From Candidatus Methylomirabilota bacterium (GTDB lineage Bacteria > Methylomirabilota > Methylomirabilia > Rokubacteriales > CSP1-6), in the NCBI GenBank assembly GCA_035709005.1, contig DASTFB010000008.1, forward strand, positions 62,001 through 126,000: 64,000 nucleotides of DNA, read 5' to 3'. Position 1 is the stretch's first letter; each line of letters opens with the position of its first letter. Below, piece by piece: positions 1-64,000 of this stretch. The translations under genes and the position numbers were made by a program. The notes under the pieces are model-generated. The model did not search any database. It was not told the origin of the DNA and was given only the letters and a program-made list of their open reading frames with translations.

Positions 1-411
1 CGGATCCCGGACGAGGTATTGGACGAAGAGCTGGACGTCGACGATGTTCTCGTCGCCCGTGAGCATCAGCGACTCGCTGGGGATGGGCCGGGCGCCACCG
101 CGGGTGGAGCGGAAGCCGACCTCGACCCGGCGCACCGTGGCGATGTCCACGATGCGGTGGGACTGGATCGGCGCCGGCAGGCGGTAGCGCAGCCCCGATT
201 CCGTCTGCCCGACGACGCGACCGAACAGGAGGACGATGCCCCGCTCGCCGGGTCCGACGATGTACAGACCGGAGGCGAGCCACAGGACCACGATGACAGC
301 GGCGGCGGCGGCGAGAAGCCGGCGGCGGCCCCAGCGCTGCACGACACGCCGCAGGGGCTCGAGCTGCTCGTTGAAATCGGGTATTCCCTGGCGTGGTGGC
401 CAGCTGCTCAT
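1..411 (-). CDS. hflK: HflK, membrane protease-regulator subunit (5' part only)
   Basis: The 137 readable codons run off the left edge, so only the N-terminal part is seen. HflK and HflC form the membrane complex that surrounds and modulates the FtsH protease. Visible are a short soluble N-terminus, one membrane helix at about residues 30-52, then the SPFH-type start with VGPGERGIVLLFGRV, RYRLPAPIQS and LTGDENIVDVQ, which are hallmark HflK segments. The ATG at 411 is preceded by a strong AGGGAGGA ribosome site. The usual glycine/proline-rich N-terminal extension is nearly absent, so this is a short-headed HflK. hflC would be expected further to the left. Confidence 0.93.
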   Translation of the reverse strand, partial: MSSWPPRQGIPDFNEQLEPLRRVVQRWGRRRLLAAAAAVIVVLWLASGLYIVGPGERGIVLLFGRVVGQTESGLRYRLPAPIQSHRIVDIATVRRVEVGFRSTRGGARPIPSESLMLTGDENIVDVQLFVQYLVRDP

Positions 412-539
412 GTTCGAATCCTCCCTGATGACCGATGCTCGTGAACTGGAACCAGCGCGCCCGCCCCGCGGTGACCACGACGTCCCGCAAAGACGCCAGC
501 GGGCAGCGGCGCTCTAGGCGACGGGGCGGAGGAAACCGC

Positions 540-851
540 TCAGTGGTCTTCGGGAGACGGGGCAGGGGCGTGGAGCGGCAGTTGCGCCCGCGTCGCTCGA
601 GCCCGGCGGAAACGGGGCATCGGAGGCGTGGGCGCGCGGCCGGGCGCGACCGGGCGCTCCGACAGGGCGGCGCGCTCGGCCCCCCGCGCCGGCGGCAGCG
701 GGGGTGCGTCGTCGGGGCCGCGCAAGCGGTCCGCCTGGCGCACCTCCACCGAATCCTCCACGCCAAAGCTCAGCGCGCCTGGAAGCATCGGGTTGGAGAC
801 ATCGAGCGACAGGTACACCGCGACGAGCAGCGCCAGCCGGGACAGGTTCAT
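540..851 (-). CDS. Small protein with N-terminal hydrophobic segment, unknown function
   Basis: A 103-residue protein I do not recognise. Residues 1-15 are hydrophobic (MNLSRLALLVAVYLS), suggesting a signal peptide or membrane anchor; the rest is proline/arginine-rich and probably disordered. The ATG at 851 is preferred over the one at 860 because a good promoter (CTGACT, 17 bp, TACAAT) ends 7 bases before 851, which would give a leaderless mRNA. It lies upstream of hflK in the same direction, 128 bases away. Coding status is moderately supported by the promoter and hydrophobic start only. Confidence 0.5.
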   Translation of the reverse strand: MNLSRLALLVAVYLSLDVSNPMLPGALSFGVEDSVEVRQADRLRGPDDAPPLPPARGAERAALSERPVAPGRAPTPPMPRFRRARATRAQLPLHAPAPSPEDH

Positions 852-924
852 CCCGGGCATTGTACGCTGCTCCCGGGTCGGAGTCAGCCGGGCCGGGTCG
901 TCCCGGTCGCGCCCCTCCCCGGAG

Positions 925-1401
925 CTACTTCGCCACGAACGCGCGCAGCATCCAGGCCATCTTCTCGTGCTTCTCCATCAAGCCGGTGAGGAAGTCATTG
1001 GTGCCCGCGTCCCCGTGCTTGTCCATGACGGCGACCAGGTCGGCCCGGAGCTGCCGGATGACCGTCTCGTGGTCGGCCAGGAGGTCGCCGAGCATCCCCC
1101 GGGCGTCCGGATACTCCCCGGGGCGCTCCCGCAGCCGGGTCGTCTTGACGAATTCGGCCAGCGTGCCCACGGCCTTGCCGCCCAGGGACGTGGCGCGCTC
1201 GGCCACCTCGTCCACGATGTCGTTCAGCTCCTCGTATTGAGCCTCGAAGAACTTGTGCAGATCGTTGAACTGCGGGCCGACGACGTTCCAGTGATAGTTC
1301 CGCGTCTTGGTGTAGAGCACGTACTCGTCGGCGAGCACGGCATTGAGGACGGTGACGACGGCGTCACGCTTGTCGTTGGGAATGCCGATGTTGACGTTCA
1401 T
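925..1401 (-). CDS. dps: Dps-family ferritin-like DNA-protection protein
   Basis: Dps dodecamers store iron, consume peroxide and bind DNA in stressed cells. The 158-residue length is typical. The ferroxidase motif is clear: NYHWNVVGPQFNDLHKFFEAQYEEL places His and the Asp/Glu ligands as in Dps, followed by the conserved helix with VDEVAERATSLGG and the C-terminal helix ending MLRAFVAK. The start at 1401 (MNVNIG) is chosen because GGAGGCAGCC lies just upstream; a longer reading from 1452 lacks such a site. The N-terminus has no lysine-rich tail, so DNA binding may be weak. Divergent from mvaB. Confidence 0.95.
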   Translation of the reverse strand: MNVNIGIPNDKRDAVVTVLNAVLADEYVLYTKTRNYHWNVVGPQFNDLHKFFEAQYEELNDIVDEVAERATSLGGKAVGTLAEFVKTTRLRERPGEYPDARGMLGDLLADHETVIRQLRADLVAVMDKHGDAGTNDFLTGLMEKHEKMAWMLRAFVAK

Positions 1402-1505
1402 GGCTGCCTCCGATCTCTTGGATGTCCACCAGCGGCCGCGGGATTCCGCCATGTTAGACTCACGGGCACCCGGGCGCCCCCGGCGCCCGGGGGACCAATG
1501 ATGCC

Positions 1506-2456
1506 ATGAAGCTTCCGGCGCGCGTGGTGATCTGCGAGGTGGGGCCTCGGGACGGCTTCCAGATCGAGCCGGACTGGATCCCGACCGAGCACAAGGTCGA
1601 GGCGGTCGATCTCCTCTCGGCCGCCGGGCTGCCCCGTATCGAAGTGACCTCGTTCGTGCATCCCAAGGTCGTCCCCCAGCTCCGCGACGCCGAGGCCGTG
1701 ATGGCCGCCATTCGGCGGCGTCCAGGCACCCGCTACGCGGCCCTGGTCCCCAACGACAAAGGGGCCGTGCGCGCCATCGACGCGGGCGTCGACGAGCTAC
1801 ACACCGTCGTCTCGGCCAGCGAGAGCCACAATCTGGCCAACGTCAACATGACCATCGCCGAGTCCCTGGCGAAGCTGGAGGCGGTCATGCAGGTCGCCCG
1901 GCGGGCGGGCGTCCCCGTGGGCTGCGGGATCTCCACATCGTTCGGGTGTCCCTTCGAGGGCGAGGTGCCGCTGGCCCGGCTGGAGGGCATCGTGCGCCGT
2001 CTGGTCGATCTCGGGGCGCGCGCCATCGCGCTGGCCGACACCACCGGCATGGCCAACCCCCGGCAGGTCCAACGGACGTTGGAGCGCCTGATGCCGCGGT
2101 TCGCGGGCATCGAGTGGGTCCTGCACACGCACGACACGCGGGCCATGGCCATCGCCAACATCCTGGCCGCGATGGAGTGCGGCGTGACCGCGTTCGACGC
2201 CTCCATCGGCGGCCTGGGCGGCTGCCCGTTCGCTCCCGGGGCCTCCGGCAACGTGTGCACCGAGGATCTCGTGCACTGCCTGCACGCGATGGGCGTGGAG
2301 ACGAGCATCGACCTCGACCGTCTGATCGCGGCGTCGCGGCGCGTGCAGGACATCGTCGGCCGCGTCCTGCCCGGTCAGATCGTCAAGGCCGGCCCGTGGC
2401 AGCGCCGCTACCCGGTCCCCGACGTCGTCGCCTCCCGCCGCCCCCGCTCCGAGTGA
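1506..2456 (+). CDS. mvaB: Hydroxymethylglutaryl-CoA lyase
   Basis: Cleaves 3-hydroxy-3-methylglutaryl-CoA to acetyl-CoA and acetoacetate, the last step of leucine degradation. At 316 residues it matches the family's length. The N-terminal EVGPRDGFQIE holds the metal-binding Asp and catalytic Arg of the DRE-TIM metallolyase fold; HTHDTRAMA gives the paired metal histidines; GGLGGCPFAPGASGN carries the signature cysteine loop. Some members act on related acyl-CoAs, so the exact substrate is inferred. A GGGGGA ribosome site precedes the ATG. It is convergent with the citrate synthase gene. Confidence 0.93.
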   Translation: MKLPARVVICEVGPRDGFQIEPDWIPTEHKVEAVDLLSAAGLPRIEVTSFVHPKVVPQLRDAEAVMAAIRRRPGTRYAALVPNDKGAVRAIDAGVDELHTVVSASESHNLANVNMTIAESLAKLEAVMQVARRAGVPVGCGISTSFGCPFEGEVPLARLEGIVRRLVDLGARAIALADTTGMANPRQVQRTLERLMPRFAGIEWVLHTHDTRAMAIANILAAMECGVTAFDASIGGLGGCPFAPGASGNVCTEDLVHCLHAMGVETSIDLDRLIAASRRVQDIVGRVLPGQIVKAGPWQRRYPVPDVVASRRPRSE

Positions 2457-2511
2457 CCCGGATGGCGCCTCGGATGCTCGCGCTGATGGACCGGCGCCGA
2501 CGCCCCGAGCG

Positions 2512-3660
2512 TCAGCCGGCTCGGGCCAGCGGGCGCGGGGCCGGGCCGACGTACTCCGCCCGCGGCCGGATGAGTCGGTTGTCGGCGAACTGCTCCAGCG
2601 CGTGGGCGCACCAGCCGGCCACGCGGCCTGCCGCGAAGACCGAAGTACAGAAGTCGGGCGGGAGCTCGAGCGCGTCGTAGACCACCGCCGAGAAGAAGTC
2701 CACGTTCACCGGCAACGCCGTGCGCGCGCGCATGGCCTGGTACACGCCCTCGGCGACCTCGAAGAGCCGCGCCCGGCCCGTCGCCGCCGCCATGGCCTGC
2801 GCCATCGAGCGCAGCACGCGGGCCCGCGCGTCGTCGACGCGGTACACGCGGTGACCGAACCCGGGGATGCGGGCGCGGGGGTCGCTGCGCTCGCGCCGGC
2901 CCAGCGCCGCGTGAGCGCCGAGCCGGGTGGCGACGAACGCCTCGGCCCGGCCGGGATCGCCGATGTCGCGCAGCATGGCCAGGACGTCCTCGTTGGCGCC
3001 GCCGTGGCGAGGGCCCTTGAGCGTGGCCACCGCCGCCGTCACGGCCGCGTGGAGGTCGGCCAGGGTGGCGACGGCCACGCGCAGGGCGAACGTGGAGGCG
3101 TTGAACTCGTGGTCGGCGTGCAAGGTGAGCACGACGTCGATCACCCGCTCGACCTCGGGCGACGGCCATTCCCCGCGCAGCAGATAGAGGAAGTGGGCGG
3201 CGTGGGAGCCTTCGCGCCGGGCCGGGACGATCTCGCGCCCGGCCCGGATCCGCTGCCAGGCGGCCACCGTCTCCGGCACCAGGTTCATGAGCCGGACCGC
3301 CTTTCTCAGGTTGGCCTCGGAGTCGCCGGCCCGCGCGTCCGGATCCACGCTGGCCGCCAGGGAAACCGCCGTCCGCAGAGCGTCGAGCGGATGGGTATCC
3401 CGGGGCAGCGAGCGCAGCAGATCGGCCACCGCAGCGGGTAGCCCGCGCGCGGCGGCCAGGCGCTGCCGGAACTCGGTGGCCGGCGTCGTGAGCTCGCCGA
3501 GCCACAGGAGCGCGGTGACGTCCTCGAAGGGCACGGCCCCGGCCAGCTCGCCGATCTCGTACCCGCGGTAGTAGAGCCGCCCGGCTGCGCCGTCCACCTG
3601 ACAGATGGCCGAGCGCGCAGCGATCACGTCCTCCAGACCCGTCTTCCACTCTGCCGCCAT
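2512..3660 (-). CDS. Citrate synthase / 2-methylcitrate synthase family enzyme
   Basis: Condenses oxaloacetate with acetyl-CoA or propionyl-CoA. The 382-residue single-domain form is the size of type I and methylcitrate enzymes. Visible are the N-terminal GLEDVIAARSAICQVDGAAG..LYYRGYEI start, the HADHEFNAS segment with the active-site His, and PGFGHRVYRVDDARA with the second His. The catalytic Asp region follows (LPVNVDFFSAVVYDAL). The ATG at 3660 follows GGGAGGGACG; a longer reading from 3744 has no such site. Citrate versus methylcitrate cannot be decided by eye. The divergent neighbour encodes an HTH module like the one found fused in front of some citrate synthases. Confidence 0.92.
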   Translation of the reverse strand: MAAEWKTGLEDVIAARSAICQVDGAAGRLYYRGYEIGELAGAVPFEDVTALLWLGELTTPATEFRQRLAAARGLPAAVADLLRSLPRDTHPLDALRTAVSLAASVDPDARAGDSEANLRKAVRLMNLVPETVAAWQRIRAGREIVPARREGSHAAHFLYLLRGEWPSPEVERVIDVVLTLHADHEFNASTFALRVAVATLADLHAAVTAAVATLKGPRHGGANEDVLAMLRDIGDPGRAEAFVATRLGAHAALGRRERSDPRARIPGFGHRVYRVDDARARVLRSMAQAMAAATGRARLFEVAEGVYQAMRARTALPVNVDFFSAVVYDALELPPDFCTSVFAAGRVAGWCAHALEQFADNRLIRPRAEYVGPAPRPLARAG

Positions 3661-3792
3661 CGTCGTCCCTCCCCCGGCCGGCATCCTGGCGTGACGCCCC
3701 GCCGGCGACCGTGGCTCTATATTACATGATTTATATTGATACAACAGTACTCGGATGGACCTGGGGCCCGGTCCCTGGTACGGTGGGACGCG
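3661..3792. promoter_or_regulatory. Divergent promoter region with AT-rich core
   Basis: This 132-bp spacer separates the citrate synthase and HTH genes. It holds the most AT-rich stretch noticed nearby, at about 3716-3747 (TATATTACATGATTTATATT within it), an obvious candidate for regulator binding and promoter melting. For the rightward gene, TGGACC (3756-3761), 17 bp and TACGGT (3779-3784) form a plausible promoter ending 8 bases before the ATG at 3793. For the leftward gene TAATAT lies inside the AT-rich core. Binding by the HTH product is inference. Confidence 0.5.
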
Positions 3793-4056
3793 ATGGTCGT
3801 CCTCGAGGGGGAGGAGTTCCTGACGGTGAAAGAGGCCGCCCGCCTGCTGGGGATCAAGCCCGCCACCCTCTACGCCTACGTGAGCCGGGGCGTGCTGCGC
3901 AGCTACCGGCAGGGGATCAAGCGCCAGCGACTGTACCGGCGCGCGGAGGTCGAGGGGCTGCTCCGGCTGGCCCCGAGCGGCGGGCGCAGCGCCGGGAAGG
4001 TCCGGCGCCGGCGGCCGGTAGACATCCCGCTCGCCGAGTCCTGGATCCGGGACTGA
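3793..4056 (+). CDS. Small helix-turn-helix (excisionase/MerR-type) DNA-binding protein
   Basis: An 87-residue protein. Residues 9-50 (FLTVKEAARLLGIKPATL then YAYVSRGVLRSYR) form a winged HTH of the excisionase/MerR-like class; a basic linker and VDIPLAESWIRD end follow. This HTH type, including the phrase ATLYAYVSRG, resembles the N-terminal module fused to certain bacterial citrate synthases. Here it stands alone, divergent from a citrate synthase, so it may regulate that gene. No Shine-Dalgarno is seen; a -10-like TACGGT 8 bases upstream suggests a leaderless message. The link to citrate synthase is inference. Confidence 0.8.
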   Translation: MVVLEGEEFLTVKEAARLLGIKPATLYAYVSRGVLRSYRQGIKRQRLYRRAEVEGLLRLAPSGGRSAGKVRRRRPVDIPLAESWIRD

Positions 4057-4066
4057 AAACGCGCCG

Positions 4067-5017
4067 ATGAAGCTGGGCGCCTACATCATCCCGGGGCGCG
4101 ACGTGCCGGCCGCCGTCGCGCTGGTCGCGCGCGCCGAGGCGCTCGGGTATGAGAGCGTCTGGGTCACGCACGGTCTGGGCCGGGACTCCTTCCTCGTGCT
4201 CCAGGCGTACGGCGCGGCCACCACGCGAATTGGCCTGGGCAACGGGGTCGTGCCCATCTATCCTCGCCATCCCGTGGCGATGGCGCAGGCCGCCCTCACC
4301 CTGGCCGAGGCCACCCAGGAGCGCTTCCGGCTCGGCATCGGCGTGAGCCACCGCGCCTCCATGGAAGCGATGCTGGGTCTGAGCCTGCAGGAGCCGCTGG
4401 CGGTGATGCGCGAGTACGTCGCCGTCCTGCGCGGCGCCCTGGGGGCGGGCGCCGCGTTCGCGGGGAAGCACTTCCGCGTGCGCTGGAGCATGGGGCTCCC
4501 CGTCCGCCCACAGGCTCCGCCCGTGCTGCTGGCGGCGCTGTCTCCGCGCATGCTGGAGCTGGCCGGGGAGATCGCCGACGGTGTCGTGCTCTGGCTCACC
4601 CCGCCCGGGTACGTGCGCGACGTGGCCGTGCCCGCGCTCGAGCGCGGGCGCCGGCGGGCCGGCAAGACGCTGGACGGATTCGAGATCGTGGCCGCGGTGC
4701 CCCTGGCCATCACCCACGACCACACCGCCGCGCTGGCCGCCTTCCGCGCCGAGCTCACGCGCTACCTCGAGCAGCCCTTCTACCGCGCCATGCTGGCGCG
4801 CGCGGGGTTCGCCGCGGCGCTGGCACAGTTCGACCGCGACGGCCAGCCCCCCGTCGAGCTGGCCCAGGCGCTGGGCGCCGTGGGCGGGGCCGAGGCGGCC
4901 CACGCCTACGTCCAGGCCTACCGGGAGGCCGGGGTGACCCTGCCGGCGGTGCGCCCGGTCACCTTTCCCGACGCGCCGTGGTACCAGCCGACCCTGGAGG
5001 CGGCCGCGGGATGGTGA
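4067..5017 (+). CDS. LLM-class flavin/F420-dependent oxidoreductase
   Basis: A 316-residue luciferase-like TIM-barrel enzyme. Family features include the start MKLGAYI, AEALGYESVWVTHGLGRDSF, the core strand RIGLGNGVVPIYPRHPVAMAQAALTLAEAT, and RFRLGIGVSHRASMEAMLG. These resemble F420-dependent members more than classical FMN monooxygenases, but the cofactor is not provable here. The substrate is unknown. It lies 10 bases after the HTH gene and its stop overlaps the next ATG (ATGGTGA), so the three genes probably form one operon. Confidence 0.88.
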   Translation: MKLGAYIIPGRDVPAAVALVARAEALGYESVWVTHGLGRDSFLVLQAYGAATTRIGLGNGVVPIYPRHPVAMAQAALTLAEATQERFRLGIGVSHRASMEAMLGLSLQEPLAVMREYVAVLRGALGAGAAFAGKHFRVRWSMGLPVRPQAPPVLLAALSPRMLELAGEIADGVVLWLTPPGYVRDVAVPALERGRRRAGKTLDGFEIVAAVPLAITHDHTAALAAFRAELTRYLEQPFYRAMLARAGFAAALAQFDRDGQPPVELAQALGAVGGAEAAHAYVQAYREAGVTLPAVRPVTFPDAPWYQPTLEAAAGW

Positions 5018-5712
5018 GGGCCGGGTGGCTGTCGCTGGCGGCCCTGCTCGTCGCCTGCTCCTCGCAACCGAACGCCGCGGGCGGCCTTCCCGCCGAGCCC
5101 GGAGCCGAAGTCCGCTACGTGGCGCTGGGTGACAGCACGGTCGAGGGGGTCGGGGCCAGCCGCCGCGAGCTCAATTACGTGAGCCGCATCCACGCCCGGT
5201 TGCGCGAGCGATACCCGGCCGCCGTGATGCGGAATCTGGGCGTGGGCGGCGCCACCTCCGCCGACGTGCGCGACCGGCAGCTTCACCCCGCCGTCGAGTT
5301 CCGCCCTCACCTGGTCACGCTCTCGGTCGGCCCCAACGACATCACGCAGGGCGTGTCCGTCCAGCAGTACGAGCGCAACGTGCGGACGACCCTCGAGACG
5401 CTGTCCCGGAACACCCCGGCCGTGATCGTGGTCAACCTCCTGCCCGATCTCGGCGTGACCGGGCGCTTTCGCGGCAGCCCGCACGCCGAGCGGGTCACCC
5501 GGTTGTCGGTGGAGTTCAACGGGGCGCTCCGGCGAGCCGCCGGGCGGTACGGCACCGAGCTGGTGGACCTCTACACGGCCAGCCGGCAGGAGGTCCCCCG
5601 GCACCCCGAGCTCCTGTCCCGAGATGGGTATCACCCCTCCGACGCCGGCTACGCGCGGTGGGCCGAGCTCATGTGGCGGGGCATCGAGAAGAGGATGAAC
5701 CGCGGCGGCTGA
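5011..5712 (+). CDS. SGNH/GDSL-family hydrolase, lipoprotein
   Basis: A 233-residue secreted esterase/lipase-like enzyme. The start at 5011 gives a lipoprotein signal with lipobox LVAC (Cys16). SGNH blocks are complete: GDSTVEGVG (nucleophile Ser), VGGATSADV (Gly), VGPNDIT (Asn), and DGYHPSDAGYARWA (Asp and His). The nearest described class is the SGNH hydrolases such as TesA/arylesterases. It overlaps the end of the LLM oxidoreductase by 7 bases, implying translational coupling. The anchored location and catalytic residues are seen; the substrate is unknown. Confidence 0.9.
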   Translation: MVRAGWLSLAALLVACSSQPNAAGGLPAEPGAEVRYVALGDSTVEGVGASRRELNYVSRIHARLRERYPAAVMRNLGVGGATSADVRDRQLHPAVEFRPHLVTLSVGPNDITQGVSVQQYERNVRTTLETLSRNTPAVIVVNLLPDLGVTGRFRGSPHAERVTRLSVEFNGALRRAAGRYGTELVDLYTASRQEVPRHPELLSRDGYHPSDAGYARWAELMWRGIEKRMNRGG

Positions 5713-5742
5713 GGGCGGCCCGCCCACCCCCAGGAGATCACC

Positions 5743-6468
5743 ATGGAGTGGCTCAGCACCGACGGCCTCATCGCGCTGATCGCGCTCACCGCGATGGAGA
5801 TCGTTCTCGGCATCGACAACATCGTCTTCATCACCATCCTCACCGGCCGCCTGCCGCCGTCGCAGCGGTCGCTGGGCCGGCGCCTGGGGCTGGCATTCGC
5901 GCTGGGCACCCGGATCGTCCTGCTGTTCGCCATCACCTGGATCATGGGACTCACTGCGCCCCTCTTCACCCTGCTCGGGCGCGCGATCTCCGCGCGCGAC
6001 CTGATCCTGCTCGCCGGCGGCCTCTTCCTCATCTTCAAGGCCACCCACGAGATCTACGAGAAGGTCGAGGCCGACGAGCCGCACCGGCGCGGCGGCGATC
6101 GAGCCGGGCTGATCTGGGTGGTGGCCCAGATCGCCGTGATCGACCTCGTCTTCTCGCTGGACTCGGTGATCACCGCCGTGGGCATGGCCGAGCACCTCAT
6201 CACCATGGTGATCGCCGTGGTCATCGCCATGATCGTGATGATGCTGGCCATCAACTCGGTGAGCGGCTTCGTGGAGCGGCATCCCAGCGTGAAGATCCTG
6301 GCCCTGGCCTTTCTGCTCCTCATCGGGGTGATGCTGGTCGCCGAGGGCATGGGCCGGCACGTCGAGAAGGGCTACATCTACTCGGCCATGGCGTTCTCGC
6401 TCTTCGTGGAGATGCTCAACCTGCGCTACCGGGGCCATCGCCGGCGCTTGCGGGCCCAGCGCGCGTAA
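5743..6468 (+). CDS. TerC-family integral membrane protein
   Basis: A 241-residue polytopic protein of the TerC/Alx/YkoY family, implicated in metal (manganese or tellurite) handling and in cofactor supply to exported proteins. Family signatures are plain: the first helix carries ALTAMEIVLGIDNIVFI with acidic residues inside the membrane, and IAVIDLVFSLDSVITAVGMAE repeats the pattern, both conserved in TerC. About seven membrane segments are visible. A good AGGAGATC ribosome site precedes the ATG. Its last 53 bases overlap the 3' end of the convergent acetyltransferase gene. Confidence 0.93.
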   Translation: MEWLSTDGLIALIALTAMEIVLGIDNIVFITILTGRLPPSQRSLGRRLGLAFALGTRIVLLFAITWIMGLTAPLFTLLGRAISARDLILLAGGLFLIFKATHEIYEKVEADEPHRRGGDRAGLIWVVAQIAVIDLVFSLDSVITAVGMAEHLITMVIAVVIAMIVMMLAINSVSGFVERHPSVKILALAFLLLIGVMLVAEGMGRHVEKGYIYSAMAFSLFVEMLNLRYRGHRRRLRAQRA

Positions 6469-7075
6469 CGTTCTCTCGGCCCGGCCGATAGTAGCGCAAG
6501 CCGCGCGCGACGGCGTCGCGCCACTCCGGGGAGCCGTGAATGCGGGTGAGCGGCACCGGATGAGCGGGGTCCGGACGCTCGGCCTGTAGCGCCTGCCCGT
6601 ACCAGGCCACATCGTGCCAGGCGCCGAGTTTGTAGCCGACGCCGCGATAGACGCCGACCGCCTGGAAGCCCACCGCTTCGTGCAGACCGACGCTGGCCGG
6701 GTTGGGAAGCGTGATACCGGCGTAGGCTTTGAAGTAGCCCTGCGAGCGCAGCACGTCGAACAGCGTCGTGTAGAGCGCCCGGGCGACGCCGCCGCGCCGG
6801 TACTCGGGTGCGACGTACACGCTGGTGTCGACCGCCCAGCCGTAGGCGGCCCGGTCCCGATGCTGGCTCGCATAGGCGTAGCCGGCGATGACCCCGTCCG
6901 CGTCGAGCACCAGCCAGGGCAGCCGGGGGACCAGCCCGAGAATCCGCGTCGCCATCTCCGCGGCCGAGGGCGCCCGGTCCTCGAACGAGACGGCCGTCGC
7001 CTCGCAGAACGGGGCGTAGATCGCGGCCACGGCCGCGGCGTCGCCGGCCTCGGCCAGTCTGATCGTGGCCGGCAT
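6416..7075 (-). CDS. GNAT-family N-acetyltransferase (phosphinothricin acetyltransferase-like)
   Basis: A 219-residue acetyl-CoA transferase. The N-terminus IRLAEAGDAAAVAAIYAPFCEATAVSFE is typical of the phosphinothricin/methionine sulfoximine acetyltransferase group; the acetyl-CoA loop is VYVAPEYRRGGVARALY, and the GFQAVGVYRGVGYKLGAWHDVAWY end is diagnostic. Substrates in this group are small amines or amino acid analogues. About 35 extra residues at the C-terminus run into the end of terC on the other strand. The start lies one base after the stop of the upstream antiporter gene, so they are co-transcribed. Confidence 0.9.
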   Translation of the reverse strand: MPATIRLAEAGDAAAVAAIYAPFCEATAVSFEDRAPSAAEMATRILGLVPRLPWLVLDADGVIAGYAYASQHRDRAAYGWAVDTSVYVAPEYRRGGVARALYTTLFDVLRSQGYFKAYAGITLPNPASVGLHEAVGFQAVGVYRGVGYKLGAWHDVAWYGQALQAERPDPAHPVPLTRIHGSPEWRDAVARGLRYYRPGRENVTRAGPASAGDGPGSAG

Positions 7076-7076
7076 C

Positions 7077-9020
7077 TTACTGACGCAGGCCCGTCTCGGC
7101 CAGGAAGGCTTCGATCTGGCGGGGCAGGCCGAAGATGCGGATACGGTCGCCGGGGCGCAGGATGGTCTCGGCGTCGGGGCTCATCACGACCACCCCGTCC
7201 GGCCGCTCGATCCGCACCACCACGATGCCGAAGCGTTCCCGCAGCCGCGCCTCGGCCAGCGGTTGATCGGAGATCCCGTCGCTGCCCACCCTGATCTCGC
7301 GGACCTCGGGCAGTCCCTGGCGCGCCTGGCGAGCGCGATCCGGCTCGCCGCTCAGCGCCTCGCGCAGCACCTCCAGATAGGCGATCAGGCTGTCCTTGGG
7401 CAGCGCGAGATGGCCCAGGCCGTGGCGAATGAGGGTGAGGCCGGCTTCCAGCTCGGGCTGGATCACCTCGGTGGCCCCGGCGGCGCGCAGCGCCTCGTCG
7501 GCGGCGCGGTTGTGGGCACGCGCCACGATGGGGACCCTGGGGTTCAACGCCCGGGCGCTGCGCACGGTCAGCCCGGCCTGCTGGTCGTCCGGCACGGTGA
7601 CGACGACCAGCGCCGCGTCCTCGGCATCCGCGGCCTCCAGGATGCGACGCTGGGCGGCGTTGCCGAAGATGCACGGCAGCTTCCGCGCACGCAAGCCCTT
7701 CACGATGTCGGGATTCATCTCGATGACCACGTACGGGAGGTGGAACGTCTCCAGGGCCTCGCCGACCGCGCTCCCCACCCGCCCGTACCCGCACAGCACC
7801 ACGTGATCCTGCAGCCGGCTGGGGAGCTCGGACAGGGCCGTGGAGGGCCTCCGCAAGCGTCCCTCGGCCGCCCACTTGGACGCCACCCGCACCAGGCCGG
7901 CGTTCATGAGAATCGTCAGGAGCGAGGCGCCCAGGGTGGCGTTGTAGATGTCGTCGCCGACGGCGCCCACGCTGCGCGCCACGTGGACGAGCACGAACGA
8001 GAACTCACCGATCTGGGCAAGCCCCAGGCCGACCAGGATCGCCACGGACACCGGATAACCGAACAGCCACGTGATGGTGGAGCGGATGGTGAGCTTGCCC
8101 AGGACGATCAGGCCGACCACCAGCGCCAGCAGCGCCGGCTGGGAGAGCAGCTGAGACGGATCGAGCAGGACGCCGAGCGTCACGAAGAAGAAGGCCACGA
8201 ACACGTCGCGGAGCGGAAGCAGGCGGGCCAGCGTCTCGTGAGCGTAGTCGGAGCCGCTGATCGTGAGCCCGGCCAGAAAGGCCCCCAGGGCCAGCGAGAG
8301 CCCGACGGCCTGGGTGAACGCCGCCAGCCCCAGGCCCACGCCCAGGGCCACCAGCAGGAAGAGCTCGGGGTTGCGGGTGCGGGCCACCCGCGTCAGGAGA
8401 TGGGGCACTGCCCGGGCCGCCAGATAGGCGAACGGAATCAGGATGACGGCCGCTCGGAACAGGGCCAGGCCGATCTCGCCCAGGTCGCGCCCCTGGAACG
8501 CGCCGAGAGCCGGCATGAGCACGATGAGGACCACGACGGCAAGGTCCTCGGCCAGCGCGGTGCCGATGAGGATTCGGCCGTGGCGGGAGTGTAGCTCGCC
8601 CCGGTCGAGCAGCAGTCGGATGAGCACCATCGTGCTGCTGACGGAGATCACCATGCCGACCGCCGCGCCTTGCAGCAGGGGCGCGCCCAGCAGGCCCCAG
8701 ACTCCCATGGCCAGGCCGATCGTGAGCAGGATGCCCAGGGGGCCGCCCACGAGCGCCACCCACTTCACACGCCCCAGGTCCTTGAGGGTGAACTCGATGC
8801 CGATGGAGAACATGAGGAGCACGACCCCGATCTCGGCGAAGAGCTCGAACGTACGGATGTCCGAGACGGAGGGCCCCGGCGTGAGCGGACTCACCAGAAC
8901 GCCGCCCAGGACGTAGCCGAGGATGAGCGGCTGCCGCGCCAACCGCGCCAGCGTCCCGCCCAGAACGGCGGCGGCGAAGACCAGCGCCAGATCGACAAAA
9001 AATGCCGGGTGCGTGACCAT
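7077..9020 (-). CDS. CPA2-family cation/proton antiporter with TrkA-N domain (KefB/YbaL type)
   Basis: A 647-residue K+/Na+ : H+ antiporter of the inner membrane. Residues 1-390 form the Na/H exchanger fold with about 12 helices (GYVLGGVLVSPLTPG, FSIGIEFTLKDL, and the GLSLALGAFLAGLTISGSDYA segment). From about 420 a Rossmann RCK/TrkA-N domain begins (HVVLCGYGRVGSAVGEAL then VVIEMNPD), followed by a TrkA-C domain that ends in the AETILRPGDRIRIFG motif. The start at 9020 (MVTHPAFFVDL) has GGAGCGC upstream; longer readings would add a non-helical, implausible head. Divergent from the amidohydrolase gene. Confidence 0.93.
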   Translation of the reverse strand: MVTHPAFFVDLALVFAAAVLGGTLARLARQPLILGYVLGGVLVSPLTPGPSVSDIRTFELFAEIGVVLLMFSIGIEFTLKDLGRVKWVALVGGPLGILLTIGLAMGVWGLLGAPLLQGAAVGMVISVSSTMVLIRLLLDRGELHSRHGRILIGTALAEDLAVVVLIVLMPALGAFQGRDLGEIGLALFRAAVILIPFAYLAARAVPHLLTRVARTRNPELFLLVALGVGLGLAAFTQAVGLSLALGAFLAGLTISGSDYAHETLARLLPLRDVFVAFFFVTLGVLLDPSQLLSQPALLALVVGLIVLGKLTIRSTITWLFGYPVSVAILVGLGLAQIGEFSFVLVHVARSVGAVGDDIYNATLGASLLTILMNAGLVRVASKWAAEGRLRRPSTALSELPSRLQDHVVLCGYGRVGSAVGEALETFHLPYVVIEMNPDIVKGLRARKLPCIFGNAAQRRILEAADAEDAALVVVTVPDDQQAGLTVRSARALNPRVPIVARAHNRAADEALRAAGATEVIQPELEAGLTLIRHGLGHLALPKDSLIAYLEVLREALSGEPDRARQARQGLPEVREIRVGSDGISDQPLAEARLRERFGIVVVRIERPDGVVVMSPDAETILRPGDRIRIFGLPRQIEAFLAETGLRQ

Positions 9021-9084
9021 GCGCTCCGCGGGCGGTGCCGGGCCCGCGCGAGCATGATACTGTAATGTCGCCGGGCCGACGCGC

Positions 9085-10320
9085 ATGAGCCTCACCGTCC
9101 TCACCAACGCCTTCCTCATCGACTGCACCGGCCGCGATCCCGTCGAGGGCGCGGCGCTCGTCGTCGAGGACGATCGCATCAAGGACGTCGCGCCCGCCGG
9201 CCGGGTCGGTCCCCTACCGGGCGCCGTCACCACGCTCGATTGCCGGGGCGCCACGCTGATGCCCGGGCTCACCGACGCCCACGTCCACATCTGCGCCGTC
9301 ACGGAGAACGTCCTCGAGCAGCACCGGCACTACCCGCCGAGCTACATCGCCGCGCGGGCCATGCGTCGGGCCGAGGAGTGCCTGATGCAGGGCTTCACCA
9401 CCGCGCGCGACGCCGGCGGGGCCGACTCCGGCTTCCGGCTGGTCCTGGAGGAGGGCCACTTCCACGGCCCGCGCCTGTTGGTCTCGGGCCACTACATCTC
9501 GCAGACGGGCGGCCACGGCGACGTGCGGCGCCCGGCCGAGACGACCGGGCCGGTCGACTGCTGCCTGGGGATGATCGGCGCCATCGCCGACGGGGAGGAC
9601 GAGGTGCGCCGAGCCGTGCGGGAGCAGCTCCGGCGCGGCGCCGACCAGATCAAGGTGATGGCGTCGGGCGGGGCCATGTCGCCGGCCGACGAGCTCGACA
9701 CCACCCAGTACTCGGTGGCCGAGCTGCGAGCCGCCGCCGAAGAGGCGCGAGCGGCCGGCACCTATGTCCTGGCCCACGCCTACTCCGACAGCGCCGTCCG
9801 GCGCGCCGTCGAAGCCGGCATCCGCTCCATCGAGCACGGCAACCTGATCGGCGAGGCCGCCGCCCAGGCGATCCACGGAGCGGGGGCGTTCCTCGTCCCG
9901 ACCATGGTCACCTACGAAGCGATCTATCGGGAAGGCAAGCGCTACGGCATCGGCGATCACCAGATCCAGAAGATCGCCCTGGCCCGCGAGCAGAGCGTGC
10001 AGGGGCTGACCCACGCCTACCGGGCCGGCTGCAAGATCGGCTCGGGCTCGGACCTCCTCGGCGATATGGCGGCGCATCGGGCGGTCGAGCTCGAGCTCAA
10101 GGGCCAGGTCATGCGCCCCATGGACGTCTTGATGTCAGCGACGCGGGTCAACGCCGAGCTCTTCCGCATGGAGGATCGGATCGGGACGCTGGAGCCTGGC
10201 AAGTACGCCGACCTCATCGTCGTCGCCGGCAATCCGCTCCGCAACTTGAGGATCTTCCAGAACGCCGACAACCTGAAGGTCATCATCAGGGGCGGGCGTC
10301 TGATCAAGCAGGCGCTGTGA
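9085..10320 (+). CDS. Metal-dependent amidohydrolase (imidazolonepropionase/prolidase-like)
   Basis: A 411-residue amidohydrolase-superfamily enzyme. The metal site can be read in order: DAHVHI (HxH), KVMASGG (bridging Lys), LAHAYSD and IEHGNLIG (two His), and GSDLLGD (Asp). This set matches the subgroup containing Xaa-Pro dipeptidase-like and imidazolonepropionase-like proteins, which act on dipeptides or cyclic amides. No signal peptide, so cytoplasmic. The stop overlaps the GTG start of the dihydrouridine synthase gene (GTGA), indicating coupled translation, though the two functions are unrelated. Confidence 0.9.
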   Translation: MSLTVLTNAFLIDCTGRDPVEGAALVVEDDRIKDVAPAGRVGPLPGAVTTLDCRGATLMPGLTDAHVHICAVTENVLEQHRHYPPSYIAARAMRRAEECLMQGFTTARDAGGADSGFRLVLEEGHFHGPRLLVSGHYISQTGGHGDVRRPAETTGPVDCCLGMIGAIADGEDEVRRAVREQLRRGADQIKVMASGGAMSPADELDTTQYSVAELRAAAEEARAAGTYVLAHAYSDSAVRRAVEAGIRSIEHGNLIGEAAAQAIHGAGAFLVPTMVTYEAIYREGKRYGIGDHQIQKIALAREQSVQGLTHAYRAGCKIGSGSDLLGDMAAHRAVELELKGQVMRPMDVLMSATRVNAELFRMEDRIGTLEPGKYADLIVVAGNPLRNLRIFQNADNLKVIIRGGRLIKQAL

Positions 10321-11228
10321 AGCGACCGGACACCCTCGATCTGCGGCTGGCCCCGATGGCGGGCGTCACCAACGCGCCGTTCCGGCTGATCGCCCGGGCC
10401 TGCGGCGCCGGGATGCTCACCAGCGAGGAGATCGACGCGCGCGCCCTCGTCGAGGGCAATCTGCGAACCGAGCTCCTCACCCGTTACCTGCCCGAGGAGC
10501 GGCCGCTGGCCTTTCAGCTCCTGGGCTGTGATCCGGACGTGCTGGCCGAGGCCGCTCGCCGCCTGCAGGCGCGCGGCGCCGACGCCATCGACCTCAACAT
10601 GGGCTGCCCGGTCCCCAAGATCGTGGCCAAGGGACAGGGCGCGGCCCTGATGCGGGATCCGCTGCAGGCGGCCCTCGTCCTGCGCGCGATGCGCAAGGCC
10701 GTGGACGTCCCGCTGACCGTCAAGATGCGGGGCGGCTGGGACGAGGGCACGGTGAACGCGGCCGAGATCGCGCGCATCGCCGAGGCCGAAGGGGTGGACG
10801 CGCTCACCGTGCACCCGCGCACGCGCAGCCAGCAGTACACGGGCCGGGCCCCCTGGGACGTCCTCGCCGAGGTGGTCTCGGCCGTCGCCATCCCCGTCAC
10901 CGGCAACGGCGACGTGCGATGCCGAGCCGACGCGCTGGCGATGACGCAGGCGACCGGGTGCGCCGCCGTCATGGTGGGGCGCGGCGCGCTCGGCGCGCCC
11001 TGGGTCTTCCGCCCGGCCCCGGCCGGCCGCGACGAGCGCGCCGGGATCATCCGGCGCCACTGCCAGCTGATCGGGACGCTTCTGCCCCCGCGAGACGCGC
11101 TGGTGCAGCTCAAGAAGCACCTGGCCTGGTACTCGGCCGGGCTGCCCGGCAGCGCGGGCCTCCGGGCGCAGCTCTTCGCCGCCTCCGACCCCGCCAGTGT
11201 GCAGGCGCTCTTCTGGAGCGCCTGGTAA
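10317..11228 (+). CDS. tRNA-dihydrouridine synthase (Dus family)
   Basis: FMN enzyme that reduces uridine to dihydrouridine in tRNA. The 303 residues show LAPMAGVTNAPFRLIAR, then LLGCDPDVLAEAARRL, the catalytic-Cys motif DLNMGCPVPKIVAKGQGAAL, KMRGGWDEG, and VTGNGDVRC with GRGALGAPW for FMN phosphate binding. The start is a GTG at 10317 overlapping the upstream TGA. It is close in pattern to DusB; the subtype is not assigned. It ends one base before the convergent PLP-enzyme gene. Confidence 0.92.
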   Translation: MKRPDTLDLRLAPMAGVTNAPFRLIARACGAGMLTSEEIDARALVEGNLRTELLTRYLPEERPLAFQLLGCDPDVLAEAARRLQARGADAIDLNMGCPVPKIVAKGQGAALMRDPLQAALVLRAMRKAVDVPLTVKMRGGWDEGTVNAAEIARIAEAEGVDALTVHPRTRSQQYTGRAPWDVLAEVVSAVAIPVTGNGDVRCRADALAMTQATGCAAVMVGRGALGAPWVFRPAPAGRDERAGIIRRHCQLIGTLLPPRDALVQLKKHLAWYSAGLPGSAGLRAQLFAASDPASVQALFWSAW

Positions 11229-11229
11229 G

Positions 11230-12330
11230 TCAGTCCGAACGGCCTCGCGCGGCGATCTGCCACACGTCGATCACCTGCGGACCCCGCACCACCCAGACGC
11301 GGTCGTAGAGGTTGAACGTGGGGTCGCAGTGTGGCGGGAAGAACTCGATGCGCTCGCCCAGCTGCGGCCGCCGGTCGGGATCGGTGACGGTGAGCCGGCC
11401 ATGCTCGTCACCGGCGAACTCGTAGCTGATCCCCGGGCGTTCCACGGGCTCGGGCGGAAACGGCTTGTCGGTGGAGAAGGCCTTGAGCCCGGCGTCCACG
11501 ACGGCCCGCGCGGCGGTCGGCACGCTGACGACGGTGGCCGCCACCGTCAAGGCCAGCTCGAAGTCGGTGAGGGCGTCGCCCCCACGCCCCCCGATCCGGC
11601 GATACTCGAGGTCCATCACGCAGTACGACCCCGACTGCAGCTCGGTGAGCCCGTCCAACTCCACGTCGATGTCGTAGGTGCCCGTCGACGCGCCGGCCAC
11701 GATCTGGAGCGGTAGCCCGGCGCTCTCCAGCAGCGCGCGCGTCTCCATCAGCGGCGCCATGGCGGCCCGGGAGGCGTCCCTCCGGGCTTTCCAGCCGACC
11801 ACGTGGGCGCAGTGCCCGGCATAGCCCTGCAATCCGCGCAGCCGCAGCGCGCGCTGTGCGGCCACCCGGCGGGCCAGGGCCAGCGCGGGCGCCCCGGGCG
11901 CCGCGCCGGTGCGGCGGCCGCCCACGTCGACGTCGACCAGCACGTCCAGGACGCGGCCGGCCGCGGATGCCGCCGCGGCCAGACGGTCCACGTTGTCCTC
12001 GTGGTCGACGACGACCATCGTGTCGGGCGCTTCGGCCAGCAGCCGCACCAGGCGGGTAATGGCCAGCGGCGCCACGATCTCGGTCGTGATCAGCAGGCCG
12101 CGGACGCCGGCCGCGGCCATGACTTCGGCTTCGCCGAGCTTGGCGCAGGCGACGCCCAGGGCGCCGGCGGCCACCTGGCGCCGGGCGATCTCGGGGCAGC
12201 GGTGGGTCTTGGCATGCGGGCGCAGGTGCTTGCCCGAGCGCCGGACGTGCTCGGCCATCCGGGTCAGGTTGCGCTCGAATCGGTCCAGGTCCAGGAGCAA
12301 TGCGGGCGTGGGGATCTCGTCACGCATCAT
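11230..12330 (-). CDS. D-threonine aldolase / DSD1-family PLP enzyme
   Basis: A 366-residue fold-type III PLP enzyme. The N-terminal alanine-racemase barrel carries LRPHAKTHR with the PLP lysine, followed by GVACAKLGEAEVMA and LVDVDVGGRRTG. The C-terminal domain ends with PPHCDPTFNLYDRVWVVRG, whose His and Cys are the divalent-metal ligands of D-threonine aldolase and D-serine dehydratase. Either activity is possible: cleavage of D-3-hydroxyamino acids to glycine plus aldehyde, or D-serine deamination. Two adjacent ATG codons (12330, 12327) can start it. Divergent from the aminotransferase gene over 46 bp. Confidence 0.88.
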   Translation of the reverse strand: MMRDEIPTPALLLDLDRFERNLTRMAEHVRRSGKHLRPHAKTHRCPEIARRQVAAGALGVACAKLGEAEVMAAAGVRGLLITTEIVAPLAITRLVRLLAEAPDTMVVVDHEDNVDRLAAAASAAGRVLDVLVDVDVGGRRTGAAPGAPALALARRVAAQRALRLRGLQGYAGHCAHVVGWKARRDASRAAMAPLMETRALLESAGLPLQIVAGASTGTYDIDVELDGLTELQSGSYCVMDLEYRRIGGRGGDALTDFELALTVAATVVSVPTAARAVVDAGLKAFSTDKPFPPEPVERPGISYEFAGDEHGRLTVTDPDRRPQLGERIEFFPPHCDPTFNLYDRVWVVRGPQVIDVWQIAARGRSD

Positions 12331-12376
12331 AGCCGGGCGCCCACTGTATCACGATGCCCGTGCTAGACTCGGCGCC

Positions 12377-13537
12377 ATGCCCGGACGGCCGTTCCTGCAG
12401 ATCCCCGGCCCCACGCTGGTTCCCGAGCGCGTCGTGCGCGCCATGTCCCAGCCGGTGATCGACCACCGGGGCCCGCGCTTCGAAGCGCTCGTCCGCGACT
12501 GCCTGGACGGTCTCAAGCGCGTGTTCCAGACCGAACGCGGCCACATCGCGCTCTTTCCCGGATCGGGCACGGGAGCCTGGGAGGCGGCGATCGTGAATAC
12601 GCTCTCCCCCGGCGACCGGGTCCTGGCCTGCGTCAACGGCTTCTTCGCGGCGGGCTTCGCGCGGACCGCGGCCGCCTTCGGCCTCGACGTCGAGCGCCTG
12701 GAGGTGCCGTACGGCGCCGGCGGGCCCGTGGACCGCGTCGAGGCGCGCCTGCGCGCGGACGACGCCCGCGAGCTGCGGGCGGTGCTGATCGTCCACAACG
12801 AGACTTCGACGGGCGTCACCTCCGACGTGGCCGGCGTGAGGGCCGCGCTGCAGCGCGCCGGTCACCCCGCGCTGCTCCTCGTCGACACCGTCTCGTCGCT
12901 GGCGTCGATCGACTTTCGCTTCGATGCCTGGGGCGTCGACGTCGCGCTCACCGGACCGCAGAAGGGCCTGATGCTGCCACCGGGCATGGCGATCCTCGCG
13001 GCCGGCGATCGGGCGATCGCGGCCAGCGAGAAGGCCCGCTGCCCGCGCGCGTACTGGGACTGGCAGCCCGTGTTCGAGCGAAATCGACGCGGCCAGTTTC
13101 CCTACACCCCGGCCACCACGCTGCTCTTCGGCCTGCGCGAGTCCCTGGCCATGCTCGAGGAGGAAGGGCTGCCACAGGTGTTCGCCCGTCACGCCCGGCT
13201 GGCCGAGGCGTGCCGGCGGGCCGTGCGGGGCTGGGGGCTCGAGCTGCTCTGTCGGGACCCCGCGGCCTGCTCGAACACGATCACCGCGGTGGTGATGCCG
13301 CCCGGCACGGACGCCGACGCCGTCGTCGACCGGGCCTGGCAACGGCTCGAGCTCTCCCTGGGGCTGGGCCTGGGCGACGTCAAGGGCCGGGTCTTTCGGA
13401 TCGGCCACCTGGGCAGCCTCAACGAGCTGGACTTGCTGGGAGGGCTGGCGGGTGTCGAGATGACCTTGAAGGAGCGCGGCCTGTCCTTCCGCCCCGGCGC
13501 CGGCCTCGCCGCTGCCCAGGAGTTCCTGCTCGGCTGA
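12377..13537 (+). CDS. Alanine/serine-glyoxylate aminotransferase family protein
   Basis: A 386-residue class V PLP aminotransferase. Seen are IPGPTLVPERVVRAMSQPVIDHRGP, the GSGTGAWEAA PLP-phosphate loop, VHNETSTGV, VDTVSSLASIDF (PLP Asp), and ALTGPQKGLMLPPG with the Schiff-base lysine. The enzymes of this group transfer amino groups from alanine or serine to glyoxylate. Together with the divergent D-threonine-aldolase-like gene, whose product can release glycine, this suggests glycine/glyoxylate metabolism (inference). No ribosome site is seen; TAGACT lies 7 bases before the ATG, consistent with a leaderless message. Confidence 0.92.
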   Translation: MPGRPFLQIPGPTLVPERVVRAMSQPVIDHRGPRFEALVRDCLDGLKRVFQTERGHIALFPGSGTGAWEAAIVNTLSPGDRVLACVNGFFAAGFARTAAAFGLDVERLEVPYGAGGPVDRVEARLRADDARELRAVLIVHNETSTGVTSDVAGVRAALQRAGHPALLLVDTVSSLASIDFRFDAWGVDVALTGPQKGLMLPPGMAILAAGDRAIAASEKARCPRAYWDWQPVFERNRRGQFPYTPATTLLFGLRESLAMLEEEGLPQVFARHARLAEACRRAVRGWGLELLCRDPAACSNTITAVVMPPGTDADAVVDRAWQRLELSLGLGLGDVKGRVFRIGHLGSLNELDLLGGLAGVEMTLKERGLSFRPGAGLAAAQEFLLG

Positions 13538-13543
13538 TCCCGG

Positions 13544-13852
13544 TCAGCGTCCGATGGCGCGCCCGAGGTTGCGGCTCTGGATCCCGCCGGAGACCGCGTC
13601 GTCGAGGTCGGGCCGCCTCGGCGGCTCCAGCACCTGCTCGATCAGGGCCCCACGCCGCCGCGCCGCCTCCAGCTCCGTCACGACCGCGGCGACGTCGTCC
13701 TCCACCGCCTGGCCCGGCGGCCGGGGCAGCACCACGAAGCGCTTGCGCGTGAGCTGGGTCTCGAGACTGGTGACCGGCGACGCCGACTGATCAGCCGCGG
13801 CGCAGCCGCCGAGCGCCACGGCCACGCCGACGACCACGATCCCCACGCGCAT
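13544..13852 (-). CDS. Small putative lipoprotein, unknown function
   Basis: A 102-residue protein with a short basic start (MRVG), a hydrophobic stretch and the lipobox ALGGC at about residue 17. The mature part has predicted helices (SLETQLTRKRFVVLPRPPGQAV, VVTELEAARRRGALIEQVLE) and no domain I recognise. It is the last gene of the LemA-TPM-TPM series, 37 bases after the preceding gene, so it may serve the same envelope process. Lipoprotein status is seen; function is unknown. Confidence 0.7.
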   Translation of the reverse strand: MRVGIVVVGVAVALGGCAAADQSASPVTSLETQLTRKRFVVLPRPPGQAVEDDVAAVVTELEAARRRGALIEQVLEPPRRPDLDDAVSGGIQSRNLGRAIGR

Positions 13853-13889
13853 CCCCGGCCTCCTCGGAGCGATAGGCTACACCCGACCG

Positions 13890-14342
13890 TCAGGGAGCGC
13901 TCACCTGGTCGCTGAGCTCGTTGGTGTCGTCGGGGCGGCGGGGGAAGTGAGCCTGCAGCGTTCGACCGACTTCGGCCACCGCCTCCACCAGCGCCTGCCG
14001 CGGGCGGCCCGCGCGCAAGCGCTCCACCAGGAGGTCGCGAATCCGGTCCCAGTAGCCGTCGCCGACGTGGGCGTGGACCCCCTCGTCGCCCAGGACAGCC
14101 AGCTGGTGGTCGTCCAGGGCCACGTAGATGAGCACGGCGTTGCGTTCGCGCGTGCGGTGCATGCCCAGCTCGGTGAAGACCTGGCGCGAGCGCGTCAGGG
14201 CGTCCCCCGCCGGCAGCCGCGGCTCGAGATGCACGCGGATCTCGCCCGATGTCCCCGCCTCGGCCAGGGCGATGGCCTCGCTCACCGCGCTCAGGTCGTC
14301 GTGGCTGAGCACGCGTCTGACCCAGCGTGGAGGGGAAGCCAT
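13890..14342 (-). CDS. TPM-domain protein, soluble second copy
   Basis: A 150-residue single TPM (TLP18.3/Psb32/MOLO-1) domain protein. The core reads LSAVSEAIALAEAGTSGEIRVHLE, then RNAVLIYVALDDHQLAVLGDEGVHAHVGDGYWDRI, the usual TPM pattern with the VLIYVAL strand. It has no signal peptide, unlike the upstream TPM protein, so the pair may split into cytoplasmic and envelope forms. The ATG at 14342 overlaps the upstream stop (TGATG), supporting this start over GTG codons a few bases earlier. Known TPM proteins bind Ca or act as phosphatases in photosynthetic organisms; the function here is unknown. Confidence 0.85.
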   Translation of the reverse strand: MASPPRWVRRVLSHDDLSAVSEAIALAEAGTSGEIRVHLEPRLPAGDALTRSRQVFTELGMHRTRERNAVLIYVALDDHQLAVLGDEGVHAHVGDGYWDRIRDLLVERLRAGRPRQALVEAVAEVGRTLQAHFPRRPDDTNELSDQVSAP

Positions 14343-15094
14343 CACCACTGCCCGCTGGCGCCACCGCCACCGAAGCTGCCGCCTCCACCCGAGAAGCCCC
14401 CGCCGCCTCCACCCGAGAAGCCGCCCCCGCCACTGCCGCCCCGCCAGCCCGGCGAGATCGGCGGCACGTACCAGCCGCGAGGTCCCCCCGTGTAACCGCG
14501 CCGGCCCGGGCCCAAGCGCCGGACGTGGCGATTACCGAAGAGCGCGGAGGCGATCATGACGATGAGGACCAGCGTGACGACGCCGAACGCCACGAAGGGC
14601 AGCCAGGCTTCGGGCGGGGTGCCCCCCCGGGCCGCCGGTGGCGCGTTGCGATTCTCGATGCGGGCGAAGACGGCATTGACCGCGCTCTCCAGGCCCGAAG
14701 CGTAGCGCCCTTCCCGAAACCGGGGCGCGATGACCTCCGAGATGATGGTGCTGGCGACGGCATCGGGCAGGACCGGCTCCAGACCGTACCCGACCTCCAG
14801 CCGCACGCGGCGCTCGGCCAGGACGACGACCAGGATCACGCCGTTGTCGAGCCCGCGCTGCCCCACCCGCCAGCGCTCGGCCAGGCGGATCCCGAAGTCC
14901 TCCAGGCTTTCGCCCTCCAGCGAACGAAAGACGGCGATCACCATCTGGGCGCCCGTGGCGCGCTCGCGCTCGGTCAGCAGGCTCTCCAGCCGCCCCCGGT
15001 CGGCCGCGGACAGGAGCCCGGCATAGTCGTTCACCCGCGCCGTGGGCGCTGGCGGGATCTGGAGAGCGAGGGCGAGCAGTACGGCCGGGAACAG
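14342..15094 (-). CDS. TPM-domain membrane protein, YgcG-like, with glycine-rich tail
   Basis: The TPM domain (VNDYAGLLSAADRGRLESLL and DNGVILVVVLAERRVRLEVGYGLE) is followed by a membrane helix near residues 165-185 and a tail of GGGGFSGGGG repeats, the classic YgcG layout. Canonical starts only allow a GTG at 15034, which would remove the export signal. Reading on upstream gives LFPAVLLALALQIPPAPTA, a good signal peptide, reachable from a CTG at 15094 four bases after the lemA stop and behind AAGGTGA. I therefore choose CTG 15094, with GTG 15034 as the fallback. LemA and YgcG pairs are common and belong to the cell envelope. Confidence 0.82.
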   Translation of the reverse strand: MFPAVLLALALQIPPAPTARVNDYAGLLSAADRGRLESLLTERERATGAQMVIAVFRSLEGESLEDFGIRLAERWRVGQRGLDNGVILVVVLAERRVRLEVGYGLEPVLPDAVASTIISEVIAPRFREGRYASGLESAVNAVFARIENRNAPPAARGGTPPEAWLPFVAFGVVTLVLIVMIASALFGNRHVRRLGPGRRGYTGGPRGWYVPPISPGWRGGSGGGGFSGGGGGGFSGGGGSFGGGGASGQW

Positions 15095-15095
15095 A

Positions 15096-15692
15096 CTAGA
15101 ACTTCACCTTCGGAGGCGTCGCCGCATCGGGAGTCGCTTCGAAGAAGGCCTTGGGCTGGAAGCCCACCAGGTTGGCCACCAGGCTGGCGGGAAAGACCCG
15201 CAACCGTGTGTTGTACTCCCGCACCGACTCGTTGAACCGCCGTCGCTCGACGGCGATCCGATTCTCCGTGCCTTCCAGCTGCGACTGCAGCGCGAGGAAG
15301 TTCTGGTTGGACTTCAGCTCGGGATACCGCTCCACGGTCACCAGGAGCCGGCTGAGCGCTCCGCTCAGCTGCTGCTGAGCGGCCTGGAAACGCTCCAGGG
15401 CCTTGGGGTCGTTGAGGGCCTCGGGGGTGAGCTGGATGCTGCTGGCGCTGGCCCGCGCCTTCGTCACTTCCTCGAGGACCGTTCGCTCCTGGGCGGCGAA
15501 GCCCCGGACCGTCTCCACCAGGTTGGGGATGAGGTCGGCCCGGCGCTGGTAGACGTTCTGCACCTGCGCCCACTTCTCGCTGACGTCCTGATCGAGTCGG
15601 ACCAGCTGGTTGTTGATGCCGATCGCCCAGCCGCCCACGGCGACCACCAGGATCCCGATGATCACCAGCGCGATGAGCGTCCCGCGTGCCAC
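15096..15692 (-). CDS. lemA: LemA-family membrane protein
   Basis: A 198-residue LemA protein: one N-terminal membrane helix (residues 5-27), then a coiled helical bundle with VRLDQDVSEKWAQVQNVYQR, RADLIPNLVETVRGFAAQE, RYPELKSNQNFLALQSQLEGTENRI and RRRFNESVREYNT, all family-defining. The start is a GTG at 15692. A perfect TATAAT lies 10 bases upstream with no ribosome site, so the transcript is probably near-leaderless. It heads the operon lemA, ygcG-like, TPM, lipoprotein. LemA function remains unclear in the literature; a role in envelope proteolysis or stress is often proposed. Confidence 0.93.
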   Translation of the reverse strand: MARGTLIALVIIGILVVAVGGWAIGINNQLVRLDQDVSEKWAQVQNVYQRRADLIPNLVETVRGFAAQERTVLEEVTKARASASSIQLTPEALNDPKALERFQAAQQQLSGALSRLLVTVERYPELKSNQNFLALQSQLEGTENRIAVERRRFNESVREYNTRLRVFPASLVANLVGFQPKAFFEATPDAATPPKVKF

Positions 15693-15734
15693 GATGGTTG
15701 AGATTATACGCGCGGCCGGCGTAGACTTCGCGCC
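15693..15734. promoter_or_regulatory. Compact 42-bp divergent promoter pair
   Basis: The whole spacer between lemA (left) and the dehydratase (right) is 42 bp and contains both promoters. Leftward: TATAAT on the minus strand at 15708-15703, 10 bases from the GTG. Rightward: TTGAGA at 15698-15703, 18-bp spacer, TAGACT at 15722-15727, 7 bases from the ATG. The rightward -35 thus abuts the leftward -10, so the two promoters should exclude each other. Neither gene has a Shine-Dalgarno site. Confidence 0.65.
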
Positions 15735-16577
15735 ATGCTCGAGCCGCTGCCCGAATACCGGGTGAAGGCGCGGAACACGTGGGCCGGGGGCGAGAATCTC
15801 ATCCACGACGATGCCGTGGCTCGCCAGCACGGGTTTCGCGGCGGCCTCGTGCCCGGCGTCACCGTCTACGCCTATCTGACCCAGCCGCTGGCGAGCGCGC
15901 TGGGGACCGCCTGGCTGGCCCGCGGCACCGCCAGCGTGCGCTTCGTGAAGCCGGTGCTCGAGGGTGAGGAAGTCGGGGTCGCCGGCGCCGTGACGGCGCG
16001 CGAGGCCACCGGCCTGAGCGCGCACGTGACCGCGTCGACGACCGCGGCAGGAGAGTGCGCCGTCGCCGACGTGACCGTGCCGGCGGGCTCGCCGACGCCG
16101 GTGAACGCGGCCCTCTATCCGGAGGCGCCCCTGCCCGCCGAGCGGCCGCCCGTGAGCCGGGAGGTGCTCGAGCGTCCCGGCCCGCTGGGCACGCCCGAGG
16201 CCCTCTACGACGAAGCGCGCGCCGCCGCCTATCTGGAGAGCGTGGCCGACGGGCTGGCTCTCTACCGAACGGCCCAGGGCTGGGTCCATCCGGCGTTCTA
16301 CCTCGATCAGGCCAACCGCGCGCTGGACCGCAACGTGCGACCCGGCCTCTGGATCCACGTGTCGAGCCGGGTCCGCCACCTGGGCGGCGCGCGGGTCGGC
16401 GAGCGCCTGAGCACGCGGGGCCGGGTCCGCTCGCTCTGGACCAAGAAGGACCGGGACTACGTCGAGCTGGATCTGCTGATCACCGTCGGCGCCCGCCCGG
16501 TCGCTCACATCATCCACACCGCGATCTATCGGCTGCCGGACACCGCGAGTCAGCCGGCCTTCTTGAAGAATTCGTAG
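15735..16577 (+). CDS. MaoC-like double-hotdog acyl dehydratase
   Basis: A 280-residue protein with two hotdog halves. The first holds NLIHDDAVARQHGFRGGLVPGVTVYAYL, the hydratase-like GLVPG motif after the catalytic Asp/His region; the second holds WVHPAFYLDQANRAL and WIHVSSRVRHLGGARVGERLSTRGRV. Enzymes of this fold hydrate or dehydrate acyl-thioesters. The catalytic pair looks partly degenerate in the second half, as is normal for such duplications. The likely role is in acyl-CoA turnover beside the acyl-CoA dehydrogenase operon (inference). Confidence 0.82.
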   Translation: MLEPLPEYRVKARNTWAGGENLIHDDAVARQHGFRGGLVPGVTVYAYLTQPLASALGTAWLARGTASVRFVKPVLEGEEVGVAGAVTAREATGLSAHVTASTTAAGECAVADVTVPAGSPTPVNAALYPEAPLPAERPPVSREVLERPGPLGTPEALYDEARAAAYLESVADGLALYRTAQGWVHPAFYLDQANRALDRNVRPGLWIHVSSRVRHLGGARVGERLSTRGRVRSLWTKKDRDYVELDLLITVGARPVAHIIHTAIYRLPDTASQPAFLKNS

Positions 16578-16660
16578 CGCGCGGCCAGAAAATCGCGATT
16601 CGGCTTCAGATGGTCGGCGCGCGGCACGTGAATCCGCCGGCCCTGGCGCTGGGGACGTTC
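16550..16660 (-). pseudogene. Possible 3' remnant of a minus-strand gene
   Basis: In the 285-bp gap before the acyl-CoA dehydrogenases, the minus strand reads as a credible protein C-terminus, with IHVPRADHLKPNRDFLAARY and EFFKKAG before a TGA at 16552-16550. Upstream of about 16660 the frame stays open but looks noncoding (cysteine/arginine-rich) and no start is evident. I read it as a leftover of a deleted gene whose parent I cannot name. It overlaps the last bases of the convergent dehydratase gene. Low confidence. Confidence 0.3.
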
Positions 16661-16862
16661 CAGCGGGAACGCTCGCGCCGTCCTCGTCAGGCGGCTGTGA
16701 CCGGATGGTGTCCCATCACAATGCCGGCGGAGGGCACAGCTCGCGAGTCCGGCCGTCGTTGCTTCGGCAAGGACCGCGTGCTAGAACCGTGAGCGCGCGA
16801 CGGGAGAGCGCCGGGGCGCCGGCGCTATCGATTCGCCGGGAAGCTCTGCCGAGGAGGCCGCC

Positions 16863-18074
16863 GTGGATCTGACGTACTCGCTCGAGGACCTCGCGTTCCG
16901 GGAGCGGGCGCGGCGTTGGTTCGAAGCCAACACGCCACGCCACGAGCTGACGACCCTGGAGCAGCGCCGGAGCTGGCACCGCACGCTCTACGAGGCCGGC
17001 TACGTCGGGATGGGCTGGCCGCGGGAGTACGGGGGGCGGGACGCCACGCCCATGCAGCAGGCGATCGTGGCGGACGAGATGGCGCGCGTGAACGCGCCGC
17101 CCACCATCAACGGCCTCGGCATCGGCATCGTGGGGCCCACCATCATCGTGCACGGCACCGAGGCCCAGAAGCAGCGCTATCTCCGCAAGATCCTCAGTGC
17201 CGAGGAACTGTGGTGCCAGCTCTACTCCGAGCCCAACGCAGGCTCGGACCTGGCCAGCCTCAGGACGCGCGCCGAGGATCGGGGCGATCACTTCGAGGTC
17301 ACCGGCCAGAAGATCTGGACCAGTGGCGGGCTCATCGCCGACTGGGGCTTGCTCCTGGCCCGCACCGACCCTCGCGTCCCCAAGCACAAAGGGATCTCCT
17401 GCTTCCTCATCTCCCTGCGCCAGCCCGGCGTGGAGGTGCGCCCGCTCAAGCAGATCACGGGGAGCGCGGAGTTCGCCGAGGTGTTCATGACCCAGGCCCG
17501 CGTCGAGAAGAGCGACCTGATCGGCCGCCTGGGGCAGGGCTGGGAGATCGCGCAGACCACGCTGTCCTACGAGCGCGGCGGCAACTCGCTGGCCCGCGTG
17601 ACCCGCTACGCCATGGCCTTCCGCCAGCTGGTGGAATCGACCAGGACCCTGCGCCGGAGCGGCCGGCCCCTGCTCGACGATCCGGTCGTCCGGGGCCGGC
17701 TCGGGCGCCTCTACGCCGAGCTCGAGGTCCAGCGCTATGCGGCGCTCCGGGTGCTGAGCGCGCTCGAGAAGGGCGAGTCTCCGGGACCGGCGTCCTCCAT
17801 CACCAAGCTCTCCTACAGCGAGTTCGAGAAGCGTTTCTACGAGGTGGCGCTGGAGATCCTGGGACCCTACGGCCAGGCGTCTTCGGGCCTGCCGGCGAAC
17901 CTCACCTTGCCCGTCGTCGGCTCCTCCGGCCACGGCAACACGTGGCCCTACGCGTTTCTGTGGTCACGGGCGGGCACGATCTACTCGGGCTCGTCGGAGA
18001 TCCAGAAGAACGTGATCGGCGAGCGCGTGCTGGGGCTCCCCAAGGAGCCGCGGGCCGACCGGGTGAAGGTCTGA
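16863..18074 (+). CDS. Acyl-CoA dehydrogenase, first of a pair
   Basis: A 403-residue FAD flavoprotein. Seen are GMGWPREYGGRDATPMQQ, the FAD/substrate loop YSEPNAGSDLASL, WTSGGLIADWGLLLARTD, and the C-terminal YSGSSEIQKNVIGERVLGLP that binds FAD in the partner subunit. A catalytic base is not evident at the usual C-terminal site, as in the bile-acid/cholesterol-type heteromeric ACADs, which would fit partnership with the next gene. Start is GTG behind GAGGAGG. The product's stop overlaps the next ATG (TGATG). Confidence 0.93.
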   Translation: MDLTYSLEDLAFRERARRWFEANTPRHELTTLEQRRSWHRTLYEAGYVGMGWPREYGGRDATPMQQAIVADEMARVNAPPTINGLGIGIVGPTIIVHGTEAQKQRYLRKILSAEELWCQLYSEPNAGSDLASLRTRAEDRGDHFEVTGQKIWTSGGLIADWGLLLARTDPRVPKHKGISCFLISLRQPGVEVRPLKQITGSAEFAEVFMTQARVEKSDLIGRLGQGWEIAQTTLSYERGGNSLARVTRYAMAFRQLVESTRTLRRSGRPLLDDPVVRGRLGRLYAELEVQRYAALRVLSALEKGESPGPASSITKLSYSEFEKRFYEVALEILGPYGQASSGLPANLTLPVVGSSGHGNTWPYAFLWSRAGTIYSGSSEIQKNVIGERVLGLPKEPRADRVKV

Positions 18075-19192
18075 TGGATTTCGCCTTCAACCCCGATCAG
18101 CAGCTGCTCCGAGATTCCGCGCGCGGCTTCCTCGACGCCCACTGCCCGTCCACCGTCGTGCGCGCCCTGTGGGACGACGCCCGCGGGGAGAGCGAGAGCA
18201 TGTGGAAGGACATGGCCCAGCTCGGCTGGCTCGGCCTCACGCTCCCCGAGGCCGTGGGCGGCAGCGCGCTGGGCATGGTGGAGACGGCCATCCTCCTCGA
18301 GGAGATGGGCCGGGCCGCCTATCCCGGCCCGTACTTGTCGACCGTCCTCGCCGCCACCGCGCTGGCCGAGGCGGGCAGCCCCGACCAGCAGCGCCGCTGG
18401 CTCGGGGCCATCGCGGCCGGCGCCGCGCGCGCCACCGTCGCCGTGCTCGACACCGACTGGAGCTGGGAGCCCGCGGCCATCGCCACCCGGGCGGTTCGCG
18501 CGACCGGCGGCTTCACGCTCACCGGGACCAAGCGCTTCGTGCCCTGGGCCCACGTGGCCGACGTGGTCATCGTCCCCGCGCAAGCACCGGAGGGACTGAG
18601 TCTGTTCCTCGTCGAGCGTGCGGCGCCGGGCCTGACCCTGGGCGCCATCCAGGGAATAGACCTGGGCACCCGCTGGGCCACCCTCACGCTGGACGCGGTC
18701 CCCGTCGCCGCCGAGGCGGCGCTCGGCCCACCCGCCCAGGGGGAAGCGCTGCTGCAACGGGTGCTGCAGCGCGGAGCGGTCGGCGCGGCGGCGGAGATGC
18801 TGGGCGCGGCGCGCCGCTGCCTGGACATGAGCGTGGCCTACGCCAAGGTGCGAGAGCAGTTCGGTCAGCCCATCGGGGCCTTCCAGGCCATCCGCCACAA
18901 GTGCGCGGAGATGCTCATGGAGGTGGAGAACGCGCACGCGGCCACCTACTACGCGGCGTGGGCCACCGATACCGGGGCCGAGGACGCGGCCCTCGCCGCC
19001 TCCGTGGCCAAAGCCTACGTCGGCGACGCGGCCCGCCAGGTGTGCGGCGAGGCCATCCAGGTGCACGGAGGCATCGGGTTCACCTGGGAGTACGACCTGC
19101 ACCTCTACGTCAAGCGCGCCAAGGCCCTGGAGACCATGTACGGGGACGCGGATCACCATCGCGAGCTCATCGTCCGCCGCCTCGCGAGCTGA
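18074..19192 (+). CDS. Acyl-CoA dehydrogenase, second of a pair
   Basis: A 372-residue ACAD. Conserved parts include MDFAFNPDQQLLRDSARGFL, WLGLTLPEAVGGSALG, LTGTKRFVPWAHVADVVIV, YAKVREQFGQPIGAFQAIRHK, and QVHGGIGFTWEYDLHLYVKR, the C-terminal motif typical of ACADs found as the smaller or partner subunit. Overlap with the preceding gene by TGATG implies coupled, roughly equal synthesis, consistent with a heteromeric enzyme (inference). The substrate is unknown; neighbours point to CoA-thioesters formed by the CoA-transferase. Confidence 0.93.
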   Translation: MDFAFNPDQQLLRDSARGFLDAHCPSTVVRALWDDARGESESMWKDMAQLGWLGLTLPEAVGGSALGMVETAILLEEMGRAAYPGPYLSTVLAATALAEAGSPDQQRRWLGAIAAGAARATVAVLDTDWSWEPAAIATRAVRATGGFTLTGTKRFVPWAHVADVVIVPAQAPEGLSLFLVERAAPGLTLGAIQGIDLGTRWATLTLDAVPVAAEAALGPPAQGEALLQRVLQRGAVGAAAEMLGAARRCLDMSVAYAKVREQFGQPIGAFQAIRHKCAEMLMEVENAHAATYYAAWATDTGAEDAALAASVAKAYVGDAARQVCGEAIQVHGGIGFTWEYDLHLYVKRAKALETMYGDADHHRELIVRRLAS

Positions 19193-19210
19193 GGCGGGCG
19201 CCTGACACCG

Positions 19211-20353
19211 GTGTCCTCGGCCCCGCTGCACGGTATCCAAGTCGTCGACCTCACCGGCTACATCGCCGGCTCCTACGCGGCGATGATGTTGGCCGACCTC
19301 GGCGCCGACGTCGTCAAGGTCGAGGCGCTGACCGGCGATCCCTTCCGAGAGCTGCCCGGCTTCTTCGGCTGGAACCGGGGCAAGCGCTCGCTGGCCGTGG
19401 ACCTCAAGACGCCCCGGGGCCGCGCCATCGCTGAACAACTCGCCGCCCGGGGCGACGTCGTGATGGAGAACATGCGGCCGGGCGTGGCGGACCGGCTGGG
19501 GCTCGGCTGGCCGGCGCTCTCGGCCATCAATCCGCGGCTGATCTACTGTTCGGTCACCGCCTTCGGCTCCACCGGGCCCTACGCCGACCGGCCCGGCTTC
19601 GATCCGCTGCTCCAGGCCATGAGCGGGGCCATGGCCATCCAGGGCTTCGGGGGGCCGCCCCAGTACATCCGCATCGCCATCACCGATTACTACGCGGCCG
19701 CGCTGGGCGCTCAGGCCGTGCTGACCGCGCTGTTCGTGCGCGAGCGAACCGGGCGCGGGCAGCGCGTGGAGACCTCGCTGCTGCACGCGGCCATGGCCCT
19801 GCAGTCCGGCAACTTCGTCGACTACCCGGGCAAGCAGCACATCTTCCGCGACAATCCGACCTATCGGCTCTACCGCGCCGGGGACGGGGAATGGTTCTTC
19901 CTCGCCTGCGGCAACCAGACGTTCTGGGTGAAGCTCTGTTCGGCGCTCGGCCTGCAGCACCTCGCCGACGATCCGCGCTTCGCCTCCTGGGTCCTGCGCC
20001 TGGACAACCGCGAGGCCCTGCTGCCCCTGCTCGAAGGCACCTTCGCCACCCAGCCGCGGGCCCACTGGTTGAAGCTCCTGGCCGAGCACGACATCCCGGC
20101 CGCGCCGGTGCAGAGTCTGATGGAGTTCATGGACGACCCGGCCGTGCGCCATCACGACATGAGCCGGAGCTACGAGCATCCCGACGTCCAGCGCTTGCGC
20201 CTGCTGGGCCAGCCGCTCATCTTCTCCGACACCCGGGCTGCCGACCCCGGCCCGCCGCCGGCGCTCGGGCAGCACACCGACCAGGTCCTGGGCGAGCTCG
20301 GCTACGAGGCCGACGCCATCGCCGAGCTCCGCGAGGCCAAGGTGATCCGATGA
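19211..20353 (+). CDS. CaiB/BaiF-family CoA-transferase
   Basis: A 380-residue family III CoA-transferase that moves CoA between carboxylic acids through an aspartyl-CoA intermediate. Diagnostic parts are GIQVVDLTGYIAGSYAAMML, DLGADVVKVEALTGDPFREL, NRGKRSLAVDLKTPRGRAIA, NPRLIYCSVTAFGSTGPYADRPGFD (with the catalytic Asp region) and GRGQRVETSLLHAAMALQ. The start is GTG at 19211. It sits between the dehydrogenase pair and the hydratase, so the operon likely activates an acid to its CoA ester and then degrades it. Confidence 0.93.
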   Translation: MSSAPLHGIQVVDLTGYIAGSYAAMMLADLGADVVKVEALTGDPFRELPGFFGWNRGKRSLAVDLKTPRGRAIAEQLAARGDVVMENMRPGVADRLGLGWPALSAINPRLIYCSVTAFGSTGPYADRPGFDPLLQAMSGAMAIQGFGGPPQYIRIAITDYYAAALGAQAVLTALFVRERTGRGQRVETSLLHAAMALQSGNFVDYPGKQHIFRDNPTYRLYRAGDGEWFFLACGNQTFWVKLCSALGLQHLADDPRFASWVLRLDNREALLPLLEGTFATQPRAHWLKLLAEHDIPAAPVQSLMEFMDDPAVRHHDMSRSYEHPDVQRLRLLGQPLIFSDTRAADPGPPPALGQHTDQVLGELGYEADAIAELREAKVIR

Positions 20354-21132
20354 CGGAAGAGCCGCTTCGCTACGAGGCTGCCGACGGGGTGGCCACGGTG
20401 ACGCTCAACCGCCCCGACGTGCTGAACGCGATGAACCAGGGCATGCGCGAGGCGCTCACCCGTCGCTTCACCGCGCTGGCGACCGACGATGAGGTCCGCG
20501 TGATCGTCGTCACCGGTGCCGGGGAGCGCGCGTTCTCGGTGGGCGCCGACGTCCGGGAGTTCGTCGCGCCCCAGACGCCCGTGCGCTTCCGGGACCAGCG
20601 CCGGCTGGTGGACTTTCGCCGAGTCATGGACCGCTGTCCGCAGCCCATCATCGCCGCCATCCGGGGCTACGCGCTGGGCGGAGGGCTGGAGCTGGCCCTG
20701 GCCTGCGACATCCGCGTGGCCGGCGACGACGCCCAGCTCGGGCTGACCGAGATCAACCTGGCCATCATCCCCGGCGGCGGAGGCACCCAGCGCCTTCCCC
20801 GCCTGCTCGGTCGCGGCAAAGCGCTCGAGCTCATCCTCACCGGGGCCCGGATCGACGCGGCCGAGGCGCGGCGTCTGGGCCTCGTGGAGCGCGTGGTGCC
20901 GGCGGCCGAGGTGCGGCAGCAGGCGACGGCGCTGGCTCGCGAGCTCGCCGGCAAGGCGCCCGTCGCCCTGCGCTATGCCAAGGAGGCGGTCGTGAAGGGG
21001 CTGGAGCTTCCGCTGGCCGACGGCCTGCGCCTGGAAAGCGACCTCTCGACGCTGCTCCGTACCACCGAGGACCGCCTCGAGGGCGCCCGGGCCTTCCTGG
21101 AAAAGCGCCGGCCGCGCTGGACGGGGACGTGA
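20350..21132 (+). CDS. Enoyl-CoA hydratase/isomerase
   Basis: A 260-residue crotonase. Seen are VATVTLNRPDVLNAMNQGM, AFSVGADVREF (oxyanion half), ALGGGLELALACDIRVA (second oxyanion glycine) and the catalytic glutamates in AQLGLTEINLAIIPGGGGTQRL; both Glu positions are kept, so hydration of trans-2-enoyl-CoA is expected. ATG at 20350 overlaps the CoA-transferase stop (ATGA). It supplies the step after the two acyl-CoA dehydrogenases in this operon. Confidence 0.94.
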   Translation: MTEEPLRYEAADGVATVTLNRPDVLNAMNQGMREALTRRFTALATDDEVRVIVVTGAGERAFSVGADVREFVAPQTPVRFRDQRRLVDFRRVMDRCPQPIIAAIRGYALGGGLELALACDIRVAGDDAQLGLTEINLAIIPGGGGTQRLPRLLGRGKALELILTGARIDAAEARRLGLVERVVPAAEVRQQATALARELAGKAPVALRYAKEAVVKGLELPLADGLRLESDLSTLLRTTEDRLEGARAFLEKRRPRWTGT

Positions 21133-22127
21133 CGTTCGCGTACTACAAGCGTCTGAGCCGCGCCCAGCAGGCGATCTACCGCAAGAGCGACCAGGTGAGC
21201 GAGATCCGTCTGCCCCGCCCCGAGCTGCTCCATCCCCTCGTCGAGGACGTGGCCTCGGCGCTGGCCTCCGAGAGTCGCGACCAGACGTGGCAGGCCTCGG
21301 ATCGGCTCCTGCGCGGCCTGGCCCGGGAGCTCGGCGTGCCGCCCGTGCAGGTCGAGGTCCTCGCCGCCCGCCCGCACCGGCGCTGGGGGGAGCTGCACGG
21401 CCTCTATACCGCCGAGGCGGGCCGTACGCCGAAGATCCAGCTCTGGATGCGCACCGCCAAGCAGCGTCGGGTGGTCGCCTTCCGGACCTATCTCCGCACG
21501 CTGCTGCACGAGCTCGGCCACCACCTGGACTACACGAAGCTGCGCCTGCGCGACTCGTTCCACACCGAGGGCTTCTACAAGCGGGAGTCGAGCCTGTTCC
21601 ACCAGCTCGTCCCGGAAAGGACCGCCGCCATGCCGACGATGGAGGAGTACGCCAAGCAGACTCTGGCCCAGCGCCTGACCCGCCTCGAGCGCACCCCCGA
21701 GGAGCTGGCCGCCGCACTGCAGGGCCAGCCGGAGAGCGTGCTGGCCCGGCGCCCGGATCCGAAGAGCTGGGCGCCCAAGGAGGTCGTCTGCCATCTGCGA
21801 GACACCGAGGAGCTCTTCGACAGCCGCTTCCAGCTGATCGCGCTGAATGACGAGCCCAAGCTCGCGGCGTTCGCGCCCGACACCCCGGACCGCTGGGCCG
21901 AGGAGCGGCAGTACTTGAGGAACGACGTGCAGCAGGCGCTCGCCGCGTTCCGGCGCCGGCGCGGTGAGACCCTGGCGATGCTCAAGAAGCTCGGTCCCGA
22001 CTGGCAGCGGGCCGGCCTCCATCCCACCCGCGGGCGGATGACGGCGGACGACTTCCTGACCCTGATGGCCTGGCACGACGACAACCACCTGGACCAGCTC
22101 CGGCGCGCGCTGGAGGGCCGGGCGTAG
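21129..22127 (+). CDS. Fusion: HExxH metalloprotease-like domain plus DinB-family domain
   Basis: A 332-residue protein. Residues 1-165 contain LRTLLHELGHHLDYTKLRL, a zincin HExxH motif, in an otherwise uncharacterised domain beginning YYKRLSRAQQAIYRKSD. Residues 168-332 are a DinB-like four-helix bundle with the metal histidines in VVCHLRDTEELFDSRF and AWHDDNHLDQLRRAL. An internal ATG at 21630, preceded by GGAAAGGA, lies precisely at the domain boundary, so a separate DinB product is possible. GTG start overlaps the hydratase stop (GTGA). DinB proteins of this group are thiol-dependent or detoxifying metalloenzymes; the function of the fusion is unknown. Confidence 0.85.
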   Translation: MTFAYYKRLSRAQQAIYRKSDQVSEIRLPRPELLHPLVEDVASALASESRDQTWQASDRLLRGLARELGVPPVQVEVLAARPHRRWGELHGLYTAEAGRTPKIQLWMRTAKQRRVVAFRTYLRTLLHELGHHLDYTKLRLRDSFHTEGFYKRESSLFHQLVPERTAAMPTMEEYAKQTLAQRLTRLERTPEELAAALQGQPESVLARRPDPKSWAPKEVVCHLRDTEELFDSRFQLIALNDEPKLAAFAPDTPDRWAEERQYLRNDVQQALAAFRRRRGETLAMLKKLGPDWQRAGLHPTRGRMTADDFLTLMAWHDDNHLDQLRRALEGRA

Positions 22128-22271
22128 GCGCTCAGCCTTCCACCACCACCACCAGGGGCGCCATCGGCTCCCGCGCCGCAACTCAGCGTCTTTCCTGCCT
22201 TCTCCCTTGGCATCCGCCGTGCGTTAGACAAGGCCGCTCGCGCCTGTAGCGCGAGTGAAAGCGGGGAAGCC

Positions 22272-22796
22272 ATGAACGAAGCGAGTTGGCGCGGTGTTCG
22301 CGGGCCTCTGCCGTTCGGGGCACTGGCCATCGCCGTCGTCCTCAGTGCGCTCGCGATCGTCGAGGCACTGGGCGGTCAGGCTCGACCAGAACCCGACCCG
22401 CCCTGGGTGGCGCATCTGCAGGCGATGGACGACGCTCTCGCCGCGGGGGACCGTCGAGTCGCCGACTGGGCCCTGCGCGAGGCCCACTGGGCGGCGCTCG
22501 GGAGCCGGCGGTGGGAGGGGATGATCGAGGTCGGCGATGCGGCGCGGCGCGCCGGGAACATCACCGTCGCGCGCACGGCGTACATGACGGCGGCCTTCCG
22601 GGCGCGACGGCTCCGCTCGCTCGAGGGCATCCTGAGCGCCGCCCAGGCGTTCGCCGGGCTCGGGGATCGGGAAGCGGCCCAGCAGTGGCTGAGCGTCGCT
22701 ACGGAGCTGGCGAAGCCGAGCGAGAGCGGGCTGGCCCGGGTGCGGACGGTCGGCGAGAATCTCCACCGCCGGGCCTTCGCCGGGGAGCGGCCGTGA
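22272..22796 (+). CDS. Membrane-anchored helical-repeat (TPR-like) protein, unknown function
   Basis: A 174-residue protein: one membrane helix at about residues 15-35 (LPFGALAIAVVLSALAIVEAL), then alanine-rich helical pairs (MDDALAAGDRRVADWALREA, VGDAARRAGNITVARTAYMT and AQAFAGLGDREAAQQWLSVA) with TPR-like spacing. GGGGAAGCC precedes the ATG. It lies upstream of the protease/ATP-grasp cluster, but a strong promoter (22810) starts after it, so it may be a separate unit. About 144 bases before it (22128-22271) hold no gene that I can see. Confidence 0.75.
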   Translation: MNEASWRGVRGPLPFGALAIAVVLSALAIVEALGGQARPEPDPPWVAHLQAMDDALAAGDRRVADWALREAHWAALGSRRWEGMIEVGDAARRAGNITVARTAYMTAAFRARRLRSLEGILSAAQAFAGLGDREAAQQWLSVATELAKPSESGLARVRTVGENLHRRAFAGERP

Positions 22797-22809
22797 TGCC
22801 CCGTGCGTG

Positions 22810-22838
22810 TTGACATCACCCGATGCCGCGCCTAGAGT
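22810..22838 (+). promoter_or_regulatory. Strong sigma-70-like promoter of the protease/ATP-grasp cluster
   Basis: TTGACA at 22810-22815 and TAGAGT at 22833-22838 with a 17-bp spacer. The expected start of transcription is near 22845. That lies downstream of the ATG at 22823 and so points to the ATG at 22853 (or GTG 22850) as the real start of the small protein. The same TTGACA-17-TAGAGT arrangement recurs before the ATP-grasp gene. Confidence 0.75.
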
Positions 22839-22852
22839 CCGACTTTCTGGTG

Positions 22853-23068
22853 ATGGAATCACCGGGCACGTGCGACGGCGGCAGCGAGCGCCCGGACCGA
22901 GCAGCGCGGCCTGAGCCGGGCCAGGACGCGCCGCCGGCCGAGCGAATCAGCATCAGCGGCCTGGACCAGCAGTCGGCCGAGGCCCTGAGGATCGCGGTCA
23001 CGCGTCTGGCAAAGCGATTTGGCCTGGAGGTTCGAGCGGAGGTCCGCGAAGAGCCGTCCCCGGAATGA
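22853..23068 (+). CDS. Small beta-alpha-beta protein A, paralogue of the cluster's last microprotein
   Basis: A 71-residue protein (81 if started at 22823, which the promoter argues against). The N-terminal half is acidic/proline-rich and probably disordered; the C-terminal 40 residues read ISISGLDQQSAEALRIAV then TRLAKRFGLEV, a strand-helix-strand pattern. This module recurs at 28712-28846 with AEALRI, RLA, RFGLE in common. The stop overlaps the amidohydrolase ATG (ATGA). I recognise no family; roles as a binding subunit, substrate or regulator are all open. Confidence 0.7.
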   Translation: MESPGTCDGGSERPDRAARPEPGQDAPPAERISISGLDQQSAEALRIAVTRLAKRFGLEVRAEVREEPSPE

Positions 23069-24306
23069 GCCTCGCCTCCGACTACGACCTGATCGTGCGC
23101 GGTGGCCGGGTCATCGACCCGGAGCAAGGCCTGAACGCCGTCCTCGACGTCGCCGTCCGCGACAACCGCATCGCGGCGGTCGCTCCGCACATCGCCGGCG
23201 GCCCCCGAACGCACGTGCTCGACGCCACGGACTGCCTGGTGACGCCGGCGGTCATCGATCACCACGTCCACTGCTTCGAGCACTTCACCGACATGGGCGT
23301 GCATGCGGATGTCGTCGGCGTCGGCCAGGGGGTCAGCGCGGTGGTCGAACAGGGGACGGTCGGCGCGGCGACGTTCCCCGCGTTTCGCAACTTCATCGTT
23401 CGGCCGGCGAAGACCGACGTGCTCTGCTACCTCTCGGTCCACGTGGCCGGAGACCCCAAGGGCGGGCAGCACGACCTGCACAGCCCCGACACGGCGAACG
23501 TGAAACGGACGGTGCAGGTGTGCCGCGACTACCCCGATCTCGTGCGCGGGATCAAGGCCCACGCCGAGCTGGGCCTGTATTCCCGGTGGGGAACCAAGCC
23601 ACTGGCGCTGGCCAAGCTGGCCGCCATGGAAGCCGGCGTGCCTCTGGCTGCCCACATCGGAAACCTGTTCAAAGCCGCCAGGCCGGCGAGCGATTCCCCG
23701 GACGACGCCCTCCGCGACTCCCTGACCCTGCTCGACCCCGGCGACATCCTGGTGCATCCCTACACCAACAACCCTGGGGGCCTGCTCGACGAGCACGGCA
23801 AGGTCAAGCCCGAGGTGCGCGACGCGTACGCCGGCGGTGTGCTCTTCGATCTGGCGCACGGGACTCACTTCAACCTGGAAACGGCGCGGCGGGCATTCGA
23901 CGAGGGCTTGACGCCACACATCATCAGCAGCGACGCCCACCATGAGGTCCACGGCGAGCGGCGGGTGGCCTGGGGCACGAGACATCTGACCTATACGCTG
24001 TGGGGGGCTATCGCCAAGATGATGGCCCTCGGGATGACGGTCGAGGACGTGGTCAGGATGACGACCAGCACCCCGGCTCGGGTGCTTCGCCAGGAGGACC
24101 GCCGGGGCAGTCTCCGCGTGGGCATGCCGGCCGACATCTCTGTTCTTCGTCTCCACACCGGCGCCTGGCTGCTCCGTGACGGCCGCGGCCACACGATTCG
24201 GGCCGATCGCTGCCTGCTGCCCCGCCATCTCATCCGACCGGGGCCGGTCCACCAGGTCACCGACGACATCCCCGTCGACCTGGCCGAGGCGCGTTTGTCG
24301 GCTTAA
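23065..24306 (+). CDS. Dihydroorotase/deacetylase-type metallohydrolase
   Basis: A 413-residue amidohydrolase-superfamily enzyme resembling the amidohydrolase/deacetylase (EF_0837-like) group. Seen are DYDLIVRGGRVIDPEQGLN, DHHVHCFEHF (HxH metal motif), GIKAHAELGLYSRWG (Lys region), PLAAHIGN (His), VHPYTNNPGG, and HIISSDAHHEV (Asp). These enzymes open cyclic amides or deacylate N-acyl amino compounds. Translationally coupled on both sides within the cluster: ATGA overlap upstream and a GGAGGAGG-led protease gene 31 bases downstream. The substrate is unknown. Confidence 0.88.
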   Translation: MSLASDYDLIVRGGRVIDPEQGLNAVLDVAVRDNRIAAVAPHIAGGPRTHVLDATDCLVTPAVIDHHVHCFEHFTDMGVHADVVGVGQGVSAVVEQGTVGAATFPAFRNFIVRPAKTDVLCYLSVHVAGDPKGGQHDLHSPDTANVKRTVQVCRDYPDLVRGIKAHAELGLYSRWGTKPLALAKLAAMEAGVPLAAHIGNLFKAARPASDSPDDALRDSLTLLDPGDILVHPYTNNPGGLLDEHGKVKPEVRDAYAGGVLFDLAHGTHFNLETARRAFDEGLTPHIISSDAHHEVHGERRVAWGTRHLTYTLWGAIAKMMALGMTVEDVVRMTTSTPARVLRQEDRRGSLRVGMPADISVLRLHTGAWLLRDGRGHTIRADRCLLPRHLIRPGPVHQVTDDIPVDLAEARLSA

Positions 24307-24337
24307 ACGGGCGCCGCCCGCCCGGAGGAGGTACATC

Positions 24338-27300
24338 ATGCCGCGCAAAGGGACTCGCCGTACTGGGCCCTCGACCGAGCGGCGCCCGAACCGCCACAAG
24401 CTCGATGGCCGCTTGCAATTTCTTCTGTCCCTGCCCGCCGAGCGGCTCAGCGAGCTGCGGGGGGCGGAAACCCGGCGGCTCCACGAGGTCGCGGCCGAAC
24501 TCCGCGAGGCCCGAATGGCCGTCGAGAGGGAAGAGAGCGAAGCGGGAAAATCGCGGGCCCGCGAACGGCTCCAGGCTGCCGAAAGACGGCGCTTCGCTCC
24601 GCTCACGACCGGCTTCCATGTGCCTGACGGCTCCGCCGGCGTGCCGCCCGCTCGATTTTCCGAGCCGTTCGTGTCGGCATTCATTCTGAGCGATGCCGGC
24701 ACCGCGGATCTCGAGGACATGGGGGTGCAGGTGCGCAGCCGGGTCGGCGACGTCTTCACGGCGTTCGTACCCGTATCGGCCATCGCCCGGCTGGAGGCGT
24801 CCGCGGTCATCCGCTATGTGGAGCTGGCTCGACCAGTCTTTCCCGCCCTGAACCAGGCCGTTCCCTACGCCCAGATCGATACCCTTCACAACGCCACCCC
24901 CGCCGTCACCGGGGCCGGCGTCGTGGTGGGTATCGTCGATCTGGAGATTCTTGACATTTACCATGACGACTTCCGGACAGCGACCGGCGCCACACGCGTG
25001 TTGTGGCTGTGGGACCAGAGGTTGGATGCGGCAGACAAGGACCTCGTTGAGGAAGCTCCGCCGGCGGTCACCGGTCTGTCGGCAAGCTACGGCGTCGAAT
25101 ACGACCAGACGACGATCGATACGGAGCTGAACCATCCGGCGGTGACGCCCGCCTACAGGATCGTCAGGCACGGCGGCGACGTGGCCTCCCACGGCACGTT
25201 CGTCGCCGGCATCGCTGCCGGAAACGGGCGGGCTCAGTCGGGGACTTTCGTGGGCGCGGCGCCCGAAGCCGACATCATCTACGTACGCCTGTTCGAACCA
25301 ACCCGCACGGATATCTTCGCGGACAGCGCCTACGTCGCCGACGCCTTTCATTACATCTTCAGTCGGGCGGGCAGCCGGCCGTGCGTCGTCAACATGAGCG
25401 CCACGGACGATCTCGGGCCCCACGACGGCTCCGCCCTCGGCGAGCGGCACCTCGACGAGTTCCTGACGGTCCCGGGTCGCGCCATCACGGTGGCCGCGGG
25501 CAATTCGAACCTCAACGCGTCCCACGCCGCCGGGACGGTGGCGCCGGGGGGTGTTACGACTCTGACCCTCCACTACGTGGGGGGAGCCGTGAACGGTGAC
25601 ACCGCGGAAATCTGGTACGACGGCCACGATCAGTTCACGGTGACGGTGACGGCGCCGACCAGCCCTCCCGTGACCGTCTCATCCGTCGCGCCGAACACGA
25701 CCGACAGCACGCCCTTGCCGGGCGGCGGTACGCTCCGGGTCAGTTCGACCCAGGATGATCCGCGCAACCATGACAACGTCATCACCATCATCATCGAGCC
25801 GGGACCGAACCAGCAGATCCCCCCGGGCGACTGGACGGTTCGGCTGACCGGTACGGTGGTGATCAACGGGACCTTCCACGCCTGGGTCGATCGCAACAAT
25901 CGCGACCAGTCCTGGTGGGAGCTCCCGCACGTCCAGGAGAATCAGTGCACGCTCGGCACACCGGCCACGGCCCGGCGCGTCATCGCGGTCGGCAACCACG
26001 ACACCTCCGGTCCGCCGCCCGCGCTCGATCAGCTCAGTGGCCGGGGCCCGAGCCGGGACGGCCGCGTCGAGCCCGAGATCGCGGCCGTGGGCAGCATGAT
26101 GGCGCCCCGGTCCCGCAATCAGAACGCGCTCTTCGGCAGCCCGTACGACTGGGGGTCGGGCACCAGCCGGGCGGCGCCGCTCGTGGCCGGGGCGTGCGCG
26201 CTGCTTTTCCAGTGCCGCGGCGCCAGCGCCACCTGGGCCAACCTCAAGCAGATCCTGGAGAACACGGCCGGCCCGACGAGCACGGCCATCCCGCACGCCG
26301 GGTTCGGCTTCGGCACCCTGCGCGTGGCCAACGCCTGCGCGGTGGCGGCGCCGGCGACCGACGTCTGGCTGCGCGACGACCTCACCGACACCGGAATCGA
26401 GCCGTTCACCGGGCCGGTCGCGTGGCTCAGCCCGGACATCGAGATTCTCGACACCGCCGGTACCCCGGTGGCCAATCCGAGCTTCCATCCGACGAACCGC
26501 TTCAACAACCTCGTCCGGGTGACTGTTCGCAATCGCGGCACCCAGCCTGCCCGCAACACGGAGGTCTTTCTGTACTGGGCCGATCCCGCGACGAACATCC
26601 CGTATCCCTCGGCCTGGAGTGCCTCGGGTATCTACACCGGCGCGCCGAACTTCACGACGCAGGGAAATGTGGCGGTGATCCCGCTGCTGGCCCCGGGCGC
26701 GTCGACGCAGGTCCAGTTCGCCTGGGCGCCGCCGGCGCCGGGATCGAACCTGCGCCAGGACAACCACTTCTGTTTGCTGGTGCGGGTCGAGAACGAAGCT
26801 GACCCGTCGGGGGTCGGGGCCGGCGGCTGGTCGCCGATCACCGCACGCAACAACATCGCGCTCCGCAACGTCCTGGTTCAGCCGGTAGCGTCCGGCATGG
26901 CCTTTTACATCGTGGGGTCCGCCGATCACGACAGCCTCATCATCCGTCCCCAGGACGCGGAGATCGTTCTCGACATCCCGATCGCCGCCTTGCCCTGGCG
27001 GGATCGCCGGCTGCTCGAGCGGCACGGCCCGCGCCCGCCGTACGGTCTGCGGGCGGCCGATCCGTTGCGGGCCGTGAAGACGGTGTTGAAGGGGCCGGAC
27101 GCCGAGGAGCGTATCGATGTCGTCGGCGCGACGGCCCTGGAAGTGCATGACGGAATCGCCCGGATCCGGGCCATGCCCGAGCGAGCGCTGGTGCTGCGAT
27201 CCCTCCGGCTGATCGAGGGCGCCCGCATGCCAGCGCGGCTGCACGTGCAGGCTCGGACCGATGCCGGCCCCCGGTTCGTCCACGTGGCCCAGTACTCCGG

Positions 27301-27364
27301 CGGCCAGCTCCTCGGCGGGGTCTCGCTGCAATTCGGCCCGACCGTGGAAGGGCGGCGCGCTTGA
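24338..27364 (+). CDS. Large subtilisin-family (S8) protease with inserted and C-terminal beta domains
   Basis: A 1008-residue protein behind a strong GGAGGAGG site. The N-terminus is basic with no signal peptide, so it is apparently cytoplasmic; residues 30-85 form a charged helix. The S8 triad is complete: Asp201 (VVVGIVDLEI), His285 (ASHGTFVAGIAAG), Ser610 (GSGTSRAAPLVAG), with oxyanion Asn389 (AAGNSN). A roughly 120-residue beta domain (about 400-525) is inserted between Asn and Ser. Residues about 690-800 look like a CARDB adhesion domain (LVRVTVRNRGTQPARNTEVF), and a further C-terminal domain is unassigned. Probable processing protease of the cluster (inference). Confidence 0.9.
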   Translation: MPRKGTRRTGPSTERRPNRHKLDGRLQFLLSLPAERLSELRGAETRRLHEVAAELREARMAVEREESEAGKSRARERLQAAERRRFAPLTTGFHVPDGSAGVPPARFSEPFVSAFILSDAGTADLEDMGVQVRSRVGDVFTAFVPVSAIARLEASAVIRYVELARPVFPALNQAVPYAQIDTLHNATPAVTGAGVVVGIVDLEILDIYHDDFRTATGATRVLWLWDQRLDAADKDLVEEAPPAVTGLSASYGVEYDQTTIDTELNHPAVTPAYRIVRHGGDVASHGTFVAGIAAGNGRAQSGTFVGAAPEADIIYVRLFEPTRTDIFADSAYVADAFHYIFSRAGSRPCVVNMSATDDLGPHDGSALGERHLDEFLTVPGRAITVAAGNSNLNASHAAGTVAPGGVTTLTLHYVGGAVNGDTAEIWYDGHDQFTVTVTAPTSPPVTVSSVAPNTTDSTPLPGGGTLRVSSTQDDPRNHDNVITIIIEPGPNQQIPPGDWTVRLTGTVVINGTFHAWVDRNNRDQSWWELPHVQENQCTLGTPATARRVIAVGNHDTSGPPPALDQLSGRGPSRDGRVEPEIAAVGSMMAPRSRNQNALFGSPYDWGSGTSRAAPLVAGACALLFQCRGASATWANLKQILENTAGPTSTAIPHAGFGFGTLRVANACAVAAPATDVWLRDDLTDTGIEPFTGPVAWLSPDIEILDTAGTPVANPSFHPTNRFNNLVRVTVRNRGTQPARNTEVFLYWADPATNIPYPSAWSASGIYTGAPNFTTQGNVAVIPLLAPGASTQVQFAWAPPAPGSNLRQDNHFCLLVRVENEADPSGVGAGGWSPITARNNIALRNVLVQPVASGMAFYIVGSADHDSLIIRPQDAEIVLDIPIAALPWRDRRLLERHGPRPPYGLRAADPLRAVKTVLKGPDAEERIDVVGATALEVHDGIARIRAMPERALVLRSLRLIEGARMPARLHVQARTDAGPRFVHVAQYSGGQLLGGVSLQFGPTVEGRRA

Positions 27365-27389
27365 CAGCGCAGGGCCCGGGACCTAGAGT
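27361..27389 (+). promoter_or_regulatory. Internal promoter of the ATP-grasp/microprotein unit
   Basis: TTGACA at 27361-27366, 17-bp spacer, TAGAGT at 27384-27389, the same boxes and spacing as at 22810. The -35 box overlaps the protease stop codon (TTGACA contains the TGA). Transcription should begin near 27396, 13 bases before the ATG at 27409, so a TTG start at 27361 for the ligase is unlikely. Confidence 0.72.
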
Positions 27390-27408
27390 TCCGCCCGCCG
27401 AGAGCGAC

Positions 27409-28530
27409 ATGCAAGCACGAGTGGTCGTCAATCGCGCGGGAAGCGGCGCTGCCAACAATCTGATCCGGAGTCTCCGCGCCGGCGGCCGGCCCGTGTACGT
27501 CATCGGGTGCCATCACGATCCGTTCGTCCTCCGGAAGTCGGCGGCCGACGCCAATTGCCTGGTGCCACGAGTCGGCCACCAGCACTTCACGGAGGCGCTG
27601 TGTCGGGTGATCCGGAACGAGCGGGCCGATCTGTTCCTGCCGCATACCGACGACGACGTCGAGCTCGCCTCCCGGCTCCGAGAAGCGCTTCCCTGCCGGG
27701 TGTTCCTGCCGCCTCCCGACGTCATCGAGCTGTGCCAGGACAAGTATCGGCTGAACACGTGGCTGGCCGCCCGCGGCGTGCCGGTCCCGTTGACGTACCC
27801 GGTGACGCCGCCAAGCCCCGTGGAGGAAGTCTTCGCTCGGCTGGCGCCACGCTCACCGCTCTGGTGTCGCGTGCGGACCGGGAGCGGCTCCGTCGGCGCC
27901 ACGCCGGTCCGAACGGTAGAGCAGGCCCGAGCCTGGATCAGCTACTGGCAGGACATGCGGGGCGTCCCGCCGGACGCCTTTGTGCTCTCGGAGTACCTGC
28001 CGGGTCGGGATTTCGCCTGTCAGATGCTGTGGCGGTCGGGCGTGCCCGTGCTGACGAAGACCTGCGAGCGCCTGTCCTATTTCGGCGGCGCCGGCCGTCC
28101 CAGCGGGGTGTCGTCGGTGGCCGCGCTGGCCAAGACGGTGTACGAACCGGGTGTCCGCGACATCTGCGTCGCCGCCATCCGCGCCCTCGGCGCCGATGTC
28201 TCTGGCGCCTTCAGTGTTGATCTCAAGGAGGATGCCTTCGGCCTGCCCCGGATCACCGAGATCAACGCCGGGCGCTTCATCACCATGATGAACCTGTTCG
28301 ATTTCACCGGGAAACGCAGCATGACGGCGACCTACGTCGCCCTGGCCCTTGGGGAACCGGTCGACGGGGGCGATGACTACGACGTGGACGAGGAGCACTA
28401 CTTCATGCGTGATGTGGATACCGTGCCGGCGATCTTTCACGCCGACGAGCTGTTCATGGGGATCGCGGATGCGCGATGGCCGGCGACCGAGCGGGCCATG
28501 ACCATCAGCAGGCAGGAGGAGCCGCGATGA
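27409..28530 (+). CDS. ATP-grasp ligase, carbamoyl-phosphate-synthase-like
   Basis: A 373-residue ATP-grasp protein. The N-terminal nucleotide-fold starts directly with RVVVNRAGSGAANNLIRSLR; then come HTDDDVELASRLREAL, the PreATP helix CQDKYRLNTWLAARGVPVP, the ATP loop region WCRVRTGSGSVGAT, LSEYLPGRDFACQML, and the metal-binding end FSVDLKEDAFGLPRITEINAGRF. Such enzymes make carboxylate-amine or related bonds with ATP. A start at ATG 27409 is chosen because the promoter at 27361 ends just upstream. It overlaps the next microprotein by ATGA, which hints that the small protein is its partner or substrate (inference). Confidence 0.88.
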   Translation: MQARVVVNRAGSGAANNLIRSLRAGGRPVYVIGCHHDPFVLRKSAADANCLVPRVGHQHFTEALCRVIRNERADLFLPHTDDDVELASRLREALPCRVFLPPPDVIELCQDKYRLNTWLAARGVPVPLTYPVTPPSPVEEVFARLAPRSPLWCRVRTGSGSVGATPVRTVEQARAWISYWQDMRGVPPDAFVLSEYLPGRDFACQMLWRSGVPVLTKTCERLSYFGGAGRPSGVSSVAALAKTVYEPGVRDICVAAIRALGADVSGAFSVDLKEDAFGLPRITEINAGRFITMMNLFDFTGKRSMTATYVALALGEPVDGGDDYDVDEEHYFMRDVDTVPAIFHADELFMGIADARWPATERAMTISRQEEPR

Positions 28531-28700
28531 GCGACGACCAGCCCGGCAGTGGTGTAACGCACTCCGTAACCGTCACGATTCCTCCACCCACAGGAGGATG
28601 GAATCCCACGACATGGGCACAGTTCAAGCAGGCGGTGAAGGCGCTCGCGACGCAGTATCAGGGCCAGGTGACCGAAATGACGTTCGAGACCAAGAAGTAA
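28527..28700 (+). CDS. 57-residue microprotein B, candidate partner or substrate of the ATP-grasp ligase
   Basis: The sequence has a strand (THSVTVTIPPP), a loop with GGWNPTTW, a helix (AQFKQAVKALATQYQG) and a final strand ending in a lysine pair (MTFETKK). This beta-alpha-beta outline resembles the module in proteins A and C, without clear identity. ATG overlaps the ligase stop (ATGA), the classic arrangement for a co-translated partner. No leader/core cleavage site typical of known ribosomal peptides is recognised. Coding is supported by the overlap and the amphipathic pattern. Confidence 0.68.
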   Translation: MSDDQPGSGVTHSVTVTIPPPTGGWNPTTWAQFKQAVKALATQYQGQVTEMTFETKK

Positions 28701-28711
28701 GCGCGGCCATC

Positions 28712-28846
28712 GTGAGTGTGGCGGTCGACGTCGACCGCCACGGCGCTGAGGCGCTGCGCATCGAGCTCATTCGGCTGGCCCGGCGCTTCGGTCTGGAGCC
28801 GACCGGGAGCCGGGTAGAGGCAGGAGGGCCGCAGCCAGGCGCCTGA
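28712..28846 (+). CDS. 44-residue microprotein C, paralogue of small protein A
   Basis: Starting at a GTG at 28712, 11 bases after microprotein B, the frame reads VSVAVDVDRHGAEALRIELI then RLARRFGLEP. It aligns without gaps with the C-terminal half of protein A: AEALRI, RLA, RFGLE identical, with K/R and I/V changes in between. The frame is open further upstream (to 28598) but that part overlaps protein B and looks like a shadow. The ribosome site is weak, so the exact start is uncertain; the paralogy is the main evidence for its being real. Confidence 0.62.
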   Translation: MSVAVDVDRHGAEALRIELIRLARRFGLEPTGSRVEAGGPQPGA

Positions 28847-28861
28847 GCAGCCCGGCCGAGC

Positions 28862-31800
28862 CTACGTCGGCTGCAGGAGCTGCATGTCCATCTCGCCGGC
28901 CATCGTTCGGGCCGCCGACATGTGCTCCCTGGCCTCGGCTCGGGCACCGGCCCGCTCGAGGAGCAGGCCCAGGCCCAGGCGGCAAGAGGCGGTCAGCGGC
29001 CGCATCTCGAGCTCCCGGGCCAGGGCCAAGGCGGCTTGATAGCTCGCCGCGGCGGCCTCCCGGCGTTCCGGACGATCCTGGCGCGACTCGATGTCCCCCA
29101 GGAGCTGAAGGGCGTGGGCTTCGTGACCGCGCTCGTGGTGCTCCCGGGCGAGGGCCAGGGCCTGTTGCCCCACGTCTCTGGCATCCTCGCTGAAGCCGCC
29201 CAGCAGGTACACGCGCCCGAGGGCGGCCAGACGGTTGGACTGCCCAGCCGTTCTCCGCATCGAGGCGTGCTGCGATACCGCCTTCTTGATGAGCACGATG
29301 GCGTCCTCGACTCGTCCGGATAGTGCGTAGCTCAGGCCCAGGTCGGAGGCCGTCGCCGGGGAGAAATAGGGAATCCCCCGCGCTTCACTCAGCTCCAGCC
29401 CGCGCTCCAGGATCGGCACGGCACGAATCAGATCACCTTTCTGGAGGTACGCCCGGCCCAGACCCCAGCAGCCGAGGACGAGGCTGATGGCATCGTCGGC
29501 GCTCTCCGCGATCGTCACCGCTTCCTCGGCGACGGCGATGGCCCGGGCGAAGTCGCCGAGCTCGGCCAGGCACAGGGCGAGCCAGGTGCGCGAATGCACG
29601 GAGGGCAGGTAGGGGAACCCCATGTGCTGCGGAGCGAGATCACCGTGCAGCAGCGCGACATTGCTGGCCAAGAGCTCGGACGCGGCCCGATACTCGCCGA
29701 GGGCGTGGTCGACGTGGGCCATATAGGTCCGCGCGGCGACCAGGAGCGGCGGCTCGCCGACCTCGTCGGCCTGGGTCATGGCCAGCCGTCCCGACTCGAG
29801 GGCCCGACGGTATTCGCCCATCTGGCGAAAGTAGTCCGTCAGGTACACGTTGATCCACGCCAGCCGCCGGCGATCGCCCAGCGCCACCGCGAGCGGGCGG
29901 ACCCGTTCCAGCTTGTCGAAGATCGCGGCGAACTCGCCCAGCGGGAGGAGGGAGTTTCGCAGCTGCAACGTGATGTCGACCGCCGCCTCGCGCGTCTGTG
30001 GGGTCTCCGGCACGTGGGCGAGCGCCGCCAGCGCCTGGTCCAGGCAGGCTGCGGCCTCGCGATGGGCGCAGGCGACGGCCGCCTGTCGACCAGCCTGGCG
30101 TAGATAGTCCGCCGCCTTCGCCCACAGTCCACCTTGATAGGCGTGATGCGCGAGGCGCTGGCTCTGCTCGACCAGCCGCTGTGGATAGAGATCCTCCATC
30201 ACGTCCACGATGCGGGCGTGCAGGAACCGGCGCAGGTCGGGGTCGAGGCTCTCGTAGGCGACCTCGTGCGTCAGGATATGCCTGAACGTGTATTCGCTTT
30301 CCGCACCGAGGCTGGTCTCATAGAGGAACTCCCCAGCCCGCAGCTCGGCCATGCCCGCGCTCAGGTCGTCCGGAGCGATCCCCGCCACGCGCTCGAGCAG
30401 CGAGACGGGCACGTCCTTGCCGAGCACCGCCGCGGTCTGGAGCAGCTGCCGCGCCGACGGCGGCAGCCGGTTGATACGGGCCTGCAGCACCTCTTGCACC
30501 GTGTCGGGCACGGCGAGCGGGGGCGCCGTCACCCGCTGCTCCCGGACGCTCCGGGTGAGCTCTTCGAGGAAGAACGGGTTGCCTTCGGCCTTGCCGAGAA
30601 TGGCGTCCACGACGGCGGGACCGACGTCATACGAGCCGAGGAGCGCGCGAACGACGCTCAGGCTCTCCGCCGGGGGTAAAGGCTGGAGGGCCATCTGCGT
30701 GGCGTAGGATTTGTCGATCCAGGTCGGCCGGTACCCGGGTCGGTAGGTGGCGACCAGCACGATACGGGCGCTCGGGATGGCCTCCACCATCGACGTGAAG
30801 AGCTCCTCCGACGACTCGTCGATCCAGTGCAGGTCCTCCAGAACCAGCACGAGAGGGCATTGCTGGCTCTGGCGGAGGGTCAGCTCGCGCAGCGCGCCGA
30901 AGATCCGGGCTTTGAAGGCTTCGGGGCTCAGCCCCCCAACCCGATCGTCGCCGTCCTTCAACCCAAGGAGATGAAGCAGATACGGCGCGCGCTCGCTAGG
31001 GTCCATGCCGAGGCGATACAGGACGGTACGCACCTTCTCCGCCGCGACGTCGGGCGCGTCGGTGCGCGCGATGCGGCACGTGATCCGCAGCATGTCGAGG
31101 ACCGGGAGGTACGGAATCCCGCTGGCGTAGGACAGGCACTGGCCCTGGAGATACTCGACCTGCTGACCGGCCAGGTGATGACGCAGCTCGAGGAGCAGAC
31201 GGGATTTCCCGATGCCGGCATCGCCGGCGATGCCGACCACCTGACCGCGGCCGCTCGCGGCCGCGGCGAAGCGACTTCGGAGCAGCTCGAGCTCGTGCTG
31301 GCGGCCCACGAAGGTCGCCAAGCGACGCCGGAGCCCGAGGCCGGCCCGCTCACCCGCCCCGAGATGAAACGCGTGTCCCTCCGGCGTCGGCGTGAGGTCG
31401 AAGTTGCGGCGGAGGAACGGCGCGGTCGCCTCGCTCACCACCACCTCGTCCGGCCTGGCCGTCTCCAGGAGGGAATCCAGAAACGCCCAGGCGTGGGGCC
31501 GCGCTTCCAGCTCGATGGCCGGCCCCGGGCCGAGATTCACCAGAAACTGGTCGACGTGGATGGCGACCTTGACCTGGACCTGCCGGGCTTCGTCCCGCCG
31601 GGCCCGCTCCACCGCATTCAACGCGGCGATGGCGGCGTGCGCCGCCCTGGCGGGCGCGTCCTCGACCGGCTCCACCCCGAACACGGCCACCATTCCGGCC
31701 GCATTGACGTCCTCCACCCTGCCGCCGAACACGCGAACTTTGTCGCTCAACAGCGCGAGCGTTCGCCGACCCAGGGCCGAGCCCTCGGCGCCGGCCGGAA

Positions 31801-32914
31801 TGAGGAGCACGACACGTAGCAGCGTGACACGACGGTGCGCCCGGGCGGGGACACCGGGAACGACAGCGGCCGGCTCGGGCGGCGCCGCTTCGCGGGCCGG
31901 GACGGGCCGCCGGCCCCGCCGCGACGGCGCTGCCGCGCCCGGTCGCAGGCGGTGCTTCTCGATGCGGTATCGCAACGTGTTGCGCGAGATGCCGAGCCGA
32001 GCCGCGGCCTGGCTCACGTTCCAGTTCGTCGCCGTCAGCGCATCGAGCAGGGTCGCCCGCTCCACGTCGTCGACGGCCGCTTCCAGCGTGACCGGGGCCG
32101 TTGGCGGCGAGGGCGCCGGCGCCGGGCGGCTCTCCGGCAGGGCCAGCGCGGCGGCGCCGACCTCGCGGCTGGCGTCGAGCAACGCCACGCGCTCCATGAC
32201 GTTGCTCAGCTCACGGACGTTGCCCGGCCAGGCATAGCGGACCAGCGCACCCCGCGCGTCGGCGCCGAGCGTCTTGGCGGGCAAGCCATAGTCGGCGCAG
32301 GCGCGGGCCAGAAAGTGCTCGGCCAGCAGCAAGACATCGCCCCGGCGGTCTCGCAGCGCCGGCAGCGAGAGGGTGACAACGGCAAGCCGATGATAGAGGT
32401 CGGCGCGAAACCGTCGCGTCGAGACGGCGGCGGTCAGATCCTCATTGGTCGCGGCCACCACCCAGACATCGATGGGCTCGCTGCGAGTGCCGCCCAGCCG
32501 GCGGACTTCCCGTTCCTCGATGACCTTGAGGAGCTTGGCCTGCAGGGCCTCGGGCAGGAGCCCGATCTCGTCCAGAAAGATGGTGCCCCGGTGGGCGAGT
32601 TGAAAGAGGCCGGGCCGGGACTGTCGCGCGTCCGTGAAGGCGCCCCGCTCGACGCCGAACATCTCGGCCTCCAGCAATGTCTCGGGGATGGCCGCACAGT
32701 TGACGTCGACGAACGGCCCGCTGGCACGCACGCTGGCCGAGTGCATCGCGCGGGCGACCAGCCCCTTGCCGGTACCGGTCTCTCCCTGAATGAGAATCGG
32801 GGGTAATCGACGGGCTTCGGCCTGGCGTTTCAGAAGCCCCCGGACCTGCTCGCGAACTGCCACGATCTCGGGACTCGTCCCGAGCAGTTGGGCCAGGGGA
32901 TCCATGCCGAGCAT
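28862..32914 (-). CDS. Chimeric regulator: sigma-54 AAA+ activator, Fis HTH, cyclase-like domain, AAA ATPase and TPR array
   Basis: A 1350-residue cytoplasmic protein. Residues 12-250 form a sigma-54 activator AAA+ domain: Walker A GETGTGKG at 44-51, Walker B TIFLDEIG, GNVREL. The sigma-54 contact loop reads GAFTDA instead of GAFTGA. Residues about 283-322 are a Fis-type HTH (NWNVSQAAARLGISRNTLRY). Residues about 362-520 resemble a degenerate nucleotide-cyclase domain. A second ATPase follows from about 534 (TFVGRQHELELL, GDAGIGKS, LVLVLEDLHWID), then TPR-like repeats to the C-terminus. Starts at ATG 32914 or 32905. Convergent with the microprotein unit, 15 bases apart. Confidence 0.9.
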   Translation of the reverse strand: MLGMDPLAQLLGTSPEIVAVREQVRGLLKRQAEARRLPPILIQGETGTGKGLVARAMHSASVRASGPFVDVNCAAIPETLLEAEMFGVERGAFTDARQSRPGLFQLAHRGTIFLDEIGLLPEALQAKLLKVIEEREVRRLGGTRSEPIDVWVVAATNEDLTAAVSTRRFRADLYHRLAVVTLSLPALRDRRGDVLLLAEHFLARACADYGLPAKTLGADARGALVRYAWPGNVRELSNVMERVALLDASREVGAAALALPESRPAPAPSPPTAPVTLEAAVDDVERATLLDALTATNWNVSQAAARLGISRNTLRYRIEKHRLRPGAAAPSRRGRRPVPAREAAPPEPAAVVPGVPARAHRRVTLLRVVLLIPAGAEGSALGRRTLALLSDKVRVFGGRVEDVNAAGMVAVFGVEPVEDAPARAAHAAIAALNAVERARRDEARQVQVKVAIHVDQFLVNLGPGPAIELEARPHAWAFLDSLLETARPDEVVVSEATAPFLRRNFDLTPTPEGHAFHLGAGERAGLGLRRRLATFVGRQHELELLRSRFAAAASGRGQVVGIAGDAGIGKSRLLLELRHHLAGQQVEYLQGQCLSYASGIPYLPVLDMLRITCRIARTDAPDVAAEKVRTVLYRLGMDPSERAPYLLHLLGLKDGDDRVGGLSPEAFKARIFGALRELTLRQSQQCPLVLVLEDLHWIDESSEELFTSMVEAIPSARIVLVATYRPGYRPTWIDKSYATQMALQPLPPAESLSVVRALLGSYDVGPAVVDAILGKAEGNPFFLEELTRSVREQRVTAPPLAVPDTVQEVLQARINRLPPSARQLLQTAAVLGKDVPVSLLERVAGIAPDDLSAGMAELRAGEFLYETSLGAESEYTFRHILTHEVAYESLDPDLRRFLHARIVDVMEDLYPQRLVEQSQRLAHHAYQGGLWAKAADYLRQAGRQAAVACAHREAAACLDQALAALAHVPETPQTREAAVDITLQLRNSLLPLGEFAAIFDKLERVRPLAVALGDRRRLAWINVYLTDYFRQMGEYRRALESGRLAMTQADEVGEPPLLVAARTYMAHVDHALGEYRAASELLASNVALLHGDLAPQHMGFPYLPSVHSRTWLALCLAELGDFARAIAVAEEAVTIAESADDAISLVLGCWGLGRAYLQKGDLIRAVPILERGLELSEARGIPYFSPATASDLGLSYALSGRVEDAIVLIKKAVSQHASMRRTAGQSNRLAALGRVYLLGGFSEDARDVGQQALALAREHHERGHEAHALQLLGDIESRQDRPERREAAAASYQAALALARELEMRPLTASCRLGLGLLLERAGARAEAREHMSAARTMAGEMDMQLLQPT

Positions 32915-33063
32915 GGTACTGTCCCCAACCCGACTGCTCAAGATTCCACCACCACCAGCCGGACCGGGACAGCCCGCAACGCCGTCGATGATGTGGGTAT
33001 GCGACCGATCTCGCGCGTCCTGTAAATCGCCGACGGCATTGGCGCCGAGGGCCGGCGGCCGGC

Positions 33064-33996
33064 TCAGCGGAAGGCGGGCGCCACGTCGCTCATGAACCGG
33101 TCCAGGAGGGGGCGCGGGTCCTTGGGCAGGAACATGCTGGGCACGAACAGCGTCTCCACGCCGGCCTCGTGGAGGCGAGCCAGCTTGTCGCGCACCGCGC
33201 TCACCGATCCCGCCAGCAGGACGTCGCTGGTCAAGGCCTCGGGGAATCCCATCCGTCGGCTCACGGCGGCGGCGAGCCGGGCCACGTCGTCGCGACTCTC
33301 GCTGATCAGCAGCGGCATGTTCGCGGATCGCCGGAGCGCTTTGGCGTCGCGTCCGAGCTCGGCGCAGTGCTGGTCCAGGATCTTGCCTTTGTGGGCCAGC
33401 GTCGCGGGGCCGCCCCAGACATTCCAGTGGCCGGCGTGCCTGGCCACCAGACGCAGGGTGACCCGCTCGCCGCCGCCACCGATCATGAGCTCGGGATGCG
33501 GGCGCTGCACAGGCTTGGGCATGCAGGGGGCGTCCTGCAGCCGGTAGTACGTCCCCATGAAAGTGGTCTTGTCCTGCGTCCACAGGAGCTTGATCACCTG
33601 ACAGGCCTCGTCCAGCCGCGCCAGCCGCTCACCGACGGTGCCGAACGCCACGCCGTAGGCCTCGTGCTCGTTCTGCTGCCAGGCCGCGCCCATCCCGAGG
33701 ATCAGGCGGCCGCCCGAGACGATGTCCACGTTCGCCGCCATCTTGGCGACGATCGCGGGATGACGGTAGGTGTTGCCGACGACGATGGTGCCCACGGCCA
33801 GGCGGGGCACCAGCGCGGCCAGCGAGGACAGCGTGGTCCAGCACTCGAGCACGTCGCCCACCCGCTCCGGCGTGTTGGGCATGAAGTGATCGGTCACGCA
33901 GGCGACATCCCACCCGGTGGCCTCGATATGGCGCCAGAGGCCGAGCACCTCGGCCCAGCTCGTGTTGGTCAGGCTCGTGAACAGTCCGAATCGCAT
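33064..33996 (-). CDS. LLM-class flavin/F420-dependent oxidoreductase
   Basis: A 310-residue luciferase-like enzyme: MRFGLFTSL start, CVTDHFMP, RLAVGTIVVGNTYRHPAIVAKMA, GGRLILGMGAAWQQNEHEAYG, and LMIGGGGERVTLRLVARHAG for the cofactor phosphate. This pattern is that of a TIGR03560-like F420 subgroup. The start at 33996 has AAGGGCTGAGG upstream and follows the HAD gene by 5 bases. The substrate is unknown. It is a different branch from the LLM protein at 4067. Confidence 0.9.
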   Translation of the reverse strand: MRFGLFTSLTNTSWAEVLGLWRHIEATGWDVACVTDHFMPNTPERVGDVLECWTTLSSLAALVPRLAVGTIVVGNTYRHPAIVAKMAANVDIVSGGRLILGMGAAWQQNEHEAYGVAFGTVGERLARLDEACQVIKLLWTQDKTTFMGTYYRLQDAPCMPKPVQRPHPELMIGGGGERVTLRLVARHAGHWNVWGGPATLAHKGKILDQHCAELGRDAKALRRSANMPLLISESRDDVARLAAAVSRRMGFPEALTSDVLLAGSVSAVRDKLARLHEAGVETLFVPSMFLPKDPRPLLDRFMSDVAPAFR

Positions 33997-34001
33997 CGGC
34001 C

Positions 34002-34646
34002 TCAGCCCTTCCCGGACGGCGGGCACCCGGCCACGCCCACAGCGGCCAGCTGCGCGCGAAGGTCGTCATCCCGGTCCACGCGGTACAGGATGCCTCGCAT
34101 GCCCACGGCTTCGGCCGCGGCCACGTTGGCGTCATGGTCGTCGACGAACACGCACGCGCCGGGCGGCACACCGAGGCGGCGGCAGGCCAGCGCGTAGATC
34201 TCGGCTTGGGGTTTCGCGCAGCCGACCTCGGCCGAGCAGACGACGTCGTCGAAGAGCCCGATGATGCCGAGCCCGTCGCTGAGCCGCGCCCGCAGCGTCA
34301 GATCCGCGTTGCTGAGCACGCCGAGGCGATACGAGGGACGCAGCGCGCGGGCCAGCTCGACCGTGTCGGCGATCAGGTGTTGCGAGGCCCGCCACTCCAC
34401 GTGCAGGGGCGGCAAGGGCCGGCCGGCCAGGCGCTCGATCTCGGCGTGCGCCGCCGCCAGCCAGGCCTCACGATCCCCGCGACCTCGCTCCACCGCCTGC
34501 CAGGCTTCGCTGCCGTAGAGGCTTGCGCGCAGGGCGCCCGGCGGCAGGCCGTGGGCCGACTCCAGGATTCGGGCCACATCCCAGCGCATGTTCCACAGGA
34601 CGCCCCCGAAGTCGAGGAGGACGGCGGACGGCCGAGCCGCCGTCAA
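34002..34646 (-). CDS. HAD-superfamily (class IA) hydrolase
   Basis: A 214-residue phosphatase-like protein. HAD motifs: I is AVLLDFGGVLW (nucleophile Asp, with Gly at the position of the second Asp, as in the YihX/epoxide-hydrolase N-domain branch); II is LGVLSNADL; III is CAKPQAEIYALA; IV is CVFVDDHDANV. The missing second Asp may weaken phosphatase activity. Start is a TTG at 34646 overlapping the upstream lipoprotein stop (TTGA); a longer frame upstream is a shadow of that gene. The substrate is unknown. Confidence 0.85.
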   Translation of the reverse strand: MTAARPSAVLLDFGGVLWNMRWDVARILESAHGLPPGALRASLYGSEAWQAVERGRGDREAWLAAAHAEIERLAGRPLPPLHVEWRASQHLIADTVELARALRPSYRLGVLSNADLTLRARLSDGLGIIGLFDDVVCSAEVGCAKPQAEIYALACRRLGVPPGACVFVDDHDANVAAAEAVGMRGILYRVDRDDDLRAQLAAVGVAGCPPSGKG

Positions 34647-34903
34647 TAGCGGGGGGTCCCGCTGGGAGCAACCGGGGACGGCGGCGGCTTCTCGGCCTTG
34701 GGCGGGCTGACGCTGATCCAGCCCCGGCTCTTCATGCAGGCGTCGTCGACCTTGCCGTCCGGCGAGCAAGCCGCGATGTCGCGCCGGAATTCCGCGGCGG
34801 TGTAGGGTTGGTCGGGCTTCAGCCACTCACGTTGGCCGGAGCCTCCGCACCCGGCCAGGACGGCGCCGAGCCCGAGGAGCAGGAGCAGCGATCGACTCAC
34901 CAT
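34643..34903 (-). CDS. Small lipoprotein, unknown function
   Basis: An 86-residue lipoprotein: MVSRSLLLLLGLGAVLAGC signal with lipobox LAGC at residues 16-19, then a short domain with two cysteines (DIAACSPDGKVDDACMKSRGW) that could form a disulfide and an aromatic/basic motif, ending in a proline-rich tail. This Cys-x-Cys layout is seen in small outer-surface proteins, but I cannot name a family. It leads the small operon lipoprotein, HAD, LLM oxidoreductase and is divergent from the channel-like gene. Confidence 0.78.
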   Translation of the reverse strand: MVSRSLLLLLGLGAVLAGCGGSGQREWLKPDQPYTAAEFRRDIAACSPDGKVDDACMKSRGWISVSPPKAEKPPPSPVAPSGTPRY

Positions 34904-34947
34904 TCCCCCCGGGATTGTACTGGGTGTATGGTCTAGGGGGAACTGGC

Positions 34948-35652
34948 ATGGAGACCGGCTGGGGGCGGGGCGTCTGGACGGCACTGATGGACCTGGGGGC
35001 CCGGCTCGCCACGGTCCTCCCCGGGCTGCTCGTCATGATCACCTTGATCGCGCTCGGGCTGATCCTGGGCATGATCGCCCGCTCGATCCTCACCCGGGTG
35101 GCGCGGGCCGTGGGCTTCGACCGCTACATGGAGCGGTGGGGCGCCGCTCCGGCGCTGCGCCGGGCCGGCCTCATCCGCACGCCTGCCGACGTGCTCGGCA
35201 TGATCGTGTTCTGGGCGATCTTCATCCTGTTCGCCAGCCTCGGTGTCGATGCGCTACGCGGCCCGGTGGGCGGTGGCGCCACGGCGTTCGTCTTCTCGTT
35301 CCTGCCGCCCCTGTTCACCGCCCTGCTCATCGTCGTGGTCGGCTGGGCGATCGCCAACTTCCTGAGCCAGGGGCTCCTGATCGCCGCGGTCAACGCCGGG
35401 CTGCCCGAGGCTCGGGTGCTCGCGCGCGCCGCGCACTGGGCTGTGCTGCTCTTTGCCGTGGCTACCGCGCTGACCCACCTGGGTATCGGCAAGGAAATGG
35501 TGCTGGTCGCCTTCGGCATCTCGTTCGGCGGTCTGGTCTTCGCTCTGGCTCTGGCTTTCGGTCTCGGCGGGCGGCACGTCGCCCGTCAGCTTCTGGCCCG
35601 CCGCCTGCGCCGCGAGGCGCCTCCGGAACGCGAGCGCCTGACGCATCTTTGA
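34948..35652 (+). CDS. Membrane protein with conserved TM-helix repeats (MscS-related)
   Basis: A 234-residue integral membrane protein with four or five helices. LATVLPGLLVMITLIALGLI and LFTALLIVVVGWAIANFLSQ match the TM-helix repeat that precedes mechanosensitive channel domains, and the segment FGISFGGLVFALALAFGLGG resembles the MscS pore helix. The MscS beta domain is absent, so it is a TM-repeat-only relative. ATG 34948 follows GGGGGAACTGG. Likely a small-conductance channel or osmotic-stress protein (inference). Confidence 0.85.
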   Translation: METGWGRGVWTALMDLGARLATVLPGLLVMITLIALGLILGMIARSILTRVARAVGFDRYMERWGAAPALRRAGLIRTPADVLGMIVFWAIFILFASLGVDALRGPVGGGATAFVFSFLPPLFTALLIVVVGWAIANFLSQGLLIAAVNAGLPEARVLARAAHWAVLLFAVATALTHLGIGKEMVLVAFGISFGGLVFALALAFGLGGRHVARQLLARRLRREAPPERERLTHL

Positions 35653-35660
35653 ACAGGGCA

Positions 35661-35808
35661 CGGGCACCCGGGCTTCGCCACGCCCGTGCCCCGCCGCAAC
35701 CGCCCGCCGCGGTTGATCGACCAGCCGATCTGAGTCGCGACTCTGCGCGACGCTGTCCCGTGTTGCCTCTGCCGGGCACCCGGGCTTCGCCACGCCCGTG
35801 CCCCGCCG
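35661..35808. repeat. Duplicated 36-bp palindromic repeat
   Basis: Two identical 36-bp copies lie at 35661-35696 and 35773-35808, 112 bp apart. Each contains an inverted repeat; extending the first copy left by a few bases gives 10-bp arms GGGCACGGGC and GCCCGTGCCC around a 16-base loop, and a nested GGC-TTCG-CC element. Between the copies lies another inverted repeat, CAACCGC and GCGGTTG, with a 5-base loop. The array fills the 189-bp gap between convergent genes, so it may act as a bidirectional terminator or be a REP-like family. Confidence 0.75.
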
Positions 35809-35841
35809 GAATCCCCGCCCCGGTATATCTCGCACTCGACA

Positions 35842-36834
35842 TCAGGGGCGAAACAGTACGTAGCCGACGCCGGTGCGCTCGAGCCAGGCTCGGGTGAGCT
35901 CGGACAACGCGTAGCGCCGGCGAACCGACGAAGCATCCGGCGCCGCGGGGTCGTTCACGAGCACGTGCTCGCCCTCGTAACCGGTCAGCACGAGCAGATG
36001 ACCGACGGTGGCCGCGACCGCCGCGCCCGCAAGCTCACCCGCCGCGTAGCGGACCGAAGCGATGATCGGCAGACCGTGGTCGAGGCACCACCGCGCCGCT
36101 GTCCAGTCGGGAAAGCGTAGCAGGTAGCCCAGCACGCCCCGCCGGCCGGCGGCGCAGATGGCGGCCGGCCACACGCCATAGAGGTCCAGTCCGGGGTGAA
36201 ACATCTCGGCCGCCAACCGCGGCACCGAGTCGGTGATCCCGAAGTAGGCGAGCACCATAGCCACGCTCGTCGGCGAGCAGACGCGCGCCCCCAACGCGCC
36301 CCCCTCACGCATCTGGCTCAGCGCCGGAACTTCGAGCCTTGGCGAGGCGGCAGGGCCGCCATCCGAGCCCGGGGGGGCGAGGTCGCAGGCCGAGAGCGTC
36401 AGCAACCACGGCGTCGCCAGAACCGTGGCGGCATCGGCTGCGGGGAGTCGCACGCGCAAGCGCACCGCCTCGATCGGCGCGGTCGTCGTGAACACATCCA
36501 CGTCGGCGTGCAGACCCGCGGCGCGGGCGGGAAGCGGGCTGAAGCTGGCGGAACCCAGCGTCTCGCTGGTCGCCCACGGCGACCAGCCATCGGGCGCGAG
36601 CACCGAGACCTCGAATCGCAGGCTGTAATCGATGGCCGAGATTGCGCTGAAGGCGGGCAGCAGATGACGCGCTGCCGAACGAGGCCGCCAGGGGCCCGCC
36701 TCCAGCCAGATGTCCGCCCCTGCGCGAACGGGCGGCGGCGCCGGCTCCACCTCGCGCAGGCAACCGGGAGGCATAGCGCCGGCGAGCGCGGTCCGACCGA
36801 CGCCGGACGCGACGACGAAGAGATCAGTCGTCAA
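35842..36834 (-). CDS. C39-like papain-fold peptidase
   Basis: About 330 residues. The N-terminal half is a beta-rich domain (IWLEAGPWRPRSAARHLLP, SIDYSLRFEVSVLAPDG-like strands); the C-terminal half is a C39-type cysteine protease: ALSQMREGGALGARVCSPTS with Cys nucleophile, GHLLVLTGYEGEHVLVNDPA with His and Asn/Asp. No ABC-transporter domain, so it is a stand-alone peptidase, perhaps acting on peptide leaders or cell-wall peptides. The start is uncertain; I use TTG 36834 (LTTDLFVVASG), while ATG codons further upstream would add an implausible Arg/Pro-rich head. Confidence 0.78.
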   Translation of the reverse strand: MTTDLFVVASGVGRTALAGAMPPGCLREVEPAPPPVRAGADIWLEAGPWRPRSAARHLLPAFSAISAIDYSLRFEVSVLAPDGWSPWATSETLGSASFSPLPARAAGLHADVDVFTTTAPIEAVRLRVRLPAADAATVLATPWLLTLSACDLAPPGSDGGPAASPRLEVPALSQMREGGALGARVCSPTSVAMVLAYFGITDSVPRLAAEMFHPGLDLYGVWPAAICAAGRRGVLGYLLRFPDWTAARWCLDHGLPIIASVRYAAGELAGAAVAATVGHLLVLTGYEGEHVLVNDPAAPDASSVRRRYALSELTRAWLERTGVGYVLFRP

Positions 36835-37135
36835 GGGCTTTGGCGGGGGGCGTGGACGGGACGAAGCCCGCCCACGGCATCCCCCTTGGATTGTCGCGCA
36901 ACTCGCATTGCGCATCCCGGCAGAAAACCGGGATTCAGGTTTCACGAACCTCGGCGGCGCCGCTCGGTGCTGTGCTCAAGCGCCGGACGGCGCGGTTTCT
37001 GAGCCCGGTGGCGTGCTCTCCATACCCAATCCCTCCGGGTTGGGAGTTGCTGCCACAACGGCGGGGTCCTACCCCCGCCGTACTCGACCTGTACCCCCGG
37101 CACGGACGGCAGTCAAGTCCCCCGGCCGCACCACG
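36835..37135. ncRNA. Hairpin-rich noncoding stretch, possible structured RNA
   Basis: No gene fits this 301-bp gap. It contains several separate inverted repeats: ATCCCGG with CCGGGAT (36914-36934), AGGTT with AACCT (36937-36951), CCCAA with TTGGG (37025-37044) and ACGGCGGGG with CCCCGCCGT (37058-37081). None is followed by a T-run on either strand. Such a string of local hairpins suggests a structured RNA or a 3' end region of the downstream-reading class III aminotransferase gene. Identity and strand are unknown. Confidence 0.35.
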
Positions 37136-38419
37136 TCAGCCGGCTGCCACCGCGGCCAGCGCCTCGTCGAACACGCCGAGCGCCGCCTCCACGTCGGCGT
37201 CGGTCAGGGCCAGCGACACGTAGATCTTGTTGACCGCCTTCACGACACCGCGGCGCAGACACTCGTCGTTGAAGCGCCGGATGCGCTCGCGGTCGGCCGT
37301 CAGCGTCGCGCGATAGTCGACGATGTCACGGTCGGTGAACAGGATGTCGAACACCGGCGGCTCACCGCTTACCCGGGCGGCCAGCCCGTGGCGCCGGGCC
37401 GCTTCGGCGAGACCGTCACGCAGCCGCGTTCCCACTCGATGCAACCGCTCGTACGTTCCGGGCTTCCGCAGTTCCGCCAGCGTCGCCAGGCCGGCGGCGG
37501 CGGCGATGGGATTGCCGTTGAGCGTGCCCGTCTGCCACACGTAGTTCGGCGTACCCTCCAGCGCCGGGTCGAAGTGGTGCATGATGTCCGCGCGACCGCA
37601 CACCGCGCCCAGCGGAAAGCCGCCGGCCAGGACCTTGCCGTACGTGGCGAGGTCCGGCACCACGCCGTAGTACTGCTGGGCGCCCCCGTAGGCCAGCCGG
37701 AACCCCGTGACGATCTCGTCGAACACGAGGAGCACGCCGTACCGGCGCGTCACGTCCCGGAGCCCGGCCAGGAAGCCCGGCGCCGGCACGATCACGCGCT
37801 GATAGGGCTCCACGATCACCGCGGCCAGATCATTGTGGTGGGCGGCGATGATGGCCTCGGTGGTGGCCAGGTCGTTGTACGGGGCCACGAGCACCGTCTC
37901 GCCCACCGCATGAGGGATGCCGCCCGACTCGAAGGTCGGCGCCGGAAACGCCTTGGGGGACCGGGTGCTGACGCTGATCGCCCCGTAGTCGTGGGTGCCG
38001 TGCCAGGCCCCCTCGAATTTCAGTATTTTCTCCCGCCCCCGATAGGCCCGCGCCACCCGCAGGGCGAAGAAGGTGGCTTCGCTTCCGCTGGACGTGAACC
38101 GCACCTGCTCGCAGCAGGCCGCCGCCCGGGCGAGCTCCTCGGCCAGCTCGATGATGGGCTCGTTGAGCAGCATGTAGGTGCTGCCGCGGGCCACTTGCCC
38201 GCGGACCGCCTCGACCACCGCGGGATGGGCGTGCCCCAGGAGCATCGGGCCGGAGCCGAGCAAGAAGTCGATGTAGCGTCGGCCGTTGGTGTCCCACAGG
38301 TGGGCGCCGCGCGCTTCGCGGACCACGAACTCGAGTCCGGGACCGTTGCGGTGGCTGCCCAGCACCCCGCCGGGGAAGACGCGTGCGGCTCGTTGCACGA
38401 TGTCGCCGAGATCACTCAT
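37136..38419 (-). CDS. Class III PLP aminotransferase, glutamate-1-semialdehyde-aminomutase-like
   Basis: A 427-residue fold-type I PLP protein. Signatures: RVFPGGVLGSHRNGP, GRRYIDFLLGSGPMLLGHAHP, RFTSSGSEATFFALRVARAY (PLP phosphate loop), FDEIVTGFRLAYGGAQ (Asp of the PLP ring), and ATYGKVLAGGFPLGAVCG with the Schiff-base lysine. The HemL-like pattern makes an aminomutase or a beta/omega aminotransferase possible. Its place after CitE-, MaoC- and dehydrogenase-like genes argues against heme synthesis. Last gene of that operon. Confidence 0.9.
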   Translation of the reverse strand: MSDLGDIVQRAARVFPGGVLGSHRNGPGLEFVVREARGAHLWDTNGRRYIDFLLGSGPMLLGHAHPAVVEAVRGQVARGSTYMLLNEPIIELAEELARAAACCEQVRFTSSGSEATFFALRVARAYRGREKILKFEGAWHGTHDYGAISVSTRSPKAFPAPTFESGGIPHAVGETVLVAPYNDLATTEAIIAAHHNDLAAVIVEPYQRVIVPAPGFLAGLRDVTRRYGVLLVFDEIVTGFRLAYGGAQQYYGVVPDLATYGKVLAGGFPLGAVCGRADIMHHFDPALEGTPNYVWQTGTLNGNPIAAAAGLATLAELRKPGTYERLHRVGTRLRDGLAEAARRHGLAARVSGEPPVFDILFTDRDIVDYRATLTADRERIRRFNDECLRRGVVKAVNKIYVSLALTDADVEAALGVFDEALAAVAAG

Positions 38420-38452
38420 GGGCTCCCTCGCCTGGGACAGGATGATGCATCA

Positions 38453-39448
38453 TCATACGCGATCCGGCACCAGCACGCCCGAGCCGGCGAAGGCGCCGCG
38501 CTTGAGCGCGTCGAGCGCCTGGTTGGCCTGGCTGAGCGGAAACCTGGTGACGGTAGGTCGAAGCGGGATCCGGGCGGCTTCGCTCAGCAATTCCTCGCCG
38601 TCCGCGCGGCTGTTGGCGGTCACGCTGGTCACCGCGCGCTCCCGATAGAGGTCGCCGTACTCGATCGCCGGGATGCGCGTCATGTGGATGCCGGCCAGAG
38701 CCAGGGTGCCGCCCGGGGCGAGGTTGCGCAGCGCCAGGGGAACCAGCTCGCCGGCCGGCGCGAAGATGATGATCCCGTCGGCGGCCACCGGCATGGGGTC
38801 GGCAACGCCCCCCGCCCAGACGGCGCCGAGCGAGCGGGCCAGCGCGCGATGCGTCGCCTCGCGGGTACAGACGTAGACCTCGCAGCCGCGAGCCGCCGCC
38901 ACCTGCAGCGTGAGGTGGGCGGACGAACCGAAGCCGTACAGGCCCAGCCGACCTCCCGGCTTGACGCCCGACCGCCGCAGCGCGCGGTACCCGATGATGC
39001 CGGCGCACAGAAGCGGCGCCGCCTCGGCGTCGCCGAAGACGTCGGCAATGGGATAGGCGAACGCCTCCGGCACCACGGCGTACTCCGCGTACCCGCCGTC
39101 GGCGTGATACCCGGTGAACTGCGCGCGCTCGCAGAGGTTCTCCCGGTCCTGGCGACAGAAGCGGCACTCGCCGCACGTCCAGCGCAGCCAGGCGATCCCC
39201 ACGCGGCGGCCGACCGCGAGGCGAGCGACACCACGCCCCACCCGCTCGACGCGGCCGACGACCTGGTGGCCGGGCACGATGGGCAGCCGGGGGAGCGGCA
39301 GTTCGCCCTCCACGATGTGAAGGTCGGTGCGACAGACGCCACAGGCGGCCACCCGCACCAGGAGCTCGCCGGGAGCGGGCTCGGGGACCGGCCGCGACGT
39401 CGCCTCCAGGGGCCGCCCCTCGACAGGGCCTGGAGCGCGGAGCTGCAT
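38453..39448 (-). CDS. Zinc-dependent alcohol dehydrogenase (AdhA/AdhP-like)
   Basis: A 331-residue medium-chain dehydrogenase. Catalytic zinc: CGVCRTDLHIVEGELP (Cys, Asp), GHQVVGRVERVG (His-Glu region); structural zinc: TCGECRFCRQDRENLC with four Cys; Rossmann: GLYGFGSSAHLTLQVA. It oxidises or reduces a small alcohol/aldehyde with NAD(P). The Rossmann glycine pattern is GFGSSA, slightly off the usual GxGxxG. Start at 39448 or 39457. It sits in the operon with the lyase and hydratase. Confidence 0.9.
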   Translation of the reverse strand: MQLRAPGPVEGRPLEATSRPVPEPAPGELLVRVAACGVCRTDLHIVEGELPLPRLPIVPGHQVVGRVERVGRGVARLAVGRRVGIAWLRWTCGECRFCRQDRENLCERAQFTGYHADGGYAEYAVVPEAFAYPIADVFGDAEAAPLLCAGIIGYRALRRSGVKPGGRLGLYGFGSSAHLTLQVAAARGCEVYVCTREATHRALARSLGAVWAGGVADPMPVAADGIIIFAPAGELVPLALRNLAPGGTLALAGIHMTRIPAIEYGDLYRERAVTSVTANSRADGEELLSEAARIPLRPTVTRFPLSQANQALDALKRGAFAGSGVLVPDRV

Positions 39449-39484
39449 CGCCAGCATCGCCCAGCGATCGACCCGCGCCTTACC

Positions 39485-40381
39485 TCACGCGAGGTCGGCG
39501 GCCTCGCCGGCGCGGGCGAGAATCTTCCGGGCCCGGTGCAGGTGAGGCGCGTCGACCATGCGACCGCGGAAGGTGAAGGCGTACGCTCCGCGGCGCGCGG
39601 CGTCGGCGAAGGCGGCCACCAGGGCGCGCGCCTCCTCGACCTCCTGGGGGGCGGGCGTGAACGCCGCGTTGATCACCGCGATCTGGTTCGGGTGAATGGA
39701 GATCTTGCCGGTGAACCCCATCTGCACGGCGTCGACACACTCCCGGCGCAGCCCATCCAGGTCCGCGATGTCCGTGTAGACGGTGTCGATGGCCTCGACC
39801 CCGGCGGCGGCCGCCGCCACCGCGCACATCACCCGGGCGTACCGCGGGATGTCCAGATAGCGGCCCTCGGCATCGCGCACCTGCCCCAGGCTCATGGCGG
39901 CGCCGAGATCCTCGACCCCCCAGGAGACGGCGACCACCCGGGGGCTCGCCGCTGTGATCTCCTTGATGTTGAGCAGCCCCCGGGGCGTTTCGGTGGCGAT
40001 GAGGACCAGGCGGGTCGTGCCGTGGGCGATCCCGTGGCGGGATTCCAGCCGGTCCAGGTGCGCGGCGACGGCTTGCACGTCGGCGGCCGAATCGGGCTTG
40101 GGCACGACGTAGCCTTCCGGTCGGCCGGCGATGGTCTCCTCGAGGTCGGCGCGCCCCAGCCCCGTGACCAGGGGGTTCATGCGTACCCAGCGCTCCCGCC
40201 CGCCGAAGTCGAGCTTCTCCAGCCACCCGCGCACGATGGGGCGGGTGGCCGCCTTGCGCTCGGGCGGCACGGCGTCCTCGAGATCGAGGATGAGGCCGTC
40301 GGCCGGCAGGGTGAGCGCCCTGGCGATCATCCTCTCGTTGCCGCCGGGCACGAAGTGCAGCGAGCGGCGGCGCGCGCTCAC
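39485..40381 (-). CDS. CitE-like CoA-ester lyase (HpcH/HpaI aldolase family)
   Basis: A 298-residue TIM-barrel lyase related to citrate lyase beta subunit and malyl-CoA lyase. Seen are [29 protein letters not shown] (metal Glu/Asp), [32 protein letters not shown] (metal Glu), [12 protein letters not shown] (metal Asp) and [14 protein letters not shown]. The likely substrates are malyl-CoA, methylmalyl-CoA or a citramalyl-CoA. GTG 40381 overlaps the upstream MaoC stop (GTGA), linking the two steps: hydration then cleavage. Confidence 0.92.
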
Positions 40382-40842
40382 GCCGGCTCCCCGACGGCCC
40401 GCTTGCGCATCATGGCCTGACGGCGGGCCCGCATGACGATCTCGCCGTCCTGGTTGCGCGCCCGGTGCTCGAACGTGACGATGCCCCACTGGGGGCGCGT
40501 TCGCGATACTCGCTTGTCCACGACCTCCGTCTCCGCGTAGATCGTGTCGCCGTGAAAGACCGGCCGGGGGAACTCCACCTTGTCGAAGCCGAGATTGCCG
40601 ACCGTCGTGCCGAGCGTCGTCTCGCCCACGGAGAGGCCCACGGCCACGCCCAGCGTGAGCAGGCTGTTCACCAGCGGCCGCCCGAACTCGGCGCGGGCCG
40701 CCGCGTGGAAATCGACGTGCAGGGGCTGCGGATTCATGGTGAGGCAGGAGAAGAACACGTTGTCGGCCTCGGTGATGGTCCGCCCCGGTTGGTGGCGATA
40801 GACCTGACCCACCTCCAGCTCCTCGAAGTACTTGCCCGCCAT
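40378..40842 (-). CDS. MaoC-family acyl-CoA hydratase
   Basis: A 154-residue single-hotdog hydratase. The catalytic Asp/His pair is in [19 protein letters not shown], and the [18 protein letters not shown] motif follows; [20 protein letters not shown] is the usual C-terminal strand pair. Pattern resembles mesaconyl-CoA or enoyl-CoA hydratases that work with CitE-like lyases, as here. First gene of the operon. TACCAT on the minus strand (40855-40850) ends 7 bases before the ATG with no ribosome site, so it is a further leaderless candidate. Confidence 0.9.
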
Positions 40843-40868
40843 CGCCGCGATGGTACACCGGGCACCCC

Positions 40869-40897
40869 TTGACAGGCACCGGCCCCGCCTCTATCAC
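40869..40897 (+). promoter_or_regulatory. Consensus promoter of the 2-hydroxyglutarate oxidase gene, leaderless layout
   Basis: TTGACA at 40869-40874, a 17-bp spacer and TATCAC at 40892-40897. The GTG start codon is only 6 bases further, at the position where transcription should begin. No Shine-Dalgarno is present. This is one of two perfect -35 boxes (with 42189) that imply a leaderless message. Confidence 0.75.
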
Positions 40898-40903
40898 TGT
40901 CGC

Positions 40904-42112
40904 GTGAACGAACACCAGGTGGCCATCGTCGGGGGCGGCATCGTGGCCCTGGCCGTCGCCGCGGCGCTCTCGGAGCAGGCCCCCCGCGCGCGGCTCGTGA
41001 TTCTCGAGAAGGAATCCCGCCTCGGTCGCCACCAGACGGGTCACAACAGCGGCGTGATCCACTCCGGCATCTACTATCGCCCCGGATCCTACAAAGCGCG
41101 CCTCTGCGTGGAGGGGGCCCGGCTGATGCAGCAGTTCTGCGCCGCTCAGGGCATCCGCGTGGAGCGCTGCGGCAAGGTGGTCGTGGCCACCACCGAGGCG
41201 GAGGTGCCGCGTCTGGCCATGCTCTACGAGCGGGGCATCGCCAACGGGGTGCCCGGCCTGACCCTGATCGACGCCGCCCGCCTGCGCGAGCTCGAGCCCC
41301 ACGCCTCCGCCCTCCGGGCGATCCACTCACCCGGCACCGCCATCGTGGACTTCACGCAGGTGGCGACGAGCCTGGCCTCGGAGCTCACGAGCCGCGGCGT
41401 GACGATCGAGACGGACGCCAAGGTCGTGGCCATCGCCCGCGCCGCCGACGGCTTCGAGCTCGCCACGCCACGCCTGACCGTGCGGGCGCGGCACATGATC
41501 AACTGCGCGGGCCTGCACTCCGATGTCGTCGCCCGGATGGCGGGCGCCACGCCGAGCGTGAAGATCATCCCCTTCCGGGGGGAATACTATTTCCTGAAGC
41601 CCGAGCGCCGGCACCTGGTCAAGGGACTCATCTACCCGGTGCCCGATCCGGAATTCCCGTTCCTGGGCGTTCACTTCACCCGCACCGTGCACGGCGACGT
41701 CGAGGCCGGTCCCAACGCCGTCCTGGCCTTCGCCCGCGAGGGCTATCGATTCGGCACGGTCCGGGCGGGCGACCTGCTGGGCACCCTCGGCTATCCCGGC
41801 TTCTGGGCCATGGCGCGGCGGTACTGGCGCACGGGCGCCTACGAGGTCTACCGCTCCCTCAGCAAGGCGGCCTTCGTGCGCGCGCTGCAGCGGCTCGTTC
41901 CCGAGCTGCGCCCCGAGGACGTCACCCGCGGGGGAGCGGGCGTCCGGGCCCAGGCCGTGGATCCCAACGGCGCGCTGGTCGACGACTTCCGCATCGTGGA
42001 CAGCCCGGACGCCATCCACGTCCTCAACGCTCCCTCCCCCGGCGCCACGGCCTCACTGGCCATCGGGCGCCACATCGCGGGGCTGGCCCTCGAGCGGTTC
42101 GGCCTCAAGTAG
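40904..42112 (+). CDS. lhgO: L-2-hydroxyglutarate oxidase/dehydrogenase
   Basis: A 402-residue FAD oxidase of the DAO family that returns L-2-hydroxyglutarate to 2-oxoglutarate, a metabolite-repair role. Seen are VAIVGGGIVALAVAAALSEQ (FAD Rossmann), LEKESRLGRHQTGHNSGVIH, GIYYRPGSYKARLCVEG, the middle IIPFRGEYYFLKPE, and the C-terminal VLNAPSPGATASLAIGRHIA. These phrases are specific for LhgO-type enzymes. GTG start with a leaderless promoter. Divergent from the MaoC operon over 61 bp. Confidence 0.92.
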   Translation: MNEHQVAIVGGGIVALAVAAALSEQAPRARLVILEKESRLGRHQTGHNSGVIHSGIYYRPGSYKARLCVEGARLMQQFCAAQGIRVERCGKVVVATTEAEVPRLAMLYERGIANGVPGLTLIDAARLRELEPHASALRAIHSPGTAIVDFTQVATSLASELTSRGVTIETDAKVVAIARAADGFELATPRLTVRARHMINCAGLHSDVVARMAGATPSVKIIPFRGEYYFLKPERRHLVKGLIYPVPDPEFPFLGVHFTRTVHGDVEAGPNAVLAFAREGYRFGTVRAGDLLGTLGYPGFWAMARRYWRTGAYEVYRSLSKAAFVRALQRLVPELRPEDVTRGGAGVRAQAVDPNGALVDDFRIVDSPDAIHVLNAPSPGATASLAIGRHIAGLALERFGLK

Positions 42113-42188
42113 GCTGTGTATATCAGTAGGTAGTGGCCGGCTCGGGGACGAGGAACTACGGGTTGGGTGGGAACCAAAAACCCCTCTA

Positions 42189-42217
42189 TTGACAAGCATT
42201 TGGGGGTCAGTTACCCT
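42189..42217 (+). promoter_or_regulatory. Consensus promoter of the DGQHR gene
   Basis: TTGACA at 42189-42194, 17-bp spacer, TACCCT at 42212-42217, then 9 bases to the ATG at 42227. The predicted leader is about 3 bases. A weak AAGG sits inside those 9 bases. The sequence from 42113 to 42188 holds nothing else that I recognise. Confidence 0.7.
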
Positions 42218-42226
42218 AAGGCCCCC

Positions 42227-43357
42227 ATGATCACGGTGCCGGCGCGACGCATCAAGCAGTTCGGTGTGGAGTTCTACCAGGCCGGGCTCAGCGCCAAGGA
42301 CATCGATCGTCTGGTCAAGTTCGAGGTCCTCGGCTATTCGGGGGGGCCCAAGGAAGAGCCGCCCAAGAGTCGGGCCAAGGCACGGTCCCGGGTCAACTGG
42401 GATGCGCTCGAGAAGCGGATCAGCGAGAGCGAGACCGCCTATCAGCGCCCGGTGATCCGGCGCAAGATCGACGAGCTGGTGAGCTACTACCGCGAGTGCA
42501 AGGACGCGGGGACGCTGCCGCCCATCCCCGGCGCGGTCATCATCACCTCGGAGAAGCGCTTCACCTTCACCCCGATCGCCGGGCATCACGACATCGGGCT
42601 GCTGCAGATCCCCGAGGAGCACGGCGTGCTCCGGGTGCTGGACGGCCAGCACCGCCTGCTCGCCCTGCACACGCTGAGTCAGAGCGGCGAGCAGATGGGC
42701 ATCGAGGTGCCCGCGGTGCTCTTCGACACCCTGGACGCTCGCCAGATCGTCGAGCTGTTCGTGACGATCAACGCCAAGCACACCCGGCTCAATCCCTCGC
42801 ACATCATCAGCCTGTCCGGACGCAAGCTGTATCCCGACCCGAACCAGGCCCTCGCGCACGACGTCATCCGCTCCCTGAACGAGGACGACAGCTCGCCCCT
42901 GCACGGCGAGATCAAGATGCTGGGCACGGGCCGGGGCCGGGTCAGCCAGGCGCCGCTGGCCGAGGAGATCGTCGACCTGCTGGACACGGTGGAGAAGATC
43001 GGGGGGGCCGCCCGGACGCAGGAGCTGCGGCAGGGAGCCAAGCGCTTCTTTCTCAACTACGTCAAGGCGATCTCCACGACGTTCCCGACCGCGTGGGCCG
43101 GGCGCAAGTTCTCGATCAAGACGGGCGCGGCGCTGCGGGCCTTCATCCGCGTGACGCCCGATGTCATGGCGCGGGCGCGCGAGCTCAGGCGCGACCCGTT
43201 CGAGCTCCACGCCATCCGCGAGGCCATCAAGCCCTGGGCCGAGCGCCTGCGCGATCGCCGCTTCGAGACCGAGGGCGAGTGGAAGGGCAAGCTCGCCGGC
43301 GGCACGCGCGGGACCGTCGAGCTGCTGGCCCGCGAGCTGCGTGACGCGCTCCGCTAG
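42227..43357 (+). CDS. DGQHR-domain protein, orphan DndB-like
   Basis: A 376-residue protein of the DGQHR/ParB-like superfamily. The hallmark motif is VLDGQHRLLALHTL, followed by VPAVLFDTLDARQIVELFVTINAKHTRLNPSHI, which is typical of DndB and related proteins. In phosphorothioation islands DndB regulates the dnd operon; here no dndA, C, D, E or restriction partner is seen nearby. ATG 42227 is supported by the promoter; an upstream GTG-type start is less likely. The C-terminus is basic with long helices. The function of stand-alone members is unknown. Confidence 0.88.
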   Translation: MITVPARRIKQFGVEFYQAGLSAKDIDRLVKFEVLGYSGGPKEEPPKSRAKARSRVNWDALEKRISESETAYQRPVIRRKIDELVSYYRECKDAGTLPPIPGAVIITSEKRFTFTPIAGHHDIGLLQIPEEHGVLRVLDGQHRLLALHTLSQSGEQMGIEVPAVLFDTLDARQIVELFVTINAKHTRLNPSHIISLSGRKLYPDPNQALAHDVIRSLNEDDSSPLHGEIKMLGTGRGRVSQAPLAEEIVDLLDTVEKIGGAARTQELRQGAKRFFLNYVKAISTTFPTAWAGRKFSIKTGAALRAFIRVTPDVMARARELRRDPFELHAIREAIKPWAERLRDRRFETEGEWKGKLAGGTRGTVELLARELRDALR

Positions 43358-43458
43358 CCGCGGCCCCGCCTGAGATCCGCCGCCTCGGGCTGAGGCAATC
43401 AGCTCAGCTAGCGCGACTCCCTGCCGAGTTCCGGGTTCCGCTGAGGTAGCGTTGAGCT

Positions 43459-43728
43459 ATGAACCTGTTCGCCAGACACGTGGCCCTGCCCGCCATCGCC
43501 CCGGCAGCGATCGTGGGGCTGTATTTCACGCCGGTCTTGTTATTCGGGTGCATCAATCGGGGATTGATGGCGCTGGCCGTCGTCCTCGCTTCGAGCATCG
43601 CCGCGTGCGTGACGGCGGGTGCCAGCATACGGGCGAGCCGGCGACACGACCCGGCGTCCGCCTGGTGGCTGCTCTCGGCGCTGATCCTCACCCTGCCGAT
43701 CGTTCTCCTGCTGGGCCCGCTGGGCTGA
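43459..43728 (+). CDS. Small integral membrane protein, unknown function
   Basis: An 89-residue protein with three predicted helices: [40 protein letters not shown] and [20 protein letters not shown], joined by a short basic loop ([10 protein letters not shown]). GAGGTAGCGTTGAGCT before the ATG contains a ribosome site. No family is recognised. It lies 46 bases before msrB and may share its transcript, but msrB has its own TATACT -10 box. Confidence 0.72.
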
Positions 43729-43774
43729 CGCTGCGGCGACAGCGAGCGGGTATACTCGGGCAGGGAGACCAACG

Positions 43775-44254
43775 ATGAAGGTCAAAGTGTTCAACCGAAA
43801 GGGCCAGCTCGTCGGCCCCGTCGAGAGCGCCCCGGTGAGAAAGACCGACGCGCAATGGCGGGCGCAGCTCACGCCGGCCCAGTTCACGATCGCACGCGGC
43901 AAGGGCACCGAGAGCCCGTTCTGCGGTACGTTGCTCGACAACAAGCGGACCGGCGTGTACAGCTGCGTGTGCTGCGGTCTGCCCCTGTTCCAGTCCGACA
44001 CCAAGTTCAACTCCGGGACGGGCTGGCCGAGCTTCTTCCAGCCGGTCGCCCCGGAGAACGTGAGCACCTATGAGGATCTCAGCCACGGGATGGTGCGCGT
44101 CGAGATCCTGTGTTCGCGCTGCGATGCCCACCTGGGCCACGTCTTCGACGACGGCCCGCCGCCCACCGGGCTGCGCTACTGCGTGAACTCGGAGTCGCTC
44201 GTCTTCACGGACGCGGCGGACACGGCCCGCCTCGCCGATCCGGCCGCCGACTGA
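43775..44254 (+). CDS. msrB: Peptide-methionine (R)-S-oxide reductase
   Basis: A 159-residue repair enzyme that reduces methionine-R-sulfoxide in proteins. Zinc cysteines: [11 protein letters not shown] and [15 protein letters not shown]; the catalytic Cys is in [11 protein letters not shown], within the usual C-terminal motif. [14 protein letters not shown] is diagnostic. The standard ribosome site AGGGAGACC and a TATACT -10 box (at about 43750) precede it. No MsrA is in the window. Confidence 0.95.
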
Positions 44255-44280
44255 CGGGCGGGCCGCCTCCGGGCGCCAGC

Positions 44281-44955
44281 TCAGGCGAGCAGCGACCGAA
44301 AGGCCGCCACGACGCGCGACGACAACGCCGGCTGAACACCCCCGGCCGCCCGGGCATAGCCGAGATCATGGCCGGCCGGCCTGACGACCAGCACATCGGT
44401 CTTGGCCGGGATGAGCGCCCGCGCGCGGTCCAGCTCCTCCAGAGAGCCGAATGGATCGTGGTCGCCGTGGACGAACAGCGTCGGTCGCTGCAGCCGCGGG
44501 AAGTGCTCGGTCCGCGAGCGCTGCGGCTGCATCGGGGGATGCAGCGGGTAGGACAGGAGCAGTAGCGCGCCGACCAGCCCGGGGTCGTCGGCAACCAGCA
44601 TCGAGGCCTGGCGGCCACCGTACGACAAGCCGCCCAGCGACACGCGCCCGCCCACCAGCTCGCCGGCGATCTGCGCGGCGTGCCGGAGCCCCTGGCGGTC
44701 ACGGGCCGCGCCGCCCCGGGCCGGCGGACCACGCCGACGCGCCTGGCGGTAGGGCAGATCACAGCGGATCACGACGAAGCCGTCCTCGGCGAACCGTCCG
44801 GCCAGCTCGACCAGAATGGGCGCCTGGCAATCCCCGCCCGCGCCGTGGGTCAGAACCAGCCCTTCGCCAAGTGGCAAGGGCGGACGATGCACGAAGCCCC
44901 GAACGGCAGGCAGGTCGGCGCCGGGAACCTCGAGGCGCTCGACCGCCGCCGGCAC
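44281..44955 (-). CDS. Alpha/beta hydrolase, KANL3/Tex30-like
   Basis: A 224-residue hydrolase. Nucleophile elbow SLGGLSYGGRQASML (Ser in GLSYGG), acid THGDHDPFGS-like (VHGDHDPFGSLEELD) and base RPAGHDLGYARAAGG. The oxyanion strand VLTHGAGGDCQAPI is the family's N-terminal landmark. The layout resembles the small dienelactone/KANL3-Tex30 group of unknown natural substrate. Last gene of the block, 3 bases after the CoA-transferase stop. Confidence 0.85.
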   Translation of the reverse strand: MPAAVERLEVPGADLPAVRGFVHRPPLPLGEGLVLTHGAGGDCQAPILVELAGRFAEDGFVVIRCDLPYRQARRRGPPARGGAARDRQGLRHAAQIAGELVGGRVSLGGLSYGGRQASMLVADDPGLVGALLLLSYPLHPPMQPQRSRTEHFPRLQRPTLFVHGDHDPFGSLEELDRARALIPAKTDVLVVRPAGHDLGYARAAGGVQPALSSRVVAAFRSLLA

Positions 44956-44958
44956 CGG

Positions 44959-46125
44959 TCAGACGATGCCGTCGCGACGAAGGGCGGCGATCTCCTCCCG
45001 CGAGTAGCCGAACTCGGCCAGGATCTCGTCCGTGTGCTCGCCGTGGGCGGGCGCGGCCCGGCGGATGGCTCCGGGCGTGCGCGAGAGCGCCGCGGGCAGC
45101 CCCTGCACGCGGATCTCTCCGCGTTCGGGATGGCGAACGGGCTGGGCCAGCCCGAGGTGCTGCACCTGTGGATCCTCGAAGACCTGCTCGACGTTGAGGA
45201 TGGGGCCACAGGGCACGCCGGCCTTGTTGAGGGCCTCGATCCACTCGGCACTGGGCCGGGCGACCAGGACCTTGTCGAGCTCCTCGTTCATGGCCTTGCG
45301 GTGGCGCGAGCGGTCGGCCATCGTCTTGAACCGCGGATCGTCGATCAGGTGCGTGGCCCCGATGGCTTCACAGAGCCGCCGGTACATGACCTGCCCGGAG
45401 GCCGCGATGTTGATGTGCCCGTCGGCGGTGGTGAACACGCCGGTGGGAATGCCGGTGGGATGATCGTTGCCGGCCTGGGGCGGAATCTCGCTGTCGATGA
45501 GCCAGCGCGCCGCCTGGAAGTCGAGCATGGTCACCATGGCCTGGAGCAGCGAGGTGTGCACCCACTGCCCCCGTCCCGATCGCTCCCGCTCCAGGAGCGC
45601 GACCAGGATGCCCTGGGCCAGGAACAGGCCGGCCGTGAGGTCGGCCACCGGGATGCCGACGCGCACGGGTCCCTGCCCCGGGAGCCCGGTGATCGACATG
45701 AGCCCGCCCATGCCCTGAGCGATCTGATCGTAGCCGGGACGGTCCCGGTACGGCCCCGTCTGCCCGAAGCCCGAGATGGAGCCATAGACCAGTCGGGGAT
45801 TGATCGCCGACAGGGCCTCGTAGTCGATGCCCAGCCGGTGCTTGACGTCCGGCCGATAGTTCTCCACCAGCACATCGGCGCGCGCCACCATGCGCTTGAG
45901 GACCTCGACGCCACGGGGGTGCTTGAGGTCGAGCGTCATGGCCCGCTTGTTCCGGTGCAGGTTGAGGAAGTCGAAGCCGATCGACGTGGAGTCGCCCTCC
46001 ACGATCTCCCGGCTCGCCACCTTGATGACGTCGGCGCCCATGTCGGCCAGCTGGCGCACCGCGGTCGGGCCGGCCCGGGCGCGGGTGAGGTCGATCACCT
46101 TGATGTGGGCCAGCGGGAGCGTCAT
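44959..46125 (-). CDS. CaiB/BaiF-family CoA-transferase
   Basis: A 388-residue family III CoA-transferase: IKVIDLTRARAGPTAVRQLA, DMGADVIKVASREIVEGDST, NRNKRAMTLDLK-like HRNKRAMTLDLKHPRG, VLVENYRPDVKHRLG, LVYGSISGFGQTGPYRDRPG (catalytic Asp within the next segment) and GRGQWVHTSLLQAMVTM. It differs from the copy at 19211 and probably handles another acid. ATG 46125 overlaps the alpha/beta hydrolase stop (ATGA). Together with the upstream hydrolase it may act on CoA or lactone intermediates (inference). Confidence 0.93.
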   Translation of the reverse strand: MTLPLAHIKVIDLTRARAGPTAVRQLADMGADVIKVASREIVEGDSTSIGFDFLNLHRNKRAMTLDLKHPRGVEVLKRMVARADVLVENYRPDVKHRLGIDYEALSAINPRLVYGSISGFGQTGPYRDRPGYDQIAQGMGGLMSITGLPGQGPVRVGIPVADLTAGLFLAQGILVALLERERSGRGQWVHTSLLQAMVTMLDFQAARWLIDSEIPPQAGNDHPTGIPTGVFTTADGHINIAASGQVMYRRLCEAIGATHLIDDPRFKTMADRSRHRKAMNEELDKVLVARPSAEWIEALNKAGVPCGPILNVEQVFEDPQVQHLGLAQPVRHPERGEIRVQGLPAALSRTPGAIRRAAPAHGEHTDEILAEFGYSREEIAALRRDGIV

Positions 46126-47021
46126 GAGCGGCCTCCGACCGAAGCGGGCAGCGTGGCCGAGCCGCTCCGCGACGCGGGATTGCGGCGCGACCAGCGGCCA
46201 GCGTCCACGGCAGTGAGGAAATCGAGCACGGCCCGATTGAACAGGTCGGGCTCCTCGAGGTTGATAGTGTGACCAGCCTTGGGCAGAACGACGAGCCCGG
46301 CGGTGGGAATCTTGCGCTTCATGAACACCGCGGGCTCCAGGCACGGCTCGTCCTCGTCCCCCGTCATGATCAGCGTGGGCACCTCGAGCCGCTCCAGCCG
46401 GTCGCCCAGCTCGAAGACGGACGGCCGCGTCATCTGCACGCCGCGCAGGGTGAGCGCGTGCCCGCGGGCCGAGCTCGCGGCCAGCCGCTCGTAGAACTCG
46501 CGCCAGCCCTGAGGATCCTTGTCGAGGAACTGCACGCGGCTGGGCCCCCGCGCATAGAACTCGGCGACCACCTTCATGCCCTCCTCGTCCAGCCGCCTGG
46601 CGATGAGCGCCGAATCCTGGTGGAACCGCTCGCGCTCGGCGACCACGCTGCCGTAGCCGGCCCCCGCGACCACCAGCGACAGCGCGCGGCTCGGGTGGCG
46701 CAGGCCGAAGTGCAGCGTGGCGTAGCCGCCCATCGACAGGCCGCAGACATGGGCCCGGGCGATCCCGAGCGCGTCGAGCACGCCGCGGATGTCGTCCGCT
46801 GCCCGATCCTGGGAGTAGGCGGCCACGTCGTCCGGCACGTCCGAGGGCGGATAGCCCCGGGCGTTGTAGGCGATGGTGCGATAGCGGCGGGCGAAGAAGC
46901 GCACCTGGGGGTCCCAGCTGGCGATCTCGCCGGCGAACTCGTGGACGAACACGAGGGGTGTGCCCTGGCCGATCTCTTCGTAGTACAGGCTCACGCCGTC
47001 GTCGATGCGGACCTTCGGCAT
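46122..47021 (-). CDS. Alpha/beta-fold hydrolase
   Basis: A 299-residue hydrolase of the 3-oxoadipate-enol-lactonase-like type. Seen are PLVFVHEFAGEIASWDPQVRF, the nucleophile VCGLSMGGYATLHFGLRHPS, the acid in LIMTGDEDEPCLEPAVF, and the base His in LPKAGHTINLEEPDLFN. The C-terminal 20 residues are Arg/Ser-rich and overlap the CoA-transferase start. Substrate unknown; co-occurrence with a CoA-transferase suggests breakdown of ring-derived acids. Confidence 0.88.
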   Translation of the reverse strand: MPKVRIDDGVSLYYEEIGQGTPLVFVHEFAGEIASWDPQVRFFARRYRTIAYNARGYPPSDVPDDVAAYSQDRAADDIRGVLDALGIARAHVCGLSMGGYATLHFGLRHPSRALSLVVAGAGYGSVVAERERFHQDSALIARRLDEEGMKVVAEFYARGPSRVQFLDKDPQGWREFYERLAASSARGHALTLRGVQMTRPSVFELGDRLERLEVPTLIMTGDEDEPCLEPAVFMKRKIPTAGLVVLPKAGHTINLEEPDLFNRAVLDFLTAVDAGRWSRRNPASRSGSATLPASVGGRS

Positions 47022-47035
47022 GGTGATCGGTCCCC

Positions 47036-47518
47036 CTACTCGGGCCAGGCGAAATTGGCGCTGATGATGTCGAAGGTGCGCGTGCCGCCCGGCACCTGGG
47101 CGGTGACCCGATCGCCGACGTGCTTGCCGATCAGGGTGCGGGCCAGCGGGGCCAGGACGGAGATCTTGCCGCGCGCCGGATCGGCCTCGTCGGAGCCCAC
47201 GATCCAGTAGCGGTACTGCTTGCCGGCCTCGTCCTCCAGCAGCACGGTGGAGCCGAAAGTGATGCGATCCCCCTCGCTGGGCGGGTCCAGCACCTCGGCC
47301 GCGCCGACCTTGCTCTCCAGCTCGGCGATCCGGCCTTCGATGAACGACTGCTTCTCCCGGGCGGCGTGGTACTCGGCGTTCTCGCTGAGATCGCCGTGCG
47401 CCCGCGCCTCGGCGATGGCCCGGGTGATGGCGGGCCGGTCCACGCGCTTGAGCCGGTCCAGCTCGGCGGCCAGCTTGTCGTACCCCGCCCGCGTCATGGG
47501 CGTGCGCTGGATCGTCAT
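47036..47518 (-). CDS. greA: Transcription elongation factor GreA/GreB
   Basis: A 160-residue factor that inserts into the RNA polymerase channel and triggers transcript cleavage. The N-terminal coiled coil spans about residues 8-80, with the acidic tip in [20 protein letters not shown]; the C-terminal FKBP-like globule shows [29 protein letters not shown]-like [18 protein letters not shown]. The GreA pattern fits better than GreB. It lies 76 bases after the PpiD-like gene in the same direction. Confidence 0.94.
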
Positions 47519-47594
47519 GGGCGTCCTACCTTACCATGGCGCCGGGGGTCGACGACGTCGTCCGGCCACGGGCCGTCCTCCGCGCTCGCCCCCG

Positions 47595-49490
47595 CTAGCC
47601 GCGAACGGCCGGGAGCCGCGTGGAGATGTCGATCTTCGCGTTGGTTCGGGCGGCGCCCACCCAGGCGTCCCAGGCTAGCCCCTGCTTGCGGGCCAGCAGA
47701 TCGGCGGCGATCTTGTCGCGCTCGCCGGCGAGCGCCTCCATGCCGGGCGGCACGCGCTCGAGCACGCGGAGCACATAGTATCCCTGCCCGGTCTTCACCG
47801 GCTCGCTCAGCGTTCCGGCCGGCGTCCGCAACGCGACCATCATGGCGTCGCCGGGCAGCCGCTTGTCAGGGCTGCTGCGCGAGAAGCGCGCCGTCTCCCC
47901 GTAGACCGCCCCCCGCTTCTTGGCCACGGCCGCCAGGTCGGCGTCCCGGGCCTCCGCGCTCAGCCGCCTGGCCCGCGCCAGGGCGCGCACCTCGGCCTGC
48001 TCACGCTTGACGGCCGCCGCGACTTTGTCCTTGATCTCGGCCAGCGGCGGCACGGCGGACGCCAGGTGCTCGACGTGCTTGAGCACGACCCAGCCGGCGG
48101 GAGTCTTGACCGGCGTGGACACGCCGCCCTGGGCCAGCTCGAAGGCGGTGGTCTCGAGCGGATCGACGGGCGCCAGACCGGCCGGGCCCGCCGTCTGGCG
48201 GGAGATGGTGGACTCCACCGGCGTGAGGCCGAGCTTGCGGGCCTCGGCCAGGAAGTCGGTGGCCCCCCGCAGCGTGGTGCGGACCTCCTCGGCCCTGGCC
48301 CGGGCCGCCCGGTCCGCGGCCTCGTCGGCCAACCGATCTCTGATCTGCCCGGCCACCGCCTTCAGCGGCTTCTTGCCTCCCTCGCGAACCTCCAGTGCCT
48401 TGATCGCGTGGAAGCCGAAGGGCGTGCGCACCGGCTCCGGCGAGACCTCGCCCTTCTTGAGCGCGAAGAGGGCGGTCTCGAACTGGGGCACGACCTCTCC
48501 CGCCTTGATGAAGCCGATCTCGCCGCCGCGCGGGGCCGAGCCCGGATCTTGCGACACCTCCCGTGCCAGCTTGGCGAAGTCCTCACCGGCCCTGGCGCGC
48601 CGGATGACGTCGGCGATCCTGGCTTTGGCCTGGTCCTCGGCCTCGCTTCCGCCCGTCTCGGCCACCCGGACCAGGACGTGGGCGGCGCGCACCTGCCGCG
48701 GCTCCTCGAACTCGGCGCCGTGCTCGGCGTAGTGCTTCTCCACGTCGGCCTCGCTCACCGCCACCCGGAAGCTCTGCGGGTGGAACGCCACGTACTGCAC
48801 CCGCCGTCGCTCGGGCAGCCGGAACTCGTCCCCGTGTCCGTTGAGGTAAGCAGTGAGCTCGGCCTCGCTCGGCGTGATCTCGGCCACGAACGGCGCCAGC
48901 TCCACCAGGGCCCACGCCGCGCGGATCTGCTCCCGCTGCTCCACGAAGGCGTTGGCCACCTCGGCGTCGCTGACCCGGACGCCACTGCGGACGGCCCGCT
49001 CGACCTTGATCCGGGTCAGCCGCCGGCGCATCTCCTGCTCGAAGGCGCCCTTGCCGTAACCGCGCCGGCGCAGGACGTCCTCGTACCGCTTGAGGGTGAA
49101 GCGCCCCCCTTCGTGAAAGGCCGGGATCGCGTGGATCTGCGCGTTCAGCTCGTCGTCGCCGACCGCCAGGCCCTCGAGCTCGGCCCGCTGGGCGACCAGC
49201 GTCTCCTGCACGAGGTCGTCCACGACCTGCTGGGCCAGCCCGAACCGCTCGGCCATCTCGGGCGAGAAGCGGTCGCGCAGGACCTGGGCGTACATGTCGA
49301 GCATCTCCTGATAGCGCCGCTGGTAGCGCTCGGTGGAGATCTCCTCGCCGTTGACGGTGGCCACGCTGTCCCGCCCGGCGCCGTCCGGGCCCATGGCGCC
49401 GAAGATGAACAGCGACCCGATGAAGGCCGCGATGACGACGAAGAGCGCGACCTGGAGGGTCCGGCGGTAGCGGCGCATGAACGTGATCAT
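47595..49490 (-). CDS. PpiD/SurA-like membrane-anchored peptidyl-prolyl isomerase
   Basis: A 631-residue periplasmic folding factor: an N-terminal membrane anchor (RTLQVALFVVIAAFIGSLFI at about residues 10-30), a SurA_N-type chaperone region, a parvulin domain (RAAHVLVRVAETGGSEAEDQ, KLAREVSQDPGSAPRGGEIG, KTPFGFH-like RTPFGFHAIKALE), and a second partial parvulin near the C-terminus (PVKTGQGYYVLRVLE). This is the PpiD arrangement. ATG 49490 overlaps the tRNA methyltransferase stop (ATGA). Confidence 0.9.
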   Translation of the reverse strand: MITFMRRYRRTLQVALFVVIAAFIGSLFIFGAMGPDGAGRDSVATVNGEEISTERYQRRYQEMLDMYAQVLRDRFSPEMAERFGLAQQVVDDLVQETLVAQRAELEGLAVGDDELNAQIHAIPAFHEGGRFTLKRYEDVLRRRGYGKGAFEQEMRRRLTRIKVERAVRSGVRVSDAEVANAFVEQREQIRAAWALVELAPFVAEITPSEAELTAYLNGHGDEFRLPERRRVQYVAFHPQSFRVAVSEADVEKHYAEHGAEFEEPRQVRAAHVLVRVAETGGSEAEDQAKARIADVIRRARAGEDFAKLAREVSQDPGSAPRGGEIGFIKAGEVVPQFETALFALKKGEVSPEPVRTPFGFHAIKALEVREGGKKPLKAVAGQIRDRLADEAADRAARARAEEVRTTLRGATDFLAEARKLGLTPVESTISRQTAGPAGLAPVDPLETTAFELAQGGVSTPVKTPAGWVVLKHVEHLASAVPPLAEIKDKVAAAVKREQAEVRALARARRLSAEARDADLAAVAKKRGAVYGETARFSRSSPDKRLPGDAMMVALRTPAGTLSEPVKTGQGYYVLRVLERVPPGMEALAGERDKIAADLLARKQGLAWDAWVGAARTNAKIDISTRLPAVRG

Positions 49491-50302
49491 CGAGACTCCT
49501 TGCTCACGGGTTCCTCGGGGACCACCCGGCGCGCGACCGTGATGAAGCCGGTGTGGGCCACCATGCGGTGAAAGGGCCGCACCGACGACCCTTCGATGTT
49601 CCACGGGCGCATGAGCGTCTCGAACGTCTCGACCAGGGCCCAGCAGGGTTCCCGGTGCAGCGCTTCGCAGAGCTGGTGCGATTGAATGATGGTGGGGACG
49701 TAGGCCACGAAGATCCCGCCCGGCCGCAGGACGCGGGCGACCAGGGACGTGAGGGTCCACGGCTCGGGCAGATCCAGGAGCACGCGATCCACGGGAGCCT
49801 CGTCGGCGAGGCCGTCCTCCACCGGCCGCAGCCGCACGGTGAGGTTCTGCACCTCGCCCAGTCGCATGTGGATGTTGGCCAGGGCCCGGCGCGCGAACTC
49901 GTCGCGCTGCTCGTACGTCACCACGTGGCCCTCGGGACCGACGGCCCGCAGCAGGGCCAGCGTGAGCGCGCCCGAGCCGGTGCCGGCCTCCAGCACCCGG
50001 CAGCCGGGGCCAATGTCGGCCCAGAACAGGATCATGGCCAGGTCCTTGGGGTAGATGACCTGGGCGCCCCGCGGCATCTCGAGCACGAACTCGGCCAGCG
50101 TCGGCCGCAGGGCCAGGTAGCGCAGGCCGAGCGAGCTGCGGACCCAGCTCCCCTCCGGCTGGCCGATGATGGCGTCGTGCGAGATCCATCCGCGGTCGGA
50201 ATGGAAGGTCTCGGACTTGCGCAGGAACAGCAGATGGCGATTGCCGCGCTGGTCGATCAGCAGCACCTGCTCGCCGTCCTGGAAGGGCAGCGCTTCGCTC
50301 AC
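49487..50302 (-). CDS. trmI: tRNA (adenine-N1)-methyltransferase, TrmI family
   Basis: Methylates A58 (or A57/58) in the tRNA T-loop. 271 residues with the N-terminal beta domain (EQVLLIDQRGNRHLLFL), then the SAM site VLEAGTGSGALTLALLRAVG, YEQRDEFARRALANI, DRVLLDLPEPWTL and GGIFVAYVPTIIQSHQL. The DLPEPW and VPTIIQ motifs are typical of TrmI. Start is GTG 50302 overlapping the MFS stop (GTGA). The neighbouring exporter and foldase genes are probably only co-transcribed. Confidence 0.93.
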   Translation of the reverse strand: MSEALPFQDGEQVLLIDQRGNRHLLFLRKSETFHSDRGWISHDAIIGQPEGSWVRSSLGLRYLALRPTLAEFVLEMPRGAQVIYPKDLAMILFWADIGPGCRVLEAGTGSGALTLALLRAVGPEGHVVTYEQRDEFARRALANIHMRLGEVQNLTVRLRPVEDGLADEAPVDRVLLDLPEPWTLTSLVARVLRPGGIFVAYVPTIIQSHQLCEALHREPCWALVETFETLMRPWNIEGSSVRPFHRMVAHTGFITVARRVVPEEPVSKESR

Positions 50303-51522
50303 TGGCCGTGACGAGGGGCGGGCAGGGCGAGGGTCACGCCGAACGCCGCCAGCGGCATCAGCGCGCAGGTCCACAGGACCGCGGGCAGCCCCCAGTGGTC
50401 GGCGATCACGCCGAGCAGGGCCACGCCGAGCCCACCCGCGCCGATGGCGAGCCCCACGATGAGGCCTGCCGCCATGCCGGCGTGGCGAGGCAGATAGGCC
50501 TGGCCCAGCACGACGGACACCGTGAAGCTGGACACCAGCGCCGCGCCGAAGAGTCCGAGCGCGACGAAGGCGGAGATCCCGCGGGAGACGAGAAAGAGGG
50601 CGCCCAGCGGGGCGGCGACGAGCAGCGCCCACCTCATGAGCGGTCGCGGCCCCCAGCGATCGGCCAGCGGGCCGGCGATCACCGTGCCGAGCGCGCCCGC
50701 GCCCAGGAACACGAACAGCAGCGGGCCGACCAGCCGGGGATCCGCCCCCAGGTAGTCGATGTAGTAGAAGGGGACGAACGTGATGAACCCGAGCTGGGCC
50801 CAGGAGCGGATCGTCACCATGAGCATCAGCAGCGCCATGGCCTGCGGCATGTCGATTCCGGTCCTGACCGCGCGCGTCGCTCCCGCCGCGCCGGCGGCCG
50901 GCCGGCCGAGCACGGGCAGCGCGGCGACGAGCAGCGCTCCCATCGCGGCCGTGGGCACCAGCATGCCCAGGCTGCCGGCGAGCCCCATCCCGGCGAGCAG
51001 CGCCGTCATCACCGGCGGCCCGAGCGCGACCCCGACATTGCCGCCCAGCGAGAACCACGAGAGCGCCGTGGCCCGGCGATCCCCGGCCACGCTGGCCGCC
51101 GTCCGATAGCCCTCCGGATGGTACGCGGCCACGCCGAGCCCCATGACGATGACGAGCAGGAGCAGCGTGCCGTACCCCGGCGCCACGCCGATGAGGCCGA
51201 GGCCCACGCCGGTCACGAGCACGGACACGGGCAGCAGCCAGCGCCGCGCGGTGCGGTCCGAGAGATAGCCGAAGACCGGCTGCACGATCGACGAGGCGAT
51301 GGTGGCGGCGAGCACGATCATGCCGGCCTGCGCGTACGACAGCGCATGGGCCGCCTTGAGGAACGGCAGGATCGCGGGCAGCGAGCCCTGATTCACGTCG
51401 ACCACCAGATGCCCCAGGGCCAGGAGCCCGATCAGCTTGGCGTTGGGCCGGACACGCTCGGTATCGACGGCGAGGGTCGGCACGGCAGGCCCCAGCAGGG
51501 CCGCCGGCTTCGAATCAGCCAT
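50299..51522 (-). CDS. MFS exporter, fosmidomycin-resistance (Fsr) type
   Basis: A 407-residue transporter with about 12 helices. The N-terminal LALGHLVVDVNQGSLPAILP, AAYHPEGYRTAASVAG, and FSLGGNVGVALGPPVMTALL match the Fsr group, which exports fosmidomycin-like drugs or sugar derivatives. The MFS loop motif reads GYLSDRTARRWLLP. The first 25 residues are cytoplasmic. No ribosome site is evident; TACCAT (minus strand, 51537-51532) lies 9 bases upstream. It heads the minus-strand block. Confidence 0.9.
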   Translation of the reverse strand: MADSKPAALLGPAVPTLAVDTERVRPNAKLIGLLALGHLVVDVNQGSLPAILPFLKAAHALSYAQAGMIVLAATIASSIVQPVFGYLSDRTARRWLLPVSVLVTGVGLGLIGVAPGYGTLLLLVIVMGLGVAAYHPEGYRTAASVAGDRRATALSWFSLGGNVGVALGPPVMTALLAGMGLAGSLGMLVPTAAMGALLVAALPVLGRPAAGAAGATRAVRTGIDMPQAMALLMLMVTIRSWAQLGFITFVPFYYIDYLGADPRLVGPLLFVFLGAGALGTVIAGPLADRWGPRPLMRWALLVAAPLGALFLVSRGISAFVALGLFGAALVSSFTVSVVLGQAYLPRHAGMAAGLIVGLAIGAGGLGVALLGVIADHWGLPAVLWTCALMPLAAFGVTLALPAPRHGQ

Positions 51523-51551
51523 GACTCAGCAATGGTACACTAACCTCCGCG
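51523..51551. promoter_or_regulatory. 29-bp divergent spacer with overlapping -10 boxes
   Basis: Between the MFS and VOC genes only 29 bp remain. Leftward TACCAT (51537-51532, minus) and rightward TACACT (51536-51541, plus) overlap by two bases, 9 and 10 bases from their start codons. Neither gene has a clear Shine-Dalgarno site or TTGACA-type -35 box, so the promoter assignment is tentative. Confidence 0.45.
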
Positions 51552-51971
51552 ATGGACCCACCGTCGGCCACCCCGCCGACGTCAGTGACGATCCGCGAGC
51601 TCGGTCACGTCTCGCTCTTCGTCCGCGATCTGGAAGCCTCGCGGCGGTTCTATCACGGGATCCTGGGGCTCGCCGAGACCGGCACCGGCAAGGGCGGGCG
51701 CATCGTCTTCTTCTCGGCGGGCCGTCATCACCACGACCTGTCCTGCGAGCTGGCGCGTGCCGAGGGGCCGGGCCCGCAGCCCAAGGGCGTCCCCGGCCTC
51801 TACCACATCGCCTTCGAGATCGGCGGGAGCCGCGAGGCGCTGGGCACGGCCCGACGCCACGTCGAGGCCCACGGGCTCACGCCGTTCGGCGAGACGGACA
51901 CCTCGTTCAGCGTGCGCGACCCCGATGGTCACGAGATCGAGCTCTACGTCGATCTCCGCGGCCTCAAGTGA
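51552..51971 (+). CDS. VOC-superfamily (glyoxalase/dioxygenase) protein
   Basis: A 139-residue vicinal-oxygen-chelate domain. Metal ligands: LGHVSLFVRDL (His), HHDLSCELAR (possible His/Glu), LYHIAFEIG (His), and DPDGHEIELYVDL (Glu). The double beta-alpha-beta-beta-beta repeat and final DPDGHEIELY are typical of glyoxalase/ring-cleavage relatives. The function could be dioxygenase, glyoxalase or resistance; undetermined. It is convergent with the decayed phosphonate-transporter relic. Confidence 0.85.
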   Translation: MDPPSATPPTSVTIRELGHVSLFVRDLEASRRFYHGILGLAETGTGKGGRIVFFSAGRHHHDLSCELARAEGPGPQPKGVPGLYHIAFEIGGSREALGTARRHVEAHGLTPFGETDTSFSVRDPDGHEIELYVDLRGLK

Positions 51972-51979
51972 GGCGCCGG

Positions 51980-52296
51980 CGCAGCCAGGCCGACCCCGCC
52001 CGCGAACACCGGGCGGACCTGCGGCACCACGGCGTAGAGCAGCACTTGCCAGCGGCGAGCCCTCCAGCACGCGCGGCGGTGGGGACTATTGCCCTTCAGG
52101 TCGGCGATCGACTTGAGGCGATCGTTGCCGGCGTGGTCGGCGGGTCGGGCACGAGGTCGCGGTTCTCGTCGCAGTAGAGCGTGTCGAGCTTGCCCCCGTG
52201 GTGGGCGCACGGCTCGGCGCTGAGGGCAGTGGCGACAATGGCCAGGAGAAGGGCAGCCAGCAGCACGAGGACGAGGCCGAGGCTACGATGGGTCAT
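51980..52296 (-). pseudogene. Relic of a phosphonate ABC transporter (phnD start joined to phnD and phnE fragments)
   Basis: From ATG 52296 the frame gives a signal peptide and then LDTLYCDENRDLVPDPPT, the start of a PhnD-type phosphate/phosphonate binding protein, and stops at about 52100. In an overlapping frame DRLKSIADLKGNSP follows, a PhnD internal motif, and directly after it WQVLLYAVVPQVRPVFAG, which is a PhnE permease motif. The spacer homology is missing, so two large internal deletions plus a frameshift have left about 320 bp of a former phnD-phnE region. Family matches are by recognition only. Confidence 0.72.
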
Positions 52297-52357
52297 CGCG
52301 CGTTTCCTTCGCGGGTACTGTCGTGGGGGGCACGGCACGGGTCAAGGCGCGCGGCGC

Positions 52358-53530
52358 TCAGGCGCCGAAAGCGTCGAGGCCGGTAATGTCGCGACCGATG
52401 ATGAGCGTGTGGATGTCGTGGGTGCCCTCGTACGTCTTGACCGTCTCCAGATTCATCATGTGCCGGATCACCGGGTGCTCGTCGATGATCCCGGCGGCGC
52501 CCAGGACGTCCCGGGCCCGCCGGGCCGTCTCCAGCGCCATCGCCACGTTGTTCATCTTGGCCATGGAGACCTGCTGGGGCCGGAGCTGTCCCTGCTCCTT
52601 GAGCCGCCCCAGCTGCAGGGCGAGGAGCTGGGCCTTCGTGATCTCGGTGATCATCCACACCAGCTTCTGCTGCACGAGCTGGAAGGAGCCGATCGGCTTG
52701 TTGAACTGCACGCGCTGCTGGGCGTACTGCAGCGTCCAGTCATAGCAGGCCATGGCGGCGCCGATGGCGCCCCAGGCGATTCCGTAGCGAGCCTGATTCA
52801 GGCACGACAGCGGGCCCTTGAGCCCCTTCACGCCGGGCAGCTTGTTCTCCAGCGGGATCGCGCAGTCCTGGAAGGCGAGCTCGGAGGTGATCGAGGCCCG
52901 CATCGAGAACTTGCCGTGGATGTCGAGGGTGGAATAGCCGGGTGTCCCCCGCTCCACCAGATAGCCGTAGATCTCGCCGTCGTCCTCCTTGGCCCACACC
53001 ACGGCCACGTCGGCGATCGAGCCGTTGGTGATCCAGAGCTTCGTGCCCTGCAGCACGTAGCGATCGCCCCGGCGGCGGGCCCGCGTCTTCATGCCGCCCG
53101 GATCGGAGCCGTGATCCGGCTCGGTGAGGCCGAAGCAGCCGATCTTCTCGCCCCGGGCCATGGCCGGCAGCCACCGCTCCTTCTGCGCCTCGCTCCCGTA
53201 GCTCCAGATCGGGTACATGACGAGGCCGCTCTGCACGGAGGCGCAGGAGCGGAGCCCCGAGTCGCCCCGCTCGAGCTCCTGCATGATCAGGCCGTAGGCC
53301 ACGTGGCTGAGGCCCGCGCAGCCGTAGCCTTTGAGGGTGGCGCCGAAGACCCCCAGCTCCCCCAGCTTCGGGATCAGCTCGACGGGGAACGTGCCGGCGC
53401 GGTGGTGCTCGGTCACACGGGGCAAGAACTCCGTCTCCACCCAGTCCCGGACGGCGTCGCGCACCATGCGCTCCTCTTCGCTGTACAGCGCCTCGACCCC
53501 GTAATAGTCGACGCCGCGAAACTTCTCCAT
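52358..53530 (-). CDS. gcdH: Glutaryl-CoA dehydrogenase
   Basis: A 390-residue ACAD that oxidises and decarboxylates glutaryl-CoA to crotonyl-CoA. Specific parts: RSCASVQSGLVMYPIWSYGS, CFGLTEPDHGSDPGGMKTRA, TKLWITNGSIADVAVVWAK, YAQQRVQFNKPIGSFQLVQQ, and the catalytic Glu motif KTYEGTHDIHTLIIGRDITG. The YEGTHDIH and FGLTEPDHGSDP combination is characteristic of GcdH. This connects with L-2-hydroxyglutarate and lysine/tryptophan-type breakdown, though not in one operon. Confidence 0.92.
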   Translation of the reverse strand: MEKFRGVDYYGVEALYSEEERMVRDAVRDWVETEFLPRVTEHHRAGTFPVELIPKLGELGVFGATLKGYGCAGLSHVAYGLIMQELERGDSGLRSCASVQSGLVMYPIWSYGSEAQKERWLPAMARGEKIGCFGLTEPDHGSDPGGMKTRARRRGDRYVLQGTKLWITNGSIADVAVVWAKEDDGEIYGYLVERGTPGYSTLDIHGKFSMRASITSELAFQDCAIPLENKLPGVKGLKGPLSCLNQARYGIAWGAIGAAMACYDWTLQYAQQRVQFNKPIGSFQLVQQKLVWMITEITKAQLLALQLGRLKEQGQLRPQQVSMAKMNNVAMALETARRARDVLGAAGIIDEHPVIRHMMNLETVKTYEGTHDIHTLIIGRDITGLDAFGA

Positions 53531-53539
53531 CGCTGGCTC

Positions 53540-54199
53540 CTAGAGGCGGATGGGGTTGAAGTCGGTCCGGTAGTCGAAGGTATCCACGCCCTCGGCCGAT
53601 TTCAACCAGCCCACCACCGTATACGTGAGCGGCGTGGCCGCCGCCTCGTAGAGGACTTTGACGCCCCACTGGCCGGCCACGATCGTCGGCAGCAGGCCCG
53701 CCGGCACCGTGCCGGCGAAGGCCAGGGTGATGAACACGGTCGAGTCCAGGGCCTGGCCCACAACGGTGGACCCGATGGTCCGGAGCCACAGCCAGCGGCC
53801 GCCGGTGGCGACCTTGAGCTTGGCCAGCACGAAGGCGTTGGCGAACTCGCCGACCAGATAGGCGGCGAAGGAGGCGACCAGGATGCGCGGGGACTGCCCG
53901 AGGATCTCCCGGTACGCGGCCTGGCCATGCCAGAACGGGGCGGGCGGGATCGCGCCGCCGATCCAGATGGCCGCGACCATGAGGGCGTTGGCGGCGAAGC
54001 CGAGCCAGATGACCCGGCGAGCCGCCGCGTAGCCCCAGACCTCGGTCAGCACGTCGGCCAGGATGTAGGAGAGCGGGAACACGATGATGGCGACGGGCAA
54101 GACGACGCCGGCCACCGTGATGAGCTTGGCCGCGATGATGTTGGCGGTGAGCAGACAGCTCACGAAGAACACCGCGCAGGCGGTGAAGCGCCAGCTCAT
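53540..54199 (-). CDS. yhhQ: Queuosine-precursor-type transporter (YhhQ/VUT family)
   Basis: A 219-residue membrane protein with about six helices: TANIIAAKLITVAGVVLPVA, IIVFPLSYILADVLTEVWGYAAAR, VGEFANAFVLAKLKVATGGRWLW, ALDSTVFITLAFAGTVP. The LADVLTEVWGY and GxALDSTVFI motifs define YhhQ, which imports queuosine precursors (preQ0/preQ1). No riboswitch is visible upstream. ATG 54199 overlaps the upstream lipoprotein stop (ATGA). Confidence 0.9.
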   Translation of the reverse strand: MSWRFTACAVFFVSCLLTANIIAAKLITVAGVVLPVAIIVFPLSYILADVLTEVWGYAAARRVIWLGFAANALMVAAIWIGGAIPPAPFWHGQAAYREILGQSPRILVASFAAYLVGEFANAFVLAKLKVATGGRWLWLRTIGSTVVGQALDSTVFITLAFAGTVPAGLLPTIVAGQWGVKVLYEAAATPLTYTVVGWLKSAEGVDTFDYRTDFNPIRL

Positions 54200-55488
54200 C
54201 GCGCCCGATTGTACTGCTTCAGGTACTGGCGGAAGCTGGCGCGGAGATAGGCCGCGGCCAGCGTCTCGGCATCTCGGGCCTCCGCCTGGCGCCCGCGGGT
54301 CCGCAGCACGGCGGCGTAGGAGCCCAGACGCTGCGCCGGATCGAATCGCACGGCGCCGCCGCTGCGGGGAAACTTCTCGACCAGGTCGAGCACCTCGGCC
54401 GCGCCGGCCTTCCGGCCCAGCTCTCTGAGGAGTGCCGCATAGCGCTGCAGCGCCGCGACGACGTGGGCCGTGGGGTCCCGCGCGACGAAGATCAGACTCG
54501 TCAGGAACGGCTCCACCTCGCTGTCGATCGCCGACTGCCAGGCGCCGCCGAGAAACCGCTGGGAGTACCCGACGTCGATCACTCTTGCCGGCGGCACGCC
54601 GAGCAGATGGGGGTGGACGCAGCGGACGCCTCGAGCCCCCAGCGCGAAGGCCTCGCCCTCGAATCCCGGAACGCCCTGATCGCGGGCGGCGACCCGGTAG
54701 CGAACACAGTCCGCTCCGAGCCAGGCCGCTTCGGAGATGTCCAGCTCGGCCAGGCTGAAGCGGGGAGCCTCCCACTCCCGGCGCAGCCCGGCGGTCAGCT
54801 GCCGGACGACAGTCTCGCGGTCCGTGCTCGGCAGCTCGGCGTCCACGGCCCCGGCCAGGGCCAGGGCGGTGTGCACAGCGCCCGGTGCGGTCGCGGACTT
54901 CGCGAACACGACGTCCTGACTCCGGCCCTGCCGGGAGACGTTCCTGGTCCAGCCCTCCCCGCGCGGCGGGACGATCAGGAAGCCCGAGAGCTCCTCGTAG
55001 CCCTGTCTGGCCAGACAGGATGCCAGCAGATGATCGACGAGGCCGTCGATCAGCGCGGTGAGCTCCTCGTCGGTCGAGTACTTGACGAGCTGGCGCCCCT
55101 GCGGCCGCGTGACGATCCGGCGCCCGCGCCGGTCGACGACGAAGTCGCGGCCGAGGGCGGTCTGCGTCGCCGCCACGCACTCGCGGCGATCGCGCTCGGC
55201 GCGGACGGGACTGCTCTCGACGCCTCCCTCGGGCACCTCCGGTACGGTCACGCAGCCGCCCACCACCGCCAGCAGCCCCACGAGGGCGATCGCCCTCCAG
55301 CGCCACAGGAGCCGCGCCCGGGGAGGAGAGGAGGAGCACGGAGGTCGGGCGCGGCGCGAACGGGGATGAGAGGAGGGGGTCGGTCGTCGGGCGCGGCGCG
55401 AACGGGGAGGAGAGGAGGGGGACGGTCGTCGGGCGCGGCGCGAACGGGGAGGATCCGGAGGGGGCGTCCCGCCCCCTCCGTTATACAT
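54196..55488 (-). CDS. Large lipoprotein of unknown function with repeat-encoded N-terminal extension
   Basis: About 430 residues as read from ATG 55488. The lipoprotein signal WRWRAIALVGLLAVVGGC starts only at about residue 55; ahead of it lies an R/P/S-rich stretch of three 14-residue repeats (RSRRARRPSPSSPP-like), encoded by 42-bp DNA repeats. Such a head is abnormal for an exported protein, so the true start may be an internal CTG at about residue 55. The mature part (ECVAATQTALGRDFVVDRRG, LDLVEKFPRSGGAVRFD) has no domain I recognise. Stop overlaps yhhQ. Confidence 0.7.
   Translation of the reverse strand: MYNGGGGTPPPDPPRSRRARRPSPSSPPRSRRARRPTPSSHPRSRRARPPCSSSPPRARLLWRWRAIALVGLLAVVGGCVTVPEVPEGGVESSPVRAERDRRECVAATQTALGRDFVVDRRGRRIVTRPQGRQLVKYSTDEELTALIDGLVDHLLASCLARQGYEELSGFLIVPPRGEGWTRNVSRQGRSQDVVFAKSATAPGAVHTALALAGAVDAELPSTDRETVVRQLTAGLRREWEAPRFSLAELDISEAAWLGADCVRYRVAARDQGVPGFEGEAFALGARGVRCVHPHLLGVPPARVIDVGYSQRFLGGAWQSAIDSEVEPFLTSLIFVARDPTAHVVAALQRYAALLRELGRKAGAAEVLDLVEKFPRSGGAVRFDPAQRLGSYAAVLRTRGRQAEARDAETLAAAYLRASFRQYLKQYNRAR
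55344..55455. repeat. 42-bp tandem repeat, about 2.7 copies
   Basis: The unit, beginning GTCGGGCGCGGCGCGAACGG, starts at 55344, 55386 and 55428, exactly 42 bp apart. The first two copies are almost complete and the third is cut at about 55455. Because 42 is divisible by three, the array keeps the minus-strand lipoprotein frame open, coding 14-residue RSRRAR repeats. It lies between the HD-gene stop and the lipoprotein signal peptide. Confidence 0.85.
55457..55479 (-). terminator. Stem-loop just after the HD-domain gene
   Basis: GGAGGGGGC and GCCCCCTCC form a perfect 9-bp stem with a 5-base loop, starting 2 bases after the HD gene's TAA. No T-run follows, so it is either a weak intrinsic terminator, a 3' stabilising hairpin, or a translation barrier before the repeats. 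Confidence 0.5.
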
Positions 55489-56887
55489 TAGTCGCGATCG
55501 CAGGCGGCTCGTCGGCAAGGGCCCGTTCCAGCGCCCGGGCCAGCTCGGCATCGTGCTCGTGCGTGGTCGCGAAGATGCGGCACTGGGCGACCTTGCCCGG
55601 CAGATATTTCAGGATCTCGGTCAGCGGCTCGGCGGCCACTTCGTTCTTTCCCGCGTCGTAGACGTAGATCTGCCGGTCGCCCATCTTGAGCGGATTGAGC
55701 GGGCGCGGATCCTGCAGCGCCATGTCGATCCGGAACGGCACGGTCTTGAGCCCGGCCGGCAGATAGGCGCGCACCCGGCGCTCGACCGTCTCCACGTCGA
55801 GGAAGGCCTGCCCCCGCTTGGGCTCGAAGACGTCCAGCACCACCTCGTGCGACATCCGCCACTTGAGCTGGCGGTCGAGGATCTTGCGCCACTCCAGCCC
55901 CAGCGCCCGTCGATCGGGCTCCTCGGCGTCGTGCCAGCGCCCGACCTCTTCCAGCAACGTCCACTCCGTGAGGTGCAGGTAGGGATGCAGCTCCTTGCGG
56001 AGGTCGTAGGGGAAGGCCTGCCGCATCGTGTCCCGGAAGATCTCCTTGAGGTGCAGGTCGATCCCCCGCGTCGTGCGGTGGTAATAGACGTTCGTGTACA
56101 TGTAGTAGCGGGCGTTCAGGAACATGATGAAGGCGCCCAGTCCGCTCCGGTCCAGCGTCAGGCCCTTCTCGGAAAAGAACGCGTAGTAGATGATGCGCTC
56201 GATGTCGATGGGGCCGACCGCCACCCCGCACATGTAGGCGTCGCGCAGGACATAGTCCATGTTGTCCGCGGTGAAGACGCCGCTCAGCAGGGGCTTGAGG
56301 AAGGGCAGCCAGCGGGGATGCGACTCCAGCGGGTGCGTATAGGCCTTGCCCATCAGATAGCAGATCCACTCGGGGTCGATGGCCTCGCCGGCCTGGAAGG
56401 CGCCGCTGGGGCTCCGGCGCAGGCTGCGGATCTGCTCGGCAAGCTCTTCGCGGATGATCCGCTGCCCCACCAGCTCGTGGGTGAGCTCGTAGTCGATCAG
56501 GAAATTGTCGTCGAAGAAGTGGCCGAAGGGGCCGTGGCCGACGTCGTGCAGCAGGCCGGCCATGCGCAGCAGCTCCTCCACCAGGGGCGCCGACGGCGCG
56601 TCGGGGAAGATGGCGCGCAGCGAGGGATCGAGCTGATGGGCCAGGCGTCCGGCCAGGTGCATGACGCCCAGCGAGTGCTGAAAGCGGCTGTGCTCGGCGG
56701 CCGGGAACACCCAGCGGGCCGATTGCAGCTGGGGGATGCGGCGCAGCCGCTGCACCCAGGGCGTGTCGATCACGTCCTGCTCGGTGGCCTCGCCGGGGAT
56801 GCCGCCGGGCCGCGTGTAGAGGATGTACTGGTGGATGGGGTCGGCGATGAGCCCGCGGCCCTGATAAGTGTCGGCGGCGCCCTTCAT
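55481..56887 (-). CDS. HD-domain phosphohydrolase (dGTPase/SAMHD1-like)
   Basis: A 468-residue HD hydrolase. Metal histidines and aspartate: HSRFQHSLGVMHLAGRL and AGLLHDVGHGPFGHFFDDN, then FTADNMDYVLRDAYMCGV further on. The N-terminal DPIHQYILYTRPG phrase is typical of the large YdhJ/dGTPase-related family. Nucleotide triphosphohydrolase activity is likely but its substrate is unknown. ATG 56887 is chosen as the methionine before the family start; a longer frame upstream overlaps the neighbour. No strong ribosome site. Confidence 0.88.
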   Translation of the reverse strand: MKGAADTYQGRGLIADPIHQYILYTRPGGIPGEATEQDVIDTPWVQRLRRIPQLQSARWVFPAAEHSRFQHSLGVMHLAGRLAHQLDPSLRAIFPDAPSAPLVEELLRMAGLLHDVGHGPFGHFFDDNFLIDYELTHELVGQRIIREELAEQIRSLRRSPSGAFQAGEAIDPEWICYLMGKAYTHPLESHPRWLPFLKPLLSGVFTADNMDYVLRDAYMCGVAVGPIDIERIIYYAFFSEKGLTLDRSGLGAFIMFLNARYYMYTNVYYHRTTRGIDLHLKEIFRDTMRQAFPYDLRKELHPYLHLTEWTLLEEVGRWHDAEEPDRRALGLEWRKILDRQLKWRMSHEVVLDVFEPKRGQAFLDVETVERRVRAYLPAGLKTVPFRIDMALQDPRPLNPLKMGDRQIYVYDAGKNEVAAEPLTEILKYLPGKVAQCRIFATTHEHDAELARALERALADEPPAIATNV

Positions 56888-56901
56888 CCTGTCTGGATTA
56901 T

Positions 56902-57918
56902 CTAGCGGGGTGGCGGGCGCAGCAACCGGTAGCGATCCATCGAGGCCACGGCGATGACGTGCAGCCCCGGGCCCCGCTGCACGGCGATGCGGATGACGTC
57001 CCCGGCCTGGCCCCGCCACAGCACGTGATAGAAGTGCTCCTGCGACTCGACCGTGATGCCGTTTATGCTCACGATGCGGTCGCCCTTGCGGAAGCCGGCG
57101 CCGGCCGCCGGCCCCACCGGAGCCACCCCCTCCACGATGACGCCGGCCTCGGTCGCCGCCGTGTAGAGGCCGAGCCAGGGCCGGGGCCGGCGGCTCGCCA
57201 CCCGGCCGACGGCGATCAGCTCGTCCTTGATGGGCACGAACTTCTCGATGGGAATGGCGAGGTTGACGTAGGGGGCCTTGCCGATTCGCAGCGAGGCGAT
57301 GCCGATCACCCGGCCGCCGGCGTCGACCACCGCGCTGCCGCCCCAGGACGGGCTGGCCGGCGCGACCAGCAGGGCCCGATCGAGCATGTACTCCCAGAAG
57401 CTGGAGAACCGGCGGATGCTCTCCAGGGCACCGGTCACGTACACGAGCTCGTTGTGCTCGTCCACGCCCACGGTGCCTGTCGGCATCCCCGGCGTGGCGT
57501 CGCGGGACTCGCCCAGGGTCGCGGCCGGCCAGGGCCCCGCACCCTCGAGCTTCACGACGCCGAGCCCGGACTCGAGGTCGAGGCCGACCAGACGGGCCGG
57601 CACCTTGCGGCCGTCCCGCAGGACGCCCTCGATCCTCAGGGTGTCGAGCAGGACGTAGCTCACGGTGACGACATAGCCGTCGCGGTCGAAGATCACCCCG
57701 CTGCCGAAGCGCTGGCTGCCCAGGCGAGCGCTGGAAGCCGCGGTCTCATCGGCGAGGACCCGCAGGCCCACGATCGAGGGCTCCACCCGCTTCACGTACG
57801 ACGGCTCCGCAGGGAGCGCCGCCGGATGGGTGCGCGGCTCGTGCGGCCGGGGCACCGCCTCGGCGATTGCCACCGCTGCCAGCACGACTGCAAGCGTGAC
57901 CGTCAGGCCTCGTGCCAT
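56902..57918 (-). CDS. HtrA-like PDZ protein with all three catalytic residues replaced
   Basis: A 338-residue exported protein with signal peptide (TLAVVLAAVAIAEA), an S1C-protease fold and a C-terminal PDZ domain (GLYTAATEAGVIVEGVAPVG, GFRKGDRIVSINGITVESQE). In an intact HtrA the His is in TNAHV; here the place reads VTVSYVLLD (His to Tyr). The Asp site DLAVL is replaced by SGLGVV, and GNSGGP by SWGGSA (Ser to Gly). It should therefore be inactive as a protease and may bind or recruit substrates. An intact relative lies at the right end of the window. Confidence 0.87.
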   Translation of the reverse strand: MARGLTVTLAVVLAAVAIAEAVPRPHEPRTHPAALPAEPSYVKRVEPSIVGLRVLADETAASSARLGSQRFGSGVIFDRDGYVVTVSYVLLDTLRIEGVLRDGRKVPARLVGLDLESGLGVVKLEGAGPWPAATLGESRDATPGMPTGTVGVDEHNELVYVTGALESIRRFSSFWEYMLDRALLVAPASPSWGGSAVVDAGGRVIGIASLRIGKAPYVNLAIPIEKFVPIKDELIAVGRVASRRPRPWLGLYTAATEAGVIVEGVAPVGPAAGAGFRKGDRIVSINGITVESQEHFYHVLWRGQAGDVIRIAVQRGPGLHVIAVASMDRYRLLRPPPR

Positions 57919-57941
57919 GCGCCCCTCCTCGATCGTCTCGC

Positions 57942-58940
57942 TCAGCGGTTGCCGTACTGCTGCTGGTAGTACGCCGCGAACGCGCCGGACTTGAGCGGCC
58001 GCCACCAGGCCTCGTGCTCCCGGTACCAGCCCACGGTGGCCGCCAGCCCGTCCAGGAACCGGTGGCGCGGCGCCCAGCCGAGCCGGCCCATCTTCGTCCA
58101 GTCGAGCGAATAGCGCCGGTCGTGGCCCGGCCGGTCCGTCACCGGCCTCACGAGGGATGCGGGCTTGCCCGTGAGCGTGAGAATCTCCCGCGTGAGCGCC
58201 AGGTTCTCGAGCTCGTGGCCGCCACCCACGTTGTAGACCTCCCCTTCGACCCCCCGCCGGAGCACCAGGTCGATCGCCTCGCAGTTGTCGAGCACGTAGA
58301 GCCAGTCCCGCACGTTGCGTCCGTCGCCGTAGAGCGGCAACGGCTGATCGTCCAGCGCGTTCGTGATGAACAGGGGAATGACCTTCTCGGGGTACTGGTA
58401 GGGCCCGTAGTTGTTCGACGAGCGGGTGATGACCACGGGCAGCCGGTGCGTCCGCCAGTAGGACAGAGCCAGCAGGTCGGCGCCGGCCTTGGCGGCCGAG
58501 TACGGATTGGACGGCCGCAGCGGATCGCTCTCGCTCGCCGAGCCGGTGGCGACGCTGCCGTAGACCTCGTCGGTGCTGATCTGCACGAACCGCCCGACGC
58601 CCAGCTCCCGGACGGCCTCCAGCAGCGTAAACACCCCGAAGACGTCGGTTCGGAGAAAGGCGTCGGCCTCCAGCAGGGAGCGGTCGACATGCGATTCCGC
58701 CGCGAAATTGACGACGGCGTCGACGCCGCGCAGGACGTCCCGCACGAGCTTGCCGTCGCAGATGTCCCCATGCACGAAACGGTAGCGGGGGTCGCCGGCC
58801 ACGTCGGCGAGGTTCTGGAGGTTGCCGGCGTAGGTCAGCTTGTCCAGGTTGACGACAGAGTCCTCGGCGTGGGCGGCGAGAACGTGACGGATGAAGTTCG
58901 ACCCGATGAACCCGGCCCCCCCGGTGACGAGCAGCCTCAC
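57942..58940 (-). CDS. rfbB: dTDP-glucose 4,6-dehydratase
   Basis: A 332-residue short-chain dehydratase: MRLLVTGGAGFIGSNFIRHVL (NAD site), AAESHVDRSLL, VQISTDEVYGSV with the Thr-Asp-Glu triad, NPYSAAKAGADLLALSYWRTH (Tyr-x3-Lys), RSSNNYGPYQYPEKVIPLF and GDGRNVRDWLYVLDNCEA. It converts dTDP-glucose to the 4-keto-6-deoxy intermediate in dTDP-rhamnose synthesis. Same direction as rfbC and rfbA. Confidence 0.95.
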   Translation of the reverse strand: MRLLVTGGAGFIGSNFIRHVLAAHAEDSVVNLDKLTYAGNLQNLADVAGDPRYRFVHGDICDGKLVRDVLRGVDAVVNFAAESHVDRSLLEADAFLRTDVFGVFTLLEAVRELGVGRFVQISTDEVYGSVATGSASESDPLRPSNPYSAAKAGADLLALSYWRTHRLPVVITRSSNNYGPYQYPEKVIPLFITNALDDQPLPLYGDGRNVRDWLYVLDNCEAIDLVLRRGVEGEVYNVGGGHELENLALTREILTLTGKPASLVRPVTDRPGHDRRYSLDWTKMGRLGWAPRHRFLDGLAATVGWYREHEAWWRPLKSGAFAAYYQQQYGNR

Positions 58941-59021
58941 CTTACCCCCGCGTCACGTCCTGCCGAGGCAGCGGCCCCTGGCGGCACATCCGCCCCACGA
59001 GCCGGGCGGGCCGGCGCCGCC

Positions 59022-59558
59022 TCATCCCCGCGTGACGTCCCAGACGTCGGCGCCCAGATAGTCCCAGGGCAGCCGCCCCTCGTCCGATTCTGCCGGCTCG
59101 GCCGTGAACTGGACGTCGACGAAATAGATGATGCGGCCGACGGCGACGCCCAGGTTGCGCACCCCATGGGCCACGCCGGGCGGAATGCGGACCAGCCGGG
59201 AGCTGCCGTCGCCGAGCATGAGCCGCATGCGCGCGCCTTCGGTGGGCGATCCCTTCCGGACGTCCACCAGGACCAGCAGCAGGCGATCGGAGGGGGGCAC
59301 GTACCACACGTCGGTCTGGCGGACGTGCAGGTGGAAGGCCTTGATCACGCCCGGCTCGACTTCGCTGTAGTTGACCTGGCGGAGGGTGAAGCCGGCCGGG
59401 CTCTCGGTCCGCCCCTCGTTCAGCCGGGCCAGCTCGGTGAGGGCGCCGCCATCGTCGTGGTGGCGGGCGAGGTCCACGATCTCCACGCCCTCGATGCGGG
59501 GCGCCGCCGCGTAGGACTGGGTCTTGAACGCGCGCTTGGCGTCCGGGCTCAGCTCCAC
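59022..59558 (-). CDS. rfbC: dTDP-4-dehydrorhamnose 3,5-epimerase-like cupin
   Basis: A 178-residue RmlC-like cupin: FTLRQVNYSEVEPGVIKAFH, HVRQTDVWYVPPSDRLLLVL (the His catalytic/aromatic zone), DGSSRLVRIPPGVAHGVRNL, and the final DYLGADVWDVTRG. It differs from standard RmlC in several places (no clear first His-Asp dyad), so it may belong to the wider WxcM/RmlC-like group; the operon context supports RmlC. It lies between rfbA and rfbB. Confidence 0.82.
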   Translation of the reverse strand: MELSPDAKRAFKTQSYAAAPRIEGVEIVDLARHHDDGGALTELARLNEGRTESPAGFTLRQVNYSEVEPGVIKAFHLHVRQTDVWYVPPSDRLLLVLVDVRKGSPTEGARMRLMLGDGSSRLVRIPPGVAHGVRNLGVAVGRIIYFVDVQFTAEPAESDEGRLPWDYLGADVWDVTRG

Positions 59559-59593
59559 CGCGCAATCCTAGCACGCCCGAGGAACAATTCGCG

Positions 59594-60466
59594 TCAGCGC
59601 GCGCCTTCGATCAGGCGCAGCAGGTACTGGCCGTAGGAATTGCCGCGCATGGGCTCGGCGATGCGCCGGAGGTCCTCGGCGGTGATGTGGCCCATGGCGT
59701 AGGCGATCTCCTCGACGCAGGCGACCATGAGGCCCTGCCGCTCCTCCAGGGTCTGGATGAAGCTCGAGGCCTGCAGCAGCGCCTCGTGGGTGCCGGTGTC
59801 GAGCCAGGCGATCCCCCGCCCCAGCTTGTCCACGTGCAGGCGGCCGGCCCGCAGGTAGGCGAGATTGACGTCGGTGATCTCCAGCTCGCCGCGCGCCGAC
59901 GGCTTGAGCCCGGCCGCGATCTCGACGACGTCGTTGTCGTAGAAGTAGAGCCCGGTGACCGCCCAGTTGGAGCGGGGCCGCTGCGGCTTCTCCTCGAGAT
60001 CCACAGGACGATCCGCCGCGTCGAACTCCACGACGCCGTAGCGCTCGGGGTCGCGCACCCAGTAGGCGAAGATCGTGGCCCCTCGCGGCCGGCCCGCCGC
60101 CCGCCGCAGGTAGTCCGGAAAGCCGTGGCCGTAGAAGATGTTGTCCCCGAGGGCCAGCGCCACCGCCGCGTCGGCGATGAACTCGCGCCCGATCAGGAAT
60201 GCCTGGGCCAGGCCGTCGGGGCTCGGCTGCGCCGCGTACTGGATGCTCAGGCCCAGGTGCCGGCCGTCGCCGAGCAGGCGCCGGAAGGCCTCCTGATCTT
60301 GCGGCGTCGTGATGACGAGGATCTCCCGGATGCCGGCCAGCATCAAACTGGAGAGCGGGTAGTAGATCATCGGCTTGTTGTAGACGGGCACGAGCTGCTT
60401 GGACATCGCGAGCGTGAGGGGGTAGAGGCGGGTCCCGGAGCCGCCGGCGAGGATGATGCCCTTCAC
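59594..60466 (-). CDS. rfbA: Glucose-1-phosphate thymidylyltransferase
   Basis: A 290-residue nucleotidyltransferase: [93 protein letters not shown] and [20 protein letters not shown]. It makes dTDP-glucose from glucose-1-phosphate and dTTP, the first committed step. GTG start; TATAGT (minus strand, 60481-60476) lies 9 bases upstream. No rfbD (reductase) is in the window. Confidence 0.95.
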
Positions 60467-60530
60467 GACGCCTCGACTATAGCAGGCCCGCCCGTGTAGA
60501 CCCCGACCGGAAATGGGGTACTATTCAGGC
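60467..60530. promoter_or_regulatory. Divergent promoter region between rfbA and the MoeB-like gene
   Basis: A 64-bp spacer. Leftward: TATAGT on the minus strand at 60481-60476, 9 bases from the rfbA GTG. Rightward: TACTAT at 60519-60524, 6 bases from the ATG at 60531, with a weak TAGACC 16 bp further upstream. Both are close enough to the start codons to imply short or absent leaders. Confidence 0.45.
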
Positions 60531-61751
60531 ATGAAGACGTTGAAGGAGATGATCGCCGAGGCCCGTCAGGTGGTCCCCGAGGAGGGGCCCGACCAGCTCC
60601 AGCGCCGGCTCAAGTCCGGCGAGCCCCTGGCGGTCATCGACGTGCGCGATCCCGACGAGTACCGCGACGGCCACATCGAGGGCGCGACCAACATCAGCCG
60701 CGGGTTCCTGGAGTTCCGGGTCCCCGGCACCGTCCCCGATCCGACCACCCCCGTCGTCCTCTACTGCCAGACCGGGCTGCGCTCCGTGCTGGCCGGCAAG
60801 GCGCTCAAGGAGCTCGGCTACCAGCACGTGATCAACCTGCAGGGCGGCTACCAGAAGTGGGCGCAGTCGGGCCTGGCCACGGTGCGGGAGGTGCCGCTCA
60901 ACCCCGACCAGATCCAGCGCTACAGCCGGCACTTCCTCCTCAACCAGATCGGCGAGAAGGGTCAGCACCGCCTGCTGCGCTCCAGGGTGCTCCTCATCGG
61001 CGCCGGCGGGCTGGGCTCGCCCACCGCGCTCTACCTGGCCGCGGCCGGTGTGGGTACGCTCGGCGTCATGGACGGCGACGTGGTCGACATCACGAATCTA
61101 CAGAGGCAGATCCTGCACACCACCGCCGACATCGGCAAGCCCAAGGTCGAGTCGGCCACGCGCACGCTGCAGGCGCTGAACCCCGACGTCAAGGTGATCG
61201 CCCTGCCGACCCGGATCACGGTCGACAACGTGATGGACATCATCAAGGACTACGACCTGATCGTGGACGGCTCGGACAACTTCGAGACCCGGTACCTCGT
61301 CAACGACGCCTGCTATCTGGGCGGCAAGACGAACGTGCACGGCTCGATCTTCCAGTTCGAGGGCATGGCCACCGTCTTCGCCCCCAACCAGGGGCCGTGC
61401 TACCGGTGCCTGTACCCCACGCCGCCGCCCCCCGGCCTGGTGCCCTCCTGAAGCGAGGCTGGGGTCCTGGGCGTGCTCCCAGGCGTGATCGGAACGATCC
61501 AGGCGACGGAGGCGGTCAAGGTCCTGCTCGGCATCGGCGAGACGCTGATCGGGCGCCTGCTCACCTACGACGCCCTCGGCATGCGTTTCCGCGAGGTGAA
61601 GCTGCGGCGCGATCCGAACTGCCCGCTCTGCGGCAGCTCGCCGACGATCAAGGACCTGTCGATCCACATGAGCGGCGGGGCCACGTGCGAGGTCTCGCCG
61701 AACGGCCACGCCGAGCCCGCCGGCACCCCCGCCGCCCGCCCGGGCGGTTGA
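60531..61751 (+). CDS. moeB: Rhodanese-MoeB/ThiF sulfurtransferase-adenylyltransferase, candidate selenoprotein with in-frame TGA
   Basis: 406 residues if codon 307 (TGA, 61449-61451) is read through. Residues 1-120 are a rhodanese domain with active Cys79 in VVLYCQTGLRS. From about 150 an E1-like domain follows: RVLLIGAGGLGSPTALYLA, DGDVVDITNLQRQ, VDGSDNFETRYLVND, a CYRC zinc pair at 290-293, CPLCG near the end. Homologues read VPSCAEAGVLGV or NCADGGVLG; here VPS-TGA-SEAGVLGV, so the stop replaces the crossover-loop cysteine that is catalytic in Uba4/MOCS3. The frame after TGA is open and conserved, and a hairpin follows. A nonsense mutation or base error cannot be excluded. Confidence 0.82.
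61452..61483 (+). promoter_or_regulatory. Putative bacterial SECIS hairpin
   Basis: CCTGGG (61466-61471) and CCCAGG (61478-61483) pair perfectly around the hexaloop CGTGCT. The stem begins 14 bases and the loop 20 bases after the TGA. A G within the first two loop bases, a GU pair in the loop and this distance all match the usual bacterial SECIS description. The bases also encode the conserved VLGVLPG stretch, so the hairpin might be incidental. Confidence 0.55.
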
Positions 61752-61839
61752 TCGTCACCTGTACACGCTGCGGCTGAGCGAGGATCGCCTGGGGCCGGGC
61801 CAGGGGCTGCGGCTCGCCGCCGCCAATCGCATCCTCTGG

Positions 61840-62409
61840 GTGGCCGACGGCGCGATCCGCGTGGCACCGGCCGACACGACGCTCGAGCGCGGTCAAGCCT
61901 GGCACGGCGCCACGGCCTGCTCATTCACGAGCCCCGCCGGCGCCCACGTCCTCCGCTGGGAGCTGCTCACGCCGGCGACGCGCGGGCCGCTCGCCGAGAC
62001 GATCGGGGGCGCCAGCAGCGCGTTGAAGCTCGAGCATCCGATCGCGCTCGATCCGTCCGCGCCGTACCTGATCCGCTGCGACCGCGTGGACTTCGCGCCC
62101 GGCGGCGAGGCGCGCCCGCACGGGCACCGCGGCGGCGGCATCCGCCGTTTGCTGGCCGGCGAGCTGGAGGTGAGGATCGGCGGGGCCCCGGGGCGCGCCA
62201 TGAAGCCGGGCGACGCGTGGTTCGAGAGCGGCGTGGAGCCCGTCCATGCCCTGGCGTCGCCGCGGGAGCCCACGAGCTTCGTGCGCGTGTCGGTCCTGCC
62301 CCGGGCGCTGCGCGGGCAATCGTCGATCGTCTACGTCGATCCCGCCGACGCCGCGGTCAAGCCCCGGCAGTACACCGTCTACGTGGACGAGCCCATCGAG
62401 ATCGCATGA
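61840..62409 (+). CDS. Cupin-like protein, unknown substrate
   Basis: At least 189 residues. The cupin barrel is seen in RCDRVDFAPGGEARPHGHRG (metal His pair), GGIRRLLAGELEVRIGGAPG (Glu near), MKPGDAWFESGVEPVHALAS (last His). Protein-like sequence continues upstream of the GTG at 61840 (YTLRLSEDRLGPGQGLRLAA) to a CTG at 61759, but no canonical start exists there, so the N-terminus is uncertain. Its stop overlaps the next ATG (ATGA). Domain by pattern; function unknown. Confidence 0.75.
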   Translation: MADGAIRVAPADTTLERGQAWHGATACSFTSPAGAHVLRWELLTPATRGPLAETIGGASSALKLEHPIALDPSAPYLIRCDRVDFAPGGEARPHGHRGGGIRRLLAGELEVRIGGAPGRAMKPGDAWFESGVEPVHALASPREPTSFVRVSVLPRALRGQSSIVYVDPADAAVKPRQYTVYVDEPIEIA

Positions 62410-62906
62410 CGCGCAGTCGGGGTCCGGCGCTGCCCGCCGAGCTGCTCGAGCGCCTGTCCCAGCGGGACCTCCGGGCCCGGCTGGGTCGTGCGCTGCCCTT
62501 CGTCACTGTCGATGCCGAAGGCCGGCCCCACCCGATGCTGCTGTCCTACCTGGAGGTGCGCGCCTACGATCCGGGCACGCTGGGGCTGGTGATTCTGGCC
62601 AGGAGCCGTAGCGCCCGCAACCTGAGCGAGCGCCAGGTGGGCACGCTGCTGGTGATCGAGGCCGACACGGTGAGCTACGTGAAGACGCGGGCCATCGATG
62701 GCCCGCTGCCGGTGTCCGGCGGCGAGACGTTCGGGCTCGGCTACTTCCTGCTTGCGGTGGAGGACGTCCTGGAGGACGCCGCGGCCGAGTGGGAAGGCGG
62801 CATGACGATCACGAGCGGCATCCAGTACCGTCCGGTGCCCTCGCTCGACGAGCCGTGGGCGCGCGTCACGCTGGCCGCTCTGGCGGCCCCCCGCGCTACC
62901 GTCTAG
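62406..62906 (+). CDS. Pyridoxamine-5'-phosphate-oxidase-like flavoprotein
   Basis: A 166-residue split-barrel FMN-binding-like protein. The core reads ALPFVTVDAEGRPHPMLLSY and LGLVILARSRSARNLSERQV then GTLLVIEADTVSYVKTRAID. The pattern VTVDAEGRPHP is typical of the PNPOx-like fold; cofactor (FMN, F420 or heme) is undetermined. Overlaps the cupin stop. Its TAG stop and the TAG stop of the convergent protease gene share one CTAG. Confidence 0.78.
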   Translation: MTRSRGPALPAELLERLSQRDLRARLGRALPFVTVDAEGRPHPMLLSYLEVRAYDPGTLGLVILARSRSARNLSERQVGTLLVIEADTVSYVKTRAIDGPLPVSGGETFGLGYFLLAVEDVLEDAAAEWEGGMTITSGIQYRPVPSLDEPWARVTLAALAAPRATV

Positions 62907-64000
62907 TTGCGGGGCGGCTCCGAGTCCGAGGCCTCTTCGCGCTCGTCCAGGTCGCGATAGCGGCCCACCGTCACTTCCACGTCGGCCTTCCGGCCGTCAC
63001 GCCAGACCGTGACACGGATCTTCTTGCCCACCGGCGCCGACGCGACCAGGCGCTGGAGGTCCCGGGGCCCGTCCAGGACGGTGCCGTCCAGGGCGAGGAT
63101 GACGTCGTTGGCCCGGACCCCGCCGCGGTCCGCCGGCTCGCCCGGCATCACGGAGCGGATCAACACGCCCCGGGCCTCGCGCAGCTTGAGGCGGTCCAGG
63201 TCGTCCTCTTCCACCGCTGTGATGGCGACTCCCAGCCACCCCCACTCGATCCGGCCCTTGGCCACGAGCTGGGGGAGCAGCATCTGCACCAGGTTGGCCG
63301 GGATGGCGAAGCCGATCGAGCCGTTGCGCGCGGCCATGCTGTTGACGCCGACGACCTCGCCGGCCATGTTGATCAGCGGGCCGCCGGAGTTGCCGGGATT
63401 GATGGCGGCGTCCGTCTGGATGAAGTCGAAGCCCGGAGCGGCCACGGTGAGGGGTGAGCCCTTGCGGCTGACGATGCCGAAGGACACGCTGTGCTCGAGA
63501 CCGAAGGGATGGCCCAGCGCCAGCACGAACTCGCCGACCCGCAGCCGGTTCGAGTTGCCGAAGCTCAGCGTGGGCAGATCTCCCACGCCCTCGATGCGGA
63601 GCACGGCGAGATCGACCCGGTTGTCACGCCCGATCACCTTCGCCGGGAAGCGCCGGCCGTCGTAGAGCCGCACCTGGGCCGACGTCACGCCGTCGACCAC
63701 GTGGGCATTGGTGACGATCACGCCGTCCGGCTCGACGATGAAGCCGGAGCCCTGGCTGCGCCGCGGCTCGTCGAGATCGCGCTCCTCCTTCGGGCCGTCG
63801 CGCCGGACGCGCACGTGCACGAGCGCCGGCTTCAAGCGATCAGCCAGCCCGGCCAGCAGGTCGTTGAAACGCGCGAGCTCCGGCGCGACCGGGGCCGGCG
63901 AGGCGCTGTCGGCGCCGAGCGAGCCCGCGCAACCGGCGATGAGCGTGGCAGCGAGCAGCGTGACGAGCGGCGTGCGTAGCGACGAGCCTCGTATGCGTTG
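62903..64000 (-). CDS. DegP/HtrA-type serine protease, lipoprotein (5' end outside window)
   Basis: 366 codons are readable and no start codon appears before the right edge, so the gene is cut. The N-terminal part shows a lipoprotein signal (LVTLLAATLIAGC). The catalytic triad is intact: His in VIVTNAHVVDGV, Asp in DNRVDLAVLRIEG, Ser in INPGNSGGPLINM. A PDZ domain follows (GVLIRSVMPGEPADRGGVRA, NDVILALDG). Quality control of envelope proteins is expected. A TTG at 63835 would be an internal, wrong start. Confidence 0.9.
   Translation of the reverse strand, partial: QRIRGSSLRTPLVTLLAATLIAGCAGSLGADSASPAPVAPELARFNDLLAGLADRLKPALVHVRVRRDGPKEERDLDEPRRSQGSGFIVEPDGVIVTNAHVVDGVTSAQVRLYDGRRFPAKVIGRDNRVDLAVLRIEGVGDLPTLSFGNSNRLRVGEFVLALGHPFGLEHSVSFGIVSRKGSPLTVAAPGFDFIQTDAAINPGNSGGPLINMAGEVVGVNSMAARNGSIGFAIPANLVQMLLPQLVAKGRIEWGWLGVAITAVEEDDLDRLKLREARGVLIRSVMPGEPADRGGVRANDVILALDGTVLDGPRDLQRLVASAPVGKKIRVTVWRDGRKADVEVTVGRYRDLDEREEASDSEPPRN

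Follow-up and report, generated by a model that had tools for sequence, protein, structure and literature searches.

The window, the whole 64,000-nucleotide stretch of DNA that was analysed, holds six coding frames that are real, run in one direction and fall into two units. The initial annotation had described six same-direction genes with mostly overlapping starts and stops. Their direction was borne out, but only two of the five junctions overlap, both by ATGA (sp1/amidohydrolase at 23065-23068 and ligase/mA at 28527-28530), while at the other three the genes stand 31, 44 and 11 nt apart. The ATGA overlap previously placed between the ligase and microprotein B is thus real, but the partner is mA rather than the mB paralogue. 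The cassette core consists of the ligase LIG and the microproteins mA and mB, followed tail-to-tail by c1, an AAA/TPR gene on the minus strand and a conserved neighbour that had been left out of the original set (Table 1).

Table 1. Features of the cassette and its surroundings, in window coordinates
Feature	Coordinates	Strand	Description	Basis
Block	22128..33063	.	10.9 kb block	Missing between same flanks in four related genomes
c2	22272..22796	+	Small helical TPR-like protein, 174 aa	Left end of block here
P1	22810..22838	+	Sigma70-like promoter, TTGACA-N17-TAGAGT	Hexamer/spacing search
sp1	22853..23068	+	mB paralogue with N-terminal extension	mB profile match
Amidohydrolase	23065..24306	+	PRK09237/NF006689-like	Pfam PF01979, 4.5e-12
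Subtilase	24338..27364	+	S8 subtilase, cytoplasmic-type, C-terminal CARDB-like region	Pfam/motifs; in the place of the M4-like peptidase
P2	27361..27389	+	Sigma70-like promoter, TTGACA-N17-TAGAGT, just 5' of ligase	Hexamers and spacing as in P1
LIG	27409..28530	+	Putative ATP-grasp ligase, carbamoyl-phosphate-synthase-like/PylC/L-amino-acid-ligase type	Fold and sequence matches
mA	28527..28700	+	57-aa microprotein	ATGA overlap with LIG; GGAGGA ribosome-binding site
mB	28712..28846	+	44-aa microprotein, GTG start	Alignment, profile search
c1	28862..32914	-	AAA+ (sigma54-activator type, GAFTDA variant), Fis HTH, degenerate cyclase-like region, AAA_16, TPR	Domain search

Since P1 and P2 have the same hexamers and spacing and P2 lies before the ligase gene, the six-gene stretch probably comprises two transcription units. 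Two sites of this type were observed in the window, compared to 0.4 expected from shuffles. Position 22810, where the set had been taken to begin, is the first base of the P1 -35 box and no start codon; the sp1 frame opens at 22823, and its ATG, at 22853, comes after P1. A sigma70-like site is present upstream in 10 of the 31 loci (0.16 expected), and in L066, L071 and L073 a promoter site lies upstream of the peptidase gene. Operon control by the sigma54-type AAA protein c1 was considered and rejected, as a strict sigma54 site was found upstream in none of the 31 loci.

Searches in 95 genomes of the phylum, a little-known, uncultured group from soil and groundwater, showed that the ligase and mB are confined to the identical 29 genomes, with 31 copies of each and one additional mB copy in the window genome. 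The order ligase-mA-mB-AAA/TPR is kept in 29 of 30 assessable loci; c1 is the convergent neighbour in 29/30, and the stops of mB and c1 mostly overlap by 3-8 nt. Evolutionary distances among the cassette parts are correlated (r 0.51-0.94; Mantel 0/500). These data support the conclusion that the ligase and the microproteins make up a unit that is inherited strictly together and keeps its gene order. The checks that had been proposed, on co-occurrence and gene order in other genomes, therefore come out well for this unit but not for the six-gene order: the amidohydrolase, the subtilase and sp1 adjoin the ligase in the window genome only, and the idea of a fixed six-gene composition falls. What survives is a system with three kinds of component, namely ligase, peptidase and microproteins.

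The cassette genes have been lost as a block: the whole 10.9 kb is absent between conserved flanks in G040, G042, G044 and G064, with a comparable block in G038. The small protein c2 has no Pfam match; it is usually divergent from the AAA/TPR gene elsewhere and adjoins the cassette in 18 loci. Because it is present in 43 of the 95 genomes, many of them without the ligase, c2 is not cassette-specific and was ruled out as a marker. As to wider spread, sampling of genomes around a Hyphomicrobiales match, G095, gave one hit in 298 and one in 399, both being G095 itself, and the search for plasmid relatives yielded two weak matches at approximately 26% identity. The best explanation is that the cassette is accessory and chromosomal in Rokubacteria and their relatives.

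An M4-like zinc peptidase (c5) was found in 16 genomes, all of which carry the ligase (16/16; chance 1.2e-10, uncorrected for kinship). Each copy lies directly 5' of the ligase, with a 4-nt overlap in 9 of the 15 loci measured, and the HExxH...ExxxD motif is kept in all 15 loci inspected; the Pfam M4 score is 22.1 bits against a cut-off of 22.4. The initial annotation was right about a large serine protease without signal peptide, since the S8 motifs are in place (VGIVDLEI at residue 197, SHGTFVAG at 284, GTSRAAP at 608) and no N-terminal signal sequence is visible by eye. No close homologue of this subtilase was found in the rest of the phylum. In L074, a reprolysin-like peptidase lies inside the operon, between ligase and mA. 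Together, these loci support the view that peptidases of unrelated families fill the ligase-proximal position, and approximately ten loci have no recognised peptidase adjoining the ligase. In L051, where tblastn had raised the suspicion of a subtilase, the gene preceding the ligase encodes a repeat protein, the C-terminal region of which resembles that of the window subtilase. The hydrolase was correctly named as an amidohydrolase (closest NCBIfam model NF006689, E 1.4e-101, under the cut-off of that model); it is a genome-specific passenger of the block, as its relatives occur in 28 genomes, none of them beside the ligase outside the window genome.

The assignment of LIG as an ATP-grasp ligase holds up, the best fold match being 2pn1 (E 1.1e-17). 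Further fold matches include 3vot and 4wd3 (L-amino acid ligases) and 4ffl (PylC), as well as the non-peptide enzymes GAR synthetase and biotin carboxylase, and the strongest sequence matches are carbamoyl-phosphate-synthase-like (NF009402, 6e-19; 2pn1). The Asp/Glu/Asn metal ligands D271, E284 and N286 are invariant in 11 homologues. With the fold and the metal ligands both present, LIG is a predicted carboxylate-amine ligase of the ATP-grasp superfamily. Comparison with peptide-modifying ATP-grasp families, as suggested earlier, showed that LIG is not of the RimK/graspetide type, with no Pfam RimK-family match and an NCBIfam rimK_fam match (E 6e-4) far under the cut-off. Pfam PylC-like_N reached 18.1 bits versus a gathering cut-off of 27, and neither pylB nor pylD occurs among the ligase neighbours, as far as these are annotated.

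The microproteins mA and mB each represent a family with no match in the databases. They are distantly related to each other (hhalign P-value 3.3e-6) and have a beta-alpha-beta-like pattern in common; the strands of mB are unconfirmed because its AlphaFold model shows a single helix only. The mB profile recovers both copies in the window genome (4.5e-17 and 3.4e-15), in agreement with the claim that paralogues bracket the set. Conservation of the small frames at the protein level, a further point that had been put up for checking, was also seen (pN/pS ≤0.46 in the closest pairs), and both mA and mB are, judged from sequence, under purifying selection. In the alignments, neither has an invariant C-terminus, a clear acceptor residue, a GG site or a repeated core, and their sequences lack a zinc ribbon and a C-terminal EDWGE-like acceptor. 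The mB tails vary between loci and are partly determined by the c1 overlap. A STAS domain was rejected for mB, which is too short and shows a likeness over 20 residues only (residues 7-26 to SpoIIAA, E 0.025). Likewise, class III cyclase activity was rejected for c1, the motif being found in L047, L064 and L065 only and absent in the window.

A ligase that travels with two tiny proteins and often a peptidase points to a system, so far uncharacterised, by which a protein or peptide would gain and lose amino acids. The reading we tentatively prefer, at somewhat less than even confidence, is a ligase/peptidase "write and trim" module that modifies proteins or peptides, has the two microproteins as adaptors or substrates, and works like RimK-RimB while standing outside that family. 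Going by its enzyme class, LIG would activate a carboxylate as an acyl phosphate with ATP and join it to an amine to give an amide bond; the most likely acceptor of the added amino acids would be a protein or peptide. mA and mB may pair together or with the ligase, and could either present the substrate or be the substrate. The co-transcribed cytoplasmic peptidase, usually the M4-like zincin and here the subtilase, would trim or remove what the ligase adds or, alternatively, release the peptide to be modified, and the AAA/TPR protein, as a signalling-type ATPase, might sense or regulate. Limits on the write-and-trim reading are set by the non-peptide enzymes among the fold matches, the loci without a peptidase, the L051 repeat protein, the single-helix model of mB, and the lack in both microproteins of a clear acceptor residue or a fixed C-terminal sequence.

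It is rather doubtful, although worth serious consideration, that LIG makes a small metabolite, i.e., a dipeptide or amino-acid conjugate (BacD/BL00235-like) or a PylC-type product, with mA and mB as regulatory subunits and the peptidase feeding amino acids. The nearest folds (L-amino acid ligases, PylC, GAR synthetase) and the carbamoyl-phosphate-synthase-like sequence matches speak for such an enzyme; however, no conserved transporter or further biosynthetic gene adjoins the ligase in the neighbourhoods of its loci, and two conserved microproteins with swapped peptidases are, to our knowledge, untypical of small-metabolite ligases. We consider it unlikely that mA and mB make up a heterodimeric protein carrier or modifier on which the ligase would place amino acids and from which a swappable peptidase would then trim them, as a new amino-acid tagging system with no relation to ubiquitin, Pup, LysW or RimK. 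Decidedly unlikely, too, is a RiPP-like pathway, in which mB and/or mA would be precursors (leader in the conserved helix, core in the variable tail), with the ligase as the modifying and the peptidase as the cleaving enzyme. The variable mB tails fit this, as do graspetide-type ATP-grasp branches 7 and 8, whose peptidases come from several unrelated families and for which no precursor is recognised (PMC8939145), but the family of LIG, the c1 overlap that partly fixes the tails, and the lack of a GG site, repeated core and exporter all argue against it. Anti-phage or stress defence, with the AAA/TPR ATPase as sensor and the peptidase as effector, would account for the patchy presence, block loss, swapped peptidases and large NTPase with TPRs. 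We regard it as highly improbable, given that PADLOC models of known anti-phage systems matched the system proteins only through a generic subtilase model and, weakly, IetS, that the promoters are sigma70-like and near consensus, that the pattern is one of loss at one ancestral site and not of spread on mobile elements, and that the two plasmid matches are distant. Accidental adjacency of ordinary metabolic genes, true of the amidohydrolase and sp1 and possibly of the subtilase, has a very small chance of explaining the whole and is already contradicted for the core by its order in 29/30 loci and by the 16/16 peptidase genomes. Tagging, RiPP synthesis and conflict, the functions first offered, can at most be inferred for this system.

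Literature searches on the composition found no published description of a ligase, peptidase and two microproteins, in line with the earlier statement that no such system has been named. RimK-RimB (RimABK) and RloA-RloB-RloC of Pseudomonas likewise encode an ATP-grasp protein and a peptidase in the same operon; RimK is the ligase that adds glutamates to RpsF, and RimB both binds it and regulates it (PMC12239564). However, those ligases are RimK-like whereas the cassette ligase is carbamoyl-phosphate-synthase/PylC-like, the RimK-RimB partner is an aspartic (retropepsin-like) peptidase and not M4-like, S8 or reprolysin-like, and neither system has a counterpart to the two microproteins and the convergent AAA/TPR gene. 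Graspetide-type branches 7 and 8 resemble the cassette in combining an ATP-grasp gene with peptidases from several unrelated families (PMC8939145), but belong to another ATP-grasp family and differ from the cassette with its two conserved microproteins. Neither the YscW homologue nor the truncated ATP-grasp protein reported for these branches (PMC8939145) was seen at the cassette, and no graspetide precursor (leader plus repeated acidic/Ser/Thr core) was found in the mA and mB alignments. The Anbu operon, made up of genes for an ATP-grasp protein, alpha-E, a transglutaminase-like protein and the proteasome-like Anbu (PMC6376114), is conserved too and links an ATP-grasp protein with one of protease fold, although every partner family differs. 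PylC, the L-amino acid ligases and 2pn1 have the fold and ATP-grasp active-site pattern in common with LIG, but all stand alone, without microproteins. In the LysX/ArgX-LysW amino-group carrier system, an ATP-grasp ligase and a carrier protein of approximately 50 aa occur side by side, much as LIG lies next to small proteins, which differ from LysW in the zinc ribbon and acceptor noted above. Ligase-peptidase pairs are a recurring and poorly understood means of marking proteins or making peptides. The cassette adds a ligase from another family and a peptidase slot filled by unrelated enzymes, a natural experiment on the role required of the peptidase; its strict unit, with no more than three genes and a peptidase, is small and offers a first functional handle on microproteins of an uncultured phylum.

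All six frames that the initial annotation had proposed as one system at 22810-28846 are present as coding frames (table below); for the small genes, calling was manual and also relied on an in-house gene finder. The motif TTGACA-17-TAGAGT occurs twice, at 22810 and 27361, and to judge from the sequence the two sites split the six frames into sp1-amidohydrolase-subtilase and LIG-mA-mB. The start proposed for the system, 22810, is the first base of a TTGACA-17-TAGAGT site.

Coding frames at 22810-28846 of the window
Feature	Position	Strand	Basis
sp1, small protein	ORF 22823-23068, likely start 22853	+	frame call
Amidohydrolase	23065-24306	+	Pfam Amidohydro_1
Subtilase	24338-27364	+	Pfam S8 5.4e-30
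LIG, ATP-grasp ligase	27409-28530	+	weak sequence matches and predicted structure
mA, microprotein	28527-28700	+	frame call
mB, microprotein	28712-28846	+	frame call

We found 31 copies of the ligase in 29 of 95 genomes of the phylum, mostly metagenome bins. A profile search with mB recovered exactly the same 29 genomes, and in the window it also picked up sp1 as an additional copy. Conservation of gene order holds for the core only: LIG, mA, mB and then the convergent AAA/TPR gene c1 follow each other in 29 of 30 assessable loci. L075, the sole exception, has LIG and mB and lacks mA and c1, and another locus (L072) ends within LIG. The evolutionary distances of LIG, mA, mB, c1 and the M4-like peptidase c5 correlate, as shared ancestry alone would also yield, and the hypergeometric and Mantel figures were computed without regard to kinship. 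A scan of genome contigs, which reached close relatives only, with poor sampling outside the phylum, found 13 LIG loci; most of the nearest ligase relatives are Rokubacteria bins, and the window genome is itself Rokubacteria-like. Ligase and mA also occur in a Hyphomicrobiales bin (G095; L011:5444-6837), the single match when nearly 700 genomes from its surroundings were sampled, on a short contig that ends ahead of any mB; this is either transfer or mis-binning.

The sequence matches of LIG are weak (PylC-like_N, ATP-grasp_3 and PRK12767-type carbamoyl-phosphate-synthase-like). Its predicted structure (mean pLDDT 82.8, pTM 0.82) best matches 2pn1 (E 1.1e-17), followed by biotin carboxylases, GAR synthetase, the L-amino acid ligase 3vot and PylC (4ffl), and D271, E284 and N286 are invariant, the pattern of ATP-grasp metal ligands. 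A relative with 38% identity is encoded on a viral contig (L045:2773-3810), in an apparent phage structural block, with a 76-aa protein on one side and a portal-like protein of 682 aa on the other. In L060:8201-9631 (ligase on the + strand), the ligase has no stop codon left and continues in frame to mB, the two being either naturally fused or misassembled.

None of mA, mB and sp1 matched a family, and mA and mB had no match in PHROGs either. Since their profiles match each other (P 3.3e-6), mA and mB are probably distant paralogues. In close pairs, pN/pS is 0.24-0.36 for mA and 0.26-0.46 for mB; the nearly identical pair L064/L065 gives 0 and 0.2, respectively. A strong ribosome-binding site is usual for mA, and at most loci mB and c1 share 3-8 nt at their stop codons.

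c1 combines a sigma54-activator-type AAA+ domain, a Fis-type HTH, a cyclase-like region, AAA_16 and TPR. GAFTDA replaces GAFTGA in every full-length copy, the cyclase-like region is degenerate, without the usual catalytic motif, and no sigma54 promoter was seen ahead of the cassette. We infer a role in regulation or sensing. Relatives of c1 at L047, L064 and L065 have an intact-looking cyclase motif in place of the sigma54-type domain.

The gene next to LIG varies. Sixteen genomes, all ligase-positive, carry a gene for a protein of ~410 aa that has HExxH...ExxxD and is marginally similar to Pfam M4; every copy lies directly 5' of LIG, often with a 4-nt overlap. The window has the subtilase there, with intact catalytic motifs and a borderline CARDB at its C-terminus. 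A reprolysin-like gene lies between LIG and mA in L074, and the 255-aa product of L048:8131-8898 (ligase on the + strand), encoded before the ligase, has a SHELVE motif, no Pfam match, and is possibly a further zinc-peptidase type. In L051:2671-5766, the gene before the ligase, which it overlaps by ATGA, is interrupted by N runs and encodes a beta-propeller-like repeat protein; its C-terminal part is similar to the C-terminal part of the subtilase in the window (BLASTP 3e-7). In about ten loci, no peptidase is adjacent. Where recognisable, a promoter-like site precedes the M4-like gene (L066, L071, L073) or LIG (seven others). The simplest reading is that LIG-mA-mB commonly has a peptidase as its partner and that this partner is exchangeable.

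The cassette is accessory and lost as one, because four genomes (G040, G042, G044 and G064) keep the flanks that the block has in the window (acyl-CoA dehydrogenase, CoA-transferase and DinB-like genes on one side; c243/c27, c6 and c7 on the other) and lack everything at 22128-33063, with the junction seen at the DNA level; a comparable block is missing from G038 and present in its relative G039; and G036 (L109:3851-4400) has a decayed cassette, reduced to the final ~19 residues of the ligase, an mA frame that is still open, c1 and the TPR-like c2, mB being gone. In the window, the block contains three further genes: sp1, the amidohydrolase and the subtilase. Elsewhere in the phylum, no close homologue of the subtilase was found; relatives of the amidohydrolase, which is closest to PRK09237/NF006689, are present in 28 genomes, on a different contig or elsewhere.

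Gene content and the conserved active site are what was observed, and from there on we infer every step of the mechanism. As expected for its enzyme class, LIG would convert a carboxylate to an acyl phosphate, which an amine would attack. That a ligase occurs together with a cytoplasmic peptidase and two conserved microproteins fits a module that would attach amino acids to proteins or peptides and then trim them off again, the analogy being with the RimK-RimB pair of Pseudomonas (PMC12239564). mA and mB would be adaptor or substrate, most likely acting as a pair.

The pairing of an ATP-grasp protein with a peptidase has precedents, as in RimK-RimB and Rlo (PMC12239564), with Anbu and graspetide branches 7 and 8 as further instances. 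When tested, the cassette lacked the defining features of RimK-RimB and of graspetide clusters, and the partner families of Anbu differ from its own. As far as the literature searched shows, with subscription papers mostly outside it, the combination of microprotein pair, ligase family and convergent AAA/TPR gene is new.
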